Assembly (NCBI RefSeq): GCF_000685295.1
Contig: NZ_ARYL01000004.1
Location: 1 to 64,000 of the forward strand
Origin: Hyphomonas oceanitis SCH89
Lineage (GTDB): Bacteria; Pseudomonadota; Alphaproteobacteria; Caulobacterales; Hyphomonadaceae
Direction: 5' to 3'
DNA length: 64,000 nucleotides
The notes beneath the pieces are model-generated. The model was not told the origin of the DNA, made no database searches, and saw only the letters and a list, made by a program, of their open reading frames with translations. Shown here piece after piece: positions 1 to 64,000 of the stretch. Every line of letters begins with the position of its first letter. Positions within the stretch are counted from its first letter, which is position 1. The translations under genes were made by a program, and so were the position numbers.

Positions 1-9
1 GGGAGGTGG

Positions 10-28
10 CTGGCCGCAAAGCGGCCAG
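10..28. other. Perfect 8-bp stem-loop at the window edge
   Basis: CTGGCCGC, a three-base AAA loop, then GCGGCCAG. It is followed by a GGGGCCCC palindrome at 34-41. No T-run follows on either strand, so it is not a convincing intrinsic terminator. It may belong to the 3' end of a gene outside the window. Confidence 0.4.
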
Positions 29-80
29 ACGAAGGGGCCCCTTATCCAACCCCAAACCACCCCGGCGTATAATACGCCCG

Positions 81-458
81 ATGTCGGACTACAGCCTCTT
101 CCGCCCCATGCAGGGCTTGCCATGGTACCTCGTACTGATCTGGCCGGTGATCTATTTCAGAATCCAGCGCCTGATGGACTGGTTCCAAATCAATGGCGCC
201 CCGGGCTCGCAAATGTTCTGGGGCCTCAGCAAAACAGGCCACGCCGTCCTGATCCGTGCATCCGACGATCTATCCGGGCATCGTTCGGGCTGTTTTCTGG
301 CTCCGGTCTCGCCTCGGCTGAGACTCGCCCTAACCGACGAAACAATCAGCCCGTGTCCCCTGCGCAGGCAGGGGCGCGGGCGTGCGCCTGGCCGGAATTC
401 GCCGCCCCTGCCTGCGCAGGGGACACGGGCTTACTTGCTGCCGCTGCCGCATACCTGA
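81..458 (+). CDS. Doubtful small membrane protein with repeat-encoded tail
   Basis: I do not recognise this 125-residue reading frame. Residues 13-28 form one hydrophobic segment (LPWYLVLIWPVIYFRI), followed by a basic and aromatic stretch, so the first 70 residues look like a small single-pass membrane protein. From about residue 90 the frame runs through the 29-bp inverted repeat at 348-431, and the translated tail there is low-complexity Pro/Arg. If the gene is real, the repeat has probably replaced or extended its original C terminus. No clear ribosome binding site precedes the ATG, although a TATAAT lies at 67-72. The next gene, mnmA, converges on it. Confidence 0.3.
   Translation: MSDYSLFRPMQGLPWYLVLIWPVIYFRIQRLMDWFQINGAPGSQMFWGLSKTGHAVLIRASDDLSGHRSGCFLAPVSPRLRLALTDETISPCPLRRQGRGRAPGRNSPPLPAQGTRAYLLPLPHT
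348..431. repeat. 29-bp perfect inverted repeat (REP/BIME-like element)
   Basis: The left arm (348-376) and right arm (403-431) are exact reverse complements over 29 bp with a 26-nt GC-rich spacer. Each arm contains the core CCCCTGCGCAGGCAGGGG, itself nearly palindromic. This is the architecture of paired REP-type elements. It lies in the poorly coding stretch downstream of mnmA. Confidence 0.8.
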
Positions 459-528
459 CCCGGAACTAGCTCCCGAAAAACAGCCACCACCCCGCAAGCG
501 CCCTCACAGGCGCCGCACGCGCAGCGAC

Positions 529-1713
529 TTAAGCCGCCACGACCCGCTCATCTGCCGGTATGGCCTTCAGGATGAACCCGCCGCCGAGGATTTGTGTCCC
601 GCCCGTCGGATCATAAAGAACCGCCGCCTGACCGCGCGCCACGCCTTCTTCCGGCTCATCAAACCAGATCACCGGAATATCGCCCTGCCAGCCAAGCCTG
701 CCCATCACGGGCGGCCGCGTTGACCGCACACGCACCAATACGGGCGCGCCGGCATCTGCCGCAGATTCCAAGCTTCCGGCGCCAAGCCAGTTCAGTTCTT
801 CCAGCAACAGGCCGGAGGTCATCAGCGCCTCGCGTGGCCCGACAACAACCCGCCGGTTCGGCGCATCAATCTTGACCACGAACAAGGGCTCACCCACGGC
901 CACGTTCAGTCCGCGCCGCTGACCGATCGTGTAATGAATAACGCCCTCGTGCTGTCCAAGCACGCGGCCATCAAGGTGCACGATATCGCCGCCGCGTCCC
1001 GAGCCGGGCCGCAGCTTCTCCACCACTTTCGCGTAGGAGCCTTCCGGCACGAAACAAATGTCCTGGCTGTCGGGCTTGGCCGCGACCGGCAGGTTGAACG
1101 CGTCGGCCAGTTCGCGCACTTCCGTCTTCGGCAGGCCGCCGAGCGGGAAGCGGATATAGTCCAGCTGCTCGCGCGTCGTGGCGAACAGGAAGTATGACTG
1201 GTCACGGCTCGCGTCTGCTGCGCGGTGCAGCTCCGGCCCGGCTTCGCCATCCGTACGCCGAATATAGTGGCCCGTTGCAAGGCAATCAGCGCCAAGCTCC
1301 TTCGCGGTGCGAAGCAGGTCCGAGAACTTGACGGTCTGGTTACAACGGATGCACGGGATCGGCGTCGACCCGGCAAGATAGGTGTCGGCGAAATCTTCCA
1401 TCACCTGCTCGCGGAAACGGCTTTCATAATCCAGCACATAGTGCGGAATACCGATCTGGTCGGCCACATTGCGCGCGTCATGGATATCCTGGCCCGCGCA
1501 GCAGGCGCCCTTCTTCTCTATGGCGGCGCCATGATCGTAGAGCTGTAGCGTGATACCGATCACGTCATAACCCTCGGCCTTCAGCATCGCAGCCACAACA
1601 GAGCTGTCGACCCCGCCCGACATGGCGGCGACAACCCGCGTATCAGCGGGGCTTTTCGCAAATCCGAGAGAGTTCACGCCGCCCGTCCAGGCAGCGGTTT
1701 TGGTATCTGTCAT
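529..1713 (-). CDS. mnmA: tRNA-specific 2-thiouridylase MnmA
   Basis: MnmA adenylates and thiolates U34 of Glu, Gln and Lys tRNAs to give the 2-thio part of mnm5s2U, in the cytosol, using sulfur relayed from a cysteine desulfurase. The 394-residue protein has the PP-loop SGGVDSS at residues 32-38. The likely catalytic cysteine is C124 in CIRCN, and its partner is C220 in [17 protein letters not shown] motif lies at 171-176. The length fits the family, with a slightly long N terminus of about 25 residues before the PP-loop. It is the last gene of a long minus-strand run and begins 86 bp after copB ends. The inverted repeat at 348-431 lies downstream of its stop. Confidence 0.95.
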
Positions 1714-1799
1714 CTCATACTCCCACCGGGTTCAAGGCCCGGAGCAGCTTCAGGAACGGCGCATATAGCGCGGGATCGCGGAAATTGCGAGGGCTGACC

Positions 1800-2585
1800 T
1801 CAGAACCAGGCCCGGACACCCGCCACGAAGACTGCGCGATCAGTGTCCTCGCCTGCCGCCTCAAGATAGTCTGCCGTCCCGCCAAAGCTGCCCTGCCATT
1901 CAACGCCGACATAGGGCGCAAACTCGCGAATGAATTCATAGCGCAGGCGCAAACCCGCATTGAAGCTGGTCAGACCCGAGCCGGTTTCGAGTTCAGGAAT
2001 TTCCTGAGCCGAAAGCTCCGCTTCCACGCGCGGCTGAAGGATCAGGCGCTGGGTGAGGCGGAATTCATACTCCGCCTCCATGCGCGCCGTCACGTCGCCC
2101 TCGCTGCTCAGGAAAGCTGCGGCATCCACTTCAAACCAGTAGGGCGCGAGACCCTGAATGCCGAGCACGGCATGCGTGCGCCCCTTCGGCTCAAGATCGT
2201 AACGCACGCCGCCCTGAAAATCGAAATAGGGTGAGATGGCCCGCGACCAGAGTGCCTGAACCTCAGCCTCTTCAAGCTCGTCACTCTCCAGAGAATAGTC
2301 GCCCTCACTCTTGATCCAGAGCTTGTTCACGTCGCCGCCATACCAGGCATTTCCTTCCCAGACGAGCGTGTCGCCTTCGTCAGATGATTGCACTTCCAGC
2401 CTGTCAGCCATGACATAGAACTGGCGCGTATCGCCATGATGGTCGAGCACATGATGGCGCGCGTGAGCCATTTCATCGGCATCGAAATACTGATCTGCCA
2501 TGGACCAGGGCGGCGAGGACTCTTCAGCGAAGACAGGTGCCGACGCTGAAACAGCAAAGATAAAAAGCGCCAGAGTACGGATCAT
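1800..2585 (-). CDS. copB: Copper resistance protein B, outer-membrane type
   Basis: CopB/PcoB proteins are predicted outer-membrane beta-barrels that act with the periplasmic oxidase CopA in copper tolerance. The 261-residue protein starts with a Sec signal peptide (about residues 1-20, ending VFA). A short acidic, His-containing segment follows (HARHHVLDHHGD, about 42-53). The remainder shows alternating aromatic and charged strands typical of a barrel and ends in a terminal Trp-Phe, a common outer-membrane assembly signal. Its ATG overlaps the copA stop by four bases, so the two are translationally coupled. It lacks the long Met-rich N-terminal repeat of some PcoB proteins, so metal binding may rest mainly on CopA. 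Confidence 0.9.
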   Translation of the reverse strand: MIRTLALFIFAVSASAPVFAEESSPPWSMADQYFDADEMAHARHHVLDHHGDTRQFYVMADRLEVQSSDEGDTLVWEGNAWYGGDVNKLWIKSEGDYSLESDELEEAEVQALWSRAISPYFDFQGGVRYDLEPKGRTHAVLGIQGLAPYWFEVDAAAFLSSEGDVTARMEAEYEFRLTQRLILQPRVEAELSAQEIPELETGSGLTSFNAGLRLRYEFIREFAPYVGVEWQGSFGGTADYLEAAGEDTDRAVFVAGVRAWF

Positions 2586-4525
2586 CGCTTCATGTCCTCT
2601 TCGCTCATGGCATCATGATCCATTTTGGAGTGGTCCATCTTCGAATGATCCACCTCACCCTGAGGCATGGATGAATGATCCATGGTGGAATGATCCACCA
2701 TCTCATGCCCCTGATGATCCGCCATCGGCATCGCCTCTGCCGGCAGGATGGTCACGACCTGCATCATCCCCGCTGCCATGTGGTAAAGCAGGTGGCAGTG
2801 GAACGCCCAGTCGCCGACATGTTCGGCAGTGATATCCACAGACACCTTGTCCGCCGGCTTCACGATCACGGTATGCTTGCGTGGCAAGCGGCCGCTCGTT
2901 TCAGCGCCGGGTATGACGAGGTCGAAGAACATGCCGTGCAGGTGGATCGGGTGAGGCATCATCGTGTCATTGATCAGGGTCAGCCGCACACGCTCGCCCT
3001 CATGAAAGCGGATGGCCTCCGTCACTTCGGAAAACTTCACGCCGTCAAACGACCACATGTAGCGCTCCATATTGCTCGTGAGGTGCACGACAATCTCACG
3101 TCCCGGCGCGCGCGTATCGGGGTTCGGCTCAAGGCTGCGCAACTGGCTATAGGTCATCGTCCGGTGGCCGACATCGTCAAGGCCAATGCCGGGCTCGTCC
3201 AGCCGGCTCATGGGCATGGCCGCAATATTCGCAACGCCCGGACCCGTTTCGATATCGGCCTCCATCGACACCATCTGTACGGCGGGGCCGTGCGGGTCAG
3301 GCATCACGTGGCCCATCGCAGCGTGGTCCATCTTGCTGTGATCCATGGTGACATGATCCATCGCCGCGGGTTCTTCTGCGCCCATCTCCATCTGCCCATG
3401 GCCCATGGCCGCATGGTCCATGCCCATGTCCTTCATCGAGAGCGTTGGCACGGCACGCAGCTGAGGCACAGCGGCCCGCATGCCCGGCTTCGGCCCGAGT
3501 GTCGCAACCGCCTGCCCCGACCGGTCAATCGACTCGGCGACGAACGCGAAGGCCTCGGCGACCTGCGGCGTCACGATGACATCATAAGTCTCCGCCACGC
3601 CCATCTGGAACTCGTCCACTTCGAGCGGCTTCACGTGCTGGCCGTCTGCCTGAACGATTGTCATAGGCAGGCCCGGCATGCGCACATTGAACAGGGTCAT
3701 GGCCGAGCCATTGATGATCCTCAGGCGCACGCGCTCCCCCGGATTGAATACCATGTTGAAATTGTCCGCCGTCGAGCGACCATTGATCAGGTAGGTATAG
3801 GTCGGCGCGCCAACGTCGGCGATATCGCGCGGCGACATGCGCATGGCGCCCCACATGGCCCGGTCGTCCAGCGCTTTGCCGAGCCCTTCTGCCGATACGT
3901 CGTGCAGGAAGTCACCCACGGTGCGCTGCTGGAAATTCTGGCTGTCCGAGTGCTTCTTCAGTTTGGCAAACAAGCGCTCCGGCGCGCCATAGGTCCAGTC
4001 GCCCAACACGAGTACGTACTCGCGGTCATAGTCGACGGGGTCCGCGCCCTTAGGGTCAATGATGATCGGCCCGTAATGGCCGCTCTGCTCCTGCAAGCCC
4101 GAATGGGAATGGTACCAATAGGTGCCGTTCTGCGGCACGGCATATTTATAGCTGAACGTCTCGCCCGGCCTGATGCCAGGGAAGGACACACCCGGTACAC
4201 CGTCCATCTGGAAGGGCACGAGCAGGCCGTGCCAGTGGATTGATGTGTCCACATCCAGCGTGTTGGACACGTTGAGCTTAATCTCGTCGCCCTCACGGAA
4301 GCGCAACAGCGGTCCCGGCACAGAGCCGTTGACGCCGGTTGCTTCCGTCGCGCGCCCATTGATGCGGACAGGAAACTTGCCGACCGTCAGGTCGAACTGG
4401 TTGCCTCGCAGCATGGGAATGCCGAAATTGCCTTCACCGGACGTGCGCGCCCAGGCGGGGGCTGCAATGGCGCCAGTGGCCATTCCGGCAGCAGTGTATT
4501 GCAGAAAACGGCGTCGATTGAACAT
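2582..4525 (-). CDS. copA: Multicopper oxidase CopA (copper resistance)
   Basis: This is a periplasmic multicopper oxidase of the CopA/PcoA type, 647 residues, which oxidises Cu(I) and sequesters copper. The ATG at 4525 was chosen because it gives a Tat signal (NRRRFLQ at residues 3-9) and has GAGG about nine bases upstream. Copper-ligand motifs are HWHG near residue 97, HSH near 140, HPIHLHG near 525 and HCHLLYHM near 576. Between the second and third cupredoxin domains, and again at the C terminus, are runs of MDH/MGH repeats that probably bind copper. It is the first gene of copAB. A promoter and a CsoR-type palindrome lie immediately upstream. Confidence 0.95.
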   Translation of the reverse strand: MFNRRRFLQYTAAGMATGAIAAPAWARTSGEGNFGIPMLRGNQFDLTVGKFPVRINGRATEATGVNGSVPGPLLRFREGDEIKLNVSNTLDVDTSIHWHGLLVPFQMDGVPGVSFPGIRPGETFSYKYAVPQNGTYWYHSHSGLQEQSGHYGPIIIDPKGADPVDYDREYVLVLGDWTYGAPERLFAKLKKHSDSQNFQQRTVGDFLHDVSAEGLGKALDDRAMWGAMRMSPRDIADVGAPTYTYLINGRSTADNFNMVFNPGERVRLRIINGSAMTLFNVRMPGLPMTIVQADGQHVKPLEVDEFQMGVAETYDVIVTPQVAEAFAFVAESIDRSGQAVATLGPKPGMRAAVPQLRAVPTLSMKDMGMDHAAMGHGQMEMGAEEPAAMDHVTMDHSKMDHAAMGHVMPDPHGPAVQMVSMEADIETGPGVANIAAMPMSRLDEPGIGLDDVGHRTMTYSQLRSLEPNPDTRAPGREIVVHLTSNMERYMWSFDGVKFSEVTEAIRFHEGERVRLTLINDTMMPHPIHLHGMFFDLVIPGAETSGRLPRKHTVIVKPADKVSVDITAEHVGDWAFHCHLLYHMAAGMMQVVTILPAEAMPMADHQGHEMVDHSTMDHSSMPQGEVDHSKMDHSKMDHDAMSEEDMKR

Positions 4526-4562
4526 GGGCAGCCTCGAGCGGTCAGGAATCGGGATTCCCTCC

Positions 4563-4591
4563 CATATAGAGTGATTACCCGTGACCGGCAA
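4563..4591 (-). promoter_or_regulatory. Candidate copA promoter
   Basis: On the minus strand TTGCCG (4591-4586) and TATATG (4568-4563) are separated by 17 bases, placing a start site about 30 bases upstream of the copA ATG. The boxes match the sigma-70 consensus only partly (4/6 each), but the spacing is ideal and the operator at 4594-4610 adjoins the -35 box. Confidence 0.45.
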
Positions 4592-4593
4592 AG

Positions 4594-4610
4594 ATACCCT
4601 GCAGGGGTAT
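4594..4610. promoter_or_regulatory. CsoR-like copper operator palindrome
   Basis: ATACCC-TGCAG-GGGTAT has perfect six-base arms around a five-base centre. CsoR/RcnR-family metal-sensing repressors use operators of the TACCC...GGGTA kind. It sits directly upstream of the putative copA -35 box in the 103-bp gap between the SulP gene and copA. No regulator gene of that family lies in the window, so the assignment rests on sequence and position. Confidence 0.5.
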
Positions 4611-4628
4611 TTGGTCACATAGCAGTGA

Positions 4629-6281
4629 TCAGTGGCCGCCGCCAAAGACGCCGGTCCGGACATTGTAGTCCACCGCCAGCGCATAGTCCGGATCATCGTC
4701 TTCCTCGATCATCAGCTGGCCGGCCCGTTTTAGCAACTTGTGACAGTCATGGCTGAGGTGGCGCAGCCGCAGGGTCTTGCCCTCGGCCTGATAACGGGCT
4801 GCGAGATCCTCGATGGCCTGTAGGGCGGACTGGTCGACCACCCGGCTGCGCCGGAAGTCGACGATCACGACATCCGGGTCGGTTGCCGGGTGGAAGAGAT
4901 CAGCGAAGCTGTCTGTCGAGCCGAAGAAGAGTGGGCCTTCGATCTCGTAGACATGTGCGCCGGGCGTCCGGACACTGTCGCGTTCGATGACATGGATGCG
5001 CCGGGCATTGTTCCAGGCATAAGCCAGTGCCGAGACGATGACGCCGACCACGACGGCTGTCGCGAGATCATAGGCAACGGTCACACCGGTCACGAGCACG
5101 ATGACGAACGCATCCATCAGCGGGATACGCGTCATGATGCGAAGGCTCTGCCAGGCGAAGGTGCCGATCACGACCATGAACATCACGCCGACCAAGGCTG
5201 CGAGCGGGATGCGCTCGATCAGGCTGGAGCCGACCAGGATGAAGGCGAGCAGGAAGAGCGCAGCGGAAACACCCGATAGGCGCGTACGCCCACCAGATTT
5301 CACGTTGATCATCGACTGGCCGATCATCGCGCAGCCGCCCATCCCGCCGAAAAAGCCGGTGACGACATTGGCCGTGCCCTGCGCCAGGCATTCCTGCGAG
5401 GCGCCGCCGCGCTTGCCGGTAATCTCGCCGACAAGGTTTAGCGTCAGCAGGCTCTCGATCAGGCCGATGGCGGCGAGGATCAGCGCATACGGGAAGATAA
5501 TTTCAAGTGTCTCGAACGTCAGCGGCACAGTGGGAACAGCAAAAGGCGGCAGGCCGCCCTGCACGGAGGCAAGGTCGCCTACGGTGGGCACATTGAGACC
5601 AAAGCCGATGACGATGCCCGCGACAATGCCGATACCGGCAAGCGGCGCCGGAATGATCTTGGTCAGTTTCGGCATGCCCCATATGATCGCCATGGTCAGT
5701 GCGGTGAGACCCAGCATGATAACCAGCGGCGCGCCGTTCATCCATTGTCCCCCGGCAAAGCCGTGACCCGCCGCCTCGCCCGTTCCCGGCACCTTGAACT
5801 GGCCAAGCTGGGCCAGGAAGATCACGATGGCGAGCCCGTTGACGAAACCAAGCATGACCGGATGCGGCACGAGGCGCATGAACTTGCCGAGCTTGAAGAT
5901 GCCAGCGAGCAATTGAAGCACGCCCATCAGAACGACGGTCGCGAACAGGTATTGCGCACCCATGTCGCCCACGCGCGGATCGTGCACCAACCCGACCATG
6001 ACGACCGCCAGTGCGCCGGTTGCGCCGGAGATCATCCCCGGACGACCGCCGAAAAGTGCCGTAATCAAGCCGACGATAAACGCAGCATACAGGCCAACCA
6101 GCGGCGCAACGCCTGCCACGAAGGCGAAGGCCACGGCCTCTGGCACGAGTGCCAAGGCGACGGTCAGGCCAGCCAGAAGTTCGGTCTTTACGCGCATGGG
6201 TGTCATGGCCGACAGGCCATTGCCTGCCCAGTCGGCACGCGAGATGCGATCGGCAAATGCCGCGAATGTCGATTTCACCAT
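4629..6281 (-). CDS. SulP-family inorganic anion transporter with STAS domain
   Basis: This is a 550-residue inner-membrane permease of the SulP/SLC26 family, which carries sulfate, bicarbonate or other small anions. After a short N-terminal segment come the conserved first helices (VALALVPEAVAFAF, about residues 41-54) and roughly 11-12 hydrophobic segments up to residue 425. A C-terminal STAS domain follows (about 440-540, with VVIVDFRRSRVVDQSAL). The substrate cannot be decided from sequence. No Na+-binding evidence or carbonic anhydrase neighbour points to bicarbonate. It lies 103 bp upstream of copA on the same strand, but the operator in that gap suggests separate control. An internal ATG (about codon 26) is an alternative start. 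Confidence 0.9.
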   Translation of the reverse strand: MVKSTFAAFADRISRADWAGNGLSAMTPMRVKTELLAGLTVALALVPEAVAFAFVAGVAPLVGLYAAFIVGLITALFGGRPGMISGATGALAVVMVGLVHDPRVGDMGAQYLFATVVLMGVLQLLAGIFKLGKFMRLVPHPVMLGFVNGLAIVIFLAQLGQFKVPGTGEAAGHGFAGGQWMNGAPLVIMLGLTALTMAIIWGMPKLTKIIPAPLAGIGIVAGIVIGFGLNVPTVGDLASVQGGLPPFAVPTVPLTFETLEIIFPYALILAAIGLIESLLTLNLVGEITGKRGGASQECLAQGTANVVTGFFGGMGGCAMIGQSMINVKSGGRTRLSGVSAALFLLAFILVGSSLIERIPLAALVGVMFMVVIGTFAWQSLRIMTRIPLMDAFVIVLVTGVTVAYDLATAVVVGVIVSALAYAWNNARRIHVIERDSVRTPGAHVYEIEGPLFFGSTDSFADLFHPATDPDVVIVDFRRSRVVDQSALQAIEDLAARYQAEGKTLRLRHLSHDCHKLLKRAGQLMIEEDDDPDYALAVDYNVRTGVFGGGH

Positions 6282-6372
6282 GTCTGGGGCCTGCCTGTGT
6301 GTTTCAGCCGTAAGGAGGTGTGCCCCTCATACAGGCATCATGTGGCATTGCAACGATGGGGCTGAGGGCAGT

Positions 6373-7215
6373 TCAGGCCGCTGAAGCGGCTGCGTTGGCT
6401 GTTCCCGCAGCGACCCAGGCGCCGCGGAAGTCCCTTGCCGGCTCAAGCTTTTCGGTCAAACCGATCAGGCCTTCGCCCTGCCCCAGCAGAATGAGACCGC
6501 CCGGCATGAGCTGGTGGGCGAGGTTGTCGATAACGGAAACCCGCGCCGAACGCGCCATCCCCGACAACACGTTACGGCAGATGATGACGTCGAACTTGCC
6601 GAGGCCGGCAGCACTTTCCAGCAGGTTGTGCTGGCGGAAGCTGACATGACCCCGGAGGGCTTCACTGGCTTCCCACTGCCCGGTCTCAAGACGGGTGAAA
6701 TGCTTGGTCAGGCGGTGTATCGAGAGGCCCTTCTGGATGTCATAATGGCCGTAGCGGCTGATCCGGGCTTTCTCCGTCGAGACTTTGCAAATGTCAGTCG
6801 AGAGGATTTCGATCTTGGCGCCGCGAAGGGCCGCCGGCAGTTCGTCTTCCAGCAGGATGGACAGCGAATAGGCTTCCTGACCGGTCGAGCCGCCTGCAAA
6901 CCAGATTTTCAGGCGTCCAGTGTTCGAGGCCTTCAGGCGCGCAGGCAGCACCTCGGCGAGTACACGCTGCAGCGTTTCGCGCTCGCGAAAGAAGCGCGTG
7001 TCCTTCGACACAAGGGCGGCGGCAATTTCAGAGATGAAGGCGGGATTGGCGCGGGATTTTATGCAATGGACCAGATCTTCCATCGATCCGAAGCCTTCGC
7101 GGCGCGCGATCGGCGCCAGACGGGCCTCGATAAGGTAGGCCTTGGATTTAGGAATCGACGTGCCGGCCCCCTTCAGGGCCAGATCCGCCAATTCGTTAAA
7201 CACCTCGTCCTGCAT
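6373..7215 (-). CDS. cheR: CheR-type protein-glutamate O-methyltransferase
   Basis: CheR methylates glutamates of chemoreceptors using S-adenosylmethionine. The 280-residue protein has the N-terminal helical CheR domain (about residues 1-65), then TRFFRE near residue 73. The SAM motif AGGSTGQEAYSL lies near 107, STDI near 138, and the CRNVLSGM motif near 213. The usual Cys and Glu of A-G-C-S-T-G-E-E are Gly and Gln here, so catalytic strength is uncertain. It lies downstream of a receiver protein and chpT. A cheR/cheY pair beside chpT also occurs in Caulobacter, so a link to cell-cycle or polar signalling is plausible. No receptor, CheA or CheW gene is nearby. Confidence 0.9.
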   Translation of the reverse strand: MQDEVFNELADLALKGAGTSIPKSKAYLIEARLAPIARREGFGSMEDLVHCIKSRANPAFISEIAAALVSKDTRFFRERETLQRVLAEVLPARLKASNTGRLKIWFAGGSTGQEAYSLSILLEDELPAALRGAKIEILSTDICKVSTEKARISRYGHYDIQKGLSIHRLTKHFTRLETGQWEASEALRGHVSFRQHNLLESAAGLGKFDVIICRNVLSGMARSARVSVIDNLAHQLMPGGLILLGQGEGLIGLTEKLEPARDFRGAWVAAGTANAAASAA

Positions 7216-7286
7216 ATCCCGCTCCGCAACCGGGCTTTTCTAACCCTTAATCCTTACCAATATCGGCGCTTTTATTAAGAAATCTT

Positions 7287-7652
7287 TCAAATAAGGCCGA
7301 CTTCTGCAAACTTGCTTTCAAGAATATCAGCGTCGAACGGCTTCATGATGAACTCATCTGCGCCCGACCGGATCGCTTCATTGATGTGTTCGGCGTCATT
7401 CTCAATAGAGCAAAACACCACGAGCGGTTTCTTGCCGCCCTCTTCCCGGCGCAGGGCACGCAGGAAATCAAGACCGTTCATGACCGGCATGTTCCAGTCC
7501 AGCAGCACGGCATCAGGCATGCTCTCGCGGCAGGCTTTCAGCGCCTCTGCGCCATCACCCGCTTCCCGAACATCGAATTTCAGGTCCTGGATGATACGGG
7601 CGGCGACTTTCCGGACGACGCGTGAGTCATCAACGATCAGGCAGGATTTCAT
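7287..7652 (-). CDS. Single-domain response regulator (CheY-like)
   Basis: The 121 residues form a bare receiver domain with no output domain. Acidic pocket residues D8-D9 (VDDS), phospho-acceptor D52 (LDWNMPVMNG), the switch Ser82 in place of the more common Thr, and invariant K104 (IMKPF) are all present. It should therefore be phosphorylatable. Position between chpT and cheR points to a partner in either the ChpT phosphorelay or a chemotaxis-type pathway. It is not obviously CpdR or DivK by sequence, and the cognate kinase is not in the window. The gap to chpT (7653-7751) contains no other gene. Confidence 0.9.
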   Translation of the reverse strand: MKSCLIVDDSRVVRKVAARIIQDLKFDVREAGDGAEALKACRESMPDAVLLDWNMPVMNGLDFLRALRREEGGKKPLVVFCSIENDAEHINEAIRSGADEFIMKPFDADILESKFAEVGLI

Positions 7653-7751
7653 GGTCTGTCTCCAAAGGCGGGCGAACGCGTCAGGTTAACAGGTGCCCCA
7701 TGAGCGTTAATAAATCGCTGCCGGCGGCTGATAAACCCGGATATCCCGTAT

Positions 7752-8393
7752 TCACCCCTCCGCCCGTATCTGTGTGGCCATGATGATCGCCACGTCGTCG
7801 CCTTGCTTGGCGGTGATTTCACCTTCCAGGCTGTCGCAGATCATCTTGGCAAAAAGTGGCTGGATATTGTCGGGCTTCCAACCGTCTTCCGGTTCAATGC
7901 CCTGAACAGACCGGGCAGCCTCATCCTTGAGCTTCACCCGTTCACCGCGGCTCGAAACCGTCATGGTCATGCCCGCAGCCTCGTTTCGCACGCGTGCGTT
8001 GATAACACCGCCCCGTGGCAGCGTGTCGATGGCCATCATGATCAGGTTCATCAGTAGCCGCGCATGGGAATAGCTGAGGTGGTCGGTCGCAATATCCCAC
8101 TCAATGCTGGGCTTCAGGCCGTGGAGGAAGTTCTCCGTGATCTTCTTGAAGTCGTGCATGTCGGCTGTGCCGGCCTGGAGGCCGAGTGAACCATAGGCGT
8201 AGCGCAGGAACTGGATCGTCGCCGCCGCTTTTCTGGCACTGCTGCGGAGCAATTCCTCGAACTGCTCGTCCATTTCGGAATCGCCCGGTTCATCCAGCAT
8301 CTCGAGGGCGCTGGTGACGCCTGAGACGGGAGACACGAGGTCATGGCAGATACGCGACGCGATGAAGGCTGAAAGCCGTGCAGGATCGATCAT
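7752..8393 (-). CDS. chpT: Histidine phosphotransferase ChpT
   Basis: ChpT is the alphaproteobacterial phosphotransferase that moves phosphate from CckA to CtrA and CpdR and so controls the cell cycle, motility and division. The 213-residue protein has the DHp-like helix with the phosphorylatable H17 in RICHDLVSPVSG and a degenerate ATPase-like second domain lacking a proper ATP-binding box, as expected for ChpT. I chose the ATG at 8393 because the family starts just before the helix. An in-frame start 22 codons upstream adds a non-conserved basic leader. Neither start has a strong ribosome binding site. The cheY-like and cheR genes follow on the same strand. Confidence 0.88.
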   Translation of the reverse strand: MIDPARLSAFIASRICHDLVSPVSGVTSALEMLDEPGDSEMDEQFEELLRSSARKAAATIQFLRYAYGSLGLQAGTADMHDFKKITENFLHGLKPSIEWDIATDHLSYSHARLLMNLIMMAIDTLPRGGVINARVRNEAAGMTMTVSSRGERVKLKDEAARSVQGIEPEDGWKPDNIQPLFAKMICDSLEGEITAKQGDDVAIIMATQIRAEG

Positions 8394-8493
8394 GGAAGGT
8401 CCAGCCCGTTGTTTGAATGCGAATGTCCGCAAAATCGAGTGAGCCGCGCCTCGTGTCAATCAATCGGGTATGAAAGTCTTGCAACAGGCTGCA

Positions 8494-8733
8494 TCAATCC
8501 TCGGGCGTGTCAGGTCGATCGATATCGTCATAGCCATGCTTCGCACTGTGGAAAGATAACAGAAAGAGGCCCGCCGAGAGCGCCAGCGTGAACACACCGC
8601 CAGCGATATAGGCGCCCCAGCCAAGGCCAGTGACTTCGACGCCCATACCCTGCCAGAAAAAGGTCAGCCCCCACAGCACGGCTGCGAGGGCTGCAAAGGC
8701 TATGATGATAACCAAGACCAGCTTGCGGGACAT
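8494..8733 (-). CDS. Small two-helix membrane protein, unknown function
   Basis: This is a 79-residue protein that I do not assign to a named family. Two hydrophobic segments (about residues 5-25 and 35-57) flank a short Gly-rich loop, giving a helical hairpin. The C-terminal 20 residues are polar and acidic (DDIDRPDTPED) and probably cytosolic. The ATG at 8733 was preferred over one ten codons upstream because GGAG lies eight bases before it. It sits 38 bp downstream of ydbL and 100 bp upstream of chpT, so it may be the last gene of the ydbH operon. Confidence 0.6.
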   Translation of the reverse strand: MSRKLVLVIIIAFAALAAVLWGLTFFWQGMGVEVTGLGWGAYIAGGVFTLALSAGLFLLSFHSAKHGYDDIDRPDTPED

Positions 8734-8771
8734 CGGGTTTTCTCCTGTCCCGCCGCCGGGCAAGGGCTACA

Positions 8772-9119
8772 CTATTTCTGTTTCCAGGCGCCGGATTCGT
8801 CCATGTAATACTGGCCAGCCGCCGTCTTGGCGATCTGCTTTTCGCCCGTCACACGGGCAACTTGAGCAACCGTTGTGCCCGTTTGCTGGGACAATTGCTC
8901 ATACAAAGCGCGTCGCTTGTTGTTGATTTCCTGGACCTTACGGACCACGGCGGGGTCAGCCGAGCCAACAACACCCAGGTAGCCGTCAATACGCTCACCC
9001 ACCTGGCCTGCGGAAATGGCGGCCTCAAGTTGGGGGTCAGCCGCGTGGGCCGCAGGCGCACTGACAATGGCCAGCGAGGCGATGCTCAATGCGATAAAGA
9101 GATTTTTGATCATGTTCAT
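8772..9119 (-). CDS. ydbL: YdbL-family (DUF1318) periplasmic protein
   Basis: This 115-residue protein has an N-terminal Sec signal peptide (about residues 1-26, cleavage after HAA) and the DUF1318 domain, including a GERIDGYLG segment and NNKRRALYEQLS. In enterobacteria ydbH, ynbE and ydbL form one operon, and YdbL is thought to modulate the YdbH-YnbE bridge that moves phospholipid to the outer membrane. The same three-gene order (ydbH, ynbE, ydbL) occurs here on the minus strand with 18-77 bp gaps, which supports the assignment. The C terminus (YYMDESGAWKQK) is typical of the family. Confidence 0.85.
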   Translation of the reverse strand: MNMIKNLFIALSIASLAIVSAPAAHAADPQLEAAISAGQVGERIDGYLGVVGSADPAVVRKVQEINNKRRALYEQLSQQTGTTVAQVARVTGEKQIAKTAAGQYYMDESGAWKQK

Positions 9120-9137
9120 GACTATATCCTTCCGTCG

Positions 9138-9335
9138 CTATTCAGGAAACAGGTCAGGGTTATTGGAGATCAGGTCTTCGACTTCCTTGTCGAGCTTGAT
9201 GCGCACTTCCTGATCGATCTTGACGTTAAGATTGATGGTAATCGGCTTGTCGGATGGTTCGATGCGGATCGTCGGCGTGCAGGCCGACGCAAGGGCTACG
9301 CATCCAACCAGAAGAATTGTCTTTGGCGGGGTCAT
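9138..9335 (-). CDS. ynbE: YnbE-like outer-membrane lipoprotein
   Basis: This is a short lipoprotein of 65 residues. A signal segment ends in the lipobox ASAC, with the lipidated cysteine near residue 19. The strongly amphipathic segment PITINLNVKIDQEV and an acidic end follow, as in YnbE. YnbE is reported to form beta-sheet oligomers that extend the periplasmic groove of YdbH to the outer membrane. The ATG at 9335 follows AAGGAG at 9352-9347, eleven bases upstream. An in-frame ATG seven codons earlier would overlap that site. It lies between ydbH and ydbL. Confidence 0.85.
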   Translation of the reverse strand: MTPPKTILLVGCVALASACTPTIRIEPSDKPITINLNVKIDQEVRIKLDKEVEDLISNNPDLFPE

Positions 9336-9412
9336 CAGAAGGGGGACTCCTTTCATTCACGCGCGAACATGACACGGTTCGCCTTAACGTCAATCGATCA
9401 GACGGTTGCCTG

Positions 9413-12400
9413 TCATTCAGCTTCAGTCTCCGGCTTGGACTTGGCCAGATCGACAATGATGTCCACGAACTTGTCCTGCTGGGTCGCATAGGATCCGCTT
9501 TTCACAAGTTCTCCGAGCTGGGAATCCAGTGTGAGATTGAACTCGAATGCCTGACCCTTTGGCATGGTGAGCTTCTTCCCGAACGCCAGCGGGCGCGTAT
9601 TCTTACCCAACAGATGAACGCTCGCCACGGTCCGGTCCATCAGGTTGCCGGTCAAGCCGACCTCGAGAACCGAGAATTGTAGGTCTTTGAGCGCGTCAAA
9701 GGCCAGTTTCGCATTTGGGTCGCTCGCAGCCGCAGAGTCCACCGCGTCGCCCGTATAGGCAATCCGGCCACCATTTGCGTCAGCGGACAGCCGCGCATCG
9801 CGCACCTGAACCTCATTATTGACGAAATCGACCGGGAAGCGACCACTGACCGTCCCCGTTGCCTGCACATCCGGAAGTTTGAGAACCGCAACGAGATCAC
9901 TCAATTCAATGGCGTCGGCTGTGACCTCCACGCGCTGGTCGTCGCCCCCGAGCGTCCACTCAAGTGGCGAAAGCGCGACGCGTCCACCTGCGAAGGGGAA
10001 GTAGGCTTTCTCGATACCGATAATCTTGCCGTCGATCAGATGGAACTCGATATGCCCATCTGTCAGTGGGACGCCAATATTCATCGATCCAACCGTGACG
10101 ACCTGTCCCCTGTCCGTCGTCAGCGCGAGAAGGTCGCTGAAGCGGATATGGCCATCGATTCCCGTAACCCGACCGAGGCGCGTCGTCTGGAAGCCGAAAC
10201 TGCTAACCGTGACTTCCCCCGTTCCTGACAATTTCCCGGAATTGATGTCGATATCCGCTAGGGCAGACATGTCGCCTTCCGCGAAGGTGAACACGCCGCG
10301 CAGGCGCTCCGACAGCATGACGGGTTGCAGCCCGCCCGTGCGGAACTGGAGTGGTTTGGAACGGATCGCCGCCTTACCGGTCAGCTTTATGATGTCCATG
10401 TTCAGCGTCGTGTCCGCCACTGTTGCGCCACCTGCCTTGAGGCGTAGCGGGCCCGTCATCAAAAGCTGGCCGTCTGTAAGCGTAGCACTCAGATCCGATA
10501 TAAGCGGCTGGTAGAGCGGATCATCGCGATAATCCTTGATCAGGACGCTATTGGCCTTCAGTGAACCAGAAAGACCGCCTTTCCCACTGTTCCCGTCAAA
10601 GGAAAAACTGTCAGCGGATACATTCGCGGGCACCAGCGTGCCGCCAAAACGAGTTGCCCCAAGACGCGCCGAAAGCTTTGGCGCGCCCTTTCCAGTCGCA
10701 ATCCCCATGCGCAAGGCATCGCCTTCTATCGTCAACGTGCGATCACCTATCGTGAGCGGCAGGTCGAGCGCCTTCGCCAGGACTGTCATTGCAAGCCCGC
10801 CCTTGGCGGACCAGTCTACAGTGGCGCTTGAAAGCCCCAGCGTTCCGGACGTTGATCCGGTCGTGAACGGAAGATGCACATTTCCGAGCGTCACGGCGCC
10901 TTCGGGATCAGAGACGTTCTCGCGAATAAAGCCTTTGCCCTGCGGGCATATGTCGAGACTGACCGGATCGGCCTTGATACTGCCAAACACGAAGCCCTCG
11001 CTCGATGCCTTGACGCATTTCGTGCCCTCCGGGGTCACCTGCCAACCAGCCTCGCCACGTGTGACATGGATGCCCGCATTGATGTCCGTGTTTTTGAGAT
11101 CAACGCCCGACACCAAGCCGGCGAGCGAGAGCCGCCCGCGCGTGCGCAGGTCAAATGCATCTGCCGCACTCGATAGGCTGAACGTCGAAAGGTCGGCTGA
11201 CACGGTTTTACCGCCTGCCGCCCATGGCTTCAGCAGCAAGTCATGAGCCTTGATGTCGAAGCCAGCCGCGCCCTGCTGCAGCTCATCAAGGCCCAGCTGG
11301 ATCGTCGGGGCACCGCCGCCTGCAAGGCTGATATCCCCGCTCACCAACACTTCCTGACCGCGCACCGAAAGCCACGGACCATCCGCCCCCGGCACAATAC
11401 CCAGCCGCATGCCAGATTTTGTCGTCAGAACGGTCTCACCGCGGCTTGAGACAGATATGAGGTTGGCGCGGCGACCCGCGCTAAAATTCATTGTGAGATC
11501 GAAGTCGGCGAGAGCACGATCAATTGTCGACCGCAAAGCGGCGCCATGATCCGAGAAGACGCCCGGGAGAGTGACCGGCTTGGTGACCTTGCCGCGCGTT
11601 TCCGGCGAAAGCTGCGTCGCCTTTGTGGCGACGCTGCCTGTATATAGCAATGTACCCTCGGCAGACCGGCTAAGAACGCCGCTGGCAGAGACGTCTCCCG
11701 CCTTGCCTTGTGGCGCGACGGCCTGCCTGGCCTCGACAGCCACAGGGCCACCGATATTGCCGCCGTCACCTTTCAGGTCTGCTTCGATGCTGAGAGAGTC
11801 TGCCCCATAACCGCCGTAACTCGCCTTCTCGGATTCCACCACGATGCTCGCCCGCGTGAGGGCTGCCATGACAGCCTCAGCTGACAGGCTGGGGAGTTCC
11901 GTGAAAGCTGCAGCCCCATTCGTTTGCGTTGCGCGCAGCTCGCCACCTGGGAAGGCCGCCTCCGCGACAGAGCCCGTCCAGTTCATCTCCATCGGGCCTT
12001 CGCCGACATCAGCAGCGTCAATGGTCATTTCGAGAAGGGCATCCTTGACCGAGATGCCCTTTAGATTTGCCTGCTCCAGAGCGACATTCGCCCCGCCGGA
12101 AATCCGTCCCTTGTCAGCAGAAAGCGTCACCACGCCCTCAGACCACTGAAATTCGGAATCTCGCGTTTTCAACGACACCGGGTCCACGACAAGATCGAGC
12201 TTGCCGCTTTGCGGGAAAGTCCCACTCATCGATACGGAGGCCGAGAGCTCACCCGCGTCGGTGGCGAGAAAGATACGTCCGTCTGTTATGTCGATGGCGG
12301 GCAGCTTGAGTTCGCTATTTTCCTTTTCACCGGACGAACCGGCAAGTTTTTCGAGCCCGTAGAATTTCACGCCCTTGTCGTTCAAGATGCCGCGTACGAT

Positions 12401-12757
12401 TGGGCGGTCTATGGTAACGCCTGTCAGCTCCGGGCTGAAAAGATGCGGCCAACCAAGCCGCGCGCTCGCTTCCTGCGCCTCAAGTGGAACGTTGCCGCCT
12501 GCGCCTATCTTCAGCGCGCGGATTGTCGCTCCGCCAAAGCCCAGCTGCGTGAATTTCCCTTCACACACGAGATTTCGGGCTTCGCACCAGCCGGCAAAGA
12601 CTCTGTTAGCCATAGGCTTGCGCATCACCCATCCGGCCGCGAGCACGCCAACAAGCAGGACGATGACCGCCAGAACCGCCCAACGCCCCCACCGAACAGG
12701 CTCCAGCGGCGTTTCATCGACCGATTTGCCTACATTTTTGTCATCTGGTGTATTCAC
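9413..12757 (-). CDS. ydbH: YdbH-family AsmA-like intermembrane lipid-transport protein
   Basis: This 1114-residue protein has one N-terminal membrane anchor (about residues 26-46) and a very long periplasmic region of repetitive beta-strand sequence. That matches the AsmA-like/TamB/YdbH fold, a hydrophobic groove that carries phospholipids from inner to outer membrane. The C-terminal third contains the conserved block with 'VSSFGFQTTRLGRVTGIDGH' and 'YFPFAGGRV' that marks the dicarboxylate-binding-like YdbH domain. It is the first gene of ydbH-ynbE-ydbL. It is divergent from an M23 peptidase gene, so envelope functions cluster here. Length is somewhat above the enterobacterial protein. Confidence 0.85.
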   Translation of the reverse strand: MNTPDDKNVGKSVDETPLEPVRWGRWAVLAVIVLLVGVLAAGWVMRKPMANRVFAGWCEARNLVCEGKFTQLGFGGATIRALKIGAGGNVPLEAQEASARLGWPHLFSPELTGVTIDRPIVRGILNDKGVKFYGLEKLAGSSGEKENSELKLPAIDITDGRIFLATDAGELSASVSMSGTFPQSGKLDLVVDPVSLKTRDSEFQWSEGVVTLSADKGRISGGANVALEQANLKGISVKDALLEMTIDAADVGEGPMEMNWTGSVAEAAFPGGELRATQTNGAAAFTELPSLSAEAVMAALTRASIVVESEKASYGGYGADSLSIEADLKGDGGNIGGPVAVEARQAVAPQGKAGDVSASGVLSRSAEGTLLYTGSVATKATQLSPETRGKVTKPVTLPGVFSDHGAALRSTIDRALADFDLTMNFSAGRRANLISVSSRGETVLTTKSGMRLGIVPGADGPWLSVRGQEVLVSGDISLAGGGAPTIQLGLDELQQGAAGFDIKAHDLLLKPWAAGGKTVSADLSTFSLSSAADAFDLRTRGRLSLAGLVSGVDLKNTDINAGIHVTRGEAGWQVTPEGTKCVKASSEGFVFGSIKADPVSLDICPQGKGFIRENVSDPEGAVTLGNVHLPFTTGSTSGTLGLSSATVDWSAKGGLAMTVLAKALDLPLTIGDRTLTIEGDALRMGIATGKGAPKLSARLGATRFGGTLVPANVSADSFSFDGNSGKGGLSGSLKANSVLIKDYRDDPLYQPLISDLSATLTDGQLLMTGPLRLKAGGATVADTTLNMDIIKLTGKAAIRSKPLQFRTGGLQPVMLSERLRGVFTFAEGDMSALADIDINSGKLSGTGEVTVSSFGFQTTRLGRVTGIDGHIRFSDLLALTTDRGQVVTVGSMNIGVPLTDGHIEFHLIDGKIIGIEKAYFPFAGGRVALSPLEWTLGGDDQRVEVTADAIELSDLVAVLKLPDVQATGTVSGRFPVDFVNNEVQVRDARLSADANGGRIAYTGDAVDSAAASDPNAKLAFDALKDLQFSVLEVGLTGNLMDRTVASVHLLGKNTRPLAFGKKLTMPKGQAFEFNLTLDSQLGELVKSGSYATQQDKFVDIIVDLAKSKPETEAE

Positions 12758-12827
12758 TGTGAGATCCGGCTTGCATCTTGCTAGTCCTGAAACCTAAAGT
12801 CCTAATAAGGCAAGAAGGCCAAATTTA

Positions 12828-12852
12828 GCGTGTTCTGGTTTCTTTAACACGC
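12828..12852. promoter_or_regulatory. Inverted repeat in the ydbH / M23 divergent promoter region
   Basis: GCGTGTT (12828-12834) and AACACGC (12846-12852) are exact reverse complements separated by 11 bases, in the 174-bp gap between divergent ydbH and the first M23 gene. It could be a shared operator. An extended -10 (TGCTATAAT, 12886-12894) for the plus-strand gene lies 34 bp downstream. Confidence 0.35.
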
Positions 12853-12931
12853 AAATGACAGAATGGATGCTTGTTCAGCCGCACCTGCTATAATGCGGGC
12901 GGAGGAACTCGGGAGAGACGGGACGTTACGC

Positions 12932-14305
12932 GTGGAAAAAAACACGGAAAATGAACCCCCAAAAGTACCGCATTCCAAGCGGAACTTGTCACAGGGGCTC
13001 AAAAGCCTGGCGGTCCTGTTTGTGCTGGGGTCTGCCTCAGCTGTCGCCGGGCTATTCATGGTCGATTCCTCGGGCCAGCCCACGCATGGCACTGCGGACG
13101 CCGCAACGCCCCTACCCCTGGCGGTTACGCTGCTCAGCGCGAGAGACCTGGCCCAACCGAAAATTCTTGAACACGAAACCGGCACCTTGAAGCCGCGGGA
13201 GACGCTGACAGAACTAGTCGTCAGCCTCGGCGCCAACCACCAAGACGCCAATGGCGCACTGCAGACATTGTATTCAGGTGACCTGCTTGATGCCCGTCGT
13301 CTCCGGCCAGGCCTGAAAGCCGAAACTTATCTCGATGGCGACAGACTGACGGCGCTTTCGATCCGCGCCGAATCTGACCGCAGCCTGCTGATCACGCGTG
13401 ACCAGGACGGATCCTGGGAAGCCACCGCCCTCAATGCCCGCCTGACACCCAGCTACAAGCGCGTCGCCGCATCAATCAATACTTCGATCTATGAGACGGC
13501 CCGCAGTCTTGGCGCCGGTGACCAGCAGGTCGTCGATTTTGCTGATGCTTTCGCCTATGACGTGGACTTCCAGCGTGAAATACATCCTGGCGACAAGTTT
13601 GAGATTGTCTACGAGACCTATGTCGACGAGCGCGGCAATCCCGTGAAAACCGGCAATGTGGTCTTCGCCTCGCTCAATGGTAAGGCCCTGAGCCGCGACT
13701 TTTATCGCTTCACGCCCAGCGACGACCAGACGCCGGACTATTACGATAGCAATGGCGAAAGCGCGACCAAGTTCCTGATGAAGACGCCCATTAATGGCGC
13801 AAGGCTCTCATCCTCCTTTGGCACGCGTCGTCACCCGATTTCCGGCTACACGCGCCTCCACAAGGGCACCGACTTTGCGGCGCCTTCAGGCACCCCGGTT
13901 TTCGCCGCAGGCAATGGCGTCGTCGTCCGTGCCAATCGCTATGGCACCTACGGAAATTTCGTAAAAATCAAGCACGCAAACGGCTATGAAACGGCCTATG
14001 CGCACCTCTCCCGCTTTGGCAAAGGCATCAAGGCTGGCACCCGCGTGCGTCAGGGCGACATCATCGCCTATGTCGGCTCGACAGGCGCGTCGACTGGTCC
14101 GCATCTGCACTATGAAGTGTACATCAAGGGTACTGCGGTCAACGCCATGGCGCTGAAGCTGCCTACCGGCCGAAAACTCGCAGAATCCCCTGAAATTCTT
14201 GCGGAATTTGCCGAGAGGAAGGCCGACATAGACCATATCCGGGCTGAAAGCGGCGCTGAGTTCAATCAGGCCCTACTGGTATCGGCGACCACCCACCAAC
14301 CCTGA
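12932..14305 (+). CDS. Membrane-anchored M23 (LytM) metallopeptidase, paralogue 1
   Basis: This is a LytM/M23 family protein that cuts peptidoglycan cross-links or serves as an amidase-activator scaffold. The zinc ligands are intact: H310 and D314 in LHKGTDF and H393 in GPHLHYE. An N-terminal hydrophobic anchor (about residues 24-43) precedes a LysM/OapA-like helical stretch and the catalytic domain. The start is uncertain. I chose GTG at 12932 because an extended -10 element at 12886-12894 would put transcription start near 12901, while the in-frame ATGs at 12863 and 12893 lack a binding site. A close paralogue follows 115 bp downstream. It is divergent from ydbH. Confidence 0.88.
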   Translation: MEKNTENEPPKVPHSKRNLSQGLKSLAVLFVLGSASAVAGLFMVDSSGQPTHGTADAATPLPLAVTLLSARDLAQPKILEHETGTLKPRETLTELVVSLGANHQDANGALQTLYSGDLLDARRLRPGLKAETYLDGDRLTALSIRAESDRSLLITRDQDGSWEATALNARLTPSYKRVAASINTSIYETARSLGAGDQQVVDFADAFAYDVDFQREIHPGDKFEIVYETYVDERGNPVKTGNVVFASLNGKALSRDFYRFTPSDDQTPDYYDSNGESATKFLMKTPINGARLSSSFGTRRHPISGYTRLHKGTDFAAPSGTPVFAAGNGVVVRANRYGTYGNFVKIKHANGYETAYAHLSRFGKGIKAGTRVRQGDIIAYVGSTGASTGPHLHYEVYIKGTAVNAMALKLPTGRKLAESPEILAEFAERKADIDHIRAESGAEFNQALLVSATTHQP

Positions 14306-14420
14306 TTCCCCGTCAGATGCAGTTCCACCCCTGAAAACGCCGCGCATGGCGTATTTCTTGCTTTTTGTGACCTGAAAAACTTCGCGCGGCCCTCCTTAAG
14401 GCCCGTCAGGGATATCAGGC

Positions 14421-15791
14421 ATGAAACATCAAATACAAAGACCGGCACACGTCGACCGGTCGCTCCGCCCACATTACGTGGCAGAATGGGTGGTTGCAGG
14501 CCTTGTCGTCCTGGGCATGCTGATGCTCTTCGTCTTCGTGCGGCCGCAACAGCCGGGAAGCCTGACCAGCGCAGATGCGGCGCAAGCCATGCTCGATTTC
14601 CGCGATAACATGCCATCAGGCTCGACAGCCGAACGTATCGGCCAAGTCACGTCCGGTGCTGCCGCGGCTGACGTGCTGGAAGTGCTGGGCGCCAGCGCGA
14701 CAGATGCCGCTTCTGCCGTCTCAGCGCTCCGCCAGACAGGCCTGGTTGATCGTAAACGCATGCGCCCCGGCACGGCCCTAACCGCTTATTTCGACGAGAG
14801 TGCGATGGATGGCGAAACGAGCCGCCTGATTGCCGTATCGATCAAACCGAATGCCAAGAACACGTTGCTCGCGACGCGACAGGCCGATGACAGCTTTTTC
14901 GTGAGCGTCCTGACAGCCCGTCTGGTCACGTCGCACCGCCGGGCAGCCGGCATTATCGAAACAGACCTGCAGACAGCTCTCGTAGCAGGTGGCGGCACAC
15001 CAGCACATGCGGCAAGCCTTGCCGCCCTTTTTCCCGATGACACCGTCCTGGCGACTGGCGGCGAGCCTGGAGACCGTTTTGATACTGTGTTCGAGGTCGC
15101 CGAAGACGAACGTGGAAATTTCATCGAGAACGGTGATCTCGTCTTTGCCGCCTTCAACGGCGAGACCAGTAGCGGAAGCTGGTACCGCTATACACCGGTA
15201 GACACAGGCCGAACCGAGTTCTTCGACGCGAATGGTGTCGCTGCGCAGCCATTCCTGACGCGCTATCCCATCGGGCGTGTGGCGATCAATTCAGGTTTCG
15301 GCCAGCGTTATCACCCTCTAACGGGACAGCTCCACCTGCACACCGGCATCGACTTTCGCGCCCCTGCCGGCACGCCAATACAAGTGGCCGGTGATGGCAT
15401 AGTGGAATTCATGGGCTTCAGCGAAGGCTACGGTCGCCATATCCGGGTGCGTCACAAGCGCGGCTATGAAACGCTCTACGCCCATATGTCGGGCTTCGCT
15501 GGGGTGGCATTGGGTCAAATGGCCAAGGCGGGCGACGTTATCGGCTATGTCGGCGATTCAGGATCGGCAACAGGCCAACACCTTCACTATGAAATCCGGC
15601 GGGACGGCCGATGGGTCAACCCGATGACCCTTGAACTGCCCTCGGGCCGCAATCTGGCTTCAGATCCTGCCGAACTCGCCGCGTTCATGAAACAGAAGGG
15701 GGAGATCGACGTCCTCAGAGGCGCGACCGAAGGAGTGGCACTGGCAACCGCCTCCACCTTTTTGCCTGTCATCCAACCCAACAGCCCATAA
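14421..15791 (+). CDS. Membrane-anchored M23 (LytM) metallopeptidase, paralogue 2
   Basis: This 456-residue protein has the same architecture as the gene just upstream: a short basic N terminus, one hydrophobic helix (about residues 22-42), a linker domain, then the M23 domain. The ligands H307 and D311 (LHTGIDF) and the HLH motif at 387-389 are present, so it should be a catalytically competent zinc peptidase. The gene pair looks like a tandem duplication that has diverged substantially. It is followed by the clpB terminator and converges on clpB. Target (septal or side-wall peptidoglycan) cannot be read from the sequence. Confidence 0.9.
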   Translation: MKHQIQRPAHVDRSLRPHYVAEWVVAGLVVLGMLMLFVFVRPQQPGSLTSADAAQAMLDFRDNMPSGSTAERIGQVTSGAAAADVLEVLGASATDAASAVSALRQTGLVDRKRMRPGTALTAYFDESAMDGETSRLIAVSIKPNAKNTLLATRQADDSFFVSVLTARLVTSHRRAAGIIETDLQTALVAGGGTPAHAASLAALFPDDTVLATGGEPGDRFDTVFEVAEDERGNFIENGDLVFAAFNGETSSGSWYRYTPVDTGRTEFFDANGVAAQPFLTRYPIGRVAINSGFGQRYHPLTGQLHLHTGIDFRAPAGTPIQVAGDGIVEFMGFSEGYGRHIRVRHKRGYETLYAHMSGFAGVALGQMAKAGDVIGYVGDSGSATGQHLHYEIRRDGRWVNPMTLELPSGRNLASDPAELAAFMKQKGEIDVLRGATEGVALATASTFLPVIQPNSP

Positions 15792-15828
15792 AAAAAGCCG
15801 CCGCACCTGCCGGAGCAGATGCGGCGGC
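15790..15828 (-). terminator. Intrinsic terminator of clpB
   Basis: Read on the minus strand, GCCGCCGCA, a 14-base loop and TGCGGCGGC (15828-15797) are followed by a run of Ts opposite the A-run at 15790-15796. It lies 21 bp downstream of the clpB stop. On the plus strand there is no T-run, so it mainly serves clpB. Confidence 0.8.
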
Positions 15829-15848
15829 CATGATAAAATGCCAGGCGA

Positions 15849-18464
15849 TCAGTTGAGGACGGCACGCCCCTTGGCGAAATCGTTCGGCACGCCATTGATC
15901 GAAAGCATGTCACCTTCAACCCCGACATGGATCGTCTCACCGTCGGCAATACGACCTTCGAGGAGCAGGCGCGCGAGCGGATCCTGCAACTCTTTCTGGA
16001 TCACACGCTTCAATGGCCGGGCGCCGTACACAGGATCATAGCCGCGAGCGGCCAACCAGTTGCGGGCATCAAGGCTTAGGTCGAGTTTCATCTTGCGCGC
16101 CGACAGCAGCTTTTCGAGATGAACCATCTGGATGTCGACGATATGGTCGATCTCACCACGGCCGAGACGTTTGAAGAAGACGATCTCATCAATGCGGTTG
16201 ATGAACTCCGGCCGGAAATGCATCCGGATAGCAGACATCACGCTCTCGCGCGCCGACTCCGACACCTCGCCTTCGTCGCCACTTGCAAGCGCATCAGCGC
16301 CGAGGTTCGACGTCATGATGATGATCGTATTCTTGAAGTCTACCGTGCGGCCCTGGCCATCGGTCAGACGACCGTCGTCCAGCACTTGCAGCAGCGTGTT
16401 GAAGAGGTCCGGGTGGGCCTTCTCGACTTCATCGAACAGGATGACCTGATAGGGACGCCGCCGGACAGCTTCCGTCAGAGCACCGCCTTCATCATAGCCG
16501 ACATAGCCCGGAGGCGCGCCGATTAGGCGGGCCACCGAGTGCTTCTCGGAATATTCCGACATGTCGAGACGCAGGATCGCCGTGTCGTCGTCGAACATGA
16601 ACTCGGCGAGCGCCTTGGTCAGCTCGGTCTTGCCGACGCCGGTGGGGCCGACAAACAGGAAGGAACCGATCGGACGGTTCGGATCCTGAAGCCCGGCGCG
16701 GGCGCGGCGGACGGCATTCGAGACCGCTTCAAGGGCCGCGTCCTGACCGACCACGCGGGCCCGCAGGGCATCCTCCATATGGAGCAACTTCTCGCGTTCG
16801 CCTTCCATCATCTTGTCGACAGGAATGCCGGTCCACTTGGAAACGACACCCGCAATATGCTCAGGACGAACGACTTCAGAGACGAGGCCATCTTCGTCAT
16901 CCTCGGCGCCTTCGACATCCTTGATCTGCTTTTCAAGCGCAGGGATGGTTGAGAATTTCAGCTCCGAGGCACGCGTTAGGTCACCCGTCCGCTGCGCTTC
17001 CGCCATATCGGCATAGGCACGGTCAAGCAGGTCCTTGGCATTGGCCGTGCCCTTCAGCTTGTTCTTCTCAGCCGACCACGCGGAGGTCAGCTCGTCCGAC
17101 TTGGCCTGCAGGTCAGCGATATCGCCTTCGATCGTTTTCAGACGATCAATCGATGCGGTATCCTTCTCCTTTTTCAGCGCTTCGGCTTCGATCTTCAGCT
17201 GTAGGAGTCGACGATCAATCTCGTCCAGCGCTTCCGGCTTGGAGTCGACCTGCATACGAAGGCGCGAGGCAGCTTCGTCCATCAGGTCGATGGCCTTGTC
17301 TGGCAGGAAGCGGTCTGTAATGTAACGGTTGGACAGCGTCGCCGCTGACACAATCGCCGCATCCGAAACACGCACACCATGGTGCGCCTCGTACCGGGCT
17401 TTCAGCCCACGGAGAATGGAGATCGTATCATCGACAGTTGGCTCATCGACAAATACAGCCATGAAGCGACGGGCCAGAGCCGGATCGCCTTCCACATATT
17501 TGCGATACTCATCCAGCGTCGTCGCGCCGATACAGTGGAGCTCACCGCGCGCAAGGGCCGGCTTCAACAGGTTTGAAGCATCCATTGCGCCGTCGGATTT
17601 TCCGGCGCCAACAAGCGTGTGCATCTCGTCAATGAACAAGATGACGCCGCCAGCTGCCTGCTGAACCTCGTTGAGCACGGCCTTCAGCCGCTCTTCGAAT
17701 TCGCCGCGAAATTTAGCGCCGGCAATCAGCGCGCCCATGTCGAGCGCAAGCAGGCGCTTACCCTTCAGGCTTTCGGGCACATCGCCATTGATTATGCGCA
17801 GCGCAAGGCCTTCGGCAATCGCCGTCTTGCCAACGCCGGGCTCACCGATGAGAACGGGATTGTTCTTCGACCGGCGGGACAGGACCTGCATTGTACGGCG
17901 TATTTCCTCGTCACGGCCAATCACCGGGTCGAGCTTTCCATCGCGCGCATCCTTAGTCAGGTCACGCGCATATTTCTTGAGTGCCTCATAGCCTTCTTCG
18001 GCATTGGCGCTATCCGCCGTGCGCCCCTGGCGCAATTCGGTGATGGCAGCGTCCAATGATTTCGTCGTTACGCCGGAGCTTTTCAGGACTTCAGCTGCAG
18101 GGTCACCAGCCAAGCCGGCGATAGCGAGCAACAGACGCTCGGTTGTGACAAAGGAATCGCCCGTCTTCTTTGCGCTGGCTTCAGCGTCCTGGAACAGTTT
18201 GGCAGACGCCTGCTCAAGCCGCAGGCCATTATTGGCGCCAGTCACCTTGGGCAGCTTGCCCAACGCCGCGTCGACACCTTGAACAACCAGTTCGGGGCGG
18301 CCACCGGCCGCACGAATCAGGTTCACGGCCAACTGGTCGCGATCCTCCATCATGGTCTTCAGGATATGCGCTGGCGTCAGCGTCTGGTGCCCGCTCGCCA
18401 AAGCGGAAGTCTGGGCGCTCTGAACAATCGCGCGAGCGCGTTCGGTATATTGTTCAATATTCAT
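15849..18464 (-). CDS. clpB: ATP-dependent disaggregase ClpB
   Basis: ClpB is a hexameric AAA+ unfoldase that rescues aggregated proteins with DnaK. The 871-residue protein has the N-terminal Clp repeat domain (about residues 1-145) and two AAA modules with Walker A GEPGVGKT (near 205) and GPTGVGKT (near 605). A coiled-coil middle domain lies between them (about 400-530, rich in Lys/Glu/Ala). There is no ClpP-binding loop, consistent with ClpB rather than ClpA/C. A heat-shock type promoter lies upstream at 18538-18566 and a terminator follows. Position after DUF4167/prmC/prfA is common in Alphaproteobacteria. Confidence 0.97.
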
Positions 18465-18537
18465 TGTTATCCCCTCTCAAAGGCAGATTCGGTTTGGTTG
18501 AGGCCCCGCTCAGCAGCGGCCTGCAGTGATGAATTGG

Positions 18538-18566
18538 ATTTGGGGAGTGATGCCGGGCCATACAAG
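18538..18566 (-). promoter_or_regulatory. Sigma-32 (RpoH)-type promoter of clpB
   Basis: On the minus strand CTTGTAT (18566-18560) and CCCCAAAT (18545-18538) are separated by 14 bases. This closely resembles the heat-shock consensus CTTGAAA / CCCCATNT. It lies 73 bp upstream of the clpB ATG, where heat-shock control is expected. Confidence 0.65.
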
Positions 18567-18586
18567 ACGCGCGACATACGACAGGA

Positions 18587-19093
18587 TCAATCGCGTCTCA
18601 GGATATATTCCCGGTCCACTTGTTCGCCGACGGGAAAGTTATATTCGCCCACTTTGCGAAATCCGTAACGGGCGTAGAATCGCTGCGCGCCCTCATTGCC
18701 GGACCATACGCCGAGATACAGGGGTGGTCGGCCGGATATGTCCACCCATTCGAGCACGCGCGTCATCAGCGCGCCGCCTATGCCGGAGGACAGCGTTCCC
18801 GGACGCACATAGAGCCGATGCAATTGGAGGGCCCCTTCAGGGATAGGATCGACGGGCAACTCGCAAGGACTGGCCTGCGCATAGCCAGCCAAATGACCGT
18901 CCGGCGCCTCAGCCAACCAGATCGGGCGACCTGGCGCACCAATCTGGCACTTCCAGCTTTGGAGCGCATAGTTTTCGGCCAGATAGATCTGCAGATCGAC
19001 CGCGCTATAGAGATGCCCGAAAGCCGCAACGAATGAGGAGATGCCGAGGTCCCTGAGGGCCTCTGCATCCTTCAGTGTTGCAAGACGTATCAA
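18587..19093 (-). CDS. GNAT-family N-acetyltransferase
   Basis: This 168-residue protein is a single GNAT fold enzyme, transferring an acetyl group from acetyl-CoA to an unknown amine. The acetyl-CoA loop is visible as 'LYVRPGTLSSGIGGALMTRVLEW' (about residues 94-116), with the usual Q/RxxGxG/A pattern. The C-terminal 'GAQRFYARYGFRKVGEYNF' (about 133-151) is the classical last motif. Substrate is not predictable. It lies between DUF4167 and clpB on the same strand, with 35 bp to the former. Confidence 0.85.
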   Translation of the reverse strand: MIRLATLKDAEALRDLGISSFVAAFGHLYSAVDLQIYLAENYALQSWKCQIGAPGRPIWLAEAPDGHLAGYAQASPCELPVDPIPEGALQLHRLYVRPGTLSSGIGGALMTRVLEWVDISGRPPLYLGVWSGNEGAQRFYARYGFRKVGEYNFPVGEQVDREYILRRD

Positions 19094-19128
19094 TGTCTCA
19101 GAGCCGCATGAGGGCGATCCCGCCCATC

Positions 19129-19860
19129 TCAGTCTGCAGTTGTCTCGGCCGAATCGTCTGCGCGCGCTTGCTCATCCGTTTCGGACGATGCTGATTTGCG
19201 GCGACCACGCGACAAGGTCTTCATCACGCCATCCGTCACGGCTTCAGGCTCTTCAGACGCATCCTTGGCGCGATAAGGCTTCCGGCGAGACTTCGGGCGA
19301 TCGCCGTCGGCCTTGGGCTTCGAACGGCTCTCTTTGGGTGCCTCTGCCTTGCTGGAATCTGAATCGTCGCTGGCGTCGATGACCTTCAGCGAATCCGGCT
19401 TGCCATTGTCATTGTCCGTATCGCGGGCATTGTCACGATCATCCTGGTTATCGTCCGGACGCGAACGCGATGTCACCTGAACGGTGGCTTCCTCGTTGCT
19501 GTCGTCGGAGTTTGAATCATCGTCTGACGAATCATTACGATTATCGCGGTCATCACGGCGATTGTCGCGATCATCTCGGCCGTTGCGCTGTTGCGGCTGC
19601 TGGCGATCCTTGGCTTCCATCTGTTTCGCAACGATGCGTTGGTAATGCTCGGCGAACTGGAAATAGGCCTCAGACAATACGCGGTCGCCGCTCGTTTGGG
19701 CGTCCCGGGCATATTGCTGGTACTTTTCCAGCACCTGCTGAGCAGATCCACGGATCTTCACGTCCGGACCAACACTTTCATAGTGCCGGTTCGGATTGTT
19801 GTGATTGTTGTTATTATTGTTACCGCCTGAGCGACGATTGCGCCCGCGTGAGCGTTTCAT
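19129..19860 (-). CDS. DUF4167 protein, low-complexity RNA-binding-like
   Basis: This 243-residue protein carries the alphaproteobacterial DUF4167 domain (about residues 25-90, with 'GSAQQVLEKYQQYARDAQTSGDRVLSEAYFQFAEHYQRI'). It is preceded by a basic and Asn-run N terminus (RGRNRR, then N repeats) and followed by a long disordered tail of Asp/Arg/Asn repeats and Ser/Glu/Lys. The ATG at 19860 is supported by GGGA nine bases upstream and by the family start. Function is unknown, but the composition resembles RNA-associated or phase-separating proteins. It follows prmC by 199 bp, a gene order seen widely in Alphaproteobacteria. Confidence 0.85.
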   Translation of the reverse strand: MKRSRGRNRRSGGNNNNNNHNNPNRHYESVGPDVKIRGSAQQVLEKYQQYARDAQTSGDRVLSEAYFQFAEHYQRIVAKQMEAKDRQQPQQRNGRDDRDNRRDDRDNRNDSSDDDSNSDDSNEEATVQVTSRSRPDDNQDDRDNARDTDNDNGKPDSLKVIDASDDSDSSKAEAPKESRSKPKADGDRPKSRRKPYRAKDASEEPEAVTDGVMKTLSRGRRKSASSETDEQARADDSAETTAD

Positions 19861-20059
19861 GAATGTATATCCCGTTTCATGCGCCTGCTTTTTGTCCTGC
19901 AGGCAGTTCCCAGCGCAATTGCCGAAGGAAGTGCTGTGGCCGAGCCCCGTTTTGCGAGAGTCTGGCGAGGGTGGAGCAGACTTGCCATACGCGGCTTCCA
20001 GCACCTCACGCATAGCTTCTAGCCTGTATTATTCACTCCGCCAAGCAAAAATATGCGTA

Positions 20060-20893
20060 TTAACCTATGGGCTGCCGGGCCCATACAACCCGGTCATTCC
20101 CGCCTAGATCCTTTGCACTGCCGATGTCGGTCAACCCGGCGGCCGCCAGAATCGCCCGCACATCCCCCTGCTGATCATAACCGATCTCGAAAACAACCGG
20201 CGTTCCGGGCTTCAGGCGGGCCTGGGAAAGCCCTGCCAGTTCCCGATAGGCATCCAGACCATCCGCCCCACCGTCGAGGGCCGCGTCCGGGTCGTAAAGG
20301 CGCACTTCCGGGTCGAGAGAGGCAACGACCTCGGTACGAATATAAGGCGGGTTGGAGATGAGAAGGTCCACTGATCCCCAGCCGGACCATTCGGACCATG
20401 GCTGAACCGCAAGCTTTGCACGGATTTCCAGCCCATGCTGCGCGATATTCTCTGCCGCCAGCGAGGCCGCCGCCCCATCTGCCTCAACGCCTGTTCCTGA
20501 TATATCCGGCCGCGTCACGAGCAGCGCTATCAGAAGGCACCCGGAACCGGTTCCAAGGTCAGCAATTTCCAGCCCGGGACTATCCGGCAAAAGGCGGAGC
20601 GCCGCCTCAACCACAGCCTCGCTATCGGCGCGCGGCACCAAAGCCCGCGCATCCGAAATGAAGTCCAGGCCAAAAAAGGAAGTTGTTCCGGCAATATGCT
20701 GGAAGGGCACGCGTGCCTCGCGCTGGCCGACCATGCGATCGAATGTCTCCCTCACATCGTCTGGCGTCGCCATATGGCCCCTGAGGATGAGCTGGGATGT
20801 CGTCAGGCCAGACGCCAGCGACATTAGCAGGCGGGCTTCCCGTTGCGGGGATTCGATGCCAGCCTGCCGGAAGCATCCGGCGGCCCCAGCCAT
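20060..20893 (-). CDS. prmC: Release-factor glutamine methyltransferase PrmC
   Basis: PrmC methylates the Gln of the GGQ motif in release factors RF1 and RF2, using S-adenosylmethionine. The SAM motif (DLGTGSGCLL, about residues 113-122) and the catalytic NPPY (ISNPPYIRTE, near 178) are present. The first ATG gives 277 residues. However, coding sequence continues upstream in frame as S-R-P-T-Y-T-D-L, matching the usual PrmC N terminus, back to a CTG codon at 20920-20918 that overlaps the prfA stop. The real start may therefore be that CTG, nine codons earlier. The gene is directly downstream of its substrate gene prfA. Confidence 0.93.
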   Translation of the reverse strand: MAGAAGCFRQAGIESPQREARLLMSLASGLTTSQLILRGHMATPDDVRETFDRMVGQREARVPFQHIAGTTSFFGLDFISDARALVPRADSEAVVEAALRLLPDSPGLEIADLGTGSGCLLIALLVTRPDISGTGVEADGAAASLAAENIAQHGLEIRAKLAVQPWSEWSGWGSVDLLISNPPYIRTEVVASLDPEVRLYDPDAALDGGADGLDAYRELAGLSQARLKPGTPVVFEIGYDQQGDVRAILAAAGLTDIGSAKDLGGNDRVVWARQPIG

Positions 20894-20916
20894 CAGATCC
20901 GTATAGGTCGGGCGGC

Positions 20917-21993
20917 TCAGTTCTCGTTCTCCATGGCCGCCAGCTTGCGGGCCTGGTCTTCCGTGATGAGGGCTTCGACCACATCATTCAGCTTGTCGCC
21001 CGTAATGATCCGGTCGAGCGAATAGAGTGTCAGGCCGATACGGTGATCGGTCATCCGATTTTCCGGGAAGTTATAGGTCCGCACCTTCTGGCTGCGGTCG
21101 CCTGAGCCGATCTGGCTTGCCCGCGCTTCGGCGCGTTCGGCATCCTTGGCCGACCGCTCGCGCTCATAGAGGCGGATCTTCAGCTGATCCATCGCCTTTT
21201 CGCGGTTCACGTGCTGGGATTTTTCGGAGCTGGTCGCAACTAGGCCGGTGGGCAAGTGCGTGATGCGAACGGCCGAGTCGGTCGTGTTGACGTGCTGGCC
21301 GCCTGCGCCAGACGACCGCATCGTATCGATGCGGATATCTTCAGGACGAATATCGATCTCGACATTCTCCGGCGCCGGGAGGACGGCTACAGTGGCCGCA
21401 GACGTATGGATACGCCCTTGCGTTTCCGTCGCCGGGACGCGCTGCACCCGATGCACGCCGCTTTCCCATTTCATGTGTCCGAACACACCGTCACCAGACA
21501 CGTTGGCAATCAGTTCCTTGTAGCCGCCCGCATCACCTTCTGAGGCATCAACGATATCGACCTTCCAGCCCATGATCTGGAAATAGCGCGAATACATGCG
21601 GAACAGGTCGCCTGCGAACAGGGCCGCCTCATCGCCGCCGGTGCCGGCGCGCAATTCGATCACGATATCGGCCTTGTCATCGACATCCTTGGGCAGGAGC
21701 AGGACCTGAACTTCCTGCTCAAGGGCCGGCAAACGGTCCTTGAGTTCCTCGACTTCATCGCGCGCGAGTTCCGCCATGTCCGCGTCGCCGCTGGCGACAA
21801 GCGCTTCAGCTTCTTTGAGCTCCTTGCGGGCCGACATCAGCTCGCGCGCCTTGTCGACCACCGGCTTCAGGTCGGAGTGTTCTTTGGACAGGGCGATGAT
21901 TTCAGCGGTTTCGGTGGTCGCGCCCATGCGGGCTTCGACCTGTTCGAACCGGTCGATCACCTGCTGTAGTCTGGAAGGAGAAATAGTGGCCAT
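20917..21993 (-). CDS. prfA: Peptide chain release factor 1
   Basis: RF1 recognises UAA and UAG stop codons and triggers peptide release on the ribosome. The 358-residue protein has the GGQ loop ([18 protein letters not shown], near residue 230), whose Gln is the target of PrmC encoded next door. The upstream domain 2 contains the P-A-T tripeptide region ([14 protein letters not shown], near 189), the stop-codon reading motif of RF1. Length is normal. It shares a transcript with prmC and overlaps or abuts it. Confidence 0.97.
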
Positions 21994-22015
21994 AGCGGCC
22001 CTTTAGAGCGGTTTT

Positions 22016-22036
22016 GAGGGCGCGTGAAGCGCCCTC
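22016..22036. other. Stem-loop between the MAPEG gene and prfA
   Basis: GAGGGCGC, a five-base loop and GCGCCCTC form an 8-bp perfect stem. It lies downstream of the MAPEG gene and 23 bp upstream of prfA. No T-run follows on the minus strand, so it is a processing or pausing hairpin at best rather than an intrinsic terminator. Confidence 0.4.
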
Positions 22037-22053
22037 GCTGCCACATCTGCAAG

Positions 22054-22482
22054 CTAGAGCAGAATTCGCACGACCTCATGCCCGGCGATAATGAACAATG
22101 TGATCGAGGCCAGGGCGAAGACCATGAACCGCACCGCCACTTTGGGCGACAGGATCTGGACGAAGGAATGGACAATCCGCAGGCCCACATAGATCCAAGC
22201 CATCAACTCCATGAAGTTGCCCTGCCCGCCCGTCAGCGCAGCGAAGAACATCAAAGCGTAGAAGATGGTCGGCTGCTCATGCAGGTGGTTGTAGTTGTCG
22301 GCCACGGAACGGACATTGGCGGGCATACGATCCCCATAAGTGCCCGGATGGCGGGCCGCATCGGGATCGATCTGGGCCTTCTGCATCGCCGGAATGCGTG
22401 TGGCATACATCCAGAGCCACATTACGAGCGTCCAGCAGATCAGCGCGAGCACGGGCAATAGAAGTTCAACAATTACAGACAT
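22054..22482 (-). CDS. MAPEG-family membrane protein
   Basis: This 142-residue integral membrane protein has four hydrophobic helices, in the arrangement of the MAPEG superfamily (membrane-associated proteins in eicosanoid and glutathione metabolism). The conserved loop 'NVRSVADNYNHLHEQPTIFYALMF' (about residues 55-80) contains the family's Asn/Glu-Pro signature (EQP). Bacterial members are often glutathione transferases or of unknown role. The gene lies upstream of prfA on the same strand with a hairpin between them. The catalytic residues are not diagnostic here. Confidence 0.85.
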   Translation of the reverse strand: MSVIVELLLPVLALICWTLVMWLWMYATRIPAMQKAQIDPDAARHPGTYGDRMPANVRSVADNYNHLHEQPTIFYALMFFAALTGGQGNFMELMAWIYVGLRIVHSFVQILSPKVAVRFMVFALASITLFIIAGHEVVRILL

Positions 22483-22522
22483 TTATAGCTCCCTCAGCTT
22501 TTCTTTTACGGGAGATTAGGGA

Positions 22523-23803
22523 TCAATTCGCCATTTGAACAGCAGTTTCAGGAGGCGCAGCCTTATCTAAATGCGCTGCCAGAAAGGCCGTGAAGGCATC
22601 AATATCCCTGGGCACGATGCTATGCCCGCCGGGGCGCAGCCAATAGGCGAGATTCGATTCAGGGTCGAATGCCTGCATGCCCGCGTCCGAAAGCCCCTCC
22701 GCCGCATCCGCCGCGTAAACGGCAGAGGCAGCCTCAGCGGCGCGATACGTGGAATTGGGATCAGACCAGACATCCCTCCGGCCATTGCCCAGAAGCACGG
22801 GCGTTGGCGCTAACAGGGCCAGCAATTCGTGCTGATCCACTGGCAGACTGGGAAGATCCGTCAGATAGGCCTGCACACGTGGCGACAGCCAGTGCGGATA
22901 GGATTTGGCCATGCGCGCAAGGCCCTCGCCCGTTTCAGACCGCGACAGCGCCGCCCCTGCAAAACCGGACTGATGGGCGATCACAGCCGCGATACGGCGA
23001 TCCCACACGCCCGCCATCAAGGCAGATTTGCCATGCCGCGAATGCCCCATCACCGCCATGCGTTTGCTATCAATGCGGGGGTCTGCTTCCAACACGTCCA
23101 GCGCCGCCGAGAAGCCATAGGACCATGCCATCAGCGCACTCGTCGGACTGATCGGGCCGCCCATTCTGGCCATCACGGCCTGCGCCTCGCCATTCTTGTC
23201 CGGCACGAGTTCACTGGCGTAGAAGCTGGCATAGGCCAGGCCCGCATCGAAATAGCGCGAGACCGGCACCTCAGCTATGTAGCGGCCGAAAATCTGGGTC
23301 ACCACCTTTCCCATGATGCCATCCATTTCCGATCCGTCACAGAAAGACATGTCAGCGGCGGTGACGGGCTCCCCGGGAAATGAGGCGCAGTTGGTCGAGA
23401 ATGTCTGGCTGACGACGACAGGCAAGGACCGATCTGACTTTGGAAAGGCCGCAACGAGATGGAAGAGGCGCGCGCCCTCGCCTGAGCCTATCGTAACTGC
23501 CGATTCCTCAAGCGTGCCCCGGCCATCCAGATAATCAGGATCGACAACACGCCACGGGCTGAAGGCGACAGCCATGCCTGTTGGCCAGGGGCCATAAAGC
23601 GTGTCCTCGAATGCCTGCTTTAGGTCCTCACGCACCGCTGGATTGCCAGTGATTGCCTGCACATCAAGGGGCGGTTGGGGAAGCGCCTTGTTACTTGTTT
23701 CGAGGCTCGCATAATTCATGCCGAGCATGGTGCAATTGGACATCACCAGAACCGTTATCCCTAACGCGATCAGCAGCGGCATCCGCTTCAGAAACCAGAT
23801 CAT
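22523..23803 (-). CDS. CE15-like membrane-anchored alpha/beta hydrolase
   Basis: This 426-residue protein has an N-terminal membrane or lipoprotein-type segment (about residues 8-25, with a Cys at 24 in MSNCTML) and a large alpha/beta-hydrolase domain. The nucleophile motif GHSRHGK (Ser near residue 253) is the form seen in glucuronoyl esterases of family CE15 and their relatives. A late GGHSIV His (near 400) could complete the triad. CE15 enzymes cut ester bonds between lignin and glucuronoxylan, but marine relatives have other roles, so substrate is open. The ATG at 23803 has AAGAGG about ten bases upstream. A GTG nine codons earlier lacks this. Confidence 0.7.
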   Translation of the reverse strand: MIWFLKRMPLLIALGITVLVMSNCTMLGMNYASLETSNKALPQPPLDVQAITGNPAVREDLKQAFEDTLYGPWPTGMAVAFSPWRVVDPDYLDGRGTLEESAVTIGSGEGARLFHLVAAFPKSDRSLPVVVSQTFSTNCASFPGEPVTAADMSFCDGSEMDGIMGKVVTQIFGRYIAEVPVSRYFDAGLAYASFYASELVPDKNGEAQAVMARMGGPISPTSALMAWSYGFSAALDVLEADPRIDSKRMAVMGHSRHGKSALMAGVWDRRIAAVIAHQSGFAGAALSRSETGEGLARMAKSYPHWLSPRVQAYLTDLPSLPVDQHELLALLAPTPVLLGNGRRDVWSDPNSTYRAAEAASAVYAADAAEGLSDAGMQAFDPESNLAYWLRPGGHSIVPRDIDAFTAFLAAHLDKAAPPETAVQMAN

Positions 23804-23986
23804 GCGGGCAAACCTCTTTGCTTGGGACACGTAGCACCCAACTCATACCGCCATTTGTCGATTTGGGCAGGCCCTTCACGAAAACGTGGCTGTCCCATGG
23901 TCTTCTTTAAAACAAGGCCTCTGTGCTGATCAGTCCGCAACAAATTTCGCACTTGCAGGGTCAATCTCGGTCTGCACTATGATCTG

Positions 23987-24589
23987 ATGAAATGGATCGC
24001 CCTTGTTATTGGTTGTGTCTTCGGCCTCGCTGCTGGCACAGCGTCTGCGCTTGCTGCGGCAGGTATAGTTGGCCCCGGCATGCGTTTGGGCGGCGTCATC
24101 GACGCTAATGGTTGGCTGAGCGACTGGACCGTCGGATCCCCAAGCGCCAATCCTTGGACACGGGCATATATTGCCCGCCGCGGCCTCCTCGCCCTTACCA
24201 AGGAAGAAGCCGTCTACTTCACCCGCGCAAAAGACGATACCGGCCGGCCCCTCACAGAGGATTGCACCTATCGCGTCAGCGGCGAGACGATGCCCGCCCT
24301 TTGGTGGTCGGTTACGCTGTACGACGCGAAGAACTACCTGCCCCCCAACACTGATCGGGCGCTCGCCTACGATCTGACCAAAGCCACTAATGCCGGTCAG
24401 GCCGAGAATTGGTCTTTCCTCGTTGCGCCTGTGCGACCGGCAGAAGGCAATTGGGTGTCCAGCCGTTCTGCCGACAACTTTGACCTGACCTTGCGCCTCT
24501 ACAAACCCGATGCCGCGCTGCTCGACGATCCGGAATCAGTTCTGACCCCGCCGTCGATTGAACGCCTGTCGTGCGGAGGCCAATCCTGA
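23987..24589 (+). CDS. DUF1214 domain protein, secreted
   Basis: This 200-residue protein starts with a hydrophobic segment (about residues 4-27) and carries DUF1214, whose core includes 'YRVSGETMPALWWSVTLYDAKNYLPPN' (about 96-122) and 'NFDLTLRLYKPD'. DUF1214 and DUF1254 domains often occur together in one protein or, as here, as adjacent genes. They are thought to be envelope-located and their function is unresolved. The next gene (DUF1254) starts within its stop codon. The neighbours on both sides are on the other strand, so this two-gene unit stands alone. Confidence 0.8.
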   Translation: MKWIALVIGCVFGLAAGTASALAAAGIVGPGMRLGGVIDANGWLSDWTVGSPSANPWTRAYIARRGLLALTKEEAVYFTRAKDDTGRPLTEDCTYRVSGETMPALWWSVTLYDAKNYLPPNTDRALAYDLTKATNAGQAENWSFLVAPVRPAEGNWVSSRSADNFDLTLRLYKPDAALLDDPESVLTPPSIERLSCGGQS

Positions 24590-25122
24590 TGCGCAGCTTC
24601 CTGACAGGTCTCGTCGCGTTTCTCGTTACCTTTGCCTTGGCGCATTTTATTGTGCTGAACGCCGTGCCTGGCAAGATCATGTCCAAGGTGCGTGAGCGGA
24701 TGATGGCTGGCGGCCTGCCCACACAACACTGGCAGATGACACCTCGCGTCTCCCCGGAGAACCAGCGGGTCGTTCGCCCCGCGCCAGATCTTGCCTACGC
24801 CATCTGCGTGATAGACTTGGCGGACGGCCCTGTCGAACTCGATGTTCCGGCCTGGAACGCCTATGGTTCACTATCGGTATTTTCTGCGCGGACAGACAAC
24901 GTATATGCAGGCTCGCTAGACGCCCGTGCGGCCGGAACGCCGCATATGCGACGCATCGTTGTGGCGACAAGCAAGCAGGACGTACCGGCGGCAGGGGACG
25001 CTGAAGTCGTGCGGGTTGAGAAACCGGAAGCGCTGGCCCTCATTCGCCGCCTCGCTCCGACGCAGGAGGCTTATGAAGCAGCCGCCGCCCTCATTCCTGA
25101 AAGCCAGTGCAAGCCGCTCTAG
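24589..25122 (+). CDS. DUF1254 domain protein, secreted
   Basis: This 177-residue protein has an N-terminal hydrophobic helix (about residues 3-24) and the DUF1254 domain with 'NQRVVRPAPDLAYAICVIDLADGPVELDVPA' (about 60-90). Its ATG shares one base with the preceding TGA stop (TGATG), so it is translationally coupled with the DUF1214 gene. I chose this start over one six codons upstream for that reason and because the signal helix follows at once. It ends 3 bp before the ispG stop codon on the opposite strand. Function unknown. Confidence 0.8.
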   Translation: MRSFLTGLVAFLVTFALAHFIVLNAVPGKIMSKVRERMMAGGLPTQHWQMTPRVSPENQRVVRPAPDLAYAICVIDLADGPVELDVPAWNAYGSLSVFSARTDNVYAGSLDARAAGTPHMRRIVVATSKQDVPAAGDAEVVRVEKPEALALIRRLAPTQEAYEAAAALIPESQCKPL

Positions 25123-25125
25123 CGC

Positions 25126-26259
25126 CTATTCCGCAGCCACTTCCGCCTGTTCGCGTTCAGCACGAAGACGTTCAGCCTTCTGCTCGACGAGACCGACGAT
25201 ATGCTCGATCATGTCGGCGTTCGACACGTTGTGATCGGCACGGCCAGCCACAAACATCTTGCCACTTTCCTTGCCGCCGCCCGTAAAGCCAAGATCCGTC
25301 ATCGCCGCTTCACCGGGGCCGTTGACGACACAGCCGATGATGGACAGCGAGATCGGTTCTGAAATGTGGGCAAGGCGCTTCTCGAGCGTCTCGACAGTTG
25401 TGATCACGTCAAAGCCCTGCCGCGCGCAGGACGGGCACGCAATGATGTTGACGCCGCGCGTGCGCAGGCCGAGCGACTTCAGCATCTCGAAGCCGACTTT
25501 CACTTCCTCAACCGGGTCTGCCGAAAGCGACACGCGGATCGTGTCGCCAATACCGGCCCAGAGCAGGTTGCCCATGCCGATGGACGACTTCACCGTGCCG
25601 GTGCGCAGGCCGCCCGCTTCGGTGATGCCGAGATGGAGGGGCGCGTCCGTGGCTTCGGCAAGCTGGTGGTAGGCAGCAGCCGTCATGAACATGTCAGACG
25701 CTTTCACGCTGATCTTGTACTCATGGAAGCCGAGATCATCGAGAATGCGCGCATGATCCAGCGCGCTCTCAACCATCGCATCAGGGCAAGGTTCACCGTA
25801 TTTCTCGAGCAGGTGTCGCTCCAGCGAGCCGCCATTGACGCCGATCCGGATGGAGCAGCCATTGGCCCGCGCGGCATTCACGACTTCCTTCACACGCGCC
25901 TGAGACCCGATATTGCCCGGATTGATGCGCAGGCAGGCAGCGCCAGCTTCTGCGGCCTCTATGGCGCGCTTGTAGTGAAAATGGATGTCCGCAACGATCG
26001 GAACAGGGGAGGCCTTGCAGATCGCCTTCATGGCCGCTGTTGAATCTTCTGTCGGGCAGGAGACGCGCACGATATCGGCGCCGGCCTCAGCTGCACGCTC
26101 AATTTGCGCAATGGTGGCGGCAGCGTCTTCAGTCGGCGTGTTGGTCATTGTCTGGACAGCAATCGGTGCATCACCGCCAATTTCGACAGACCCAACGCGG
26201 ATCTTGCGCGAGACGCGCCGGTCAATATTGCGCCAAGGCCGGATCGGATTGTGGCTCAT
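25126..26259 (-). CDS. ispG: 4-Hydroxy-3-methylbut-2-enyl-diphosphate synthase IspG
   Basis: IspG reduces methylerythritol cyclodiphosphate to HMBPP with a [4Fe-4S] cluster, the penultimate step of the MEP isoprenoid pathway. The 377-residue protein has the cluster motif CPSCAR (near residue 275) and the later Cys and Glu in [10 protein letters not shown] (about 310-319). N-terminal TIM-barrel motifs such as '[15 protein letters not shown]' are typical. The short bacterial form without the plant insert is seen. It lies downstream of the rodZ-like gene, as in many bacteria. Confidence 0.96.
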
Positions 26260-26346
26260 GAGACGTGGGTCTCCCTGCGGCTGATTGCTGGGCCTGATGT
26301 GGCGCTTGCAGGCCCTTGCGTAAAGGCCTCACCGCACATTGTCGCG

Positions 26347-27321
26347 CTATCGTGTAGCTTTGCCGGCGCCGTTCGCGGCGACGGTGGGCGCAGCCATTTC
26401 GGCGGCTTCAGCGAGTTTCTGGTCGACACTTACCGAGAATACAGCCGCACCCTCAGGACCAAGCGGACCAATCACCACGTCACCGACACGCCATTGGAAA
26501 GCACCGCCGTCCTTGGCTGACACGGTCCAGCCTGCATCAAGACGCGGGAAATAGTTCTCGCCGGCTGCCATCACGCGGCTACGGAAAATCGTGCCGTCGG
26601 CGCCGCGAATTTCCAGCCAGCCCTGGCGAACCGCCACGAGTTCTAGCTGTAGGTTCGTCGGCAATGGCCGCTCAGCTTCGCTCGCATCCTCAAACAGGCT
26701 GTGACGCGCGCCGTTGACTGCAACAATGGCAGGGGCCGGTGCCAGCTCAGGCGCGGGTTTCACGATCTGCGTCACGCCAATGGCAACACCGGCAAAGAGG
26801 GTCATCACTGCAGCTGTGGCCACCATTAGGGGCCATTTCGGCTTGGGCGGCGCGATATCACCAATTTTCGGCACAGGCGCAGAGTGTCTGACTTCCGACA
26901 CGGCACCGCACTCAAGCGTATATTGAGCGATGACTTCACTGTCAGGCAGGCCCAGTTCAACGCAGTAGGCGCGCAGGTAGGGTGTAAGGTAGCCTTTGGG
27001 GATCTGGCCGATCTCCATGCGCTCAATCCACATCAGGAAATCCTGACGCAGCAGCGACTTGCGCGACACATCTGCGATTTCAAGGCCGAGCGTCTCGCGT
27101 ACACGGCGCAGGACCTGCCCCATGCGCAGGCTCTCTCCATTAAACTTGCGGCTTTTGAAAATATCCATCGCCCGCTCGCGCGGGGTCATTTCCAGGATTG
27201 GCTCGGAGACGGATTCAGACACATGCGAATCCTCAACGGAACGGTCCGTTCCGCCATCAGCGGAGCGCACATCGTCCAGAGACTCAGGGCCTTGTGTGTT
27301 GAAGGTTTCGTCGTGTCCCAT
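26347..27321 (-). CDS. RodZ-like helix-turn-helix transmembrane protein
   Basis: This 324-residue protein has a cytoplasmic N-terminal HTH domain (about residues 66-125, 'MGQVLRRVRETLGLEIADVSRKS...LMWIERMEIGQIPKGYLTPYLRAYCVELGL'), one transmembrane helix (about 163-186), and a C-terminal beta domain (DUF4115 type). This is the RodZ layout, which couples MreB filaments to the cell wall machinery and cell shape. Sequence similarity to enterobacterial RodZ is low, hence no gene symbol. The position just upstream of ispG is a common context for rodZ in bacteria. A long acidic N-terminal tail (1-45) is a variable feature. Confidence 0.8.
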   Translation of the reverse strand: MGHDETFNTQGPESLDDVRSADGGTDRSVEDSHVSESVSEPILEMTPRERAMDIFKSRKFNGESLRMGQVLRRVRETLGLEIADVSRKSLLRQDFLMWIERMEIGQIPKGYLTPYLRAYCVELGLPDSEVIAQYTLECGAVSEVRHSAPVPKIGDIAPPKPKWPLMVATAAVMTLFAGVAIGVTQIVKPAPELAPAPAIVAVNGARHSLFEDASEAERPLPTNLQLELVAVRQGWLEIRGADGTIFRSRVMAAGENYFPRLDAGWTVSAKDGGAFQWRVGDVVIGPLGPEGAAVFSVSVDQKLAEAAEMAAPTVAANGAGKATR

Positions 27322-27410
27322 ATTCTTCCAATCCAGCCGTCCGTCGGGATGTTCGCCAAAAGACGAGCAAGTTCTGGTCCAGAAACATGGTGATTTTTGG
27401 ACCAGCGACC

Positions 27411-29675
27411 TTAACCGTCGGACAATTCCACCCCATGATCGGCCGCCAAGGCTAATACTTGGTTACGGAACGCATCGTCCGGCGCATCCAGCACCTTGAG
27501 AAAGTCCTCCCGAAATGCCCCAAGGTTAACAGATCTTACCATGCGTTTGACCGGACCGATAGCGCCGGCGGGCATGGAAAGGGCGTGGAATCCCAATGAC
27601 AGAAAGCAAAGGGCCGAGAGGGGAGAGGCCGTCGCCTCGCCGCAAGCCGACATGCGGATCGAATGGTCGGCGCAGGTCTCCGACACCTGCTTGAGGAACC
27701 TCAGGGCCGCAGGGCTCACCAGATCATATCGATCTGATACAGATGGCGTCATACGGTCCGCCGCAAAGAAGAATTGCATCAGGTCATTTGTGCCGACAGA
27801 CAGGAAGTCCGCTTGGCCTGCAAGCTCCGACAGGCTGAAAGCAAGCGCTGGAGTCTCCAGCATCACGCCCACCTCAAGCTTGGATGGCTTCTTGCCCGTC
27901 TGGTCCTCGCTCCAGGCCACTTCCTTCATCAGCAGATCGCGTGCCTCGAAGAATTCACTGGGAACGGTGACCATGGGAAACATGACGGTTAGCGGACCTG
28001 TACCGGCCGCGCGGACAAGCGCCCTCAACTGGCGCCGGAAGAGGCCTTTGTGATCGAGTGCGAAACGGATCGAGCGCCAGCCAAGCGCGGGATTTTCTTC
28101 CCGCTTCAGGTTCAGGGCAGGTAACACCTTGTCCCCGCCAAGATCGACCGTGCGGAAGATAACGCGCTTGCCATCGGCCTTTTCCAGCACGCGCTTGTAG
28201 AGCGCGACCTGGTCATTGAGGCGGGGAAGCGTTTCCGAAACAAGGAACTGGAATTCGGTGCGGAAGAGGCCCACGCCGTCGGCGCCCGCCTGATCCAGCA
28301 TGTCGAGATCAAGATCCAGACCGGCATTCAGATACAGCGATACGTGCGTTCCATCCTTGGTTTTCGCTGGCAGGCCGCGCAAGGCCGCATAAGTCGCCTG
28401 GCGCTCGGACCGCAGCGCCACCCGGCCCTTGTACGCATCGTAGAGCGTATCATCCGGGCGGATGTGGAGGACGCCCTTTTCAGCATCCACGATCACCCAG
28501 TCGCCTTGGTCGACGCGGGTGGTCAGCCCCTCAATACCGCCCAGCGTGGGAATGCCCAACGCCCGCGCAACAATTGCCGCGTGCGAAGATACAGCAGCCT
28601 CTTCCATCAGGATCGCCCGAAGCCCCGCATTCGCATAGTCGAGCAGTTCCGCCGGACCCAAGCGGCGCGCAACCAGTACGCTGCGTTCTTCACTGATCTG
28701 CGGCTTGCCATCGTCACCCGCCAGAACGCGCAGCAGGCGGTTGTCCAGGTCTTCAAGATCATTCAGCCGTTCGCGCAGATAGGGGTCGCGCGCGCTTTGC
28801 AGCCGGGCCCTGTGTTCTCGGCGCGCACGGTCAACGGAGGCTTCGGCGGAGAGGCCTGACCGGACACCCTCGCGTAGCTTCTCCGCCCATGACGGATCAT
28901 GCGCGAGGAGGCGATAGGTCTCCATCACGTCCCGCGGGTCATCGCCCAGCGCAGCGCCATCCAGCGCCATCATCTGGTCGATGGAATCCTTCAGGCCACG
29001 CAGGGCGTCTTTCAGGCGCTGAGCTTCAAGATTCTGGTCCGCCGCAAAGAATTTCGCCGCCGGAACGACAGGATCGTGCAGCACGGCGCGGCCGTAGCCA
29101 AGGCCTTCACACAGGACGCGGCCACTAAGGGAGGCAAGGTTGCGCTCCTTCTTTGTGCCGTCGCCATTGGACATGTGCTCCGGATCCATCCGATCAACAA
29201 TCTCGGCCAGCACCATGGCAATGGTCTGCAGCGTATCGATCTCATCGTCGCCATAGGCCCGCTCGGTCCGGTTCTGGACCGTCAGGACACCCAGAACGCG
29301 GCCGCCACGCAGGATGGGCATGCCGAGGAAGGCGTGGAACGGGTCCTCGCCGGTTTCCGGGCGATACGAGAAGGAGGGATGGCGCGGTGCATCCTGGATG
29401 GCCATCGGCTCTGCCCGCCGGGCAACGAGGCCGACAAGGCCCTCATTTGAGCCAAGCCGCGTGGCCGAAACGGCTTCCGGCTTCAGGCCTTCCGTTGCGA
29501 TTAGCAGCAAGGCCCCATCTGTCAGGCGCAGATAGATCGAGCAGACGTCCGCCACCATGGTGGACGCAATGATGCGCACCACCTGATCCAACCGGAAACG
29601 CGTATCGCCGTCTTCCGCCATCACCTGGCGGAGGCGGTTCATCAGGAGACGCGTGGCCGGCAGATTATAAGGCAT
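27411..29675 (-). CDS. ptsP: PTS-Ntr enzyme I (GAF-PEP phosphotransferase)
   Basis: PtsP is the first phosphotransferase of the nitrogen-related PTS: it takes phosphate from PEP and passes it to NPr and then EIIA-Ntr, regulating metabolism, potassium uptake and virulence-type traits. The 754-residue protein has an N-terminal GAF domain (about 25-165), the phosphohistidine H365 in VSSHAAIVARALGIP, and the C-terminal TIM barrel. That barrel includes GVMLETPA, GTNDLMQFFFAADR and the Cys of SACGEATASP. Enzyme I architecture is complete. The upstream neighbour is lysC and the downstream one the rodZ-like gene. Confidence 0.96.
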   Translation of the reverse strand: MPYNLPATRLLMNRLRQVMAEDGDTRFRLDQVVRIIASTMVADVCSIYLRLTDGALLLIATEGLKPEAVSATRLGSNEGLVGLVARRAEPMAIQDAPRHPSFSYRPETGEDPFHAFLGMPILRGGRVLGVLTVQNRTERAYGDDEIDTLQTIAMVLAEIVDRMDPEHMSNGDGTKKERNLASLSGRVLCEGLGYGRAVLHDPVVPAAKFFAADQNLEAQRLKDALRGLKDSIDQMMALDGAALGDDPRDVMETYRLLAHDPSWAEKLREGVRSGLSAEASVDRARREHRARLQSARDPYLRERLNDLEDLDNRLLRVLAGDDGKPQISEERSVLVARRLGPAELLDYANAGLRAILMEEAAVSSHAAIVARALGIPTLGGIEGLTTRVDQGDWVIVDAEKGVLHIRPDDTLYDAYKGRVALRSERQATYAALRGLPAKTKDGTHVSLYLNAGLDLDLDMLDQAGADGVGLFRTEFQFLVSETLPRLNDQVALYKRVLEKADGKRVIFRTVDLGGDKVLPALNLKREENPALGWRSIRFALDHKGLFRRQLRALVRAAGTGPLTVMFPMVTVPSEFFEARDLLMKEVAWSEDQTGKKPSKLEVGVMLETPALAFSLSELAGQADFLSVGTNDLMQFFFAADRMTPSVSDRYDLVSPAALRFLKQVSETCADHSIRMSACGEATASPLSALCFLSLGFHALSMPAGAIGPVKRMVRSVNLGAFREDFLKVLDAPDDAFRNQVLALAADHGVELSDG

Positions 29676-29701
29676 GGTTCTCCTGAGTTTCGCAGTCGGG
29701 T

Positions 29702-30949
29702 TTACACTGCGTCAAGTCCGAACGCCGTGTGGAGCGCACGAACGGCCAATTCGGTATAAGGCGCAGCAATCAGAACCGAGATCTTGATCTCGGAGGTAGA
29801 AATGACGTCAATGTTGATGCCTTTCTCATAGAGCGCCGTGAACATGGTTTCGGCAACACCGGTATGGCTTTTCATGCCGACGCCGATGATCGAGATCTTG
29901 GACACATCGCGCGTCACTTCAAGTTGCTCGTACCCAATATCTGCCGCCATGCTCTCAAGCGTCTGCTTGGCGATCGGGCTGTCCCGGTCGGTACAGGTGA
30001 AGACCATGTTGGCCCGCTCCGGGCCACGTGCGTTGGCCTGCACGATCATGTCGACATTCACACCCGCACGCGCTAGCGCCGAGAAGATCTTGGCGGAAAC
30101 GCCGGGCTTGTCGGCCACGCCATACAATGTGACTTTTGCTTCGTCCCGCGAATATGCAACACCGCTGACAACCTGTTTTTCCACGATTTCTTCCTCTGAG
30201 CAGACAAGGGTTCCGGGGTTCGGCTCACCTGGTTTCAGGAAGCTGGAGAGCACGCGCACCGGCACATTATGGTTCATTGCGAGTTCTACAGACCGCGTCT
30301 GCAGGACTTTCGCGCCGAGGGACGCCATTTCAAGCATCTCCTCATACGAGATTTTGGGGATCCTCCGGGCCTTGGGCACCATGCGCGGATCGGTCGTGTA
30401 GACGCCATCGACGTCGGTATAGATGTCACAGACGGTGGCGTTGAGGGCCGCTGCCACAGCGACGGCGCTGGTATCGGAACCGCCGCGCCCAAGCGTGGCA
30501 ACCCGGTCGTCATCTGTCACGCCCTGGAAACCCGCAACAACGGCAATCTCGCCGCTGTCCACCGAGTCCGGCAGGCCGCTGTTCTCAAAGCCAAGAATAC
30601 GGGCCCGGCCATGAGCCTCATCCGTCTTCAGGCGCAATTGCCAGCCCAGCCAGCTGCGGGCCTTGAGCCCGCGTCGTCGCAGCGCCAATGCCAGGAGGCC
30701 AGCGGTCACCTGCTCGCCGGACGCCACAATCACGTCATACTCGTCATGGAACAGGTCGCGCCCCAGATCCTGCCCTGCAGCACCCTCGGCAAGCGCAACC
30801 AGCTTGTTGGTTTCGCCTGCCATGGCCGACACCACGACTGCCATCAATTCGCCGCGCGCTGCACGGTCCGCTACGATATCCGCCACATTGGCGATCCGTT
30901 CGAGGTCGCCAACTGACGTCCCGCCGAATTTGAGAACTGTACGCGCCAT
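29702..30949 (-). CDS. lysC: Aspartate kinase LysC
   Basis: Aspartokinase phosphorylates aspartate, the first committed step to lysine, threonine and methionine (and diaminopimelate for cell wall). The 415-residue monofunctional enzyme has KFGGTSV (residues 7-13) at the start, catalytic regions, and two C-terminal ACT domains (about 265-330 and 345-410) for allosteric control. It lies upstream of ptsP with a 26-bp gap and is divergent from ubiG. This order is standard in Alphaproteobacteria. Confidence 0.96.
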   Translation of the reverse strand: MARTVLKFGGTSVGDLERIANVADIVADRAARGELMAVVVSAMAGETNKLVALAEGAAGQDLGRDLFHDEYDVIVASGEQVTAGLLALALRRRGLKARSWLGWQLRLKTDEAHGRARILGFENSGLPDSVDSGEIAVVAGFQGVTDDDRVATLGRGGSDTSAVAVAAALNATVCDIYTDVDGVYTTDPRMVPKARRIPKISYEEMLEMASLGAKVLQTRSVELAMNHNVPVRVLSSFLKPGEPNPGTLVCSEEEIVEKQVVSGVAYSRDEAKVTLYGVADKPGVSAKIFSALARAGVNVDMIVQANARGPERANMVFTCTDRDSPIAKQTLESMAADIGYEQLEVTRDVSKISIIGVGMKSHTGVAETMFTALYEKGINIDVISTSEIKISVLIAAPYTELAVRALHTAFGLDAV

Positions 30950-31041
30950 TTCGCCCCATATCCTGTGAAGTGAAGGGTTTGCCCTTTATATGCGCCCTCA
31001 TAGGGTTAAGTTCGACGCTGATCAAACGGGAACGCCACAAG

Positions 31042-31818
31042 ATGGTAAAAACAATCGAAGGTTCGCGCGCTGCGCCCCGTACGCCCAGCATCGATGCCGA
31101 TGAGGTGGCCAAGTTTTCGGCCATGGCAGCCGACTGGTGGAACCCCACCGGCAAGTTCAAACCGCTGCACCGGTTCAACCCTGTCCGCCTGAAATTCATT
31201 CGTGAAACAGCCGAACGCCATTTTGACATCGCGGCAGGCGCCGTGAAGCCGCTCGACGGCCTGCGCCTCCTCGACATCGGGTGCGGCGGCGGCCTTGTCA
31301 GCGAGCCCATGTGCCGCCTCGGTGCCAGTGTCACAGGCGTGGATGCCTCTGAAGCCAACATCAAGACAGCCCTGACCCATGCCTCTGAACAGGGGCTCGA
31401 CATCGACTATCGCGCCGGAACCGCTGAAGGCCTGATCGACGCTGGCGAAGCGCCGTTCGACATTGTGCTGAACCTGGAAGTGGTGGAGCATGTTGCAGAT
31501 GCCCACCAGTTCCTGAAGGATACGGCCAGCCTCGTGCGGCCCGGCGGCCTGATGATCGTCGCCAGCCTCAACCGCACAGCCAAGGCCCTCGCAACCGCCG
31601 TGATCGGCGCCGAATACGTGCTCGGCTGGCTGCCGCGCGGGACGCATGATTGGTCGAAATTTGTGACGCCGAACGAGGTCCGCACGGCTTTGCTGGCGGC
31701 CGGCATGACGCCTGAGCCCGCAACCGGCGTGGTCTTCAAGCCACTATCAGGCGCATGGATCCTCTCAGACGATACCGCCGTCAATTTCATGGTCGTTGCC
31801 CGGAGACCTGAAGCATGA
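31042..31818 (+). CDS. ubiG: Ubiquinone O-methyltransferase UbiG
   Basis: UbiG performs both O-methylations in ubiquinone synthesis using SAM. The 258-residue protein has the SAM-binding LLDIGCGGGLVSEPM (about residues 72-86), 'NLEVVEHV' (near 145) and a conserved N-terminal 'VAKFSAMAADWWNPTGKFKPLHR' (about 18-40), which is strongly family-specific. The ATG at 31042 was preferred to one 24 codons upstream because the family starts there and GGGA lies about 11 bases before. It is divergent from lysC and overlaps the following DUF924 gene by four bases (ATGA). Confidence 0.95.
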   Translation: MVKTIEGSRAAPRTPSIDADEVAKFSAMAADWWNPTGKFKPLHRFNPVRLKFIRETAERHFDIAAGAVKPLDGLRLLDIGCGGGLVSEPMCRLGASVTGVDASEANIKTALTHASEQGLDIDYRAGTAEGLIDAGEAPFDIVLNLEVVEHVADAHQFLKDTASLVRPGGLMIVASLNRTAKALATAVIGAEYVLGWLPRGTHDWSKFVTPNEVRTALLAAGMTPEPATGVVFKPLSGAWILSDDTAVNFMVVARRPEA

Positions 31819-32429
31819 GCGCACTGCCCACCCCAAAAGACATTCTCGACTTCTGGATCGGCGATGCCAGCCAGTCAGGCAAAGCAGCAGGCGAGAAGAA
31901 CAAGATGTGGTTCGCCAAGTCGCCTGAACTCGATACCGAGATAAGCGAGCGCTTCCTGCCCTTGCTGGAGACCCTCGCCGCTGGACCGCTGGCGCAGGAA
32001 TGGGCCGCGCAGGGCGCGTGCGACCGACTGGCTGCCATTATCGTACTGGATCAGTTCAGCCGAAATATATTCCGCGGCAGCCCGCGCTCCTTCTCACAGG
32101 ATATGCTGGCGCTGCGCCTCTGCAAGGAAGGCCTCGCCCTGCGCGAAGACCTCTCCCTCAGCGAAGCGGAGAGGATCTTCTTCTACCTGCCACTCGAGCA
32201 TTCCGAAGACGCGGGCGACCAGTCGCGCTCGGTTGAAATGTTCACCGCCCTGCGCCGCGACGCACGCGAAGAATTCGGGAAACTGACCGAAAGCGTGCTT
32301 GAATATGCCTATGCGCACCAATCGGTGATCGACCGGTTCGGCCATTTCCCGCATCGCAATGACGTCGTCGCCCGTAAATCCACGCCCGAGGAAGAAGCCT
32401 ATCTCGCCAAACCCGGCAGCGGCTTCTAG
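31815..32429 (+). CDS. DUF924 (YbaB-like TPR) family protein
   Basis: This 204-residue protein belongs to the DUF924 family, recognisable from 'DILDFWIGD' near residue 8, 'LAAIIVLDQFSRNIFRGSPRSFSQDMLAL' (about 71-98) and 'RFGHFPHRNDVVARKSTPEEEAYL' at the C terminus. Structures of relatives are all-helical TPR-like, but the function is unknown. It is translationally coupled to ubiG. Its stop codon shares a CTAG with the stop of the convergent permease gene. Confidence 0.9.
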   Translation: MSALPTPKDILDFWIGDASQSGKAAGEKNKMWFAKSPELDTEISERFLPLLETLAAGPLAQEWAAQGACDRLAAIIVLDQFSRNIFRGSPRSFSQDMLALRLCKEGLALREDLSLSEAERIFFYLPLEHSEDAGDQSRSVEMFTALRRDAREEFGKLTESVLEYAYAHQSVIDRFGHFPHRNDVVARKSTPEEEAYLAKPGSGF

Positions 32430-33796
32430 TCGAGCGTCTGAGGTCCGCGTGGATCAAGGCTGCGCGCAACATCCTGCTGCATCGCCCGCGAGAGGGGATA
32501 GGTCCAGGAAGCAATCGACGCCGCGAGGTATAGTCCTGCGGGAAGCAGGCAAAAGATCATGAGTAGCCCATTGATCGCCTCTGGCGAATTGTCCTGCCCG
32601 GGGCGGAAGCCCGCCAGCTGTGCCACCATCAGATAGCCCACTCCGAAAGCCAGGCTTGATCCGACCTTGTAGGCGCTTGTAAGCAGCGCGTAGTAGATTC
32701 CAGCCCTGTTCTCGCCACTGCGGGCCGCCTGCCATTCAACGACATCCGCCGTCATTGATCGCGTCAGAACGATGGGCGCGCTGAAGGCGACGCCATTGAT
32801 GATTGCTCCGATGAACAAGGGCCAGAAGCCGCCAACCTGTCCCATGAAAAAGTACAGGAGATAGCTCACCGCCGCGAACAGTGTGGCCGTGCGAAAGGCA
32901 ATGTTCTTCTCCGTACGACGCGCCAGCAGGAACCAGAGCGGCATCGCCGATACCGACACGATGAAAAAGACCATCAGGATCAGGCTGGCTTGCGTATTAT
33001 TGAGCTTGAAAACGTATTCGGCGACGAAAAGATAGTTGGAAGCCGTCACCGCGATGGCTGTACCCGCGAAGAGTTCCATGGCCAGAACGCGCCCCAGCAT
33101 CTGGTTTTTTACGGCAGCCAGAAGTGGCTTCAGCTCGAATTTCAGGGCGTTTCCGGCGTCGCCCGGGATGGGCGGGTCAGGCACGAAGAACACCGCCAGC
33201 GCGCCAGACAGGGGCAGCGAGACCAGTAGAACGGCGCCCATGACGGCCACCTGGCCAAATCGGTCAAGTTCGAATCCGAGCACTGGCAAAATCGCCGGCA
33301 GGGCGAGGAGCGTCAACATCGCCACGATACTCACGACCTCGGGCCATACGAAGAGGCGCGAGCGTTCATCATATGTCGTGGCAATCGCTGGCACCCAGGC
33401 CGAGCGCGATGTCTGAAGCAGGGTGAAGCCCACATAGAACAGCAGCATCCATCCGACAAAATAGCCCGGGCCGACGCCCGTTCGCGGCGGCATGTAGACG
33501 AAATAGGTGGCAACCGCGAGGAGCGGCACACTTAACAGTATCCAGTGCCTGACGCGTCCGAGTGGACTGCGATACCGGTCCACCAGATACCCCATCACCG
33601 GATCGGTGAAGATGTCCCAAAACCTCAGCAGCATGAAAAGAAGACCGGTCAACTCCAGCCCCAGTCCCACTTCGTGGGCATAGAGCGGCGAGAGGTATAC
33701 GGCCAATGGAAGGCCCACCCCCGCGAGCGGAATACTCAGCGTCGAGAATGCGAGAACGCGCGGTAGGGAAAGGCGTTGAGCGGGCGTTGATGTCAT
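32426..33796 (-). CDS. MFS (GPH-like) cation/sugar symporter
   Basis: This 456-residue integral membrane protein has about 12 hydrophobic helices and the motif 'LLFMLLRFWDIFTDPVMGYLVDRYRSPLGRVRHWIL' (about residues 52-87). That motif is typical of the glycoside-pentoside-hexuronide:cation symporter branch of the major facilitator superfamily. The substrate is unknown and no sugar-utilisation genes are nearby. The ATG at 33796 was chosen over a TTG seven codons upstream. It converges on the DUF924 gene. Confidence 0.88.
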   Translation of the reverse strand: MTSTPAQRLSLPRVLAFSTLSIPLAGVGLPLAVYLSPLYAHEVGLGLELTGLLFMLLRFWDIFTDPVMGYLVDRYRSPLGRVRHWILLSVPLLAVATYFVYMPPRTGVGPGYFVGWMLLFYVGFTLLQTSRSAWVPAIATTYDERSRLFVWPEVVSIVAMLTLLALPAILPVLGFELDRFGQVAVMGAVLLVSLPLSGALAVFFVPDPPIPGDAGNALKFELKPLLAAVKNQMLGRVLAMELFAGTAIAVTASNYLFVAEYVFKLNNTQASLILMVFFIVSVSAMPLWFLLARRTEKNIAFRTATLFAAVSYLLYFFMGQVGGFWPLFIGAIINGVAFSAPIVLTRSMTADVVEWQAARSGENRAGIYYALLTSAYKVGSSLAFGVGYLMVAQLAGFRPGQDNSPEAINGLLMIFCLLPAGLYLAASIASWTYPLSRAMQQDVARSLDPRGPQTLD

Positions 33797-33916
33797 ATCC
33801 ACAGACTGCGCATGCAATTCGTGACGGCCAAGTCATTTTTATGCTGCACTGCGGCTTGACGGCTGGGCCTTTAGTCGTGAGTTTCCGGCCAAATTCAAAG
33901 TAAGGGCTGACTGATA

Positions 33917-35410
33917 ATGCTGAAAAAACTGATGCTTGGCGTGCTTGGACTTGTCGTCCTGGTGGTCGGAATCATACTCGTGCGAACCTTCACTTATGGC
34001 GGCTCACCCGTCGGTGGCCGCGTTGAGCTGCCTGCCGCACCCGAGATTTCCGCAGAATCAGCCGCAGAGCATCTCGCCGAAGCCATCCGGTTCAAAACCG
34101 TCACGCTGTCCGGCGGAGACCCGCGCCCCGGTCAGGAAGGGGCATGGTTGTCCCTGCAGGACTGGCTGGTGGACACCTATCCTGCCGCGCACGCCGCGAT
34201 GACTCGCGAGACCGTGCCCGGCACGCTTACCTTGCTCTACACGTGGAAGGGCAGCGACCCGTCGCTGAAACCGCTCCTCCTCATGGCCCACCAGGATGTT
34301 GTGCCAGTGAACATCGGCACCGAGGACGACTGGACTGGCGCGCCTTTTGCCGGAGAGATCATCGACGGCTACGTCTACGGACGCGGCGCGATTGACGACA
34401 AGGGCAACCTGATTGGCCTTATGGAAGCTGCCGAAGGGCTCGCAGCTTCAGGCTACCAGCCCAAGCGGACCGTGATGTTCATGTTCGGCCATGACGAGGA
34501 AGTACTCGGGTCGGGTGCACAGGCTGGCATAGCCCTGCTGAAGTCACGCGGCGTTGAACCGGAAATGGCCCTCGACGAAGGCTTCATGGTGATCGATCCG
34601 TCGCCGATCACGGGCAAGTCGATGGCCTTTGTCGGCGTCTCCGAGAAAGGCTATATCACGCTCAAGCTGACCGTCGTCGCCGCTGGCGGACATTCGTCGC
34701 AACCGCCGCGCAACTCGGCCGACGTGGCCCTTTCGCGCGCCATTGTCGCTCTCGATGAAAACCAGATGCCGGCCGATTTCTCCAAGCCCCCGGTTTCCGA
34801 ACTCTTCCTGGCTTCTGGCCAGGACATGCCTTTCATGCAGCGCATGGCTCTAGCGAACCTCTGGCTGTTCCAGGGCGCTGTAGAATCCTCGATGGCCAAA
34901 GTACCGGCAGGCAATGCCATGATCCGTACCACGACTGCACCGACCATGCTGAGCGGTTCGGCCAAGGAAAACGTTCTGCCGCAGCGGGCAATGGCCATGG
35001 TCAATTTCCGGATCCACCCGAATGACACGCCAGAATCTGTCATGGCGCACGTCAAGGAAGTCACGAAGGATATTGAAGGCCTCGAGATCGAAATCGGAGG
35101 CGACGGTATCAGCAGCCCGGCATCGCCGGTCTCACCGACTGACAACCGCGCCTATGCAGTACTCGCAAGCGTGGCCGCTGAAGTCGGCAATGGAGCCCCA
35201 GTTGCGCCAGCGCTCGTTATCGGCGCGACAGACTCCCGCTACGCAGCGGCGATCACGCAGAACATCTACCGCTTTGCGCCCGCCCTGATGTCCCCGGAAG
35301 ACCTCACAGGCTTTCACGGCACGAATGAGCGGATCTCGGTGGAAAACATGGCGCGCCTGTCGAAAGGCTATGCACAAGTCATTCTCGGCATGGACGGCCC
35401 GGATTCCTGA
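33917..35410 (+). CDS. M20-family zinc metallopeptidase, membrane-anchored
   Basis: This 497-residue protein has an N-terminal transmembrane or signal-anchor segment (about residues 5-25) and an M20 amidohydrolase domain. Zinc-site motifs are 'LLLMAHQDVVPV' (about 115-126) and 'GRGAIDDKGNL' (about 155-165), plus 'FGHDEEVLGSGAQ' (about 194-206) with the catalytic Glu pair. It resembles the carboxypeptidase S / PM20D1 group, which cleaves or forms N-acyl amino acids. Exported peptidase function is therefore likely, but substrate is not visible. A strong terminator follows. Confidence 0.92.
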   Translation: MLKKLMLGVLGLVVLVVGIILVRTFTYGGSPVGGRVELPAAPEISAESAAEHLAEAIRFKTVTLSGGDPRPGQEGAWLSLQDWLVDTYPAAHAAMTRETVPGTLTLLYTWKGSDPSLKPLLLMAHQDVVPVNIGTEDDWTGAPFAGEIIDGYVYGRGAIDDKGNLIGLMEAAEGLAASGYQPKRTVMFMFGHDEEVLGSGAQAGIALLKSRGVEPEMALDEGFMVIDPSPITGKSMAFVGVSEKGYITLKLTVVAAGGHSSQPPRNSADVALSRAIVALDENQMPADFSKPPVSELFLASGQDMPFMQRMALANLWLFQGAVESSMAKVPAGNAMIRTTTAPTMLSGSAKENVLPQRAMAMVNFRIHPNDTPESVMAHVKEVTKDIEGLEIEIGGDGISSPASPVSPTDNRAYAVLASVAAEVGNGAPVAPALVIGATDSRYAAAITQNIYRFAPALMSPEDLTGFHGTNERISVENMARLSKGYAQVILGMDGPDS

Positions 35411-35441
35411 GGCCTTATCTCCCAAACCACAACCCTGACGT

Positions 35442-35478
35442 CCCGGCCGTTCCCCTAAAGGAGCGGCCGGGCTTGTTT
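35442..35478 (+). terminator. Intrinsic terminator downstream of the M20 peptidase
   Basis: CCCGGCCGTTCC and GGAGCGGCCGGG pair over 12 bases with one G-U, loop of six, followed by the T-rich CTTGTTT at 35472-35478. It lies 31 bp after the M20 stop codon. Confidence 0.8.
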
Positions 35479-35483
35479 CAGGC

Positions 35484-36416
35484 CTAGCTGACCGGGTCGG
35501 TCACCTTTTCAATCGGGATCGTGTAGTGCCGGGCGCAGAACTGGCAATCGATGGCCAGCGTGCCATCGGGCTCGACCATTTCGCGCAGGGCATTGTCCGG
35601 CATGCCCTTCAGCGTATCGACAAGCCGCTCTTCATTGCAGGTACAGCTGTCCAGCAGGCCAACCCGGTCTTCCATCCGCACGCCCTGTTCATGGAACAGG
35701 CGGAACAGGAGATCGGGCACGGCAAGGTCGGGATCGACCAACTCAGCATCGCTCAGCGTGCCAAACAGGGCCTCGGCCTCACGCCAGACTTCTATCGTGT
35801 CGCCGCGATTTTCGTCGCCCGCGATGCGCTGAACCATCATGCCGCCTGACACCCAGATCGGCTTCTCGCCCTTGCGGTCGAGTTCGGCCACGGCAAGCTT
35901 GATACGGCTCGGCACCTGCTCGGACTGGGCGAAATACTCTTCCGCACATTCCGACAGCGTACCCTTCTCGAGCGGCACGATGCCCTGATAGGGCGCAATC
36001 GAGGGATCGTCCTGAATAAGGATAAGGGCGAGACGTCCGGTCGGGCCGAAGAGTTGTGGCATATGCGGGGCAGCGCCCTTATTCACTTTCTCAAGATGGG
36101 CCCAACGGTCGGCGTCAAACTTGGCATAACCGCGCACGCCGCCATCGGTGCGGTATTCACCAACCAGCATGGAGACGGGCCCGTCACCCTCGGCCTGGAC
36201 CAGGATACGGCCTTCGAACTTCAAGGAAGCGCCGACCATTGCAGCCAGCGTCACAGCCTCGCCCAGAATGCGGGCCAGGTTGCGTGGATAGTCATGGCGC
36301 TGCAGGATCGGCGACAGGCTGTCAGCGCCCATGCGGACGGCACGGCCGCGCACGGGGCGCTGGTCGATCTGGAAATTGACGACAAAGTCACTGTCAGGAC
36401 GGGCAATATCGGTCAT
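35484..36416 (-). CDS. hslO: Redox-regulated chaperone Hsp33
   Basis: Hsp33 is an oxidation-activated holdase whose C-terminal zinc centre opens under oxidative stress. The 310-residue protein starts at ATG 36416 with the family start 'MTDIARPDSDFVVNFQI', not at the upstream in-frame codons that yield a non-conserved leader. The zinc-binding cysteines are in CTCN (C-x-C, near residue 252) and CQFC (C-x-x-C, near 295). A central binding domain with 'YRTDGGVRGYAKFD' is seen. In many Alphaproteobacteria it follows argD-argF directly. Here a radical SAM gene and an MFS gene intervene. Confidence 0.95.
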   Translation of the reverse strand: MTDIARPDSDFVVNFQIDQRPVRGRAVRMGADSLSPILQRHDYPRNLARILGEAVTLAAMVGASLKFEGRILVQAEGDGPVSMLVGEYRTDGGVRGYAKFDADRWAHLEKVNKGAAPHMPQLFGPTGRLALILIQDDPSIAPYQGIVPLEKGTLSECAEEYFAQSEQVPSRIKLAVAELDRKGEKPIWVSGGMMVQRIAGDENRGDTIEVWREAEALFGTLSDAELVDPDLAVPDLLFRLFHEQGVRMEDRVGLLDSCTCNEERLVDTLKGMPDNALREMVEPDGTLAIDCQFCARHYTIPIEKVTDPVS

Positions 36417-36492
36417 GGGGCACGCTTTCAGGCGGGGCGGATGGATGCCCCCATGTGGCAGCGCGAACCTTCTGCGGCAAGGGGGCGCCCCG

Positions 36493-37440
36493 TCAGGCTG
36501 AGCAGCTGCCCCCACCGAGCACACAGAAACTGGCGCACCAGGCGTGATTCAGGCGCACGGGTTCGGCCGTTGCTTCGCCCAGCGTGGCACCCAGCTCAAA
36601 GGCCGGATCGTCGACCAGCAGCGTGCACGCCGTAACCGTCGCGCGGCCCGCTCCCTTGCGGCGGATGACCATGCGCTGGTTGGCGCACATGATGTCAGCC
36701 GGGTCCTTCGACAGGATCTGCCAGCAGGCAGTGGTGATTTCCGGCGGATCGTCCCGAGCGATCATTTCGGGAAAGAGGACGAGCTGCGATGTGTTCGCGG
36801 GATCAAGCTTCAGCCCAAGGCGCGCAGCCAGTTCGCCATAGGCGGCGCGCGCTGAGGCATCGTCCTCATTGAGCGTCTGACGCCCGGCGAGTGCCACATG
36901 AATGCCCTGCCCGGCCAGCCATTCGAGCCCCCTGCAGGCCTCGGCAAAAGCGCCTTCGCCGCGCTCGGCATTGTGGGCGGCCTCATCATGGGAATCCAGC
37001 GACACGCGCAAGGTCAGCCGGTCACCATAGCGGGCGTGCAGGTCCTGCAGACCTGCCTGAATGCGCGGGCGCATCATCGGGCGCATGGCATTGGTCAGCA
37101 GCAGAAGGCGGTGTCCGCGCTGCAATGCGCTTTCCATAATCGGCAGTATCTCAGGGCACATGAAAGGCTCGCCGCCCGTAATGCCGATCTCTTTAGGCCC
37201 CCCGCCAAGCGCATCAATCTCGTCAAGGAATGGCGCGACGTCAGCGAGGCTAAGATAGACCAGCCGGTCATTGGTGGGTGAACTCAGGATATAGCAATTG
37301 GCGCACTCGATATTGCAGAGCGTGCCGGTATTCAGCCACAGGGTCTTCAGGCCACGCCAGTCAACGCTGGCGCGGGTTTCGCCCTTGGCGGTCATGTGCG
37401 GATTCGAGAATTTCTCGCGCGGAAAAACAGTGTGAGCCAT
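36493..37440 (-). CDS. Radical SAM protein, cysteine-rich C terminus
   Basis: This 315-residue protein has the radical SAM cluster CNIECANC (about residues 42-49), a GGEP motif (ITGGEPFMC, about 88-96), and a SAM-binding fold. The C terminus carries additional cysteines: DIMCAN (near 249), TACTLL (near 270) and the run CASFCVLGGGSC just before the stop. These could bind an auxiliary iron-sulfur cluster, as in SPASM/twitch enzymes. I do not recognise the specific function. It lies 77 bp upstream of hslO on the same strand and is divergent from an MFS gene. Confidence 0.75.
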   Translation of the reverse strand: MAHTVFPREKFSNPHMTAKGETRASVDWRGLKTLWLNTGTLCNIECANCYILSSPTNDRLVYLSLADVAPFLDEIDALGGGPKEIGITGGEPFMCPEILPIMESALQRGHRLLLLTNAMRPMMRPRIQAGLQDLHARYGDRLTLRVSLDSHDEAAHNAERGEGAFAEACRGLEWLAGQGIHVALAGRQTLNEDDASARAAYGELAARLGLKLDPANTSQLVLFPEMIARDDPPEITTACWQILSKDPADIMCANQRMVIRRKGAGRATVTACTLLVDDPAFELGATLGEATAEPVRLNHAWCASFCVLGGGSCSA

Positions 37441-37556
37441 GGCGTATGTCTAACAAGATGCGCCCGCCGGGCGCCAGCGCCTTCTCGCAGACGTGATGGC
37501 GCGTGAAGGAAGCGGCAGGCATTGCCGCTCGGCGTGACTCGTATAGATCGTTCTCT

Positions 37557-38873
37557 ATGGCACGCGAAACACATGACCTGATTTTCCAGATGCTGACATC
37601 GGGCGACGATGGCCGCGTGTGCAAGGATATTCCCGAAGACGCATGCCATATGGAAGCGCGCAGCTTCACGACGCATGTCATGGCCCTGTCGACCAGCAAG
37701 ATTGCCGATGGGCTGATCGATCCAAAGCTGGTGCTGAGCTGGCTGCTGGCGACGCTCGGCGCACCCACACTCTTCATCGGCCTGCTGGTGCCGGTGCGCG
37801 AGGCAGGCTCACTGCTGCCCCAGCTGTTCACGGCGGGCGCACTGCGCCTGCTGCCGCAGCGCAAATGGGCGTGGGCCGCCGGGTCGCTGGTGCAGGGCCT
37901 CGCGGCCTTGGCAATCGCAGTCAGCGCCTTCACGCTTGAAGGCGAAGCAGCGGGCATCGCCATCACCGGCGCGCTCGCCGTTCTGGCTGTGGCGCGCTCT
38001 GTCTGCTCGGTGACGTACAAGGATGTGCTCGGCAAGACCGTGTCCAAGTCGCGGCGCGGCTCGGCAACAGGCGCAGCCACGACCGTCGGCGCGGCGGCCG
38101 TGCTGGCATATGGCGCCCTACTGACGTCTGGCCTCTTGCCGCGCATGGACATTGTCGAGGCCGGCCTGATCGGCGCAGGCGTGTTCTGGATCGCGGGTGC
38201 CGCAGTTTTCCTGCAGTTGCGGGAAGTGCCGGGCGCAACCGAGGGCGGGGCCAGCCCGATCAGCGCGGTCATGGAGAATTTCGGTCTGCTGCGTAGCGAC
38301 GCTCAACTGCGCCGGTTTATCGCGGTACGGGGCCTGCTCGTTTCGACCGCCCTCGCACCACCCTTCATGGTGGCACTAGCATCGCGCGAGCATGGACCGG
38401 ACGGCAGCGACGGCTTTGGCGGTCTCGGCCTGCTCGTGATCGCTTCGGCTGGCGCAGGCCTCCTCAGTTCTTATGTCTGGGGACGACTGGCCGACAAATC
38501 GAGTCGGAAGGTGCTCGTCCTGACATCCGCCTCCGCGACGCTCGCCCTCTGCGCCACGCTTGCCTTCAATACGGCAGGCCTGCTGGGCGCGGTCTGGGCC
38601 CTGCCCCTCGTTCTGTTTGCACTTATGATCGCTTATCAGGGTGTACGGCTTGGCCGCTCGACCCATCTTGTCGACATGGCAACACAGGAAACGCGCGCCG
38701 CCTATACGGCGCTTTCCAACACGATCATCGGCGCGCTGCTGTTGCTCGGTGGCGGGTTCAGCCTTATCGCGCAATTTGCGGGCGAGGCTGTCGTCCTCGG
38801 CTTACTCGCCGTCATGAGCGCGCTGGCGCTGCCGGTCGCCCTAGGTCTGGAAGAAGTTCAGACGAAAGCCTGA
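37557..38873 (+). CDS. MFS permease with distinctive N-terminal motif
   Basis: This 438-residue membrane protein has about 11-12 helices of the major facilitator type. The first 45 residues are polar and conserved-looking, with the acidic cysteine pair 'DDGRVCKDIPEDAC' (about 17-30) ahead of the first helix 'IADGLIDPKLVLSWLLA'. I associate this arrangement with alphaproteobacterial permeases of unknown substrate. The ATG at 37557 was taken rather than the GTG at 37503. It is divergent from the radical SAM gene and ends 3 bp before argF. Confidence 0.8.
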   Translation: MARETHDLIFQMLTSGDDGRVCKDIPEDACHMEARSFTTHVMALSTSKIADGLIDPKLVLSWLLATLGAPTLFIGLLVPVREAGSLLPQLFTAGALRLLPQRKWAWAAGSLVQGLAALAIAVSAFTLEGEAAGIAITGALAVLAVARSVCSVTYKDVLGKTVSKSRRGSATGAATTVGAAAVLAYGALLTSGLLPRMDIVEAGLIGAGVFWIAGAAVFLQLREVPGATEGGASPISAVMENFGLLRSDAQLRRFIAVRGLLVSTALAPPFMVALASREHGPDGSDGFGGLGLLVIASAGAGLLSSYVWGRLADKSSRKVLVLTSASATLALCATLAFNTAGLLGAVWALPLVLFALMIAYQGVRLGRSTHLVDMATQETRAAYTALSNTIIGALLLLGGGFSLIAQFAGEAVVLGLLAVMSALALPVALGLEEVQTKA

Positions 38874-38876
38874 TCC

Positions 38877-39815
38877 CTATTTATCGAGGCACCAGCGCAG
38901 AATGGCTTTCTGGGCATGCAGACGGTTCTCGGCTTCGTCCCAGATCAGGGAATTTGGCCCGTCGATGACTTCGGCGTCCACTTCCTCACCCCTATGGGCC
39001 GGCAGGCAGTGAAGGAACTTCGCGCCACCGGCCGCCAGTTCCATCAGTTCTTCGGTCACCGCATAAGGCTCGAGGATTTCAAGACGCCGCTCGGCATCCT
39101 TGTCACCCATGGAAACGAACGTATCGGCAATCACCACATCGGCGCCAGCGACGGCCTCCTCAGCGGTCTCATAGAGATCAATACGACCCTGCATTTCGCG
39201 GGCGATCTCGACATCTTCATCATCAGGCGCAAACCGGTGCGGTGTGCCAACCGCCAGCGAGAAGCCGAACTTGGCAGCTGCATGCATGAAGCTCGCGCAG
39301 ACATTGTTGCCATCGCCAACCCAGGCGAGGCGCGCGCCGCGCAGCGTAAGGCCGCTCTCTTCAAGCGTCTGCAGGTCGGCCATGATCTGGCACGGATGCG
39401 ACCGGTCCGTCAGGCCGTTGATCACCGGCACGCTGGAGAACTCGGCGAAGGTTTCGACATCGCTATGGTCATTCGCGCGGATCATTACCGCGTCGACATA
39501 ACGGCTAAGCACACGGGCCGTGTCATCGACGGTCTCGCCACGTCCGAGCTGCATGTCATTGCTGGTCGCGGTGATCGAGCTGCCGCCGAGCTGGCGCATG
39601 CCCATGTCGAAGGAAAACCGTGTCCGCGTAGACGATTTCTCGAAGATCATCGCGAGCGTGTGGCCTTCCAGCGGCGCGCCCGTATCGACGCGGCCCTTGG
39701 GCCAGCCTTGGCGCGCATTCTTGGCGCGGTGGGCCTCATCCAGGATTGCACGCAGGTCAGCCGACTCAAGATGCCAGATGTCGAGGAAGTGGCGCGGGGC
39801 TGAAGGCGTTGTCAT
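38877..39815 (-). CDS. argF: Ornithine carbamoyltransferase ArgF
   Basis: ArgF makes citrulline from ornithine and carbamoyl phosphate in arginine synthesis. The 312-residue protein shows the carbamoyl-phosphate motif SSTRTRFSF (about residues 61-69), HPCQ near 142, and the [12 protein letters not shown] catalytic loop near 272. Length is normal. argD, which supplies the upstream aminotransferase step, is 6.2 kb away on the same strand and not contiguous. The gap upstream (39816-40086) contains tandem Fur boxes that serve the divergent gene. Confidence 0.96.
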
Positions 39816-39996
39816 GGTCGGGCGCTCCCGTTCAAAAAGGAAGCGCGGGGGATAGCGCGTTTCACGCTACGGCGCCAGTCGTGCGATAAAAGCAATCCGG
39901 CATACCTGTACGCCCGGATCAAGGCGCTGGAGAAGGCCTTGGCAGCCGCATTGGCGAGATAATCCCGTGAATTCCAAATATCTGGCCAAAAAGTAA

Positions 39997-40013
39997 TTGA
40001 GAATGACTTGCAA
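39997..40013. promoter_or_regulatory. Fur box 1
   Basis: TTGAGAATGACTTGCAA. Read in reverse it is TTGCAAGTCATTCTCAA, a close match to the alphaproteobacterial Fur consensus (TTGCRAATNATTCTCAA-like). It is 74 bp upstream of the ATG of the small protein at 40087 and 40 bp from a second copy. Fur or a related iron regulator is the most likely ligand. Confidence 0.7.
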
Positions 40014-40036
40014 ATAGCGTGCGAGCGTGGCACATT

Positions 40037-40053
40037 TTGAGAATGGTTCGCAA
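40037..40053. promoter_or_regulatory. Fur box 2
   Basis: TTGAGAATGGTTCGCAA is a second copy of the motif at 39997, in the same orientation and exactly 40 bp downstream (14 of 17 bases identical). The 40-bp offset is close to four helical turns, so both sites face one side of the DNA. This pattern suggests cooperative repression under iron-replete conditions. Confidence 0.65.
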
Positions 40054-40086
40054 TATGGTGAGCCACCGAAACGGAGGTCCTTCCCG

Positions 40087-40278
40087 ATGTGCTTACCCAT
40101 GGATGATGTAGCGATGGTCTGCTGGCTGAGACAGCAAGTCCGCGTGCTTGAAGTCTGGCGCGAAGAGCTCGCCTGCCGCCCCGAAATTGAAATCGCAATG
40201 GTGACGCGTCTTGAGCGTCACTATGCGTGGCTGACATCGGAGATCATGCGGCTCGAAGCGCCTCGTCGCGCTGCATGA
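40087..40278 (+). CDS. Small protein under Fur control, unknown family
   Basis: This is a 63-residue protein with no family I recognise. The ATG at 40087 is preceded by GGAGGT eight bases upstream, an excellent ribosome binding site. The sequence MCLPMDDVAMVCWLRQQ starts with two Met and two Cys in the first 12 residues. It continues as two predicted amphipathic helices rich in Glu/Arg (VLEVWREELACRPEIEIA and RLERHYAWLTSEIMRLEA). Cysteines at 2, 12 and 29 are candidate metal or heme ligands. It is not BFD, which is Cys-rich in a different pattern. Two Fur boxes lie immediately upstream, so iron-responsive expression is likely. Confidence 0.7.
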   Translation: MCLPMDDVAMVCWLRQQVRVLEVWREELACRPEIEIAMVTRLERHYAWLTSEIMRLEAPRRAA

Positions 40279-40365
40279 TGTCAGCCCGTGTCGCGGCGCG
40301 GGACCGGGACGTACGTTTCCTCCCAGACGCCTTGCCCCGCGCTGCGGCACCTTTAGGCTATTATG

Positions 40366-40620
40366 TCAGGCGCGCTTCAGCACCCTGACCACCAGTAGCA
40401 GGATCACGGCGCCGATCGTGGCGTGGATAATCGCGCCGACGATGCCCGCGCCCAGGCTCACATTCAGTGCGGGGAAGAGGAATCCGGCAATAAAGGCACC
40501 GACAATGCCGACCACGATATTGCCGACGATGCCGAAGCCGAACCCCTTGACGATGAGTCCGGCGAGCCAGCCAGCGACAGCGCCGATCAGCAGAAAAATA
40601 ATAAGGCTTTCAAGGGTCAT
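40366..40620 (-). CDS. GlsB/YeaQ/YmgE-family stress-associated membrane protein
   Basis: This 84-residue protein with three hydrophobic segments belongs to the transglycosylase-associated (GlsB/YeaQ/YmgE) family. The Gly-rich motif 'GAVAGWLAGLIVKGFGFGIVGNIVVGIVGAFIAG' (about residues 12-46) is the signature. Members are stress-induced and their biochemical function is unsettled. The ATG at 40620 has GAGGA about ten bases upstream and was preferred over an ATG ten codons earlier. It converges with the small Fur-controlled gene. Confidence 0.88.
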   Translation of the reverse strand: MTLESLIIFLLIGAVAGWLAGLIVKGFGFGIVGNIVVGIVGAFIAGFLFPALNVSLGAGIVGAIIHATIGAVILLLVVRVLKRA

Positions 40621-40642
40621 TTGCGTTTCCTCGTTTTTGTCA

Positions 40643-40658
40643 GGCCGCACATGCGGCC
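40643..40658. other. Stem-loop upstream of the GlsB-like gene
   Basis: GGCCGCA, loop CA, TGCGGCC (7-bp perfect stem) in the 5' leader of the GlsB-like gene, 23 bp upstream of its ATG. It could affect mRNA stability or translation. No T-run. The rest of the 225-bp gap to the next gene holds nothing else recognised. Confidence 0.35.
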
Positions 40659-40845
40659 CTCTTCTTATGGAACCACTGACTCTAGGCGCGTTTGGACCCG
40701 GACGCCAACACGCCAGCTTAAAGTCCGCATTCTCGCTACCGCCACTCCAGCGCCACCCACATCTCTCCGCTGGCGAAGGCCCGCGCTTTGCCCTATGTGA
40801 CGGGCAAGCCCACCGGCCCCTCTAATCTCAGGAGAGACAGGACTA

Positions 40846-42060
40846 ATGGACACCGTACTCATCATCGGCGCTGGCGCCGCCGGCTCAGTGGTCGCGCAGA
40901 AATGCGCCATGGACCGTGACACGTTCAAGCACATCACGCTGGCCTCGCGCCGCATCGAAAGCTGCAAGAAAGTCGCCAAGATGTGCAAGACGCCGATCGA
41001 GATCGCACAGGTCGACGCCGACAATGTCGCCGAGGTCGTCGCGCTCATTAACAAGGTGAAGCCGGACCTCCTGATCAACATGGCCCTGCCCTATCAGGAC
41101 CTTCCGATCATGGACGCCTGCGTCGAGACCGGCACCAACTACATGGACACCGCAAACTACGAACCGCGCGAAATCGCCAAGTTCGAATATAGCTGGCAGT
41201 GGGCCTATCAGGACAAGTTCGTCGAGAAAGGCATCACCGCCATTCTCGGCTGCGGCTTTGATCCGGGCGTGTCGAACATCTGGTGCGCCTATGCGCAGGA
41301 ACACCTGTTCGACGAGATCGAATATATAGACATTGTCGACTGCAATGCCGGCGATCACGGCAAGACCTTCGCCACGAACTTCAACCCGGAAATCAACATC
41401 CGCGAAGTGACGCAGGACGGGAAATACTGGAAAGACGGCGAGTGGATCGAGATCCCTGCCCTCTCCATCCGCTGCGATATCGACTATCCGGAAGTCGGCC
41501 CGAAAGCCTCTTACCTCATCTATCACGAGGAAGAGGAAAGCCTCGTGAAGAACATCAAGGGCCTGAAGCAGATCCGCTTCTGGATGACCTTTGGCGAGCA
41601 GTACATCAAGCACCTCGAAGTGTTCAAATCCATCGGCCTGATCGGCCTCGAACCGATCAAGCACAAGGGTATGGACATCGTGCCCATGGAATTCCTGAAA
41701 GATCTGCTGCCCGTGCCGTCGTCCCTTGCGGAAGGCTACACCGGCAAGACGTCGATCGGCGTGATCGTCCGTGGCAAGAAGGATGGCAAGCCGCTCACCA
41801 AGATGCTCTACAACGTCTCCGACCATGCCGAGACGAACAAGGAAGTCTCCGCGCAGGCCGTCTCCTACACAACCGGCGTGCCACCCGTTTCCGGCGCGGC
41901 CATGTTCTTCAAGGGCATCTGGAGCGGCAAGGGCGTGTTCAACGTCGAGCAGTTCCCGTCAGCACCCTTCCTCGAAGACGTCGCCAAGCGCGGCCTTCCG
42001 ACGACGATTGTTGACCTCGCGCCCGGCGCCCAGGACGAACTGTTTTCTGTAAAGACCTGA
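40846..42060 (+). CDS. Carboxynorspermidine synthase (dehydrogenase)
   Basis: This 404-residue NADPH-dependent enzyme belongs to the saccharopine dehydrogenase family and condenses L-aspartate semialdehyde with a diamine to carboxy(nor)spermidine. Evidence is the N-terminal nucleotide-binding GAGAAGSVVAQK (about residues 8-19), 'LPYQDLPIMDACVETGTNYMDTANYE' (about 81-106) and 'GCGFDPGVSNIW' (about 134-145), together with an adjacent nspC. AGGAGAG lies about ten bases upstream of the ATG. With nspC it forms the alternative spermidine/norspermidine route that replaces SpeE in many bacteria. Product depends on the diamine supplied. Confidence 0.92.
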   Translation: MDTVLIIGAGAAGSVVAQKCAMDRDTFKHITLASRRIESCKKVAKMCKTPIEIAQVDADNVAEVVALINKVKPDLLINMALPYQDLPIMDACVETGTNYMDTANYEPREIAKFEYSWQWAYQDKFVEKGITAILGCGFDPGVSNIWCAYAQEHLFDEIEYIDIVDCNAGDHGKTFATNFNPEINIREVTQDGKYWKDGEWIEIPALSIRCDIDYPEVGPKASYLIYHEEEESLVKNIKGLKQIRFWMTFGEQYIKHLEVFKSIGLIGLEPIKHKGMDIVPMEFLKDLLPVPSSLAEGYTGKTSIGVIVRGKKDGKPLTKMLYNVSDHAETNKEVSAQAVSYTTGVPPVSGAAMFFKGIWSGKGVFNVEQFPSAPFLEDVAKRGLPTTIVDLAPGAQDELFSVKT

Positions 42061-42073
42061 TCTTCAACAAGGG

Positions 42074-42164
42074 GCTCATCCTGAGCGCAGTCGAAGGACG
42101 AGCCTCGTGCGACGCGCAACCTTATTACTCCCGCGCCCGCCCTTCGACTGCGCTCAGGGTGAGC
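42074..42164. repeat. Head-to-head palindromic repeat between polyamine genes
   Basis: GCTCATCCTGAGCGCAGTCGAAGG (42074-42097; 24 bases) is inverted at 42141-42164 with a single mismatch, spacer 43 nt. The unit CCTTCGACTGCGCTCAGG is a REP-type repeat found widely in Alphaproteobacteria. It occupies nearly all of the 129-bp gap between the carboxynorspermidine synthase gene and nspC, where it could form a strong mRNA stem. Confidence 0.8.
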
Positions 42165-42189
42165 GCTCCTTTTGCATGAGTTCCAGAAC

Positions 42190-43335
42190 ATGACCGCTGA
42201 ATTGCTGCCAGAGAACATCAACACTCCTTGCTTCGTCCTCGACGTTGCCCGCCTCCGGGCCAACCTGGAGACAGCCACGCGTGTGCGCGAGAAAGCCGAT
42301 TGCAAGGTCCTGCTCGCCACCAAGGCCTTCGCCATGCCCGCCGTGTTCCCGATGATGCGCGACTATCTCGATGGCACGACCGCCAGCGGCGAGCACGAGG
42401 CCATCATGGGCGCCGAGGAATTCGGCAAGGAAGTGCACGTCTATTCCCCCGCCTATACCGAGGATGAAGTGCAGCGCCTCACCAAGGTCGCCCAGCACAT
42501 CTATTTCAACTCGGCTGAACAGCTGGCCCGCTTCGGCGCCATCGCGCGCGACGCTGGCTGCAAGGTCGGCCTGCGGGTGAACCCCGGCTATTCCAACGCC
42601 ACACTTGGCGGCGACCTCTACAACCCCACAGCCCCCGGCAGCCGTTTCGGCGAAGTGCCCGGCATGCTGGACAGTGTCGACTGGTCCGGCGTCGACATCT
42701 TCCACGTCCACGCCCTCTGCGAGAGCCTCGCTGAAGGTTCCGTCGGCCTCATCGAATTCGTCGCCGACAATTTCGGGAAATACATTGAGCAGGTCTCCGC
42801 CGTGAATTTTGGCGGCGGCCATTTCCTCAACAAGCCGGGCTATGATGTCGATGCCCTGATCGCGGCCATCAAGGCCTTCAAGGCGAAGTTTGATGTGGAA
42901 GTCGTGCTGGAGCCCGGCGCAGGCCTCGTGGTCAACACTGGCGAACTCTACGCAACCGTCCTCGCGCTTCACAAGAATGAGCTGGACCTCGCCATCCTCG
43001 ACGCCTCCGCCTCCACCCATATGCCCGACGTGCTCGAAGTGCCCTACCGGCCCGACATTATCGGCGCGGGCGACCCCGGCGAACTCGCGCACACCTATCG
43101 TCTCGGCGGCAAGACCTGCATGACCGGCGACGTGCTCGGCGACTATTCCTTCCCGGAACCGCTCGTGCCCGGCCAGCAACTGATCTTCACCGACCAGATG
43201 CACTACAGCTTCGTCAAGACGAACACGTTCAACGGGACACCGCTCGCCAACCTCGCCGTGCGCTGGGAAGACGGCGTCGTCGAACCGCTGACTGATTTCG
43301 GATACGAAGAATTCCGGCGGCGTCTCGGCCGCTAG
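42190..43335 (+). CDS. nspC: Carboxynorspermidine decarboxylase NspC
   Basis: NspC decarboxylates carboxynorspermidine and carboxyspermidine to norspermidine and spermidine. The 381-residue PLP enzyme (fold type III) has the PLP lysine region (LLATKAFAMPAVF, K near 45). It also has 'GLRVNPGYSNATLG' (near 129), 'NFGGGHFLNKPGYD' (near 210) and the active-site C near 310 in TCMTGDVLG. The ATG at 42190 was chosen over a TTG six codons upstream that lies just past the inverted repeat. It shares the stop CTAG with the convergent thioesterase gene. Together with the preceding gene it forms a complete pathway from aspartate semialdehyde. Confidence 0.94.
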   Translation: MTAELLPENINTPCFVLDVARLRANLETATRVREKADCKVLLATKAFAMPAVFPMMRDYLDGTTASGEHEAIMGAEEFGKEVHVYSPAYTEDEVQRLTKVAQHIYFNSAEQLARFGAIARDAGCKVGLRVNPGYSNATLGGDLYNPTAPGSRFGEVPGMLDSVDWSGVDIFHVHALCESLAEGSVGLIEFVADNFGKYIEQVSAVNFGGGHFLNKPGYDVDALIAAIKAFKAKFDVEVVLEPGAGLVVNTGELYATVLALHKNELDLAILDASASTHMPDVLEVPYRPDIIGAGDPGELAHTYRLGGKTCMTGDVLGDYSFPEPLVPGQQLIFTDQMHYSFVKTNTFNGTPLANLAVRWEDGVVEPLTDFGYEEFRRRLGR

Positions 43336-44171
43336 GCGCCAGGCCTTGGCAGGCACATCAATTGCGATGTGCCACTGACAAGCAACCGGCCTTCAAGGTC
43401 ATGAATCTCACCGTCCGTTGACATGAGACCGCCCTCGGCGATCCCTGCCCGAATGCGCATATGCAGCCACTCCGCTTCGGTGGTCGGGCGGTGGAAGCGA
43501 TAATGGTAATCCATGTTCGGTGCGATCCAGGGCGACGGGTCATCTTCCGGGTGCGCCGGGTATTGCGCCATCCAGCCATAGGTATCGAGCAGGATCATTG
43601 CCCGCGCCGCATCAACGAACGTATTCTCCGCGCGCGCCCTTGGCCGGAACTTGTAGAGCCCCGTCAACTCCGGATCGCGCGCGCCATCCCCGGCCTCCGG
43701 CATGCCCTTGATCGGGCGCTCCTCGAAGCGTTGCAGGAATAGAGGCGCCGGCCTGTCCGGGTGCAGCTCTTCATAACTCTTGAGCGACTGCGGGGTCGGC
43801 ACGTTCTGAAGGCGTGACGAATCATGCGCCAGCCCCGGCGCCTCATCCTGCACAGCCCAGACATGGCACATCAAAAGAATATTGCCCTCCTGAACCAGTT
43901 CCATCCTGACAAGTTCACTGCGACGGCCCGACTTCAGAATTTCCGCGCGCAATTCGGCCGGGCCATACTTGCCCATGCGCAGAAAGTGGCACGTCATGCT
44001 GGCCGGGCGCGGCAACCGCGTCGCTTCTCCCGACGCCCGCAAGGCCAGCGCAGAGATGAACCCGCCCGCCGGGCTCCACAGCCCCCAGTCCGCACGAAGG
44101 TCAACCGCCCAGCTCTGGTCACGCAGACGCAAAAGCCGCGTCGCCTCCTCAAAGTCATCAACGCGGTCCAT
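43332..44171 (-). CDS. Acyl-CoA thioesterase-like (double hotdog) protein
   Basis: This 279-residue protein resembles TesB-type and 4HBT_3 thioesterase-like proteins, with two tandem hotdog halves. Motifs include 'WGLWSPAGGFISALALRA' (about residues 25-42) in the first half and 'RAMILLDTYGWMAQYP' plus 'PNMDYHYRFHRPTTEAEWLHMR' in the second. Such enzymes release free fatty acids from acyl-CoA. The ATG at 44171 has GGAGGGG about six bases upstream and was preferred over an ATG five codons earlier. It converges on nspC and the stop codons overlap. Confidence 0.8.
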   Translation of the reverse strand: MDRVDDFEEATRLLRLRDQSWAVDLRADWGLWSPAGGFISALALRASGEATRLPRPASMTCHFLRMGKYGPAELRAEILKSGRRSELVRMELVQEGNILLMCHVWAVQDEAPGLAHDSSRLQNVPTPQSLKSYEELHPDRPAPLFLQRFEERPIKGMPEAGDGARDPELTGLYKFRPRARAENTFVDAARAMILLDTYGWMAQYPAHPEDDPSPWIAPNMDYHYRFHRPTTEAEWLHMRIRAGIAEGGLMSTDGEIHDLEGRLLVSGTSQLMCLPRPGA

Positions 44172-44280
44172 CGCATCCCCCTCCATGAACAGTCAGATTT
44201 TTAGGCTCGGACACTAGCAACCCATGCGGGAAACGAAAGTGATGGAATCGCGAAACTCAACCATGGCACTCGGGCGACGT

Positions 44281-44309
44281 TTGACACGCCCTATCAGCGA
44301 TCCTAAATC
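44281..44309 (+). promoter_or_regulatory. Candidate sigma-70 promoter of the SDR gene
   Basis: TTGACA (44281-44286), 17 bases, TAAATC (44304-44309). The -35 is a perfect match and the -10 partial. It is 117 bp upstream of the SDR ATG at 44426. Confidence 0.5.
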
Positions 44310-44425
44310 GGAAAGGCAAAAAAGGACTTCCAGAACGATGAACTAGTGGCACCGGACCTTCCGGAAACGATCCCAGCCAACGGGCGCATTGCGCCTGCCG
44401 TTCACAACAATTGGAACCCCACATC

Positions 44426-45208
44426 ATGCAACGACTACAGAACAAGACCGCCCTCATCACAGGCGCGGCCAGTGGCATTGGTAAAGCCATCGCCGAGGCC
44501 TTCGCAAAAGAAGCCGCCCAGGTCATCATCACCGACATTGACGACGCGCAAGGCAAGGAAACCGCTGAGGCCATCGGCGCGCGCTACGAACATCTCGATG
44601 TCTCAAACGAAGCCGACTGGCTGCGCATTGCGGAAGCCATCCCTGCCCTTGACGTGCTCGTCAACAATGCCGGCATCACCGGCTTCGAAAACGGCGAGAT
44701 GGTCCACGACCCGGAAAACGCTTCACTGTCAGCCTGGCGCGCGGTCCATTCCGTCAATCTCGACGGCACATTCATGGGCTGCCGCTATGCCATCGGCGCC
44801 ATGAAGCAGAAGGGCGCGGGCAGCATCATCAACATCTCTTCGCGCTCCGGCCTCGTCGGCATTCCCGGCGCAGCCGCCTACGCCTCGTCGAAGGCAGCGA
44901 TCCGGAATCATTCCAAATCGGTCGCCCTCTATTGCGCGCAGAATGGCTGGAACATCCGCTGCAACTCGGTTCACCCCGCCGCCATCCTGACACCGATCTG
45001 GGAACCGATGCTGGGCGACGGCCCGGACCGGGACGCCCGCATGAAGGCGCTGGTCGCAGACACGCCGATGAAGCGGTTCGGTCAGCCGGAAGAAGTGGCC
45101 GCCATCTGTGTCATGCTGGCAAGCGATGAGGCCGCCTACATGACGGGCGCCGAACTCACGCTGGATGGCGGACTGCTCGCAGGCTCTGCCGCAGCGCCCG
45201 GCGGCTAG
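44426..45208 (+). CDS. Short-chain dehydrogenase/reductase
   Basis: This 260-residue classical SDR has the nucleotide motif TGAASGIG (about residues 12-19), NNAG (near 82) and the catalytic Ser and YASSK (near 148-152), with a C-terminal 'YMTGAELTLDGGLLAG'. An acidic residue at the end of beta-2 (ITDIDD) favours NAD over NADP. The substrate is unknown. The ATG at 44426 has GGAA nine bases upstream. A TTG five codons earlier was not used. It stands alone and converges on the nitrilase gene. Confidence 0.9.
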   Translation: MQRLQNKTALITGAASGIGKAIAEAFAKEAAQVIITDIDDAQGKETAEAIGARYEHLDVSNEADWLRIAEAIPALDVLVNNAGITGFENGEMVHDPENASLSAWRAVHSVNLDGTFMGCRYAIGAMKQKGAGSIINISSRSGLVGIPGAAAYASSKAAIRNHSKSVALYCAQNGWNIRCNSVHPAAILTPIWEPMLGDGPDRDARMKALVADTPMKRFGQPEEVAAICVMLASDEAAYMTGAELTLDGGLLAGSAAAPGG

Positions 45209-45220
45209 ACCTGAACGGTC

Positions 45221-46039
45221 CTAGAATACCTGATTATTACCCAGCGACGGGATACGGGCGCGCGCCTTGTCGACCTCATCAAGATCAAGGTCCGCCCAGA
45301 TCACGCCCGGCTCATCGCCGTCCGCTTCCGCGAGAATCTCGCCCCAAGGCGAGATGATCAGCGAGTGGCCATAAGTCTCGCGACCGTCTTCGTGCTTGCC
45401 ACCCTGCGCTGGCGCGACGACGAAACAGCCGGTCTCGATGGCGCGGGCGCGCAAGAGCACATGCCAGTGCGCTTCGCCCGTCACACGCGTGAAGGCGGCT
45501 GGCACGGTGAGTATCTGCGCCCCGGCCTGCGCCAGCGACCGGTAAAGCGCAGCAAAGCGCAGATCATAGCAGATGGTCATGCCAACGCGCCCGATGCCGG
45601 CATTGGCAAGCACCGTGGATGTGCCTGGCCTGTAGGAGCGCGATTCCCGATAGGTCTGGCCGTCGCCCACCTCGACGTCGAACATGTGGATCTTGTCGTA
45701 ATGCGCGACCACGTCGCCATCCGGCGCGATCAGGAAAGATCGGTTCGCCAGTCGATCGTCGCCTTCCGCCGTCACCGCAATCGAGCCGAGCAAGAGCCAG
45801 ACGCCCAGCTCAACTGCCAGCGCCCGGAACGCGACAAGCGTCGCATCATCTTCCTGCGCGACAATCTTTGGCCGCGCCATGCCGGGGCGGATGTCCAAAA
45901 GATTGGTCATCTCCGGCGTCGCTATGAACACCGCACCGGCTTCCGCCGCCTGCCGCACCAGCGCGCTGGCCGCCGCAATATTCTCCGCCACCGCTGTTGT
46001 AGAGCGCATCTGCACACAGGCGGCGCGGATCACGGTCAT
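45221..46039 (-). CDS. Nitrilase-superfamily carbon-nitrogen hydrolase
   Basis: This 272-residue enzyme has the nitrilase Glu-Lys-Cys triad: the Glu in FIATPEMTNLL (near residue 42), Lys in HYDKIHMFDVE (near 117) and nucleophilic Cys in GMTICYDLRFAALYR (near 152). The pattern is closest to Nit1/omega-amidase type proteins, which hydrolyse 2-oxoglutaramate or deaminated glutathione. The gene starts 4 bp after argD stops on the same strand, so it is probably cotranscribed with argD. Whether this reflects a function in arginine or glutamine metabolism is not clear. Confidence 0.88.
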   Translation of the reverse strand: MTVIRAACVQMRSTTAVAENIAAASALVRQAAEAGAVFIATPEMTNLLDIRPGMARPKIVAQEDDATLVAFRALAVELGVWLLLGSIAVTAEGDDRLANRSFLIAPDGDVVAHYDKIHMFDVEVGDGQTYRESRSYRPGTSTVLANAGIGRVGMTICYDLRFAALYRSLAQAGAQILTVPAAFTRVTGEAHWHVLLRARAIETGCFVVAPAQGGKHEDGRETYGHSLIISPWGEILAEADGDEPGVIWADLDLDEVDKARARIPSLGNNQVF

Positions 46040-46043
46040 AGCC

Positions 46044-47234
46044 TCAGACCGGTTCCCATTCCGTCAGCGCGGCATCAATGATGCCCGTCGCTTCGCGAAC
46101 GTTCTCGTCCGTGATGATCAGTGGCGGCGCAAGGCGCAGCACATTGGCACCAGCTACGCCGACCAACAGGTTCTTGTCGCGGCAAAGGCCCTGCAGGCTT
46201 TTCGGATCGGCTTTCATCTTGAGGCCGGTCAGCAGGCCCTTGCCGGTCACACCCTCCACCTTGTCCGGGTGGCTATCAGCAAGGCTCTTCAGGCCCTGCG
46301 CCAGCGTGCCGGAAACCCGGCGCACTTCGGCAAGGAAGTCATCATTCGCAATCATGTCCCAGATCACGTTACCCACGGCCATGGCCAGCGGGTTGCCGCC
46401 ATAGGTCGAGCCGTGGCTACCGGGCTGCATGTGCTCGCCGCACGCCTCGGTTGTCAGACAGGCGCCAAACGGGAAGCCGCCGCCAATGCCCTTGGCCGCG
46501 CACAGGATGTCAGGCTCGGCGCCCGCCACCCAGTCATGCGCGAACAGCTTGCCGGTCCGGCCCATGCCGCATTGCACTTCGTCAAAGATCAGCACGAGGC
46601 CATGTTCGTCGCACAGCTTGCGCAGGCCGATCAGGCATTGGTCCGGCATGGCGCGCACGCCGCCTTCGCCCTGCACCGGCTCAACGAGAACAGCCGCCGC
46701 AGTTGGCCGCGCCGCCGCTTCCTTCAGCGCGTCATGGTCACCCCATTCCAGATGCACGAAGCCGGGCAGCGCCGGGCCAAAGCCTTCAAGGTATTTCGGA
46801 TTGCCGCCGGCATTGATCGCGCCCAGCGAGCGGCCATGGAAGGCGCCGGTGAACGTGATGATGTCGATGCGCTCTTCGCGGCCATTCGCCCAGTGATACT
46901 TGCGCGCGGATTTGATCGCGCACTCAATGGCCTCAGTGCCGGAGTTCGTGAAGAACACCCGGTCAGCAAACGTGTCACGGCAGATCTTGTCGGCCAGTTC
47001 CTCGGCGCCGCGCACGCGGAACATGTTGGACGTGTGCCACAGCTTGCCTGCCTGATCGCGCAGTGCGTCGACCATGGCCGGGTGCGCATGACCCAGCGCA
47101 TTCACCGCAATGCCGGCGATGAAGTCGAGATAACGTGTGCCATCTTCGGTGAAGAGGTACGGGCCCTGGCCCTCGACGAAGACCTCTTCCGGTGGCCGGT
47201 AGACGGGCATGATGTGCTGGCGCGGATCGCTCAT
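46044..47234 (-). CDS. argD: Acetylornithine/succinylornithine aminotransferase ArgD
   Basis: ArgD transaminates N-acetylglutamate semialdehyde to N-acetylornithine (and often succinyldiaminopimelate in lysine synthesis). The 396-residue PLP enzyme has 'FTNSGTEAIECAIKSARKY' (about residues 95-113), the cofactor 'IFDEVQCGMGRTGKLFAH' (near 217), and the Schiff-base lysine in CAAKGIGGGFPFGA (near 248). The ATG at 47234 has AGGAG upstream and was preferred over a start seven codons earlier. argF, its usual partner, lies 6.2 kb downstream on the same strand. Confidence 0.93.
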   Translation of the reverse strand: MSDPRQHIMPVYRPPEEVFVEGQGPYLFTEDGTRYLDFIAGIAVNALGHAHPAMVDALRDQAGKLWHTSNMFRVRGAEELADKICRDTFADRVFFTNSGTEAIECAIKSARKYHWANGREERIDIITFTGAFHGRSLGAINAGGNPKYLEGFGPALPGFVHLEWGDHDALKEAAARPTAAAVLVEPVQGEGGVRAMPDQCLIGLRKLCDEHGLVLIFDEVQCGMGRTGKLFAHDWVAGAEPDILCAAKGIGGGFPFGACLTTEACGEHMQPGSHGSTYGGNPLAMAVGNVIWDMIANDDFLAEVRRVSGTLAQGLKSLADSHPDKVEGVTGKGLLTGLKMKADPKSLQGLCRDKNLLVGVAGANVLRLAPPLIITDENVREATGIIDAALTEWEPV

Positions 47235-47335
47235 GATTTCTCCTGCGATTAGCAAGTGTGATGAAGTTGCCCGTACGCTTGGCGAGACGCTGACCGTAAG
47301 TCAACAGCTTGGCCACTCCCGGCCCGCATGTCGGC

Positions 47336-47359
47336 GTCACACGGTTGCAATGCTGTGAC
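47336..47359. promoter_or_regulatory. Inverted repeat GTCACA...TGTGAC in the argD divergent promoter region
   Basis: GTCACA (47336-47341) and TGTGAC (47354-47359) are exact reverse complements 12 bases apart. A third GTCACA lies at 47377-47382. The TGTGA/TCACA half-sites recall CRP/FNR-type sites, but the spacings do not fit the usual six-base spacer. Function is uncertain. Confidence 0.35.
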
Positions 47360-47398
47360 TTTACAACATTGGTTTTGTCACATGCGATGGAGGCCGAG

Positions 47399-47818
47399 AT
47401 GATCAGAATATGCCTTTTGGGAGCCTTGCTGCTCGTCGCCTCTCCGGCCGTCTTCGCACAAGGCATAAACGGCTCCGGAGAGGTCGTCACGGCCACAACC
47501 GACACCACTTCTGTTACCGCTACCAATCAGCCCGTCATCAGCAGACGCATCGTCCGCACAGGTCGTGATGGGCGCAAGACAGAGACGGAATCCCTGACAT
47601 CTCCCTTGGATGCAGCAAACGAATCCGAGCCCCGCCCCGCAGTGTCCACGCTTAGAACGATCGTTCATAATCGCGATGCAGAGCTGGACCTTTTGGAGAT
47701 TGTCGCACGCGCGCATACGATCACGGAAACCGCTACACCTGATGGCACCACACGGATCATCCGGATTATTCCGGAAGGCGGGCACGGCGCCACGCTCATC
47801 ACAATTACAAAAGATTAA
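47399..47818 (+). CDS. Small secreted protein of unknown function
   Basis: This 139-residue protein starts with a Sec-type signal (about residues 1-20, hydrophobic LLGALLLVASPAVFA, then QG). GGAGG lies six bases upstream of the ATG, which supports this start over the longer in-frame extension. The mature part is Thr- and Ser-rich and shows no domain I recognise. Its C-terminal half (TLRTIVHNRDAELDLLEIVARAHTITE) could form a small beta-rich fold. The base composition just downstream is lower than the surroundings. Divergent from argD. Confidence 0.55.
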   Translation: MIRICLLGALLLVASPAVFAQGINGSGEVVTATTDTTSVTATNQPVISRRIVRTGRDGRKTETESLTSPLDAANESEPRPAVSTLRTIVHNRDAELDLLEIVARAHTITETATPDGTTRIIRIIPEGGHGATLITITKD

Positions 47819-48007
47819 TCGAAAAACGATAATAATGATTGACGTTTATCGATAATACGATATTGCTAATCAGGAAGACGAGGCGGATCGGAAGCGATGT
47901 CCAAAACGCCCCCTACCTCACCTGAGCCGTCGTTACGGTTCGTCTCGGCCTTCTCTAATCTGCTTGCTCCCCTGGCATGCGGAGGACTTCAATACCTCAA
48001 CACATCT

Positions 48008-48054
48008 CCAAAACGGAAAGAGGCGCAAGACCTGAAACCGGGTCTCGCGCCTCT
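48008..48054 (-). terminator. Probable terminator of the hisS-hisZ-hisG transcript
   Basis: On the minus strand the long stem GAGGCGC...GCGCCTC with a five-base inner extension (48054-48019, one internal mismatch pair) is followed by TTTCCGTTTT. It lies 55 bp downstream of the hisG stop. The tail is interrupted (two Cs and a G), so efficiency may be partial. The remaining gap (47819-48007) is AT-rich at 47819-47880 and otherwise featureless. Confidence 0.6.
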
Positions 48055-48108
48055 CCACCGTTTGCAGCGTTTCCTCCCAGAAACTTGCCTGCTCATAGGT
48101 CACCAGTT

Positions 48109-48855
48109 TCACACATGTGTCAAGAATGTGTTCAACAAATTTTTTGCGCCCGCACTTGCATCTGGCTGGATCCGTTCCAGCAGCTTCAAGCAGGACGCCT
48201 GCGCCTCGTCGCTCCAGTCCGCCGCTGGAGACAAGGCAAGCGAGGCTTGGCTCTTAAGAATGATTCCATCGTCAAGAATCTTCAGGCCATTGGCTTTCAG
48301 GGTCGCCCCGGTCGAAGTGATGTCGACAATCACGTCCGCTGCGCCCGTGGTCGGCGCGGCTTCAGTTGCCCCGGCACTCTCGACAAGCCTGTATTCGCCC
48401 ACTGACTTGGCTGCAAAAAACCGCCGCGTCAGACGCATGTACTTGGTCGCCACGCGCAGACGGCGATGATGCAGCTTGCGGAAGGCGGCGCCTGCCGCCT
48501 CAAGGTCGGCCATTGTATCCACGTCGAGCCAGGCCTGCGGCACGGCCACGATCACATCCGCGCCCCCAAAGCCGAGCTGGCGTACAATGCGAAATTCGGA
48601 TGCGCCATCAGGCGCGAAATCGTGCAGCAGGTCTTCACCCGTCACGCCGATATGCAGGCTGCCCTCGATCAGGCCGCGCGCAATCTCGCTCGCTGACAGC
48701 AGCCGCATTTCCACGTCGCCCAGCCCGGCAATTTCTGCCTGATAGCCACGCTCGCCGCCAATCTGGCTGACAGGAAACCCGAGCTCGGCCAGCCACTGCT
48801 CGGTCTGCTCCTTGAGCCGTCCCTTGGACGGTATCGCGAAAGACAGCTTGCTCAT
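48109..48855 (-). CDS. hisG: ATP phosphoribosyltransferase, short form HisG
   Basis: HisG catalyses the first step of histidine synthesis (PRPP + ATP). The 248-residue protein is the short form that lacks the C-terminal regulatory domain and so needs HisZ. The PRPP-binding region 'VDITSTGATLKANGLKILD' (about residues 178-196) and 'GVTGEDLLHDF' (about 73-83) are evident. It overlaps hisZ by four bases (ATGA), so the two are made in a fixed ratio. It is the last gene of hisS-hisZ-hisG. Confidence 0.95.
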   Translation of the reverse strand: MSKLSFAIPSKGRLKEQTEQWLAELGFPVSQIGGERGYQAEIAGLGDVEMRLLSASEIARGLIEGSLHIGVTGEDLLHDFAPDGASEFRIVRQLGFGGADVIVAVPQAWLDVDTMADLEAAGAAFRKLHHRRLRVATKYMRLTRRFFAAKSVGEYRLVESAGATEAAPTTGAADVIVDITSTGATLKANGLKILDDGIILKSQASLALSPAADWSDEAQASCLKLLERIQPDASAGAKNLLNTFLTHV

Positions 48856-49982
48856 GCCACACTCTCCCGTGCACGGATGACCCGGTCAGGACGCACCACA
48901 CCGCCAATACCCGACGCCCGTGCACGACCGCCGGAGAGGCCCGCGATCAGCCCGTCATAGCGCCCGCCGGTCGCGATCGGCTGGCGTTCGCCGAGGCCAC
49001 CGGCATAGGTCTCGAAGACGAAGCCATCATAATAGGTGAACCGCCGGCCAAATCCCGAGCGGAACCTTCCGGCCTCTGCAACACGGGGAACAGCGTCGAT
49101 GATCGCCTCTACCCGGCGTGTCACGCGTTCGATCACGCTATCCAGGCCGCGCAAGCCATGAGCCCGCGCAATGCCGGAGAGCGCCTCTGCCGTTTCCGGC
49201 GCGCTGCAATTGACGCCGGCAAGAGCGCCAAGCACCTTTCGGGCATCTTCCGGCACACCGCCGGCATCCGCCGCCGCAGCCTTGGCCTTCAGGCCCTCGA
49301 TGATCTCCGTAACGGAGCGTGTCCCGATCATGGGGATGGACCGCTCACGCAGGGCATCGAGAAAGGCAAGTGCAGCCGCCTCCGGCGCAGATGCCGACAA
49401 TTGATGCGCGAGATCTACCTCAGGCGCAGACGGTGCCCCGGCCAGCAACTCAGCCACGCCACCTTCCTGACGAAAGGCGCGTTTCAGCAGGCTGGCAGTA
49501 ACGCCGTGCAGGCCAAGCGCATCGACGAAAGCCGGAAACACGGAGAGGTCGCCCATCACCATGCGCCAGTTATCAATACCGCAAGCCGCGACAGCCGCCT
49601 GCACAAGGGCGAATGCATCCGCATCCTCGTCCGGGCTGGACTCGCGGCCAAACCGTTCAAACCCAACTTGCGTGAATTCCATCGGATCGTCCGGCGATGC
49701 CGGCAGTCGGAAAGCGCGCGCCGCGTAGGTATAGGCCTCTGGCCCATTTCGGCCTGATGCAAGCCTCTCGGCTTCCATCCCTGCGACAGGCAGGGTCAGG
49801 TCCGGCCGCATGACCATCTCGTTGCCGCGATGATCGGTGAACACGCAGAGCCGCGCCCGCACAGCTTCGCCCGACAATTCCAGCGGAATGTCCGAGGCCA
49901 GCACATAGGCCGGGTCCACCGGCCGCGCGCCGGTCTGCGCGAAGACCGCGCTCGCCGCTTCGACAATCTGTTCCGGGGTCAT
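48852..49982 (-). CDS. hisZ: ATP phosphoribosyltransferase regulatory subunit HisZ
   Basis: HisZ is a paralogue of histidyl-tRNA synthetase without aminoacylation activity that forms a hetero-octamer with short HisG and confers histidine feedback. The 376-residue protein has class II synthetase motif remnants, 'YTYAARAFRLPASPDDPMEFTQVGFERFG' (near residue 85-113) and 'ATGGRYDGLIAGLSGGRARASGIG' near the C terminus, but lacks the anticodon-binding domain. It overlaps hisS and hisG by four bases each, so translation is coupled throughout. Confidence 0.94.
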   Translation of the reverse strand: MTPEQIVEAASAVFAQTGARPVDPAYVLASDIPLELSGEAVRARLCVFTDHRGNEMVMRPDLTLPVAGMEAERLASGRNGPEAYTYAARAFRLPASPDDPMEFTQVGFERFGRESSPDEDADAFALVQAAVAACGIDNWRMVMGDLSVFPAFVDALGLHGVTASLLKRAFRQEGGVAELLAGAPSAPEVDLAHQLSASAPEAAALAFLDALRERSIPMIGTRSVTEIIEGLKAKAAAADAGGVPEDARKVLGALAGVNCSAPETAEALSGIARAHGLRGLDSVIERVTRRVEAIIDAVPRVAEAGRFRSGFGRRFTYYDGFVFETYAGGLGERQPIATGGRYDGLIAGLSGGRARASGIGGVVRPDRVIRARESVA

Positions 49983-51460
49983 CCCTGCGCCTCGACGATC
50001 CGCCGTACAGCTTCCACCATCTCGCCGCGCGGCACTTCAATCTGTCCTGGGCGCGCTTCGCGGTATTCCTCGTTGGACTGGATCGCCTTGGCTTTCAGGG
50101 CGCCCATTTCGAGATCCTTGATCGTCACGGTTCCCGCTTCGATTTCATTGCTGCCAACCATGACCACGGCAGGCGCGCCGCGACGGTCAGCATATTTCAT
50201 CTGACCCTTCATGCCGGAGCCGCCCATATAGGCTTCCGCCCTCAGGCCTGCCCGGCGCAGAAGCGTCGCAATCTCAAGCGCCACAGCCGGGCTGTCCTTG
50301 TCGAGGTTGAGCACGACAACCGGACCATCCAGCTTCACCGTCTCGCCCATGATCGCCAGCGCAGAGGCCAGACGCGAGATGCCAACCGAGAAACCCGTCG
50401 CAGGCACCGTCTCGCCAGTGAACCGAGCCACAAGATCATCATAACGCCCGCCGCCACCGATCGAGCCGATACGATAGGTCTTGCCATCCTCGCCCGTCAC
50501 TTCGCGCAACAGCTCCGCCTCGTAAACCGGCCCGGTATAATATTCGAGCCCGCGCACAACCGACGGATCGATCACGACATCACCTTCCGGCGCGCCGAGC
50601 GCTTCCAGCGCCACGGCAATCGCCTCCAGCTCAGCGAGGCCAGCCTTGCCTTCCTCACTATTGCCGGCCGCTTTCGAAAGGTTCGCCAGCGTCTCGGCCC
50701 GCGTTTTCGCGCCCGCTTCGGCAAATGCCAGAACAGCCTTCACCTCCGCATCACCAAGCCCGGCGCCTTTGGTAAAGTCGCCGCTGTCATCCAACCGGCC
50801 CTTGCCAAGCAGGTCGGCGACACCGGATGCGCCCAACCGGTCCAGCTTGTCCAGCGCCCTCAGGATGGCGAGGCGCGTATCCGCCGATGCCGCCCCAACA
50901 CTCTCGAGAACGCCATTCAGTAGCCGCCGCGTGTTCACGCGGATCACGAACTCGCCCGTCTCCATGCCAACCGCACGCAGGGCTTCGGCGCCCATGGCGA
51001 TCATCTCGGCATCGGCATGAAAACCGGGCGCGCCAACCGTATCAGCATCACACTGCCAGAATTCACGAAAGCGGCCGGGGCCAGGCTTCTCATTGCGCCA
51101 CACAGGGCCCGCAGCATACCTGCGGAATGGTCTGCCAACGGTCTGGCCTGCCTCGGCGATGAACCGCGCAAGGGGCGCCGTAAGATCATAACGCAGCGAC
51201 ATCCACTGCTCGTCATCGTCCTGAATGGCGAACACACCTGCATTGGGCCGATCATCATCCGGCAGGAATTTGCCGAGCGCATCGGCATATTCGAACGCGC
51301 CCGTCTCCAGCGCCTCAAAGCCCCATTTGCGATAGACGCCAGTGACCGTCTCCACCAGTTTCGCCTGTGCATGGATGAGGCCCTCGCGCTTGTCGGGAAA
51401 GCCGCGTGGCTTGCGGGCAAGATCCTTGCCGGTGAGAGGCTGGGTGTCCTTGTCGCTCAT
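49979..51460 (-). CDS. hisS: Histidyl-tRNA synthetase HisS
   Basis: HisS charges tRNA-His. The 493-residue class II enzyme has motif 2 (GPVWRNEKPGPGRFREFWQCD, near residue 118), the HisA loop 'SIGGGGRYDDL' (near 335) and a C-terminal anticodon domain (about 400-493). It is the first gene of an operon with hisZ and hisG, with four-base overlaps. Upstream (51633-51668) lies a small leader frame with five His codons and alternative hairpins, indicating control by charged tRNA-His. AGGA lies about 11 bases before its ATG. Confidence 0.96.
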   Translation of the reverse strand: MSDKDTQPLTGKDLARKPRGFPDKREGLIHAQAKLVETVTGVYRKWGFEALETGAFEYADALGKFLPDDDRPNAGVFAIQDDDEQWMSLRYDLTAPLARFIAEAGQTVGRPFRRYAAGPVWRNEKPGPGRFREFWQCDADTVGAPGFHADAEMIAMGAEALRAVGMETGEFVIRVNTRRLLNGVLESVGAASADTRLAILRALDKLDRLGASGVADLLGKGRLDDSGDFTKGAGLGDAEVKAVLAFAEAGAKTRAETLANLSKAAGNSEEGKAGLAELEAIAVALEALGAPEGDVVIDPSVVRGLEYYTGPVYEAELLREVTGEDGKTYRIGSIGGGGRYDDLVARFTGETVPATGFSVGISRLASALAIMGETVKLDGPVVVLNLDKDSPAVALEIATLLRRAGLRAEAYMGGSGMKGQMKYADRRGAPAVVMVGSNEIEAGTVTIKDLEMGALKAKAIQSNEEYREARPGQIEVPRGEMVEAVRRIVEAQG

Positions 51461-51519
51461 ATCTATCAGGTCCTGTTTACCGCCGCGCTCCGCATAGACG
51501 GAGACGGTCTGGATGGGAA

Positions 51520-51559
51520 GGCAACACGTTGCAGAAGCGCGACCCTGCCGCAGCTTGCC
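51520..51559. other. Additional hairpin potential in the hisS leader
   Basis: GGCAA (51520-51524) can pair with TTGCC (51555-51559), and GCAAC/GTTGC (51521-51532) can form a smaller local hairpin. These lie between the main alternative stems and the hisS start. No T-run follows on the minus strand, so this is not an obvious intrinsic terminator. Confidence 0.3.
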
Positions 51560-51581
51560 TCATCTGGTCTGGTTCTGGGAG

Positions 51582-51668
51582 ATGAACACTTGCAGGAGGC
51601 GCAGCCGAACCGGTTCGCGCCTCAGTGGCGCGTCACGCGTGGTGGTGGTGGTGCAGTGCAGTGTTCAT
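51582..51668 (-). promoter_or_regulatory. Histidine attenuator-type leader structure
   Basis: In mRNA order (minus strand): the leader codons AUGAACACU (51668-51660), His codons, stop. Stem A is CGCGCC (51632-51627) with GGCGCG (51621-51616). Stem B is GAGGCGC (51623-51617) with GCGCCTC (51602-51596), sharing an arm with A. The last is AGUGUUCAU (51590-51582), perfectly complementary to the first nine bases of the leader. A and B are mutually exclusive. No T-run follows stem B, so the downstream effect (termination by other means or translational) is open. Confidence 0.65.
51633..51668 (-). CDS. hisL: Putative histidine leader peptide
   Basis: This 11-codon frame encodes MNTALHHHHHA: five consecutive CAC codons (51653-51639) followed by GCG and TGA. 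Such a run is the hallmark of a his attenuation leader, where ribosome stalling for lack of charged tRNA-His changes the folding of the downstream mRNA. No ribosome binding site precedes it. The candidate -10 box ends only eight bases before the ATG, so the transcript may be leaderless. It is followed by mutually exclusive stems and, 173 bases after its stop, by hisS. Confidence 0.7.
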   Translation of the reverse strand: MNTALHHHHHA

Positions 51669-51676
51669 TGGGGAGG

Positions 51677-51705
51677 CGGATACTGACGGCCCGGCCGAAA
51701 GTCAA
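51677..51705 (-). promoter_or_regulatory. Promoter of the his leader-hisS-hisZ-hisG unit
   Basis: TTGACT (51705-51700), 17 bases, TATCCG (51682-51677), with the start expected near 51670, right at the leader ATG (51668). The same TTGAC-N17-TAT pattern is seen for rpsT (57743-57771), which suggests a shared promoter type in this genome. It begins five bases downstream of the stop codon of the thioesterase gene. Confidence 0.55.
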
Positions 51706-51709
51706 CCTG

Positions 51710-52162
51710 TCAGCCACGCCCGGGCGCGCCGTCCCGACGCGGGATCAGCTTGAAAATACCCGTGCCCCGCATCAGCAGCTTGTCGCCCGTCCAGATGCGG
51801 CCCTCGACCGTGATGATGTCGTCGGCAACGCCAACAACCTCGCCCTTACCCTCAATAAAGCTGCCGAGGTTGGCGCCAGACAGGAAATCGCACATCAGGC
51901 GAATGGTCACCCACCACGTGTCTTCGTCCTTCTCGACAGCCCCGCCCCACGCCATGTCGGCAAAGGTCATGAGCATCCCGCCATGGGCATTCATCATGCC
52001 ATTCGTATGATGTTCCTCGACACGGAAAGCCCGCGTCAGGCCGCCGGCATCCCGCTTCTCGAATAAAGGCCCAACCTGGCGGCCAAAGCCCCGGTGCCAG
52101 GGCAGCTCATTATAGCCGGCCGGAATGTCGAATGTCTGGCTTCTGGTAAAATCGTCGGTCAT
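51710..52162 (-). CDS. PaaI-like hotdog thioesterase
   Basis: This 150-residue single hotdog protein has the conserved 'NGMMNAHGGMLMTFADMAWGGAV' (about residues 54-76, HGG motif) typical of PaaI and acyl-CoA thioesterase relatives. The catalytic acid position is occupied by Asp in TFAD. It probably hydrolyses a short or aromatic acyl-CoA, but specificity cannot be read. The his leader promoter overlaps its 3' end region. Confidence 0.85.
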   Translation of the reverse strand: MTDDFTRSQTFDIPAGYNELPWHRGFGRQVGPLFEKRDAGGLTRAFRVEEHHTNGMMNAHGGMLMTFADMAWGGAVEKDEDTWWVTIRLMCDFLSGANLGSFIEGKGEVVGVADDIITVEGRIWTGDKLLMRGTGIFKLIPRRDGAPGRG

Positions 52163-52203
52163 GAATGCGGGATAGCGCCGTCCGGTCGCCAGCGCTAGCC
52201 CGT

Positions 52204-53562
52204 TTACAGGCCGACCGCCTTCAGCGCCGCCGCCTGCCGCTCCGCAACGGCTTTAACGTCAAAGCCTTCAAGGCTCTCCTCGAACAGGCGGTGGTAGTTC
52301 ACTTCCGCCTTGAGGCGCAGATAGGCCGCGCCAAGCCCGATGGCTGCGCGGTCCATGAAGACGAACTCACGCGGGATTTTCACCGGCCCTTTTTCCTTCA
52401 GCAGCTTGCGCACCTGAAAGGCTTCCTTGCGGCCATACTCGCCCGCCGTGACGCCGTCCGCCACGGTGCGCACCCGGTCGTCGAGCAGCGGTCCATAGAT
52501 GAAGCGCGCCCAGATATTCAGCACTTCGACCAATTCCCGCGACAGGTTCTGGAAGCCCCATTTCTCATAGGCGGCATAGGCCGCGTCGAAATCGTCGCGC
52601 AACATGGCTCTGTAAAGGTCCACCACGCCCTCCACGAAGGTCGGCGGGAATATGCGGATGCAGCCGAAGTCCAGCAGGTTGATGCCCGTTCCGCCACCGG
52701 TCACTTGGTAGTTCCCTAGATGCGGATCGCCATGGATCACGGCATGGCTGTTGAACGGGCCCCACCAGGTCCAGAACAGCATCTCGGCGATATGGTTACG
52801 TGTCTCTTGCGGCGCGTCTTCAAAGGCGCCGAGCCTCTCACCATCCAGCCATGTCATCGTAAGCAGGCGATCCGTCGACAGGTCCGGCACAGGCTCCGGC
52901 ACCTGTACGAAATCCTTGTCCGCCAACATGCGCGCATAGAGCGACATATGCTTGGCCTCACGGGCATAATCGAGTTCCTCACGCAAGCGGTCGGTCACTT
53001 CGCCCACCATCTCTGTCAGGTCGATCGAGCCATCCATCCGCTTGAACAGGCCCAGCATGGCCTTCAGCTGGCCGACATCCGATTCCACGGCGCTCGACAT
53101 GTCCGGATATTGCAGCTTGCAGGCAACCCGGCGGCCATCATGCAGCGTCGCCTGATGCACTTGGCCCAGCGAGGCCGCATGCGAGGCCTCTTTCTCGAAC
53201 GCCGCAAATCGATCGTCCCAGCCGGGCCCAAGTTCGCCGCGCATCCGGCGTTTCACGAAGGGCCAGCCCATGGCGGGCGCCTCGGCCTGCAACTGGCTGA
53301 GTTCGGCGGCATATTCGGCCGGCAGGAAATCCGGAATGGTCGACACCATCTGGGCGACCTTCATGAGGGGTCCTTTGGACTTGCCCAGCGCCGCGGCAAG
53401 CGCCTTGGCGATCCGCTCATCGCTCTGATCGCCCCCAAACAGGGAATTGGCGGCAAAGCTGATGCCAGCGCCGGAAAGGTTTGCGCCCACGCGCGCAGTG
53501 CGGACAAGGCGCCCGCTCAATCGGTTGCGTTCCGGATCGGGCGCGTCAGGCGTATCGGTCAT
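52204..53562 (-). CDS. ABC1/UbiB-family atypical kinase-like protein
   Basis: This 452-residue protein has the ABC1/ADCK kinase-like fold. The N-terminal KxGQ-like motif is 'KGPLMKVAQMVST' (about residues 63-75; the usual Q is present in VAQM), followed by 'ASLGQVHQATLHDGRRVACKLQYP' (about 130-153) and 'HGDPHLGNYQV' (near 274). Family members such as UbiB/ADCK3 support ubiquinone synthesis through ATPase activity rather than protein phosphorylation. No ubi gene is adjacent except the distant ubiG. Length is shorter than UbiB (no C-terminal membrane helices seen). Confidence 0.85.
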   Translation of the reverse strand: MTDTPDAPDPERNRLSGRLVRTARVGANLSGAGISFAANSLFGGDQSDERIAKALAAALGKSKGPLMKVAQMVSTIPDFLPAEYAAELSQLQAEAPAMGWPFVKRRMRGELGPGWDDRFAAFEKEASHAASLGQVHQATLHDGRRVACKLQYPDMSSAVESDVGQLKAMLGLFKRMDGSIDLTEMVGEVTDRLREELDYAREAKHMSLYARMLADKDFVQVPEPVPDLSTDRLLTMTWLDGERLGAFEDAPQETRNHIAEMLFWTWWGPFNSHAVIHGDPHLGNYQVTGGGTGINLLDFGCIRIFPPTFVEGVVDLYRAMLRDDFDAAYAAYEKWGFQNLSRELVEVLNIWARFIYGPLLDDRVRTVADGVTAGEYGRKEAFQVRKLLKEKGPVKIPREFVFMDRAAIGLGAAYLRLKAEVNYHRLFEESLEGFDVKAVAERQAAALKAVGL

Positions 53563-53615
53563 GCGACTGATATAGGCGGTTTTGCCGGGATTGGCAGAGG
53601 TATTGATGCCGCGCC

Positions 53616-53936
53616 TCAGCCCGTCTTCTGCTGGTGCTCCATATAGGAGCGCAAAATCTGGTTGATCCGCGTCTGGTATCCCTTGCCGGCATCCTTGAAG
53701 AAATCGATCACATCACTGTCGAGGCGAATGGATACAGGTTTTTTCACGACCGGTTCGACAAGCTGGACATCCGCCTCAGCCCAGTCGATTTCCGGAAAGT
53801 GCGGATCGTCGCCGCGACGCGCGCGGATCTCGGCATCCGTCATGGCGCCAAGCTTCTTGAAATCCGTCTTGCCCGCAGAAGCGCGGTCTTTAATCGGATT
53901 GAGATAAAGTTTTGTAGAATGTGGTTTTGGCATCAT
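53616..53936 (-). CDS. brnA: BrnA-family antitoxin
   Basis: This 106-residue protein ends with the BrnA signature 'VSIRLDSDVIDFFKDAGKGYQTRINQILRSYMEHQ' (about residues 66-102), a ribbon-helix-helix-like DNA-binding and toxin-neutralising domain. The N-terminal part, with 'TDAEIRARRGDDPHFPEIDW', binds the toxin in relatives. It starts inside the brnT reading frame at ATG-ATG (53936), so the two genes overlap by 47 bases. It probably represses its own promoter. It lies in a locally AT-rich stretch. Confidence 0.85.
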   Translation of the reverse strand: MMPKPHSTKLYLNPIKDRASAGKTDFKKLGAMTDAEIRARRGDDPHFPEIDWAEADVQLVEPVVKKPVSIRLDSDVIDFFKDAGKGYQTRINQILRSYMEHQQKTG

Positions 53937-54189
53937 GTGTTGCAACGTCCACAGCGAAAATGATGAGATGAAGATCAAACCTGCACCGGGCTTCGAAGAC
54001 AACTCCCTGTACTTCTATCAGGGAGATGAAATCTTCAGGCCCATGCAGCTCCAGCCGAACATGCGGCTTGGCAAAGCCAGACTGGATATCCTCAAATGCT
54101 ATCCTGTATTTTCGTCTGTTTTTCTCGTTGTCCTTTTCATCCCAATCTATGTTTCCGTGATGGGGTTCCGATGGGAACGAACCTTTCAT
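53890..54189 (-). CDS. brnT: BrnT-like toxin (RelE-like ribonuclease), divergent or damaged
   Basis: BrnT toxins are about 90-100 residue ribonucleases. This 99-residue frame has the expected N-terminal 'DWDEKDNEKNRRKYRIAFEDIQSGF' (about residues 15-39). Its C-terminal half (after 'IEVQGVVFEARCR') does not show the usual I-I-S-A-R-x-A segment. A different reading frame in this region reads more like a BrnT end, which points to a frameshift or to strong divergence. AGGA lies ten bases before the ATG. It precedes brnA in the usual toxin-antitoxin order and overlaps it by 47 bases. Confidence 0.65.
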   Translation of the reverse strand: MKGSFPSEPHHGNIDWDEKDNEKNRRKYRIAFEDIQSGFAKPHVRLELHGPEDFISLIEVQGVVFEARCRFDLHLIIFAVDVATHDAKTTFYKTLSQSD

Positions 54190-54262
54190 ATCCAGGATTC
54201 CTATTTTGAATGGACGCGTAATTTAAAATGCGCACGGTTGCTCTCCTGGGTTTTTCTTGGAA

Positions 54263-54296
54263 ATACATATGTATATACAAATGCTTGATTTGTCAA
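54263..54296 (-). promoter_or_regulatory. brnTA promoter with palindromic operator
   Basis: On the minus strand TTGACA (54296-54291) is a perfect -35. The -10 must fall within the perfect palindrome ATACATATGTAT (54263-54274), for example TATACA or TACATA at 15-17 bases. BrnA autorepresses its operon in known systems, and a palindrome over the -10 is a natural target. Confidence 0.55.
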
Positions 54297-54360
54297 CTAG
54301 CCCTGTCAATCTCGCCTCGATTCGTTAGACCATAAGAAACAGGAAGCTGGAGGCCGCCCC

Positions 54361-55539
54361 ATGAACCCATCCGCAGAGTTCGATGTCGTCATCTATGGCG
54401 CGACGGGTTTCACCGGTCGCCTTGTCGCCGAATACATGAATGACACCTATGGCGTCGGCAATGACGTCACCTGGGCCATGGCCGGACGCTCACTCGAGAA
54501 GCTCAAGACCGTGCGCGACGAAATGGGCATCCCGAAGTCAGTCGAGCTGATCGTCGCGGACGCTTCCGACCCGAAATCCCTCGAGGACATGGTGAAATCC
54601 ACCAAATGCGTCCTCACCACGGTCGGCCCCTACCAGCTCTATGGCACACCCCTCGTCGAAGCCTGCGCCGCCAATGGCACCGATTATGTCGACCTCTCAG
54701 GCGAAGTCGCCTGGATGCACGACATGATCGCCGCCTATCAGGACAAGGCGAAGAAGAGCGGGGCGCGCATCGTCTTCTCCTGCGGCTTTGACTCCATCCC
54801 CTTCGACCTCGGCGTCCTGTTCCTGCAGAACGAGTCCATGCGCAAGTTCGGCAAACCGGCCGTTCGCGTGAAGGGACGCATGCGCAAGATGAAGGGCACC
54901 TTCTCGGGCGGAACGGCGGCGTCGGGCCGCGAGACCATGGCCCGCGCCATGCGCGAGCCGGAAGTCATGGCCGTTCTGCGTAATCCCTTCTCGCTGACAG
55001 GCGGCTTTGTCGGCCCTGACCAGCCCCACGGTATGAAAGTGCTGGAAGACGAAGATTTCGGCGCCTGGGCCGCCCCCTTCATCATGGCGCCTATCAATAC
55101 GAAAAACATCCACCGCTCAAACGCGCTGATGGGACACCCCTATGGCGAAGACTTCGTTTATGACGAGATGATGCTCACCGGCCCCGGCGAAACCGGCAAA
55201 GCGGCCGCTGAAGCGGTCGCCAGCAGCGATTCCATGGGCGGCGAAGACGGCCCCAAGCCCGGCGAAGGCCCTTCGAAGGAAGAACGCGAGGCCGGACTCT
55301 ATGATTTTGCCCTCCTCGGCATCACAAGCGACGGCGATCGCCTGCGCGCCACAGTGACCGGCGATAAGGATCCGGGCTACGGCTCGACCTCCAAGATTAT
55401 CTCCGAGGCCGCGCTCTGCCTCGTGAAGGATTGCGCAGACCTTTCGGGCGGTATTTACACCCCCGCCGCCGCCATGGGCCTCAGCCTTGTCGGCCGCCTG
55501 CAGTCCCATGCCGGAATGACCTTCGACATCGACAATTGA
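54361..55539 (+). CDS. Saccharopine dehydrogenase-like (trans-acting enoyl reductase type) protein
   Basis: This 392-residue protein has an N-terminal Rossmann motif YGATGFTGRLVAEY (about residues 12-25) and the layout of saccharopine dehydrogenase-like proteins. It includes 'VGPYQLYGTPLVEACAANGTDYVDLSGE' (about 88-115) and 'FSCGFDSIPFDLGV' (about 139-152). Relatives include mycobacterial trans-acting enoyl reductases and the SCCPDH proteins of lipid droplets. Function is unknown here. Good binding site GGAGG upstream. A terminator follows at 55543. Confidence 0.85.
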   Translation: MNPSAEFDVVIYGATGFTGRLVAEYMNDTYGVGNDVTWAMAGRSLEKLKTVRDEMGIPKSVELIVADASDPKSLEDMVKSTKCVLTTVGPYQLYGTPLVEACAANGTDYVDLSGEVAWMHDMIAAYQDKAKKSGARIVFSCGFDSIPFDLGVLFLQNESMRKFGKPAVRVKGRMRKMKGTFSGGTAASGRETMARAMREPEVMAVLRNPFSLTGGFVGPDQPHGMKVLEDEDFGAWAAPFIMAPINTKNIHRSNALMGHPYGEDFVYDEMMLTGPGETGKAAAEAVASSDSMGGEDGPKPGEGPSKEEREAGLYDFALLGITSDGDRLRATVTGDKDPGYGSTSKIISEAALCLVKDCADLSGGIYTPAAAMGLSLVGRLQSHAGMTFDIDN

Positions 55540-55542
55540 GGC

Positions 55543-55567
55543 AAAAGGGTGACAAGCCCCCTTTTTT
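55543..55567 (+). terminator. Intrinsic terminator after the saccharopine dehydrogenase-like gene
   Basis: AAAAGGG, nine-base loop, CCCTTTT, then TT. A seven-base A/T-ended stem with a T-rich 3' side, 3 bp after the stop codon. Confidence 0.75.
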
Positions 55568-55755
55568 CAGGCTATAGCGCCCGCGTCCGCTCCTGATCGC
55601 GGTCGCAACACGAGAGTCGTTAGTCGCCTCAACCCCAGCCGGACATGATGATCCGGGCATGTTACGTACCCCCAAATAAACCAAACCGGCCGCTGCGAGC
55701 AAAACGCCAGCGCCGATGGTCGGATCATCCGGCCGCAAGAAGGACCTGTCGCCCT

Positions 55756-56538
55756 ATGTCGTACAAGACCCTGCTGACCGAGTTTGATGCCGAAACAGGC
55801 GTCGCCGTCATTACACTTAACCGCCCGGACCACCTCAACGCCCTGAACGATGAGATGATGACCGAGCTAACCCACGCGATTAACCGCGTCGAAGCCGACA
55901 AGGATATTGGCTGCATCGTGCTGACCGGATCGCGCAAAGCCTTTTCCGGTGGTGCCGACGTCCGTGAAATCATGGAACAGGACTATCCGGCCGCCTATTA
56001 TGAAGACCTGATCACCCGTAACTGGGAACGCACCTCCAGCGCCCGCAAGCCAATTATTGCGGCCGTCAGCGGCTATGCCGTCGGCGGCGGCTGCGAGCTG
56101 GCCATGATGTGCGACATCGTGATTGCGGCCGACACAGCCCGCTTTGGGCAGCCCGAGATTCGCCTTGGCGTCATGCCCGGCGCCGGCGGCACGCAGCGAC
56201 TTGCACGTTTTATAGGCAAGTCCAAAGCCATGGAACTCTGCCTCACCGGCCGGATGATGGAAGCCGCCGAGGCTGAACGCTGTGGTCTGGTGGCGCGCAT
56301 TGTCCCGGCTGACGACCTGATGGACACCGTCAAAGAGATGGCCCGCACGATTGCCGCAATGCCGCGTGCTGCAGCAATGATGACGAAAGAGGCCATCAAC
56401 GCCGCCTACGAAACGCCCATGTCGCAGGGCATCCGTTTCGAACGCCGCCTGTTCCAGTCCCTCTTCGCAACCGAGGACCAGAAGGAAGGCATGGCCGCTT
56501 ATGTCGAAAAGCGCTCTGCCCACTTCAAGGACCGGTAA
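55756..56538 (+). CDS. Enoyl-CoA hydratase
   Basis: This 260-residue crotonase-fold enzyme hydrates trans-2-enoyl-CoA in beta-oxidation. Oxyanion residues are in 'RKAFSGGADVREI' (about 60-72) and 'SGYAVGGGCELAMMCD' (about 101-116). The two catalytic Glu are in GGGCELAM and FGQPEIRLGVMPGAGGTQRL (about 127-146). The ATG at 55756 has AAGGA about eleven bases upstream. An enoyl-CoA hydratase gene close to rpsT-dnaA is common in Alphaproteobacteria. Confidence 0.93.
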   Translation: MSYKTLLTEFDAETGVAVITLNRPDHLNALNDEMMTELTHAINRVEADKDIGCIVLTGSRKAFSGGADVREIMEQDYPAAYYEDLITRNWERTSSARKPIIAAVSGYAVGGGCELAMMCDIVIAADTARFGQPEIRLGVMPGAGGTQRLARFIGKSKAMELCLTGRMMEAAEAERCGLVARIVPADDLMDTVKEMARTIAAMPRAAAMMTKEAINAAYETPMSQGIRFERRLFQSLFATEDQKEGMAAYVEKRSAHFKDR

Positions 56539-56636
56539 ACGGGCTTACTGAGCCCAACTATTCTCTATTCGGACAGGATTGTGTTACCGTGTGGGTGCCC
56601 AGGGGACGGGGCGGCTCTACAGCGGGGGACAAACCT

Positions 56637-57704
56637 ATGGCTGATGTGGATGCAGTATCAACGGGACTGATCATCAGTGTACTGGTGGCCCTGCTTGTCG
56701 TCGGCAGTGTCGTGGCCGCCTTCCTCTACAGGACGCGTGTACCGAGCCTGGTTCCCGGCGATGACGAAACCTATCTAATCCGAAACACTGACGGGCGCAT
56801 CCAGGCCCTGACGGCCGACATGAAGATCAAGCCTGAAGATCCGCGCATCGTGCAGTTCCAGAACCGCAAGCAATTGCGCTTCCCGGTTTACGACCCACGG
56901 TTCAACGCGCTCTCACACGACCGGCTGGTCACTGATAGCGGCGCCATTTCCCTTCGCATCCACACAACCACGCCCTTCCCTTTCACCGCCATCACCAATG
57001 ACGGGCACACTGTGACCGTCACCCCCTCCGTCAGCTTCGGCGTCGCCCCCGCCCGCGTGACAGATCTCGCCCGGCTTGGCGACTTCGGCGACCAGTTCGA
57101 ACGGCGCATCCGGTCCGCCTTTTCCGGCGCCATCGGCCGACGCAAGGATGAGCAGCTGCGCGAAAGCCATCACAAGATTGAAAGCGAGGTCACGGAAGAA
57201 CTGGCCGGCATCGAAACAGGCACCGACGCTTTGGGCGTTCCGCTGGGCATTACGGTGTTTGAAGCCCGTTTCTCCTACCGTGATGGCGCAGCGCTCCCCA
57301 GTGAAGTCGTCATCGCGCCTGATATGGGGGCGACCGCCGCCATGCCCGTCACGTCCGCAGACGGTGCTGATACCGCCCCCGACTCTCCCCAGCGCGTCGC
57401 CCTCGCCGCCTCTCGGGGCGAAAGCCCCGCCCACACCAGTGAAACACCCGGCGCCATGCAATTCCTTGGCACTGACCTCGATAAATTGCTCGACCAGTTC
57501 CGCGACCGCAGTCCTGAGCAGATCGCAACCCTGCTTAGCCTCATGGAAATGCAGACGCGGCAAAACATTGTCTCGATGCTCAGTAAATCCGGGGGCCTCG
57601 TGGTGTTTTCAGCCCGGGAACTGGGCTTGGAAGGCAACCCTGTGCTACAGGATCGCCTCAGCGCCGCCAGCGAGGTGGCCGACGAGCAGCCGGAAACTGA
57701 ATAG
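56637..57704 (+). CDS. SPFH (band 7)-like membrane-anchored protein
   Basis: This 355-residue protein has one N-terminal transmembrane helix (about residues 10-32) and a following beta-rich region whose pattern, '[36 protein letters not shown]', resembles SPFH/band 7 proteins. A helical '[33 protein letters not shown]' segment comes next, then a low-complexity region and a C-terminal helical part. SPFH proteins organise membrane microdomains or protease complexes. The similarity is by pattern only, so the call is tentative. It sits between the enoyl-CoA hydratase gene and rpsT. GGGGGAC lies upstream of the chosen ATG. Confidence 0.6.
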
Positions 57705-57705
57705 A

Positions 57706-57728
57706 AGCGGGCCGTCCGCTCAGTTTTC
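57706..57728 (+). terminator. Weak terminator-like hairpin after the SPFH-like gene
   Basis: AGCGG, GCCGT loop, CCGCT, then CAGTTTT. The five-base stem is short and two non-T bases precede the tail, so it is at best a weak terminator ahead of the rpsT promoter. Confidence 0.35.
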
Positions 57729-57742
57729 TGTCAGCATCCCAG

Positions 57743-57771
57743 TTGACGCCTTCGCACCGTTTATGTATGCC
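57743..57771 (+). promoter_or_regulatory. rpsT promoter
   Basis: TTGACG (57743-57748), 17 bases, TATGCC (57766-57771), 48 bp upstream of the rpsT ATG. Same form as the his leader promoter at 51677-51705. Confidence 0.5.
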
Positions 57772-57819
57772 CCCGCCTTCAGCTTGAGGGAGGTTTCCCC
57801 CCGGCTTCAGGAGTTAGAT

Positions 57820-58083
57820 ATGGCAAATACCCGTTCCGCCAAGAAGATGGTCCGCAAGATTGCGGCTCGTACCGAAGTCAACAAGGCGCGCCGCTCGCGT
57901 GTGCGCACCTATGTTCGCAAGGTCGAGGAAGCCATCGCTGCAGGCGACAAGACAGCTGCACAGGATGCCCTGCGCGTTGCACAACCCGAGCTGATGCGCG
58001 CCGTCACCAAGGGCGTGATGCACAAGAATACATCTTCGCGTAAAGTCTCGCGCCTCTCGGCCCGCGTCAGCGCGATGGCCTAA
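57820..58083 (+). CDS. rpsT: 30S ribosomal protein S20
   Basis: S20 binds 16S rRNA early in 30S assembly. The 87-residue sequence [17 protein letters not shown]... is highly basic with the three-helix pattern of S20, including '[16 protein letters not shown]' (about 25-40) and '[17 protein letters not shown]' at the end. GGAG lies seven bases before the ATG. It also lies in frame within a longer open frame that has no upstream coding support. Two hairpins follow, then a strong terminator. Placement just before dnaA is conserved in Alphaproteobacteria. Confidence 0.97.
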
Positions 58084-58089
58084 GGCCTT

Positions 58090-58105
58090 CCGGACAAATG
58101 TCCGG
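58090..58105 (+). other. Stem-loop downstream of rpsT
   Basis: CCGGACA, AA, TGTCCGG: a 7-bp perfect stem with a two-base loop, starting 7 bp after the rpsT stop. No T-run of its own. It may protect the rpsT message 3' end ahead of the terminator at 58118. Confidence 0.45.
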
Positions 58106-58117
58106 TACAAGAATTTG

Positions 58118-58151
58118 AAACCCGCCCGGTTCGCGCTTGGCGGGTTTTTTA
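58118..58151 (+). terminator. Intrinsic terminator of rpsT
   Basis: AAACCCGCC, 12-base loop, GGCGGGTTT and a continuing T-run to 58150. A textbook rho-independent terminator 35 bp after the rpsT stop. Confidence 0.9.
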
Positions 58152-58640
58152 TTGCCTCGAATTCAGAATAATCAGCTCGCCATGAATGATCGGTTATGAT
58201 CTGCTTGATGCATGCTTTTCCGGGAGCCACTCCTGCATTTTCAGGCGGCCGACGGCATCAGCTCTGCGTGTTTGACGCCTTTGCAACTTGTGCAAAAATT
58301 TACTTCAGAAAAGCCCCGAATTTCACAGCCAATATCGTGTAGGTGGTGTTGACAGAACATTCGCGAACAATTGCGCCGAACGACTCACTCACAAAAAAAT
58401 GCACAGGGGTAAGCGGCTGATTTTGATGGCCTTTTGATTACATGCCGAAAGAGTCAACTGGCCATTTCCCGTGATCGCAGAAAAGTAACACTTGTCAGTA
58501 AAACCGCTGGAAGTTACCTTGTGGATACCAGCAAAAAACTCTCCCTGCACGGAGTATTTACGGGGCCCAGATTTAATCTGGAGGGAGAGTTGCGTGCCTG
58601 CTGGTCAGGACGAAACATAACAAGAAAATGGGGCTCGGCG
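58152..58640. promoter_or_regulatory. Long AT-richer leader upstream of dnaA (regulatory, possible origin)
   Basis: This 489-bp gap is less GC-rich than the rest. It holds one near-consensus DnaA box (TGTGGATAC, 58520-58528; 8/9 of TGTGNATAA), GANTC sites at 58382 and 58451 (CcrM methylation motif), a TTGCA...TGCAA inverted repeat (58281-58295), and TTGACG/TTGACA -35-like hexamers at 58272 and 58349 without clear -10 partners. A single DnaA box does not make an origin. The gap looks like dnaA control DNA. Confidence 0.45.
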
Positions 58641-60140
58641 ATGGACCGAAATACACTTTTTGATTCTGAGCATAGCGTAGAGTTTTCGGGCGCGGAAAAA
58701 GGCAGCAATATCCCCGGCCAGTCGATCTGGAAGCAGGTACGGGCGAAGCTCGCGACCGTCTTGAACGCAACCGACTACGATCGCTGGATCGAAGACCTGC
58801 GGCTGATCGCAGAGGTTGACGGCGAGATGGTGATCGCGGCGCGCGATCCGCTTGCCTATGATCGCGTGCTGGCTGAACACAAGCGTCTTATCCAGCGCAC
58901 CTGGCGCGACTTTGATCCGGCACGCCGTGGCATCCGTCTGGAATGCTGGCGCAATGCCCGCGCAGAAGTGCGCGAACTGGTATCTGACCCCTGGGCCGAC
59001 GTTGCACCTGAACCTGCGCCACAGCCCACAGCGGCTGCTGCATCCGGCGGCAATGGCAGTGATGGCAGCAAGACGACGGTTGCACCGACGGCCACGGGCG
59101 CGCCAGACATGACGTTCGGCACACTTGTCACCGGCGAGTCCAACGAGATCGCCGTACAGCTCGCACAGCGCATCGCGCTGGGCCAGACAGTCGGCACGTC
59201 GACGGCGCTCATCTATGGGCGTCAGGGCACCGGCAAGACGCACATCCTCTATGCCCTCAAGAACGAGGTCGAAGCCCATGATCCTGAGCGCGTCGTCGTC
59301 TACCTGACGGCCGAGGAATTCATGTCGGCCTATCATGATGGCGTGAAGGTGAAAGACACGAGCGCCCTGAAGAAGCGCCTGCGCTCCGCCACCCTCCTCT
59401 TGATCGACGACCTGCACCGCATCGCCGGCAAGCCCGGCACGGAAACCGAGCTTTACCAGAACATCCGTGAAGTCACCGGCAATGGCGGCCTCGTGGTTTT
59501 GGCAGGCGACGAAGCCCCCGGTGACGTCACCGGCTTTGGTCCGCGCATGCGGGCTGAACTCAAGGGCTCGATCGCTGTCGAGGTCGGCCTGCCTGATGCC
59601 GGCATGCGCCGCGAGATCCTCGTGCGCCTCGCAGCACATATCGAAGCCGGTCACCCGAGCTTCGTCCTGACGGACGAGATGATCGCTCGTATCAATGCAG
59701 GCATCCGTGGCCCGGGCCGTGAACTCACCGGCGCCATCTGGAGCCTCTACACCGAAGCCGGCTTCGGTGAGCGTGCGCCGACCATGGAAATGCTCGACCG
59801 CGTCATCCGCCGCCATCAGGGAGAAGTGAAAGTGCCGACAATCGAATTGGTGAAACGTGCCACGATGAAAGTCTTCGGAATTTCGAAGAGCGACCTGGAA
59901 AGCCCCTGCAAGGCCCGCGCGGTTGTCTATCCCCGTCAGGTCGCGATGTATCTTTGCCGCGAGAAAACCGGCAAGTCCCTGCCCCAGATCGGTCACAGCT
60001 TCGGCAAGCGGGATCACACGACGATCCTCTACGCCCACCGCAAAGTGTCCAAGAATATTGCATCTGATCCCGAACTCGCGGGCGACATTGCCCGCGTCTC
60101 CGAGACCATTTTCGAACTCCAGGCGGCAGGCGTAAACTAG
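58641..60140 (+). CDS. dnaA: Chromosomal replication initiator DnaA
   Basis: DnaA opens the origin and loads the replicative helicase. The 499-residue protein has the N-terminal domain (about 1-110), an Ala/Pro-rich linker (about 118-150), the AAA domain with Walker A GRQGTGKT (about 193-200) and Walker B LLLIDDL (near 254). The C-terminal domain IV carries the DnaA-box signature 'YPRQVAMYLCREKTGKSLPQIGHSFGKRDHTTILYAHRKV' (about 430-470). The ATG at 58641 begins the family-like N terminus. An in-frame extension of 69 codons upstream is most likely non-coding leader. A DnaA box and GANTC sites precede it. Confidence 0.96.
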   Translation: MDRNTLFDSEHSVEFSGAEKGSNIPGQSIWKQVRAKLATVLNATDYDRWIEDLRLIAEVDGEMVIAARDPLAYDRVLAEHKRLIQRTWRDFDPARRGIRLECWRNARAEVRELVSDPWADVAPEPAPQPTAAAASGGNGSDGSKTTVAPTATGAPDMTFGTLVTGESNEIAVQLAQRIALGQTVGTSTALIYGRQGTGKTHILYALKNEVEAHDPERVVVYLTAEEFMSAYHDGVKVKDTSALKKRLRSATLLLIDDLHRIAGKPGTETELYQNIREVTGNGGLVVLAGDEAPGDVTGFGPRMRAELKGSIAVEVGLPDAGMRREILVRLAAHIEAGHPSFVLTDEMIARINAGIRGPGRELTGAIWSLYTEAGFGERAPTMEMLDRVIRRHQGEVKVPTIELVKRATMKVFGISKSDLESPCKARAVVYPRQVAMYLCREKTGKSLPQIGHSFGKRDHTTILYAHRKVSKNIASDPELAGDIARVSETIFELQAAGVN

Positions 60141-60211
60141 CTCCCCCAGGTTGCCCTCGCGCAATTCTGCATCGGCGCTTGGCTTTTCCGCCCGATTGTT
60201 TAAGTGTTCTT

Positions 60212-60238
60212 AGCCCGCTCTCCACCGGAGGGCGGGCT
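60212..60238 (+). terminator. Strong hairpin between dnaA and dnaN
   Basis: AGCCCGCTCTCC, ACC loop, GGAGGGCGGGCT: a 12-base stem with one G-U pair, 71 bp after the dnaA stop. No T-run follows, so it may end dnaA by another mechanism or stabilise the transcript ahead of dnaN, which lies 102 bp downstream. Confidence 0.5.
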
Positions 60239-60340
60239 GATTCTACCACGGGCTACCTGCCCGACTGGAACGAACCAGCCCTATTGAAACAAGCAAGGCA
60301 GACAGGCGCGATCCGGCGCCCGTGATGGACGGACCAACAG

Positions 60341-61462
60341 ATGAAGCTAACGATTGAACGCAGCGATCTCCTCAATGCCCTTTCGCATGTGCAGAACGTT
60401 GTCGAACGCCGCAACACCATTCCGATCCTCTCCAACGTGCTGCTTCAGGCCGCCAAGGGCGAACTGAAGCTCACCGCGACCGATCTCGATATCGAGGCCG
60501 TCGACAGCGCTGATGCCAAGGTCTCCCACGAAGGCGCTGTTACTGCCCCCGCCGGCACACTGTTCGACGTGATCCGCAAGCTGCCCGCTGGCGCCGAGGT
60601 CGAGCTCGAAACGCAAGCCGACAACCAGCGCCTCACGATCCGCGCAGGCCGCTCGCACTTCGAGCTGCCAACCCTGCCCGCCTCCGACTTCCAGACCATG
60701 AGCGGCGATGACGGCGCGACGGCCTTTTCCGTCGACGCAAAGGATTTTGCCCGCCTGATCGACAAGACGCGTTTTGCGATCTCCACCGAGGAGACCCGCT
60801 ACTATCTGAACGGCGTCTACCTGCACGGCGCCAAGAATGACGATGGTGACGCTGTGCTACGTACGGTCGCCACCGATGGCCACCGCCTCGCCCTGGCCGA
60901 GATCCCGGCCCCCAAGGGCGCTGAAACGCTCGAAGGCGTTATCGTGCCCCGCAAAGCCGTGGCTGAAGCGCGCCGCCTGATCGACGCCACCGATGGCGAT
61001 ATCGACATCGAAGTGTCCGACACCAAGATCGTCGTGCGCGCAGGCCGCGCCGTGCTGACGTCGAAACTGATCGACGGCTCCTTCCCGGATTATGCCCGCG
61101 TCATTCCAAAGGGTAATGACAAGAAGCTCGTCGTCGACAACAAGTCCTTCGAAGCCGCCGTCGACCGTGTCTCGACCGTCTCGGCAGAGCGCTCGCGCTC
61201 GGTGAAGCTGTCCCTGTCTGAAGGCAAGCTGACCCTCGCGGTCAACCATGCCGAAACCGGCGCCGGTACCGAGGAAATCGAAGCCGAGTACAGCTCCGAC
61301 GCCATGGAGATCGGGTTCAACGCGAAATATCTGCTCGACATTGCCGGCCAGATCGAGGCCGACACGGCCGAGTTCATGTTCAACGACCCGGCATCGCCTG
61401 CGCTCGTGCTTGATCCGTCAGACGATTCCGCGCGCTACGTGCTGATGCCACTTCGCGTCTAG
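60341..61462 (+). CDS. dnaN: DNA polymerase III beta sliding clamp
   Basis: DnaN is the dimeric clamp that tethers DNA polymerase. The 373-residue protein has three repeated clamp domains of about 120 residues and family motifs such as 'VVERRNTIPILSNVLLQA' (about 21-38), 'FSVDAKDFARLIDKTRFAISTEETRYYLNGVYLH' (about 129-162), and the C-terminal 'YVLMPLRV'. It is followed four bases later by an ABM-domain gene, an unusual insertion between dnaN and recF. Confidence 0.97.
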   Translation: MKLTIERSDLLNALSHVQNVVERRNTIPILSNVLLQAAKGELKLTATDLDIEAVDSADAKVSHEGAVTAPAGTLFDVIRKLPAGAEVELETQADNQRLTIRAGRSHFELPTLPASDFQTMSGDDGATAFSVDAKDFARLIDKTRFAISTEETRYYLNGVYLHGAKNDDGDAVLRTVATDGHRLALAEIPAPKGAETLEGVIVPRKAVAEARRLIDATDGDIDIEVSDTKIVVRAGRAVLTSKLIDGSFPDYARVIPKGNDKKLVVDNKSFEAAVDRVSTVSAERSRSVKLSLSEGKLTLAVNHAETGAGTEEIEAEYSSDAMEIGFNAKYLLDIAGQIEADTAEFMFNDPASPALVLDPSDDSARYVLMPLRV

Positions 61463-61466
61463 AGCC

Positions 61467-61862
61467 TTGATCATTGCCCTGCATCGCCGCCAGTTCATGC
61501 TCGGCGCTGCAGCGGTCGCCAGCCTCGGGGCCTGCGCCTCAACAGAGATACGGAGCAAAACGATGTATGGTCTGATCGGCAAGTTCACCTCTACGGATGG
61601 CGACAGGGACCGTTTGTCGGCCATCCTGCTGAAGGGCCTGCGCGATATGCCGGGCTGCCTCAGCTACATCGTTGCGAACGATCCCGCTGACGCCAACGCG
61701 CTCTGGATCACCGAAGTCTGGGACAATGCCGACAGCCACAAGAACAGCCTCACGCTGCCCTCAGTCCAGGCTGCCATACAGGAAGGCCGCCCGCTGATTG
61801 CGGGCATGGAGCAGATTGCCCAAACGGCACCGATTGGCGGCCATGGCCTGACCACGGCATGA
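61467..61862 (+). CDS. ABM-domain protein with Tat/lipoprotein-like signal
   Basis: This 131-residue frame starts at TTG 61467, four bases after dnaN. Residues 7-23 read 'RRQFMLGAAAVASLGAC', a twin-arginine motif with hydrophobic core and lipobox LGAC, so an exported lipoprotein is suggested. The following ABM-type domain (about 33-125, 'MYGLIGKFTSTDGDRDRL...MPGCLSYIVANDPADANALWITEVWDN') is typical of small heme- or cofactor-free monooxygenases. An internal ATG at 61563 has GGAG eight bases upstream and would give a cytosolic 99-residue ABM protein. Both products could exist. Confidence 0.7.
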   Translation: MIIALHRRQFMLGAAAVASLGACASTEIRSKTMYGLIGKFTSTDGDRDRLSAILLKGLRDMPGCLSYIVANDPADANALWITEVWDNADSHKNSLTLPSVQAAIQEGRPLIAGMEQIAQTAPIGGHGLTTA

Positions 61863-61884
61863 GCCTGCGGCCTGCCGGAAAGCC

Positions 61885-62997
61885 ATGACCGCGCTAACTC
61901 GCCTCTCCCTGACTGACTTCCGCAATTACGCGTCTCTGTCACTGCCGCTCGACGGACGCCATGTCTGCCTGTTTGGTGCCAATGGCGCGGGCAAGACGAA
62001 CCTGCTCGAAGCCGTCAGCCAGCTCGGCCCGGGGCGCGGCCTACGCTCCGCGACGCTTCCGGAAATGATGCGCAAGGATGCCCCGGGCAGCTGGACCGTC
62101 GCCGCCACGCTCGACAATGACCAGAAGATCGGCGTGGCGCTCGAAACCGGCTCGGGCGCCAAGCGTAACGTGCGCATCGATGGCGCCTCCGCGACCGCAT
62201 CAGACCTGGCTGACCTTATCCGCATCGTCTGGCTCACGCCCTCCATGGACGGCGTGTTCCGCGGGGGCGCGTCCGACCGGCGCCGTTTCCTCGACCGTCA
62301 GGTCATGGCCCATATTCCCACCCATGGCCGCGCCGCCAGCCGCTATGAACAGGCCATGCGCGAGCGCAACGCGCTGCTCGAACGCGGCCATGTCGACCCG
62401 GCCTGGGCCGATGCCATCGAGGCCCGCATGGCTGAAGCCGGCGCCGAGATGGCCATCAACCGGGCCCATGTGCTGGAAGCACTACAGGTCGCCATCGAAC
62501 TACGCCCGGACGGCCATTTTCCCAAAGCGGACCTCACGCTCGAAGGCGACGCCGAACAGGCGGCTCTTCAGGGCGACGACTTCAAATCCATCTTCGAAAC
62601 CCTCGCCGAAACCTTCCGTACGACGCGTCGCCGCGACATTGCCGCCGGCCGCACAATCGACGGCCCGCACCGCTCAGACCTCGTGGTCATTCACCGCCCC
62701 ACAGGCGCGCCCGCCCGCGACGCATCAACCGGCCAGCAGAAGGCGCTGCTCATCGGCCTGATCCTCGCCTCTGCGGGCGCCCTGCGCGCGGATGGCGATG
62801 GCCCCGCGCCGCTCCTTCTGCTCGATGAAGCCGCAGCCCACCTCGACCCCGATCGCCGCGCCGCGCTCTACGAGGAACTCGGCGCCCTCGGCGGTCAGGC
62901 CTGGCTCACCGGCACAGAACGTTTCCTGTTTGAGGCTTTCGGCGACAGGGCCCAGCGTGTCCGCGTGGAAGATGGCGCCGCCCGCGTCGAGGACTAG
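61885..62997 (+). CDS. recF: DNA recombination and repair protein RecF
   Basis: RecF is an SMC-like ATPase that loads RecA at gaps with RecO and RecR. The 370-residue protein has Walker A GANGAGKT (residues 31-38), the ABC signature 'STGQQKALLIGL' (near 285) and Walker B LLLLDEAAAHLD (near 313). Length is normal. Gene order dnaN-ABM-recF departs from the usual dnaN-recF adjacency. It converges on a hydrolase gene and their stop codons share CTAG (62994-62997). Confidence 0.96.
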   Translation: MTALTRLSLTDFRNYASLSLPLDGRHVCLFGANGAGKTNLLEAVSQLGPGRGLRSATLPEMMRKDAPGSWTVAATLDNDQKIGVALETGSGAKRNVRIDGASATASDLADLIRIVWLTPSMDGVFRGGASDRRRFLDRQVMAHIPTHGRAASRYEQAMRERNALLERGHVDPAWADAIEARMAEAGAEMAINRAHVLEALQVAIELRPDGHFPKADLTLEGDAEQAALQGDDFKSIFETLAETFRTTRRRDIAAGRTIDGPHRSDLVVIHRPTGAPARDASTGQQKALLIGLILASAGALRADGDGPAPLLLLDEAAAHLDPDRRAALYEELGALGGQAWLTGTERFLFEAFGDRAQRVRVEDGAARVED

Positions 62998-63944
62998 TCA
63001 GCCACTGCCGGCGAGAACCATTCCACCAGCATCGGATTGACCTCATCGTGGCGCTGATAGTTCAGCCCGTGCGTGCCACCTTCAATGATCCGGACCTGCG
63101 CACGGGGGATCAGCGCAACCAGCTCTGCCGCACTCGCTATGGCGACGGTTTGGTCCTCACCTCCGAACACGGCCATCACGGGCGTTTCGGTTTTCTCCGC
63201 AACAGCGCTGAACAGGATTTCCCGGTTCGACATAGGAAAGTTGCGCAGCGTCGACAGCAGCGCCTTGCCATAGCCGCGATAACCCATCTGGCGCGTGACA
63301 TCGCCCTGCAGGCGGTTGTCCGGTCCCAGCGCGCTCTCGTCATATTGCGGATCGCCCAGCAGGATGCCGCGACCGAACACGTGCCAGATCCAGTCGCCGA
63401 CGACCGGCAACTTGACCAGCGCCGCCGCCACGCCGCTATCGCCCTCAACATCCAGCCCGGCGGGCACGAACAGAAAGACGCGCGATACGCGCTCCGGGTG
63501 GCGCCCGGCAAAGGCCATCACGATCGGCCCGCCCATGGACAGGCCGACCAGGCCAACAGGCTCGACCAGCCCAAGGCCATCGAGCACGTCCATCAGTTCC
63601 CGGTCGTAGAAGTCTTCGTCATAAGGCCCGTCGGGCCGGTCAGACCAGCCGCGCCCGAAATGATCGTACTGGACGACGCGGAACCCCGCCTCGACCAGTG
63701 CGGTGGCATTCTGCTCGAAAATGAAGGCCGGTGTCGAAAAGCCATGCACCATCACGATCACATTGCCGTCGTCGGGCCCGCGCGCCTGATAATGCAGCTG
63801 GCCGTCTGTCACCTGCAGGAACTCGCCCGGCGCCTCGGCGCGCGCAGCCGCATCCATCGCCTTCAGGTCCTTGCCAGCCCACCAATAGGTGCCTGCCAGA
63901 ACGGCGACAACGAGCCCGACCGCCCACAGCAATATCTTTGTCAT
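62994..63944 (-). CDS. Alpha/beta-fold hydrolase, membrane-anchored
   Basis: This 316-residue protein has an N-terminal hydrophobic helix (about residues 3-21) followed by an alpha/beta-hydrolase domain. Motifs are the oxyanion 'VMVHGFSTPAF' (about 62-72), nucleophile GLSMGGP (Ser near 131), acid 'GGEDQTV' (near 258) and His in GGTHGLN (near 285). Substrate is unknown. Relatives range from esterases to haloalkane and epoxide hydrolases. The ATG at 63944 has GGGGTGGG upstream and was preferred over a start nine codons earlier. It faces recF. Confidence 0.88.
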   Translation of the reverse strand: MTKILLWAVGLVVAVLAGTYWWAGKDLKAMDAAARAEAPGEFLQVTDGQLHYQARGPDDGNVIVMVHGFSTPAFIFEQNATALVEAGFRVVQYDHFGRGWSDRPDGPYDEDFYDRELMDVLDGLGLVEPVGLVGLSMGGPIVMAFAGRHPERVSRVFLFVPAGLDVEGDSGVAAALVKLPVVGDWIWHVFGRGILLGDPQYDESALGPDNRLQGDVTRQMGYRGYGKALLSTLRNFPMSNREILFSAVAEKTETPVMAVFGGEDQTVAIASAAELVALIPRAQVRIIEGGTHGLNYQRHDEVNPMLVEWFSPAVAD

Positions 63945-64000
63945 ACGCCCACCCCAATTTATTCTGGCCACAGGCCCGTCAGCTTTCTTCCATCAGAGAT

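Follow-up and report, generated by a model that had tools for sequence, protein, structure and literature searches.

The enterobacterial his leader combines a run of His codons with mutually exclusive stems, and hisG is among the genes downstream of it. Attenuation of his operons is described for the gammaproteobacteria (PMC9413887). In bacilli, His leader peptides precede hisZ and hisS*, a paralog, and hisS itself has a T-box (Naville and Gautheret 2010; PMC2965389); in the passages cited here, those authors report no similarity between the leaders of Firmicutes and Proteobacteria. A His leader at hisZ is also reported for C. difficile and the B. cereus group (PMC4833913). Among tRNA synthetase genes, attenuators are described for pheST in gammaproteobacteria and for trpS and leuS in Streptomyces (PMC1262725), and trpS of Caulobacter is preceded by a small leader CDS (PMC4117421). 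The trp attenuator RNA of Sinorhizobium meliloti, rnTrpL, is leaderless and also acts as an sRNA (PMC10117765).

Here we describe a leader in front of hisS in Hyphomonas oceanitis SCH89, located in a 64,000-nucleotide stretch of DNA (64 kb; referred to as the window) whose relevant features are collected in Table 1. The leader resembles the enterobacterial His operon leader (RF00514) in its His-codon run, its exclusive stems and the presence of hisG downstream, but differs in that the unit begins with hisS and hisZ, in that the transcript is probably leaderless, and in that there is no T-run terminator. It shares with the leaders of bacilli a His leader peptide ahead of hisS-family genes; however, it belongs to another phylum, and the gene behind it, instead of the hisS* paralog, is a hisS linked to hisZ and hisG. 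The pheST, trpS and leuS leaders likewise place a leader peptide before a tRNA synthetase gene but serve other amino acids, and rnTrpL is, like the RNA described here, an alphaproteobacterial attenuator RNA starting at the leader AUG but is concerned with Trp. An earlier reading of the same DNA from sequence alone (the sequence-only reading) knew of no described example of the arrangement. That statement needs narrowing, given the His leaders published for the hisS paralog and hisZ of bacilli (PMC2965389). Among the matches listed from the open-licence PMC literature there was neither a His leader before hisS in alphaproteobacteria nor an account of histidine attenuation in the group studied here.

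The leader lies on the minus strand between the end of a thioesterase-like gene at 51710, upstream (two NCBIfam hits, both under cut-off), and the start of hisS at 51460. The hisS and hisZ genes overlap by 4 nt, as do hisZ and hisG. For hisZ, models of the hisZ type rank first, all under their cut-offs (NF008953, 189 bits against a cut-off of 384). At 78 hisS loci, a count in which three genomes are present twice and some loci are cut by a contig end, hisZ adjoins hisS in 62 and hisG does so in 61. At one locus (L035, G002:C1:117195-118648) the hisS match consists of two pieces in different frames and looks interrupted or mis-assembled. The RF00514 His_leader model had no match in the window at its gathering score. 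With E values up to 10 allowed over 51400-51760, the sole Rfam match was ybhL, on the opposite strand and below threshold (18.7 bits against a gathering score of 50), and the T-box covariance model was absent from the matches in both searches.

Table 1. Coordinates of the features of the hisS leader region in the window
Feature	Coordinates	Strand	Evidence
Promoter-like P1: -35 TTGACT 51705-51700, 17-nt spacer, -10 TATCCG 51682-51677	51677..51705	-	Sequence
Leader peptide frame MNTALHHHHHA*, five CAC codons	51633..51668	-	Sequence; His kept with CAC/CAT turnover
Arm A GAACAC, begins inside leader start codon; partner D	51661..51666	-	GAAAAC with GTTTTC in ten Henriciella leaders
Arm B CGCGCC, directly 3' of stop codon; partner C	51627..51632	-	Paired 100% and invariant in 31 Hyphomonas leaders; fold
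Arm C GAGGCGCG; partner B or C'	51616..51623	-	Pair counts, fold
Arm C' TGCGCCTC; partner C or E	51596..51603	-	Pair counts, fold model
Arm D GTGTTC, within AGTGTTCAT (51590-51582); partner A or D'	51584..51589	-	Pair counts, fold model
Arm D' GAAC; alternative partner of D	51572..51575	-	Fold model; all 31 Hyphomonas leaders have GAACC
Arm E GAGGC; alternative partner of C'	51557..51561	-	Pair counts, fold model
Promoter-like P2 before hisS: TTCCCA 51519-51514, N17, TATGCG 51496-51491	51491..51519	-	By eye
hisS, histidine--tRNA ligase, 493 aa	49979..51460	-	NCBIfam TIGR00442 364 bits, cut-off 287
hisZ, ATP phosphoribosyltransferase regulatory subunit, 376 aa	48852..49982	-	Gene order and best NCBIfam hit NF008953
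hisG, ATP phosphoribosyltransferase, 248 aa	48109..48855	-	NCBIfam TIGR00070 165 bits, cut-off 76

The leader frame reads ATG AAC ACT GCA CTG (CAC)5 GCG TGA, with its start codon at 51668-51666 and its stop codon ending at 51633, exactly as the sequence-only reading had it. It is the single short ATG frame with at least four His in seven codons on either strand of the whole window, and 20 block-shuffled windows yielded one such frame in total. The start codon begins eight bases past the -10 element of P1 (51677). All 31 Hyphomonas leaders have a P1-type TTGACN-N17-TAT motif ahead of the frame; a strict sigma-70 scan returned 0 promoters at P1. The positions of the -35 and -10 elements and their 17-nt spacing make a transcription start at about 51668-51670 plausible, so that the frame is probably leaderless, with the start predicted from P1. 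Of the earlier proposal of a promoter for a leaderless start near 51670, the TTGACT-N17-TATCCG element is present and recurrent, but the strict scan does not recognize it.

A search of 61 related genomes found HisS in 60. A leader frame followed directly by the CGCGCC arm was present at 31 of the 36 Hyphomonas hisS loci read, and the remaining five (L006, L025, L030, L031 and L034) had other sequence at this place, with 224 bases upstream of hisS available for L031. An RNA covariance model built from the 31 Hyphomonas leaders (R1) matched 62 of 105 genomes of the family, once each, in 3 of 10 genera: 35 of 42 Hyphomonas genomes, 25 Henriciella genomes and two of UBA5336. Its absence from 7 of 42 Hyphomonas genomes indicates that the element is dispensable. 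A class-wide sample gave matches in 2 of 385 genomes, both Hyphomonas, in a search whose large-sample filters lose some weak matches. Comparisons across these genera used alignment A3, 60 rows fitted to the RNA model, which leans towards structure and omits L008 (identical to L007 in the leader stretch) and L094; it was chosen because a MAFFT alignment of 60 sequences misplaced arm D in part of Henriciella. At all 60 A3 loci hisS lies downstream in the same orientation, 86-189 nt past the matched stretch. A scan of the genome collection with a pattern of the arms, containing no His codons, gave 106 stretches, of which 80 were listed and read. Among these 80, 35 carried a His frame, in every case with hisS as the next gene on the same strand, at a distance of 133-230 nt (468 nt at L253, where the first HisS match has its start within the gene); the remaining 45 had no hisS hit and were taken as chance. 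The conservation of frame and stems in relatives, on which the sequence-only reading had staked its proposal, was thus found in Hyphomonas, Henriciella and UBA5336.

In the same order, three further genera (g10, g12 and g30 of family f2) have a His leader of their own before hisS, for example MTRTPHHHGHHHHPTSPRGIGRVRTL, at 17 of 17 loci (L037, L038 and L099-L113). These f2 leaders contain the arms CGGATGG/CCATCCG, which could reach the start region of hisS as well. No frame with clustered His was seen at the loci of f2 genera g2 and g8 (5 loci), of f3 (7), f4 (8) and f5 (7), or of other f1 genera (2); L049 and L058 have scattered His only. Loci of the order without hisZ have no His leader, except L036, where the contig ends; the f3 loci have hisZ and lack the leader.

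Over the 60 leaders the His codons comprise 173 CAC and 153 CAT. In the 56 leaders of twelve codons, His occupies codons 6-11 in 52, 53, 53, 56, 47 and 46 cases, codon 9 being His in 56 of 56 (20 CAC, 36 CAT). In the alignments, leader length varies in whole-codon steps. The exchange of CAC and CAT with retention of His indicates selection as protein code, and on this sequence evidence the leader frame is under selection as a reading frame. The 60 leaders hence place codons for the end product in a short frame that bears the marks of translation. Were the His run incidental, the spacer would be conserved for some other reason, for instance as an untranslated structured RNA, and the near-invariance in Hyphomonas of a C-C' loop that the listed pairings do not need would fit this; however, the synonymous turnover, the whole-codon changes in length and the differing His leaders at 17 of 17 loci of three other genera make such an account very improbable.

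Downstream of the frame, the sequence-only reading had proposed two stems sharing an arm. Both are present, CGCGCC (51632-51627) facing GAGGCGCG (51623-51616) and the latter facing TGCGCCTC (51603-51596), and they belong to a larger set of alternatives that includes D' and E. The A:D and C:C' pairings are compatible with each other and are excluded by B:C, C':E and D:D'; for each of C, C' and D, two partners are conserved, so that the stems are mutually exclusive. In the 31 Hyphomonas leaders, A:D was paired in 98.9% of cells, C:C' in 98.4%, B:C in 100% and C':E in 93.5%, with zero cells of C':E changed on both sides. The hairpins CGCGCC/GGCGCG and GAGGCGCG/TGCGCCTC, which have the middle arm in common, were more stable than shuffled sequence (z -3.6 and -2.5), as was the fold from the ATG to AGTGTTCAT (z -2.4); the longer 120-nt leader had no unusual stability (z -0.2). 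The loop between C and C', AACCGGTYCGGC (51615-51604), is near-invariant in Hyphomonas and frequent in Henriciella, beyond what the listed pairings need.

Within Hyphomonas the stems are near-invariant and covariation was uninformative: shuffling matched the observed values in 182 of 500 and 500 of 500 cases. Across the 60 sequences from Hyphomonas, Henriciella and UBA5336, pairing of A:D and C:C' together amounted to 99.2%, and 14 cells had changes on both sides; neither value was reached in any of 500 shuffles. The number of pairs with a change on both sides was not unusual (219 of 500 shuffles as high), and a second covariation measure showed no clear excess (19 of 500 as high). Eleven of the 14 compensated cells concern one A:D position, a change from C-G to A-U in ten leaders with ATGAAAAC and in L091. 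These eleven leaders form one branch of the HisS tree (100/99), which points to a mostly single inherited event, and the change also converts a leader codon from Asn to Lys. The complementarity of AGTGTTCAT to the leader start, an earlier observation, gains support from these eleven compensated cells, which are mostly one inherited change. The other three compensated cells lie in C:C', as in CAGGCGC/GCGCCTG of L084. Pairing of A:D is broken in L016.

We consider it likely that the region is a histidine-tRNA sensor for hisS-hisZ-hisG acting through ribosome position. The observed frame, its conservation and synonymous turnover, the exclusive pairings and the place before hisS are the grounds for this reading, from which we infer a leaderless start, stalling, switching and the identity of the off state as follows. 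RNA polymerase would start at or next to the A of the leader ATG, and a ribosome would load on the bare 5' end. With charged tRNA-His plentiful, the ribosome would reach the stop codon, covering B and freeing A, and C:C' and A:D would form. With charged tRNA-His short, it would wait on the His codons, covering A and freeing B, and B:C, C':E and D:D' would form. The state with C:C' and A:D is taken as that of low expression.

Pairing was modeled at equilibrium with the ribosome-covered stretch blocked, and the outcome varies with the assumed footprint; blocking 14 nt past the stop codon suppressed C:C' by construction, and the values reported use 10 nt. In transcripts ending just after D, A:D reached 0.92-1.00 with A free, and C:C' reached 0.90-0.95 with the ribosome at the stop codon. 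With a stalled ribosome C:C' was still dominant in these short transcripts (0.51-0.96) and B:C was at most 0.08, so that switching would have to rest on folding order. When 140-base transcripts were modeled with a stall on the second His codon, the two Henriciella-side groups gave B:C of 0.88-0.92 and C':E of 0.76-0.87. Placing the ribosome at the stop codon lowered C':E (0.76 to 0.33 in the first of these groups, 0.87 to 0.62 in the second) and raised C:C' from 0.00 to 0.51 and 0.27, respectively. The 140-base Hyphomonas transcript showed no switch at equilibrium: C':E was 0.73-0.76 in every state (0.76 both stalled and at the stop codon), B:C was 0.22 when stalled, and C:C' was at most 0.04. 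The arms allow a switch, which the model predicts in part for Henriciella and, at equilibrium, not for Hyphomonas.

A scan of 51440-51760 for intrinsic terminator-like sites found none, and the window has no T-run there, in agreement with the earlier remark that the stems lack one; this absence is strict for the window alone, the longest T runs reaching 5 in some relatives. One alternative keeps the same sensor and has it act by classic intrinsic termination at a weak downstream hairpin, E:F, the mechanism of the enterobacterial his operon. Complementarity between GAGGCAA (from 51561) and TTGCCTT (51524-51518) allows this pairing in the window, with a local fold of -18.4 kcal/mol, and the chain of alternative pairings in the Hyphomonas leader resembles that of the enterobacterial his leader. 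However, E:F is unconserved in the 31 Hyphomonas sequences, where as a conserved intrinsic terminator it was rejected (z -1.3 to 2.2, mononucleotide shuffles), and no terminator-like site is present, in contrast to the ilv leader of this genome, whose end is a T-run terminator, GGGCCCTTTTT. That leader, read by eye at L282 upstream of the acetolactate synthase gene, is MRTSLVLVIRHP, with a GTG start and GGAGG ahead of it. We regard termination at E:F as unlikely. With no terminator-like site and E:F unconserved, we describe the leader as attenuator-like rather than as a classic attenuator. The output is the least certain step of the sensor we favor; because there is no T-run, premature termination aided by Rho or by a weak hairpin would be likeliest, and it would affect P1 transcripts only. 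Base composition 3' of C' has C in excess of G in all three groups, which is not decisive for Rho.

A P2-like site recurs by eye before hisS in both Hyphomonas and Henriciella, and TTGCC-N17-TAG stands at its place (also by eye) in the five Hyphomonas loci that lack the leader. We read P2 as a candidate second promoter for hisS, which would supply a basal level of the essential HisS. The earlier proposal of a His sensor over hisS-hisZ-hisG is accordingly kept for its conserved frame, its stems and its place before hisS, and amended in that P2 suggests that some hisS transcription escapes the leader. A possible hairpin immediately upstream of hisS, CTCCG-TCTATG-CGGAG, is complementary by eye in some species; its place better fits the candidate promoter P2, and it was rejected. 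Control might instead be post-transcriptional, the A:D state stabilizing a short leader RNA (an sRNA, or a piece cut out) with hisS transcribed mainly from P2. In its favor, the start codon is masked by A:D, a pairing that the fold model puts at 0.93-1.00 in free transcripts whose end lies after D, and rnTrpL of S. meliloti offers a precedent for a leaderless attenuator RNA doubling as an sRNA (PMC10117765). Against this, A:D drops to 0.04-0.31 in free 140-nt transcripts, there is no sign of an independent RNA, and P2 is only promoter-like; we give this account little credence beside ribosome-position sensing with premature termination.

In 7 of 20 loci scanned, a divergent tRNA-Gln(UUG) gene lies between the leader and hisS (L064, L065, L066, L067, L085, L089 and L090, all Henriciella/UBA5336). 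A DNA search of the 105 family genomes found this leader-type tRNA-Gln in seven, as a single copy and always at this place. Genome G072 has 39 tRNA matches, the other 38 including one ordinary tRNA-Gln, so that the leader copy is extra. Compared by eye with the ordinary copy, it has many differences and a U at position 73, and its anticodon stem varies in sequence but stays paired. A search with it gave a weak match to a Pseudomonas phage tRNA-Gln and no match in plasmids. All seven leaders with the tRNA gene contain one to three Gln codons; among the 53 other A3 leaders, Gln codons occur in two, L035 (one) and L091 (two), and L091 has a decayed tRNA and retains QQ. In the HisS tree the carriers belong to UBA5336 (100/100) and to a single Henriciella branch, in which five are grouped weakly (85/59) and tRNA-less relatives have HHHHHH or HHLHPK. 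The apparent association of tRNA-Gln with Gln codons comes from few, related cases and is a lead, not proof. Tentatively, the start-codon region may serve as a switching strand, letting the RNA sense the ribosome's position at both leader ends and, when off, hide the start without an intrinsic terminator; in Henriciella and UBA5336 the same device might cover tRNA-Gln(UUG) and the synthetase via Gln codons, amounting to leader-peptide control of a tRNA gene by the codons it reads.

Leader-peptide attenuation is already known for his operons, for tRNA synthetase genes and, in the cited accounts, for hisS* and hisZ of bacilli. As far as the matches listed from the open-licence literature go, what is new is the placement of hisS-hisZ-hisG behind one His leader in this group and the RNA itself, together with the proposed switching arm at the start codon, the tRNA-Gln form and, for the window, the missing T-run. 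The leader RNA is compact, conserved and specific enough to propose as a new RNA family. It poses the question of how a leader works without a T-run while the same genome has a T-run attenuator at ilv, and its tRNA-Gln form would allow testing whether leader codons follow the genes that they control. HisS consumes histidine, and HisG with HisZ starts its synthesis; one tRNA-His sensor over both would couple supply and use.
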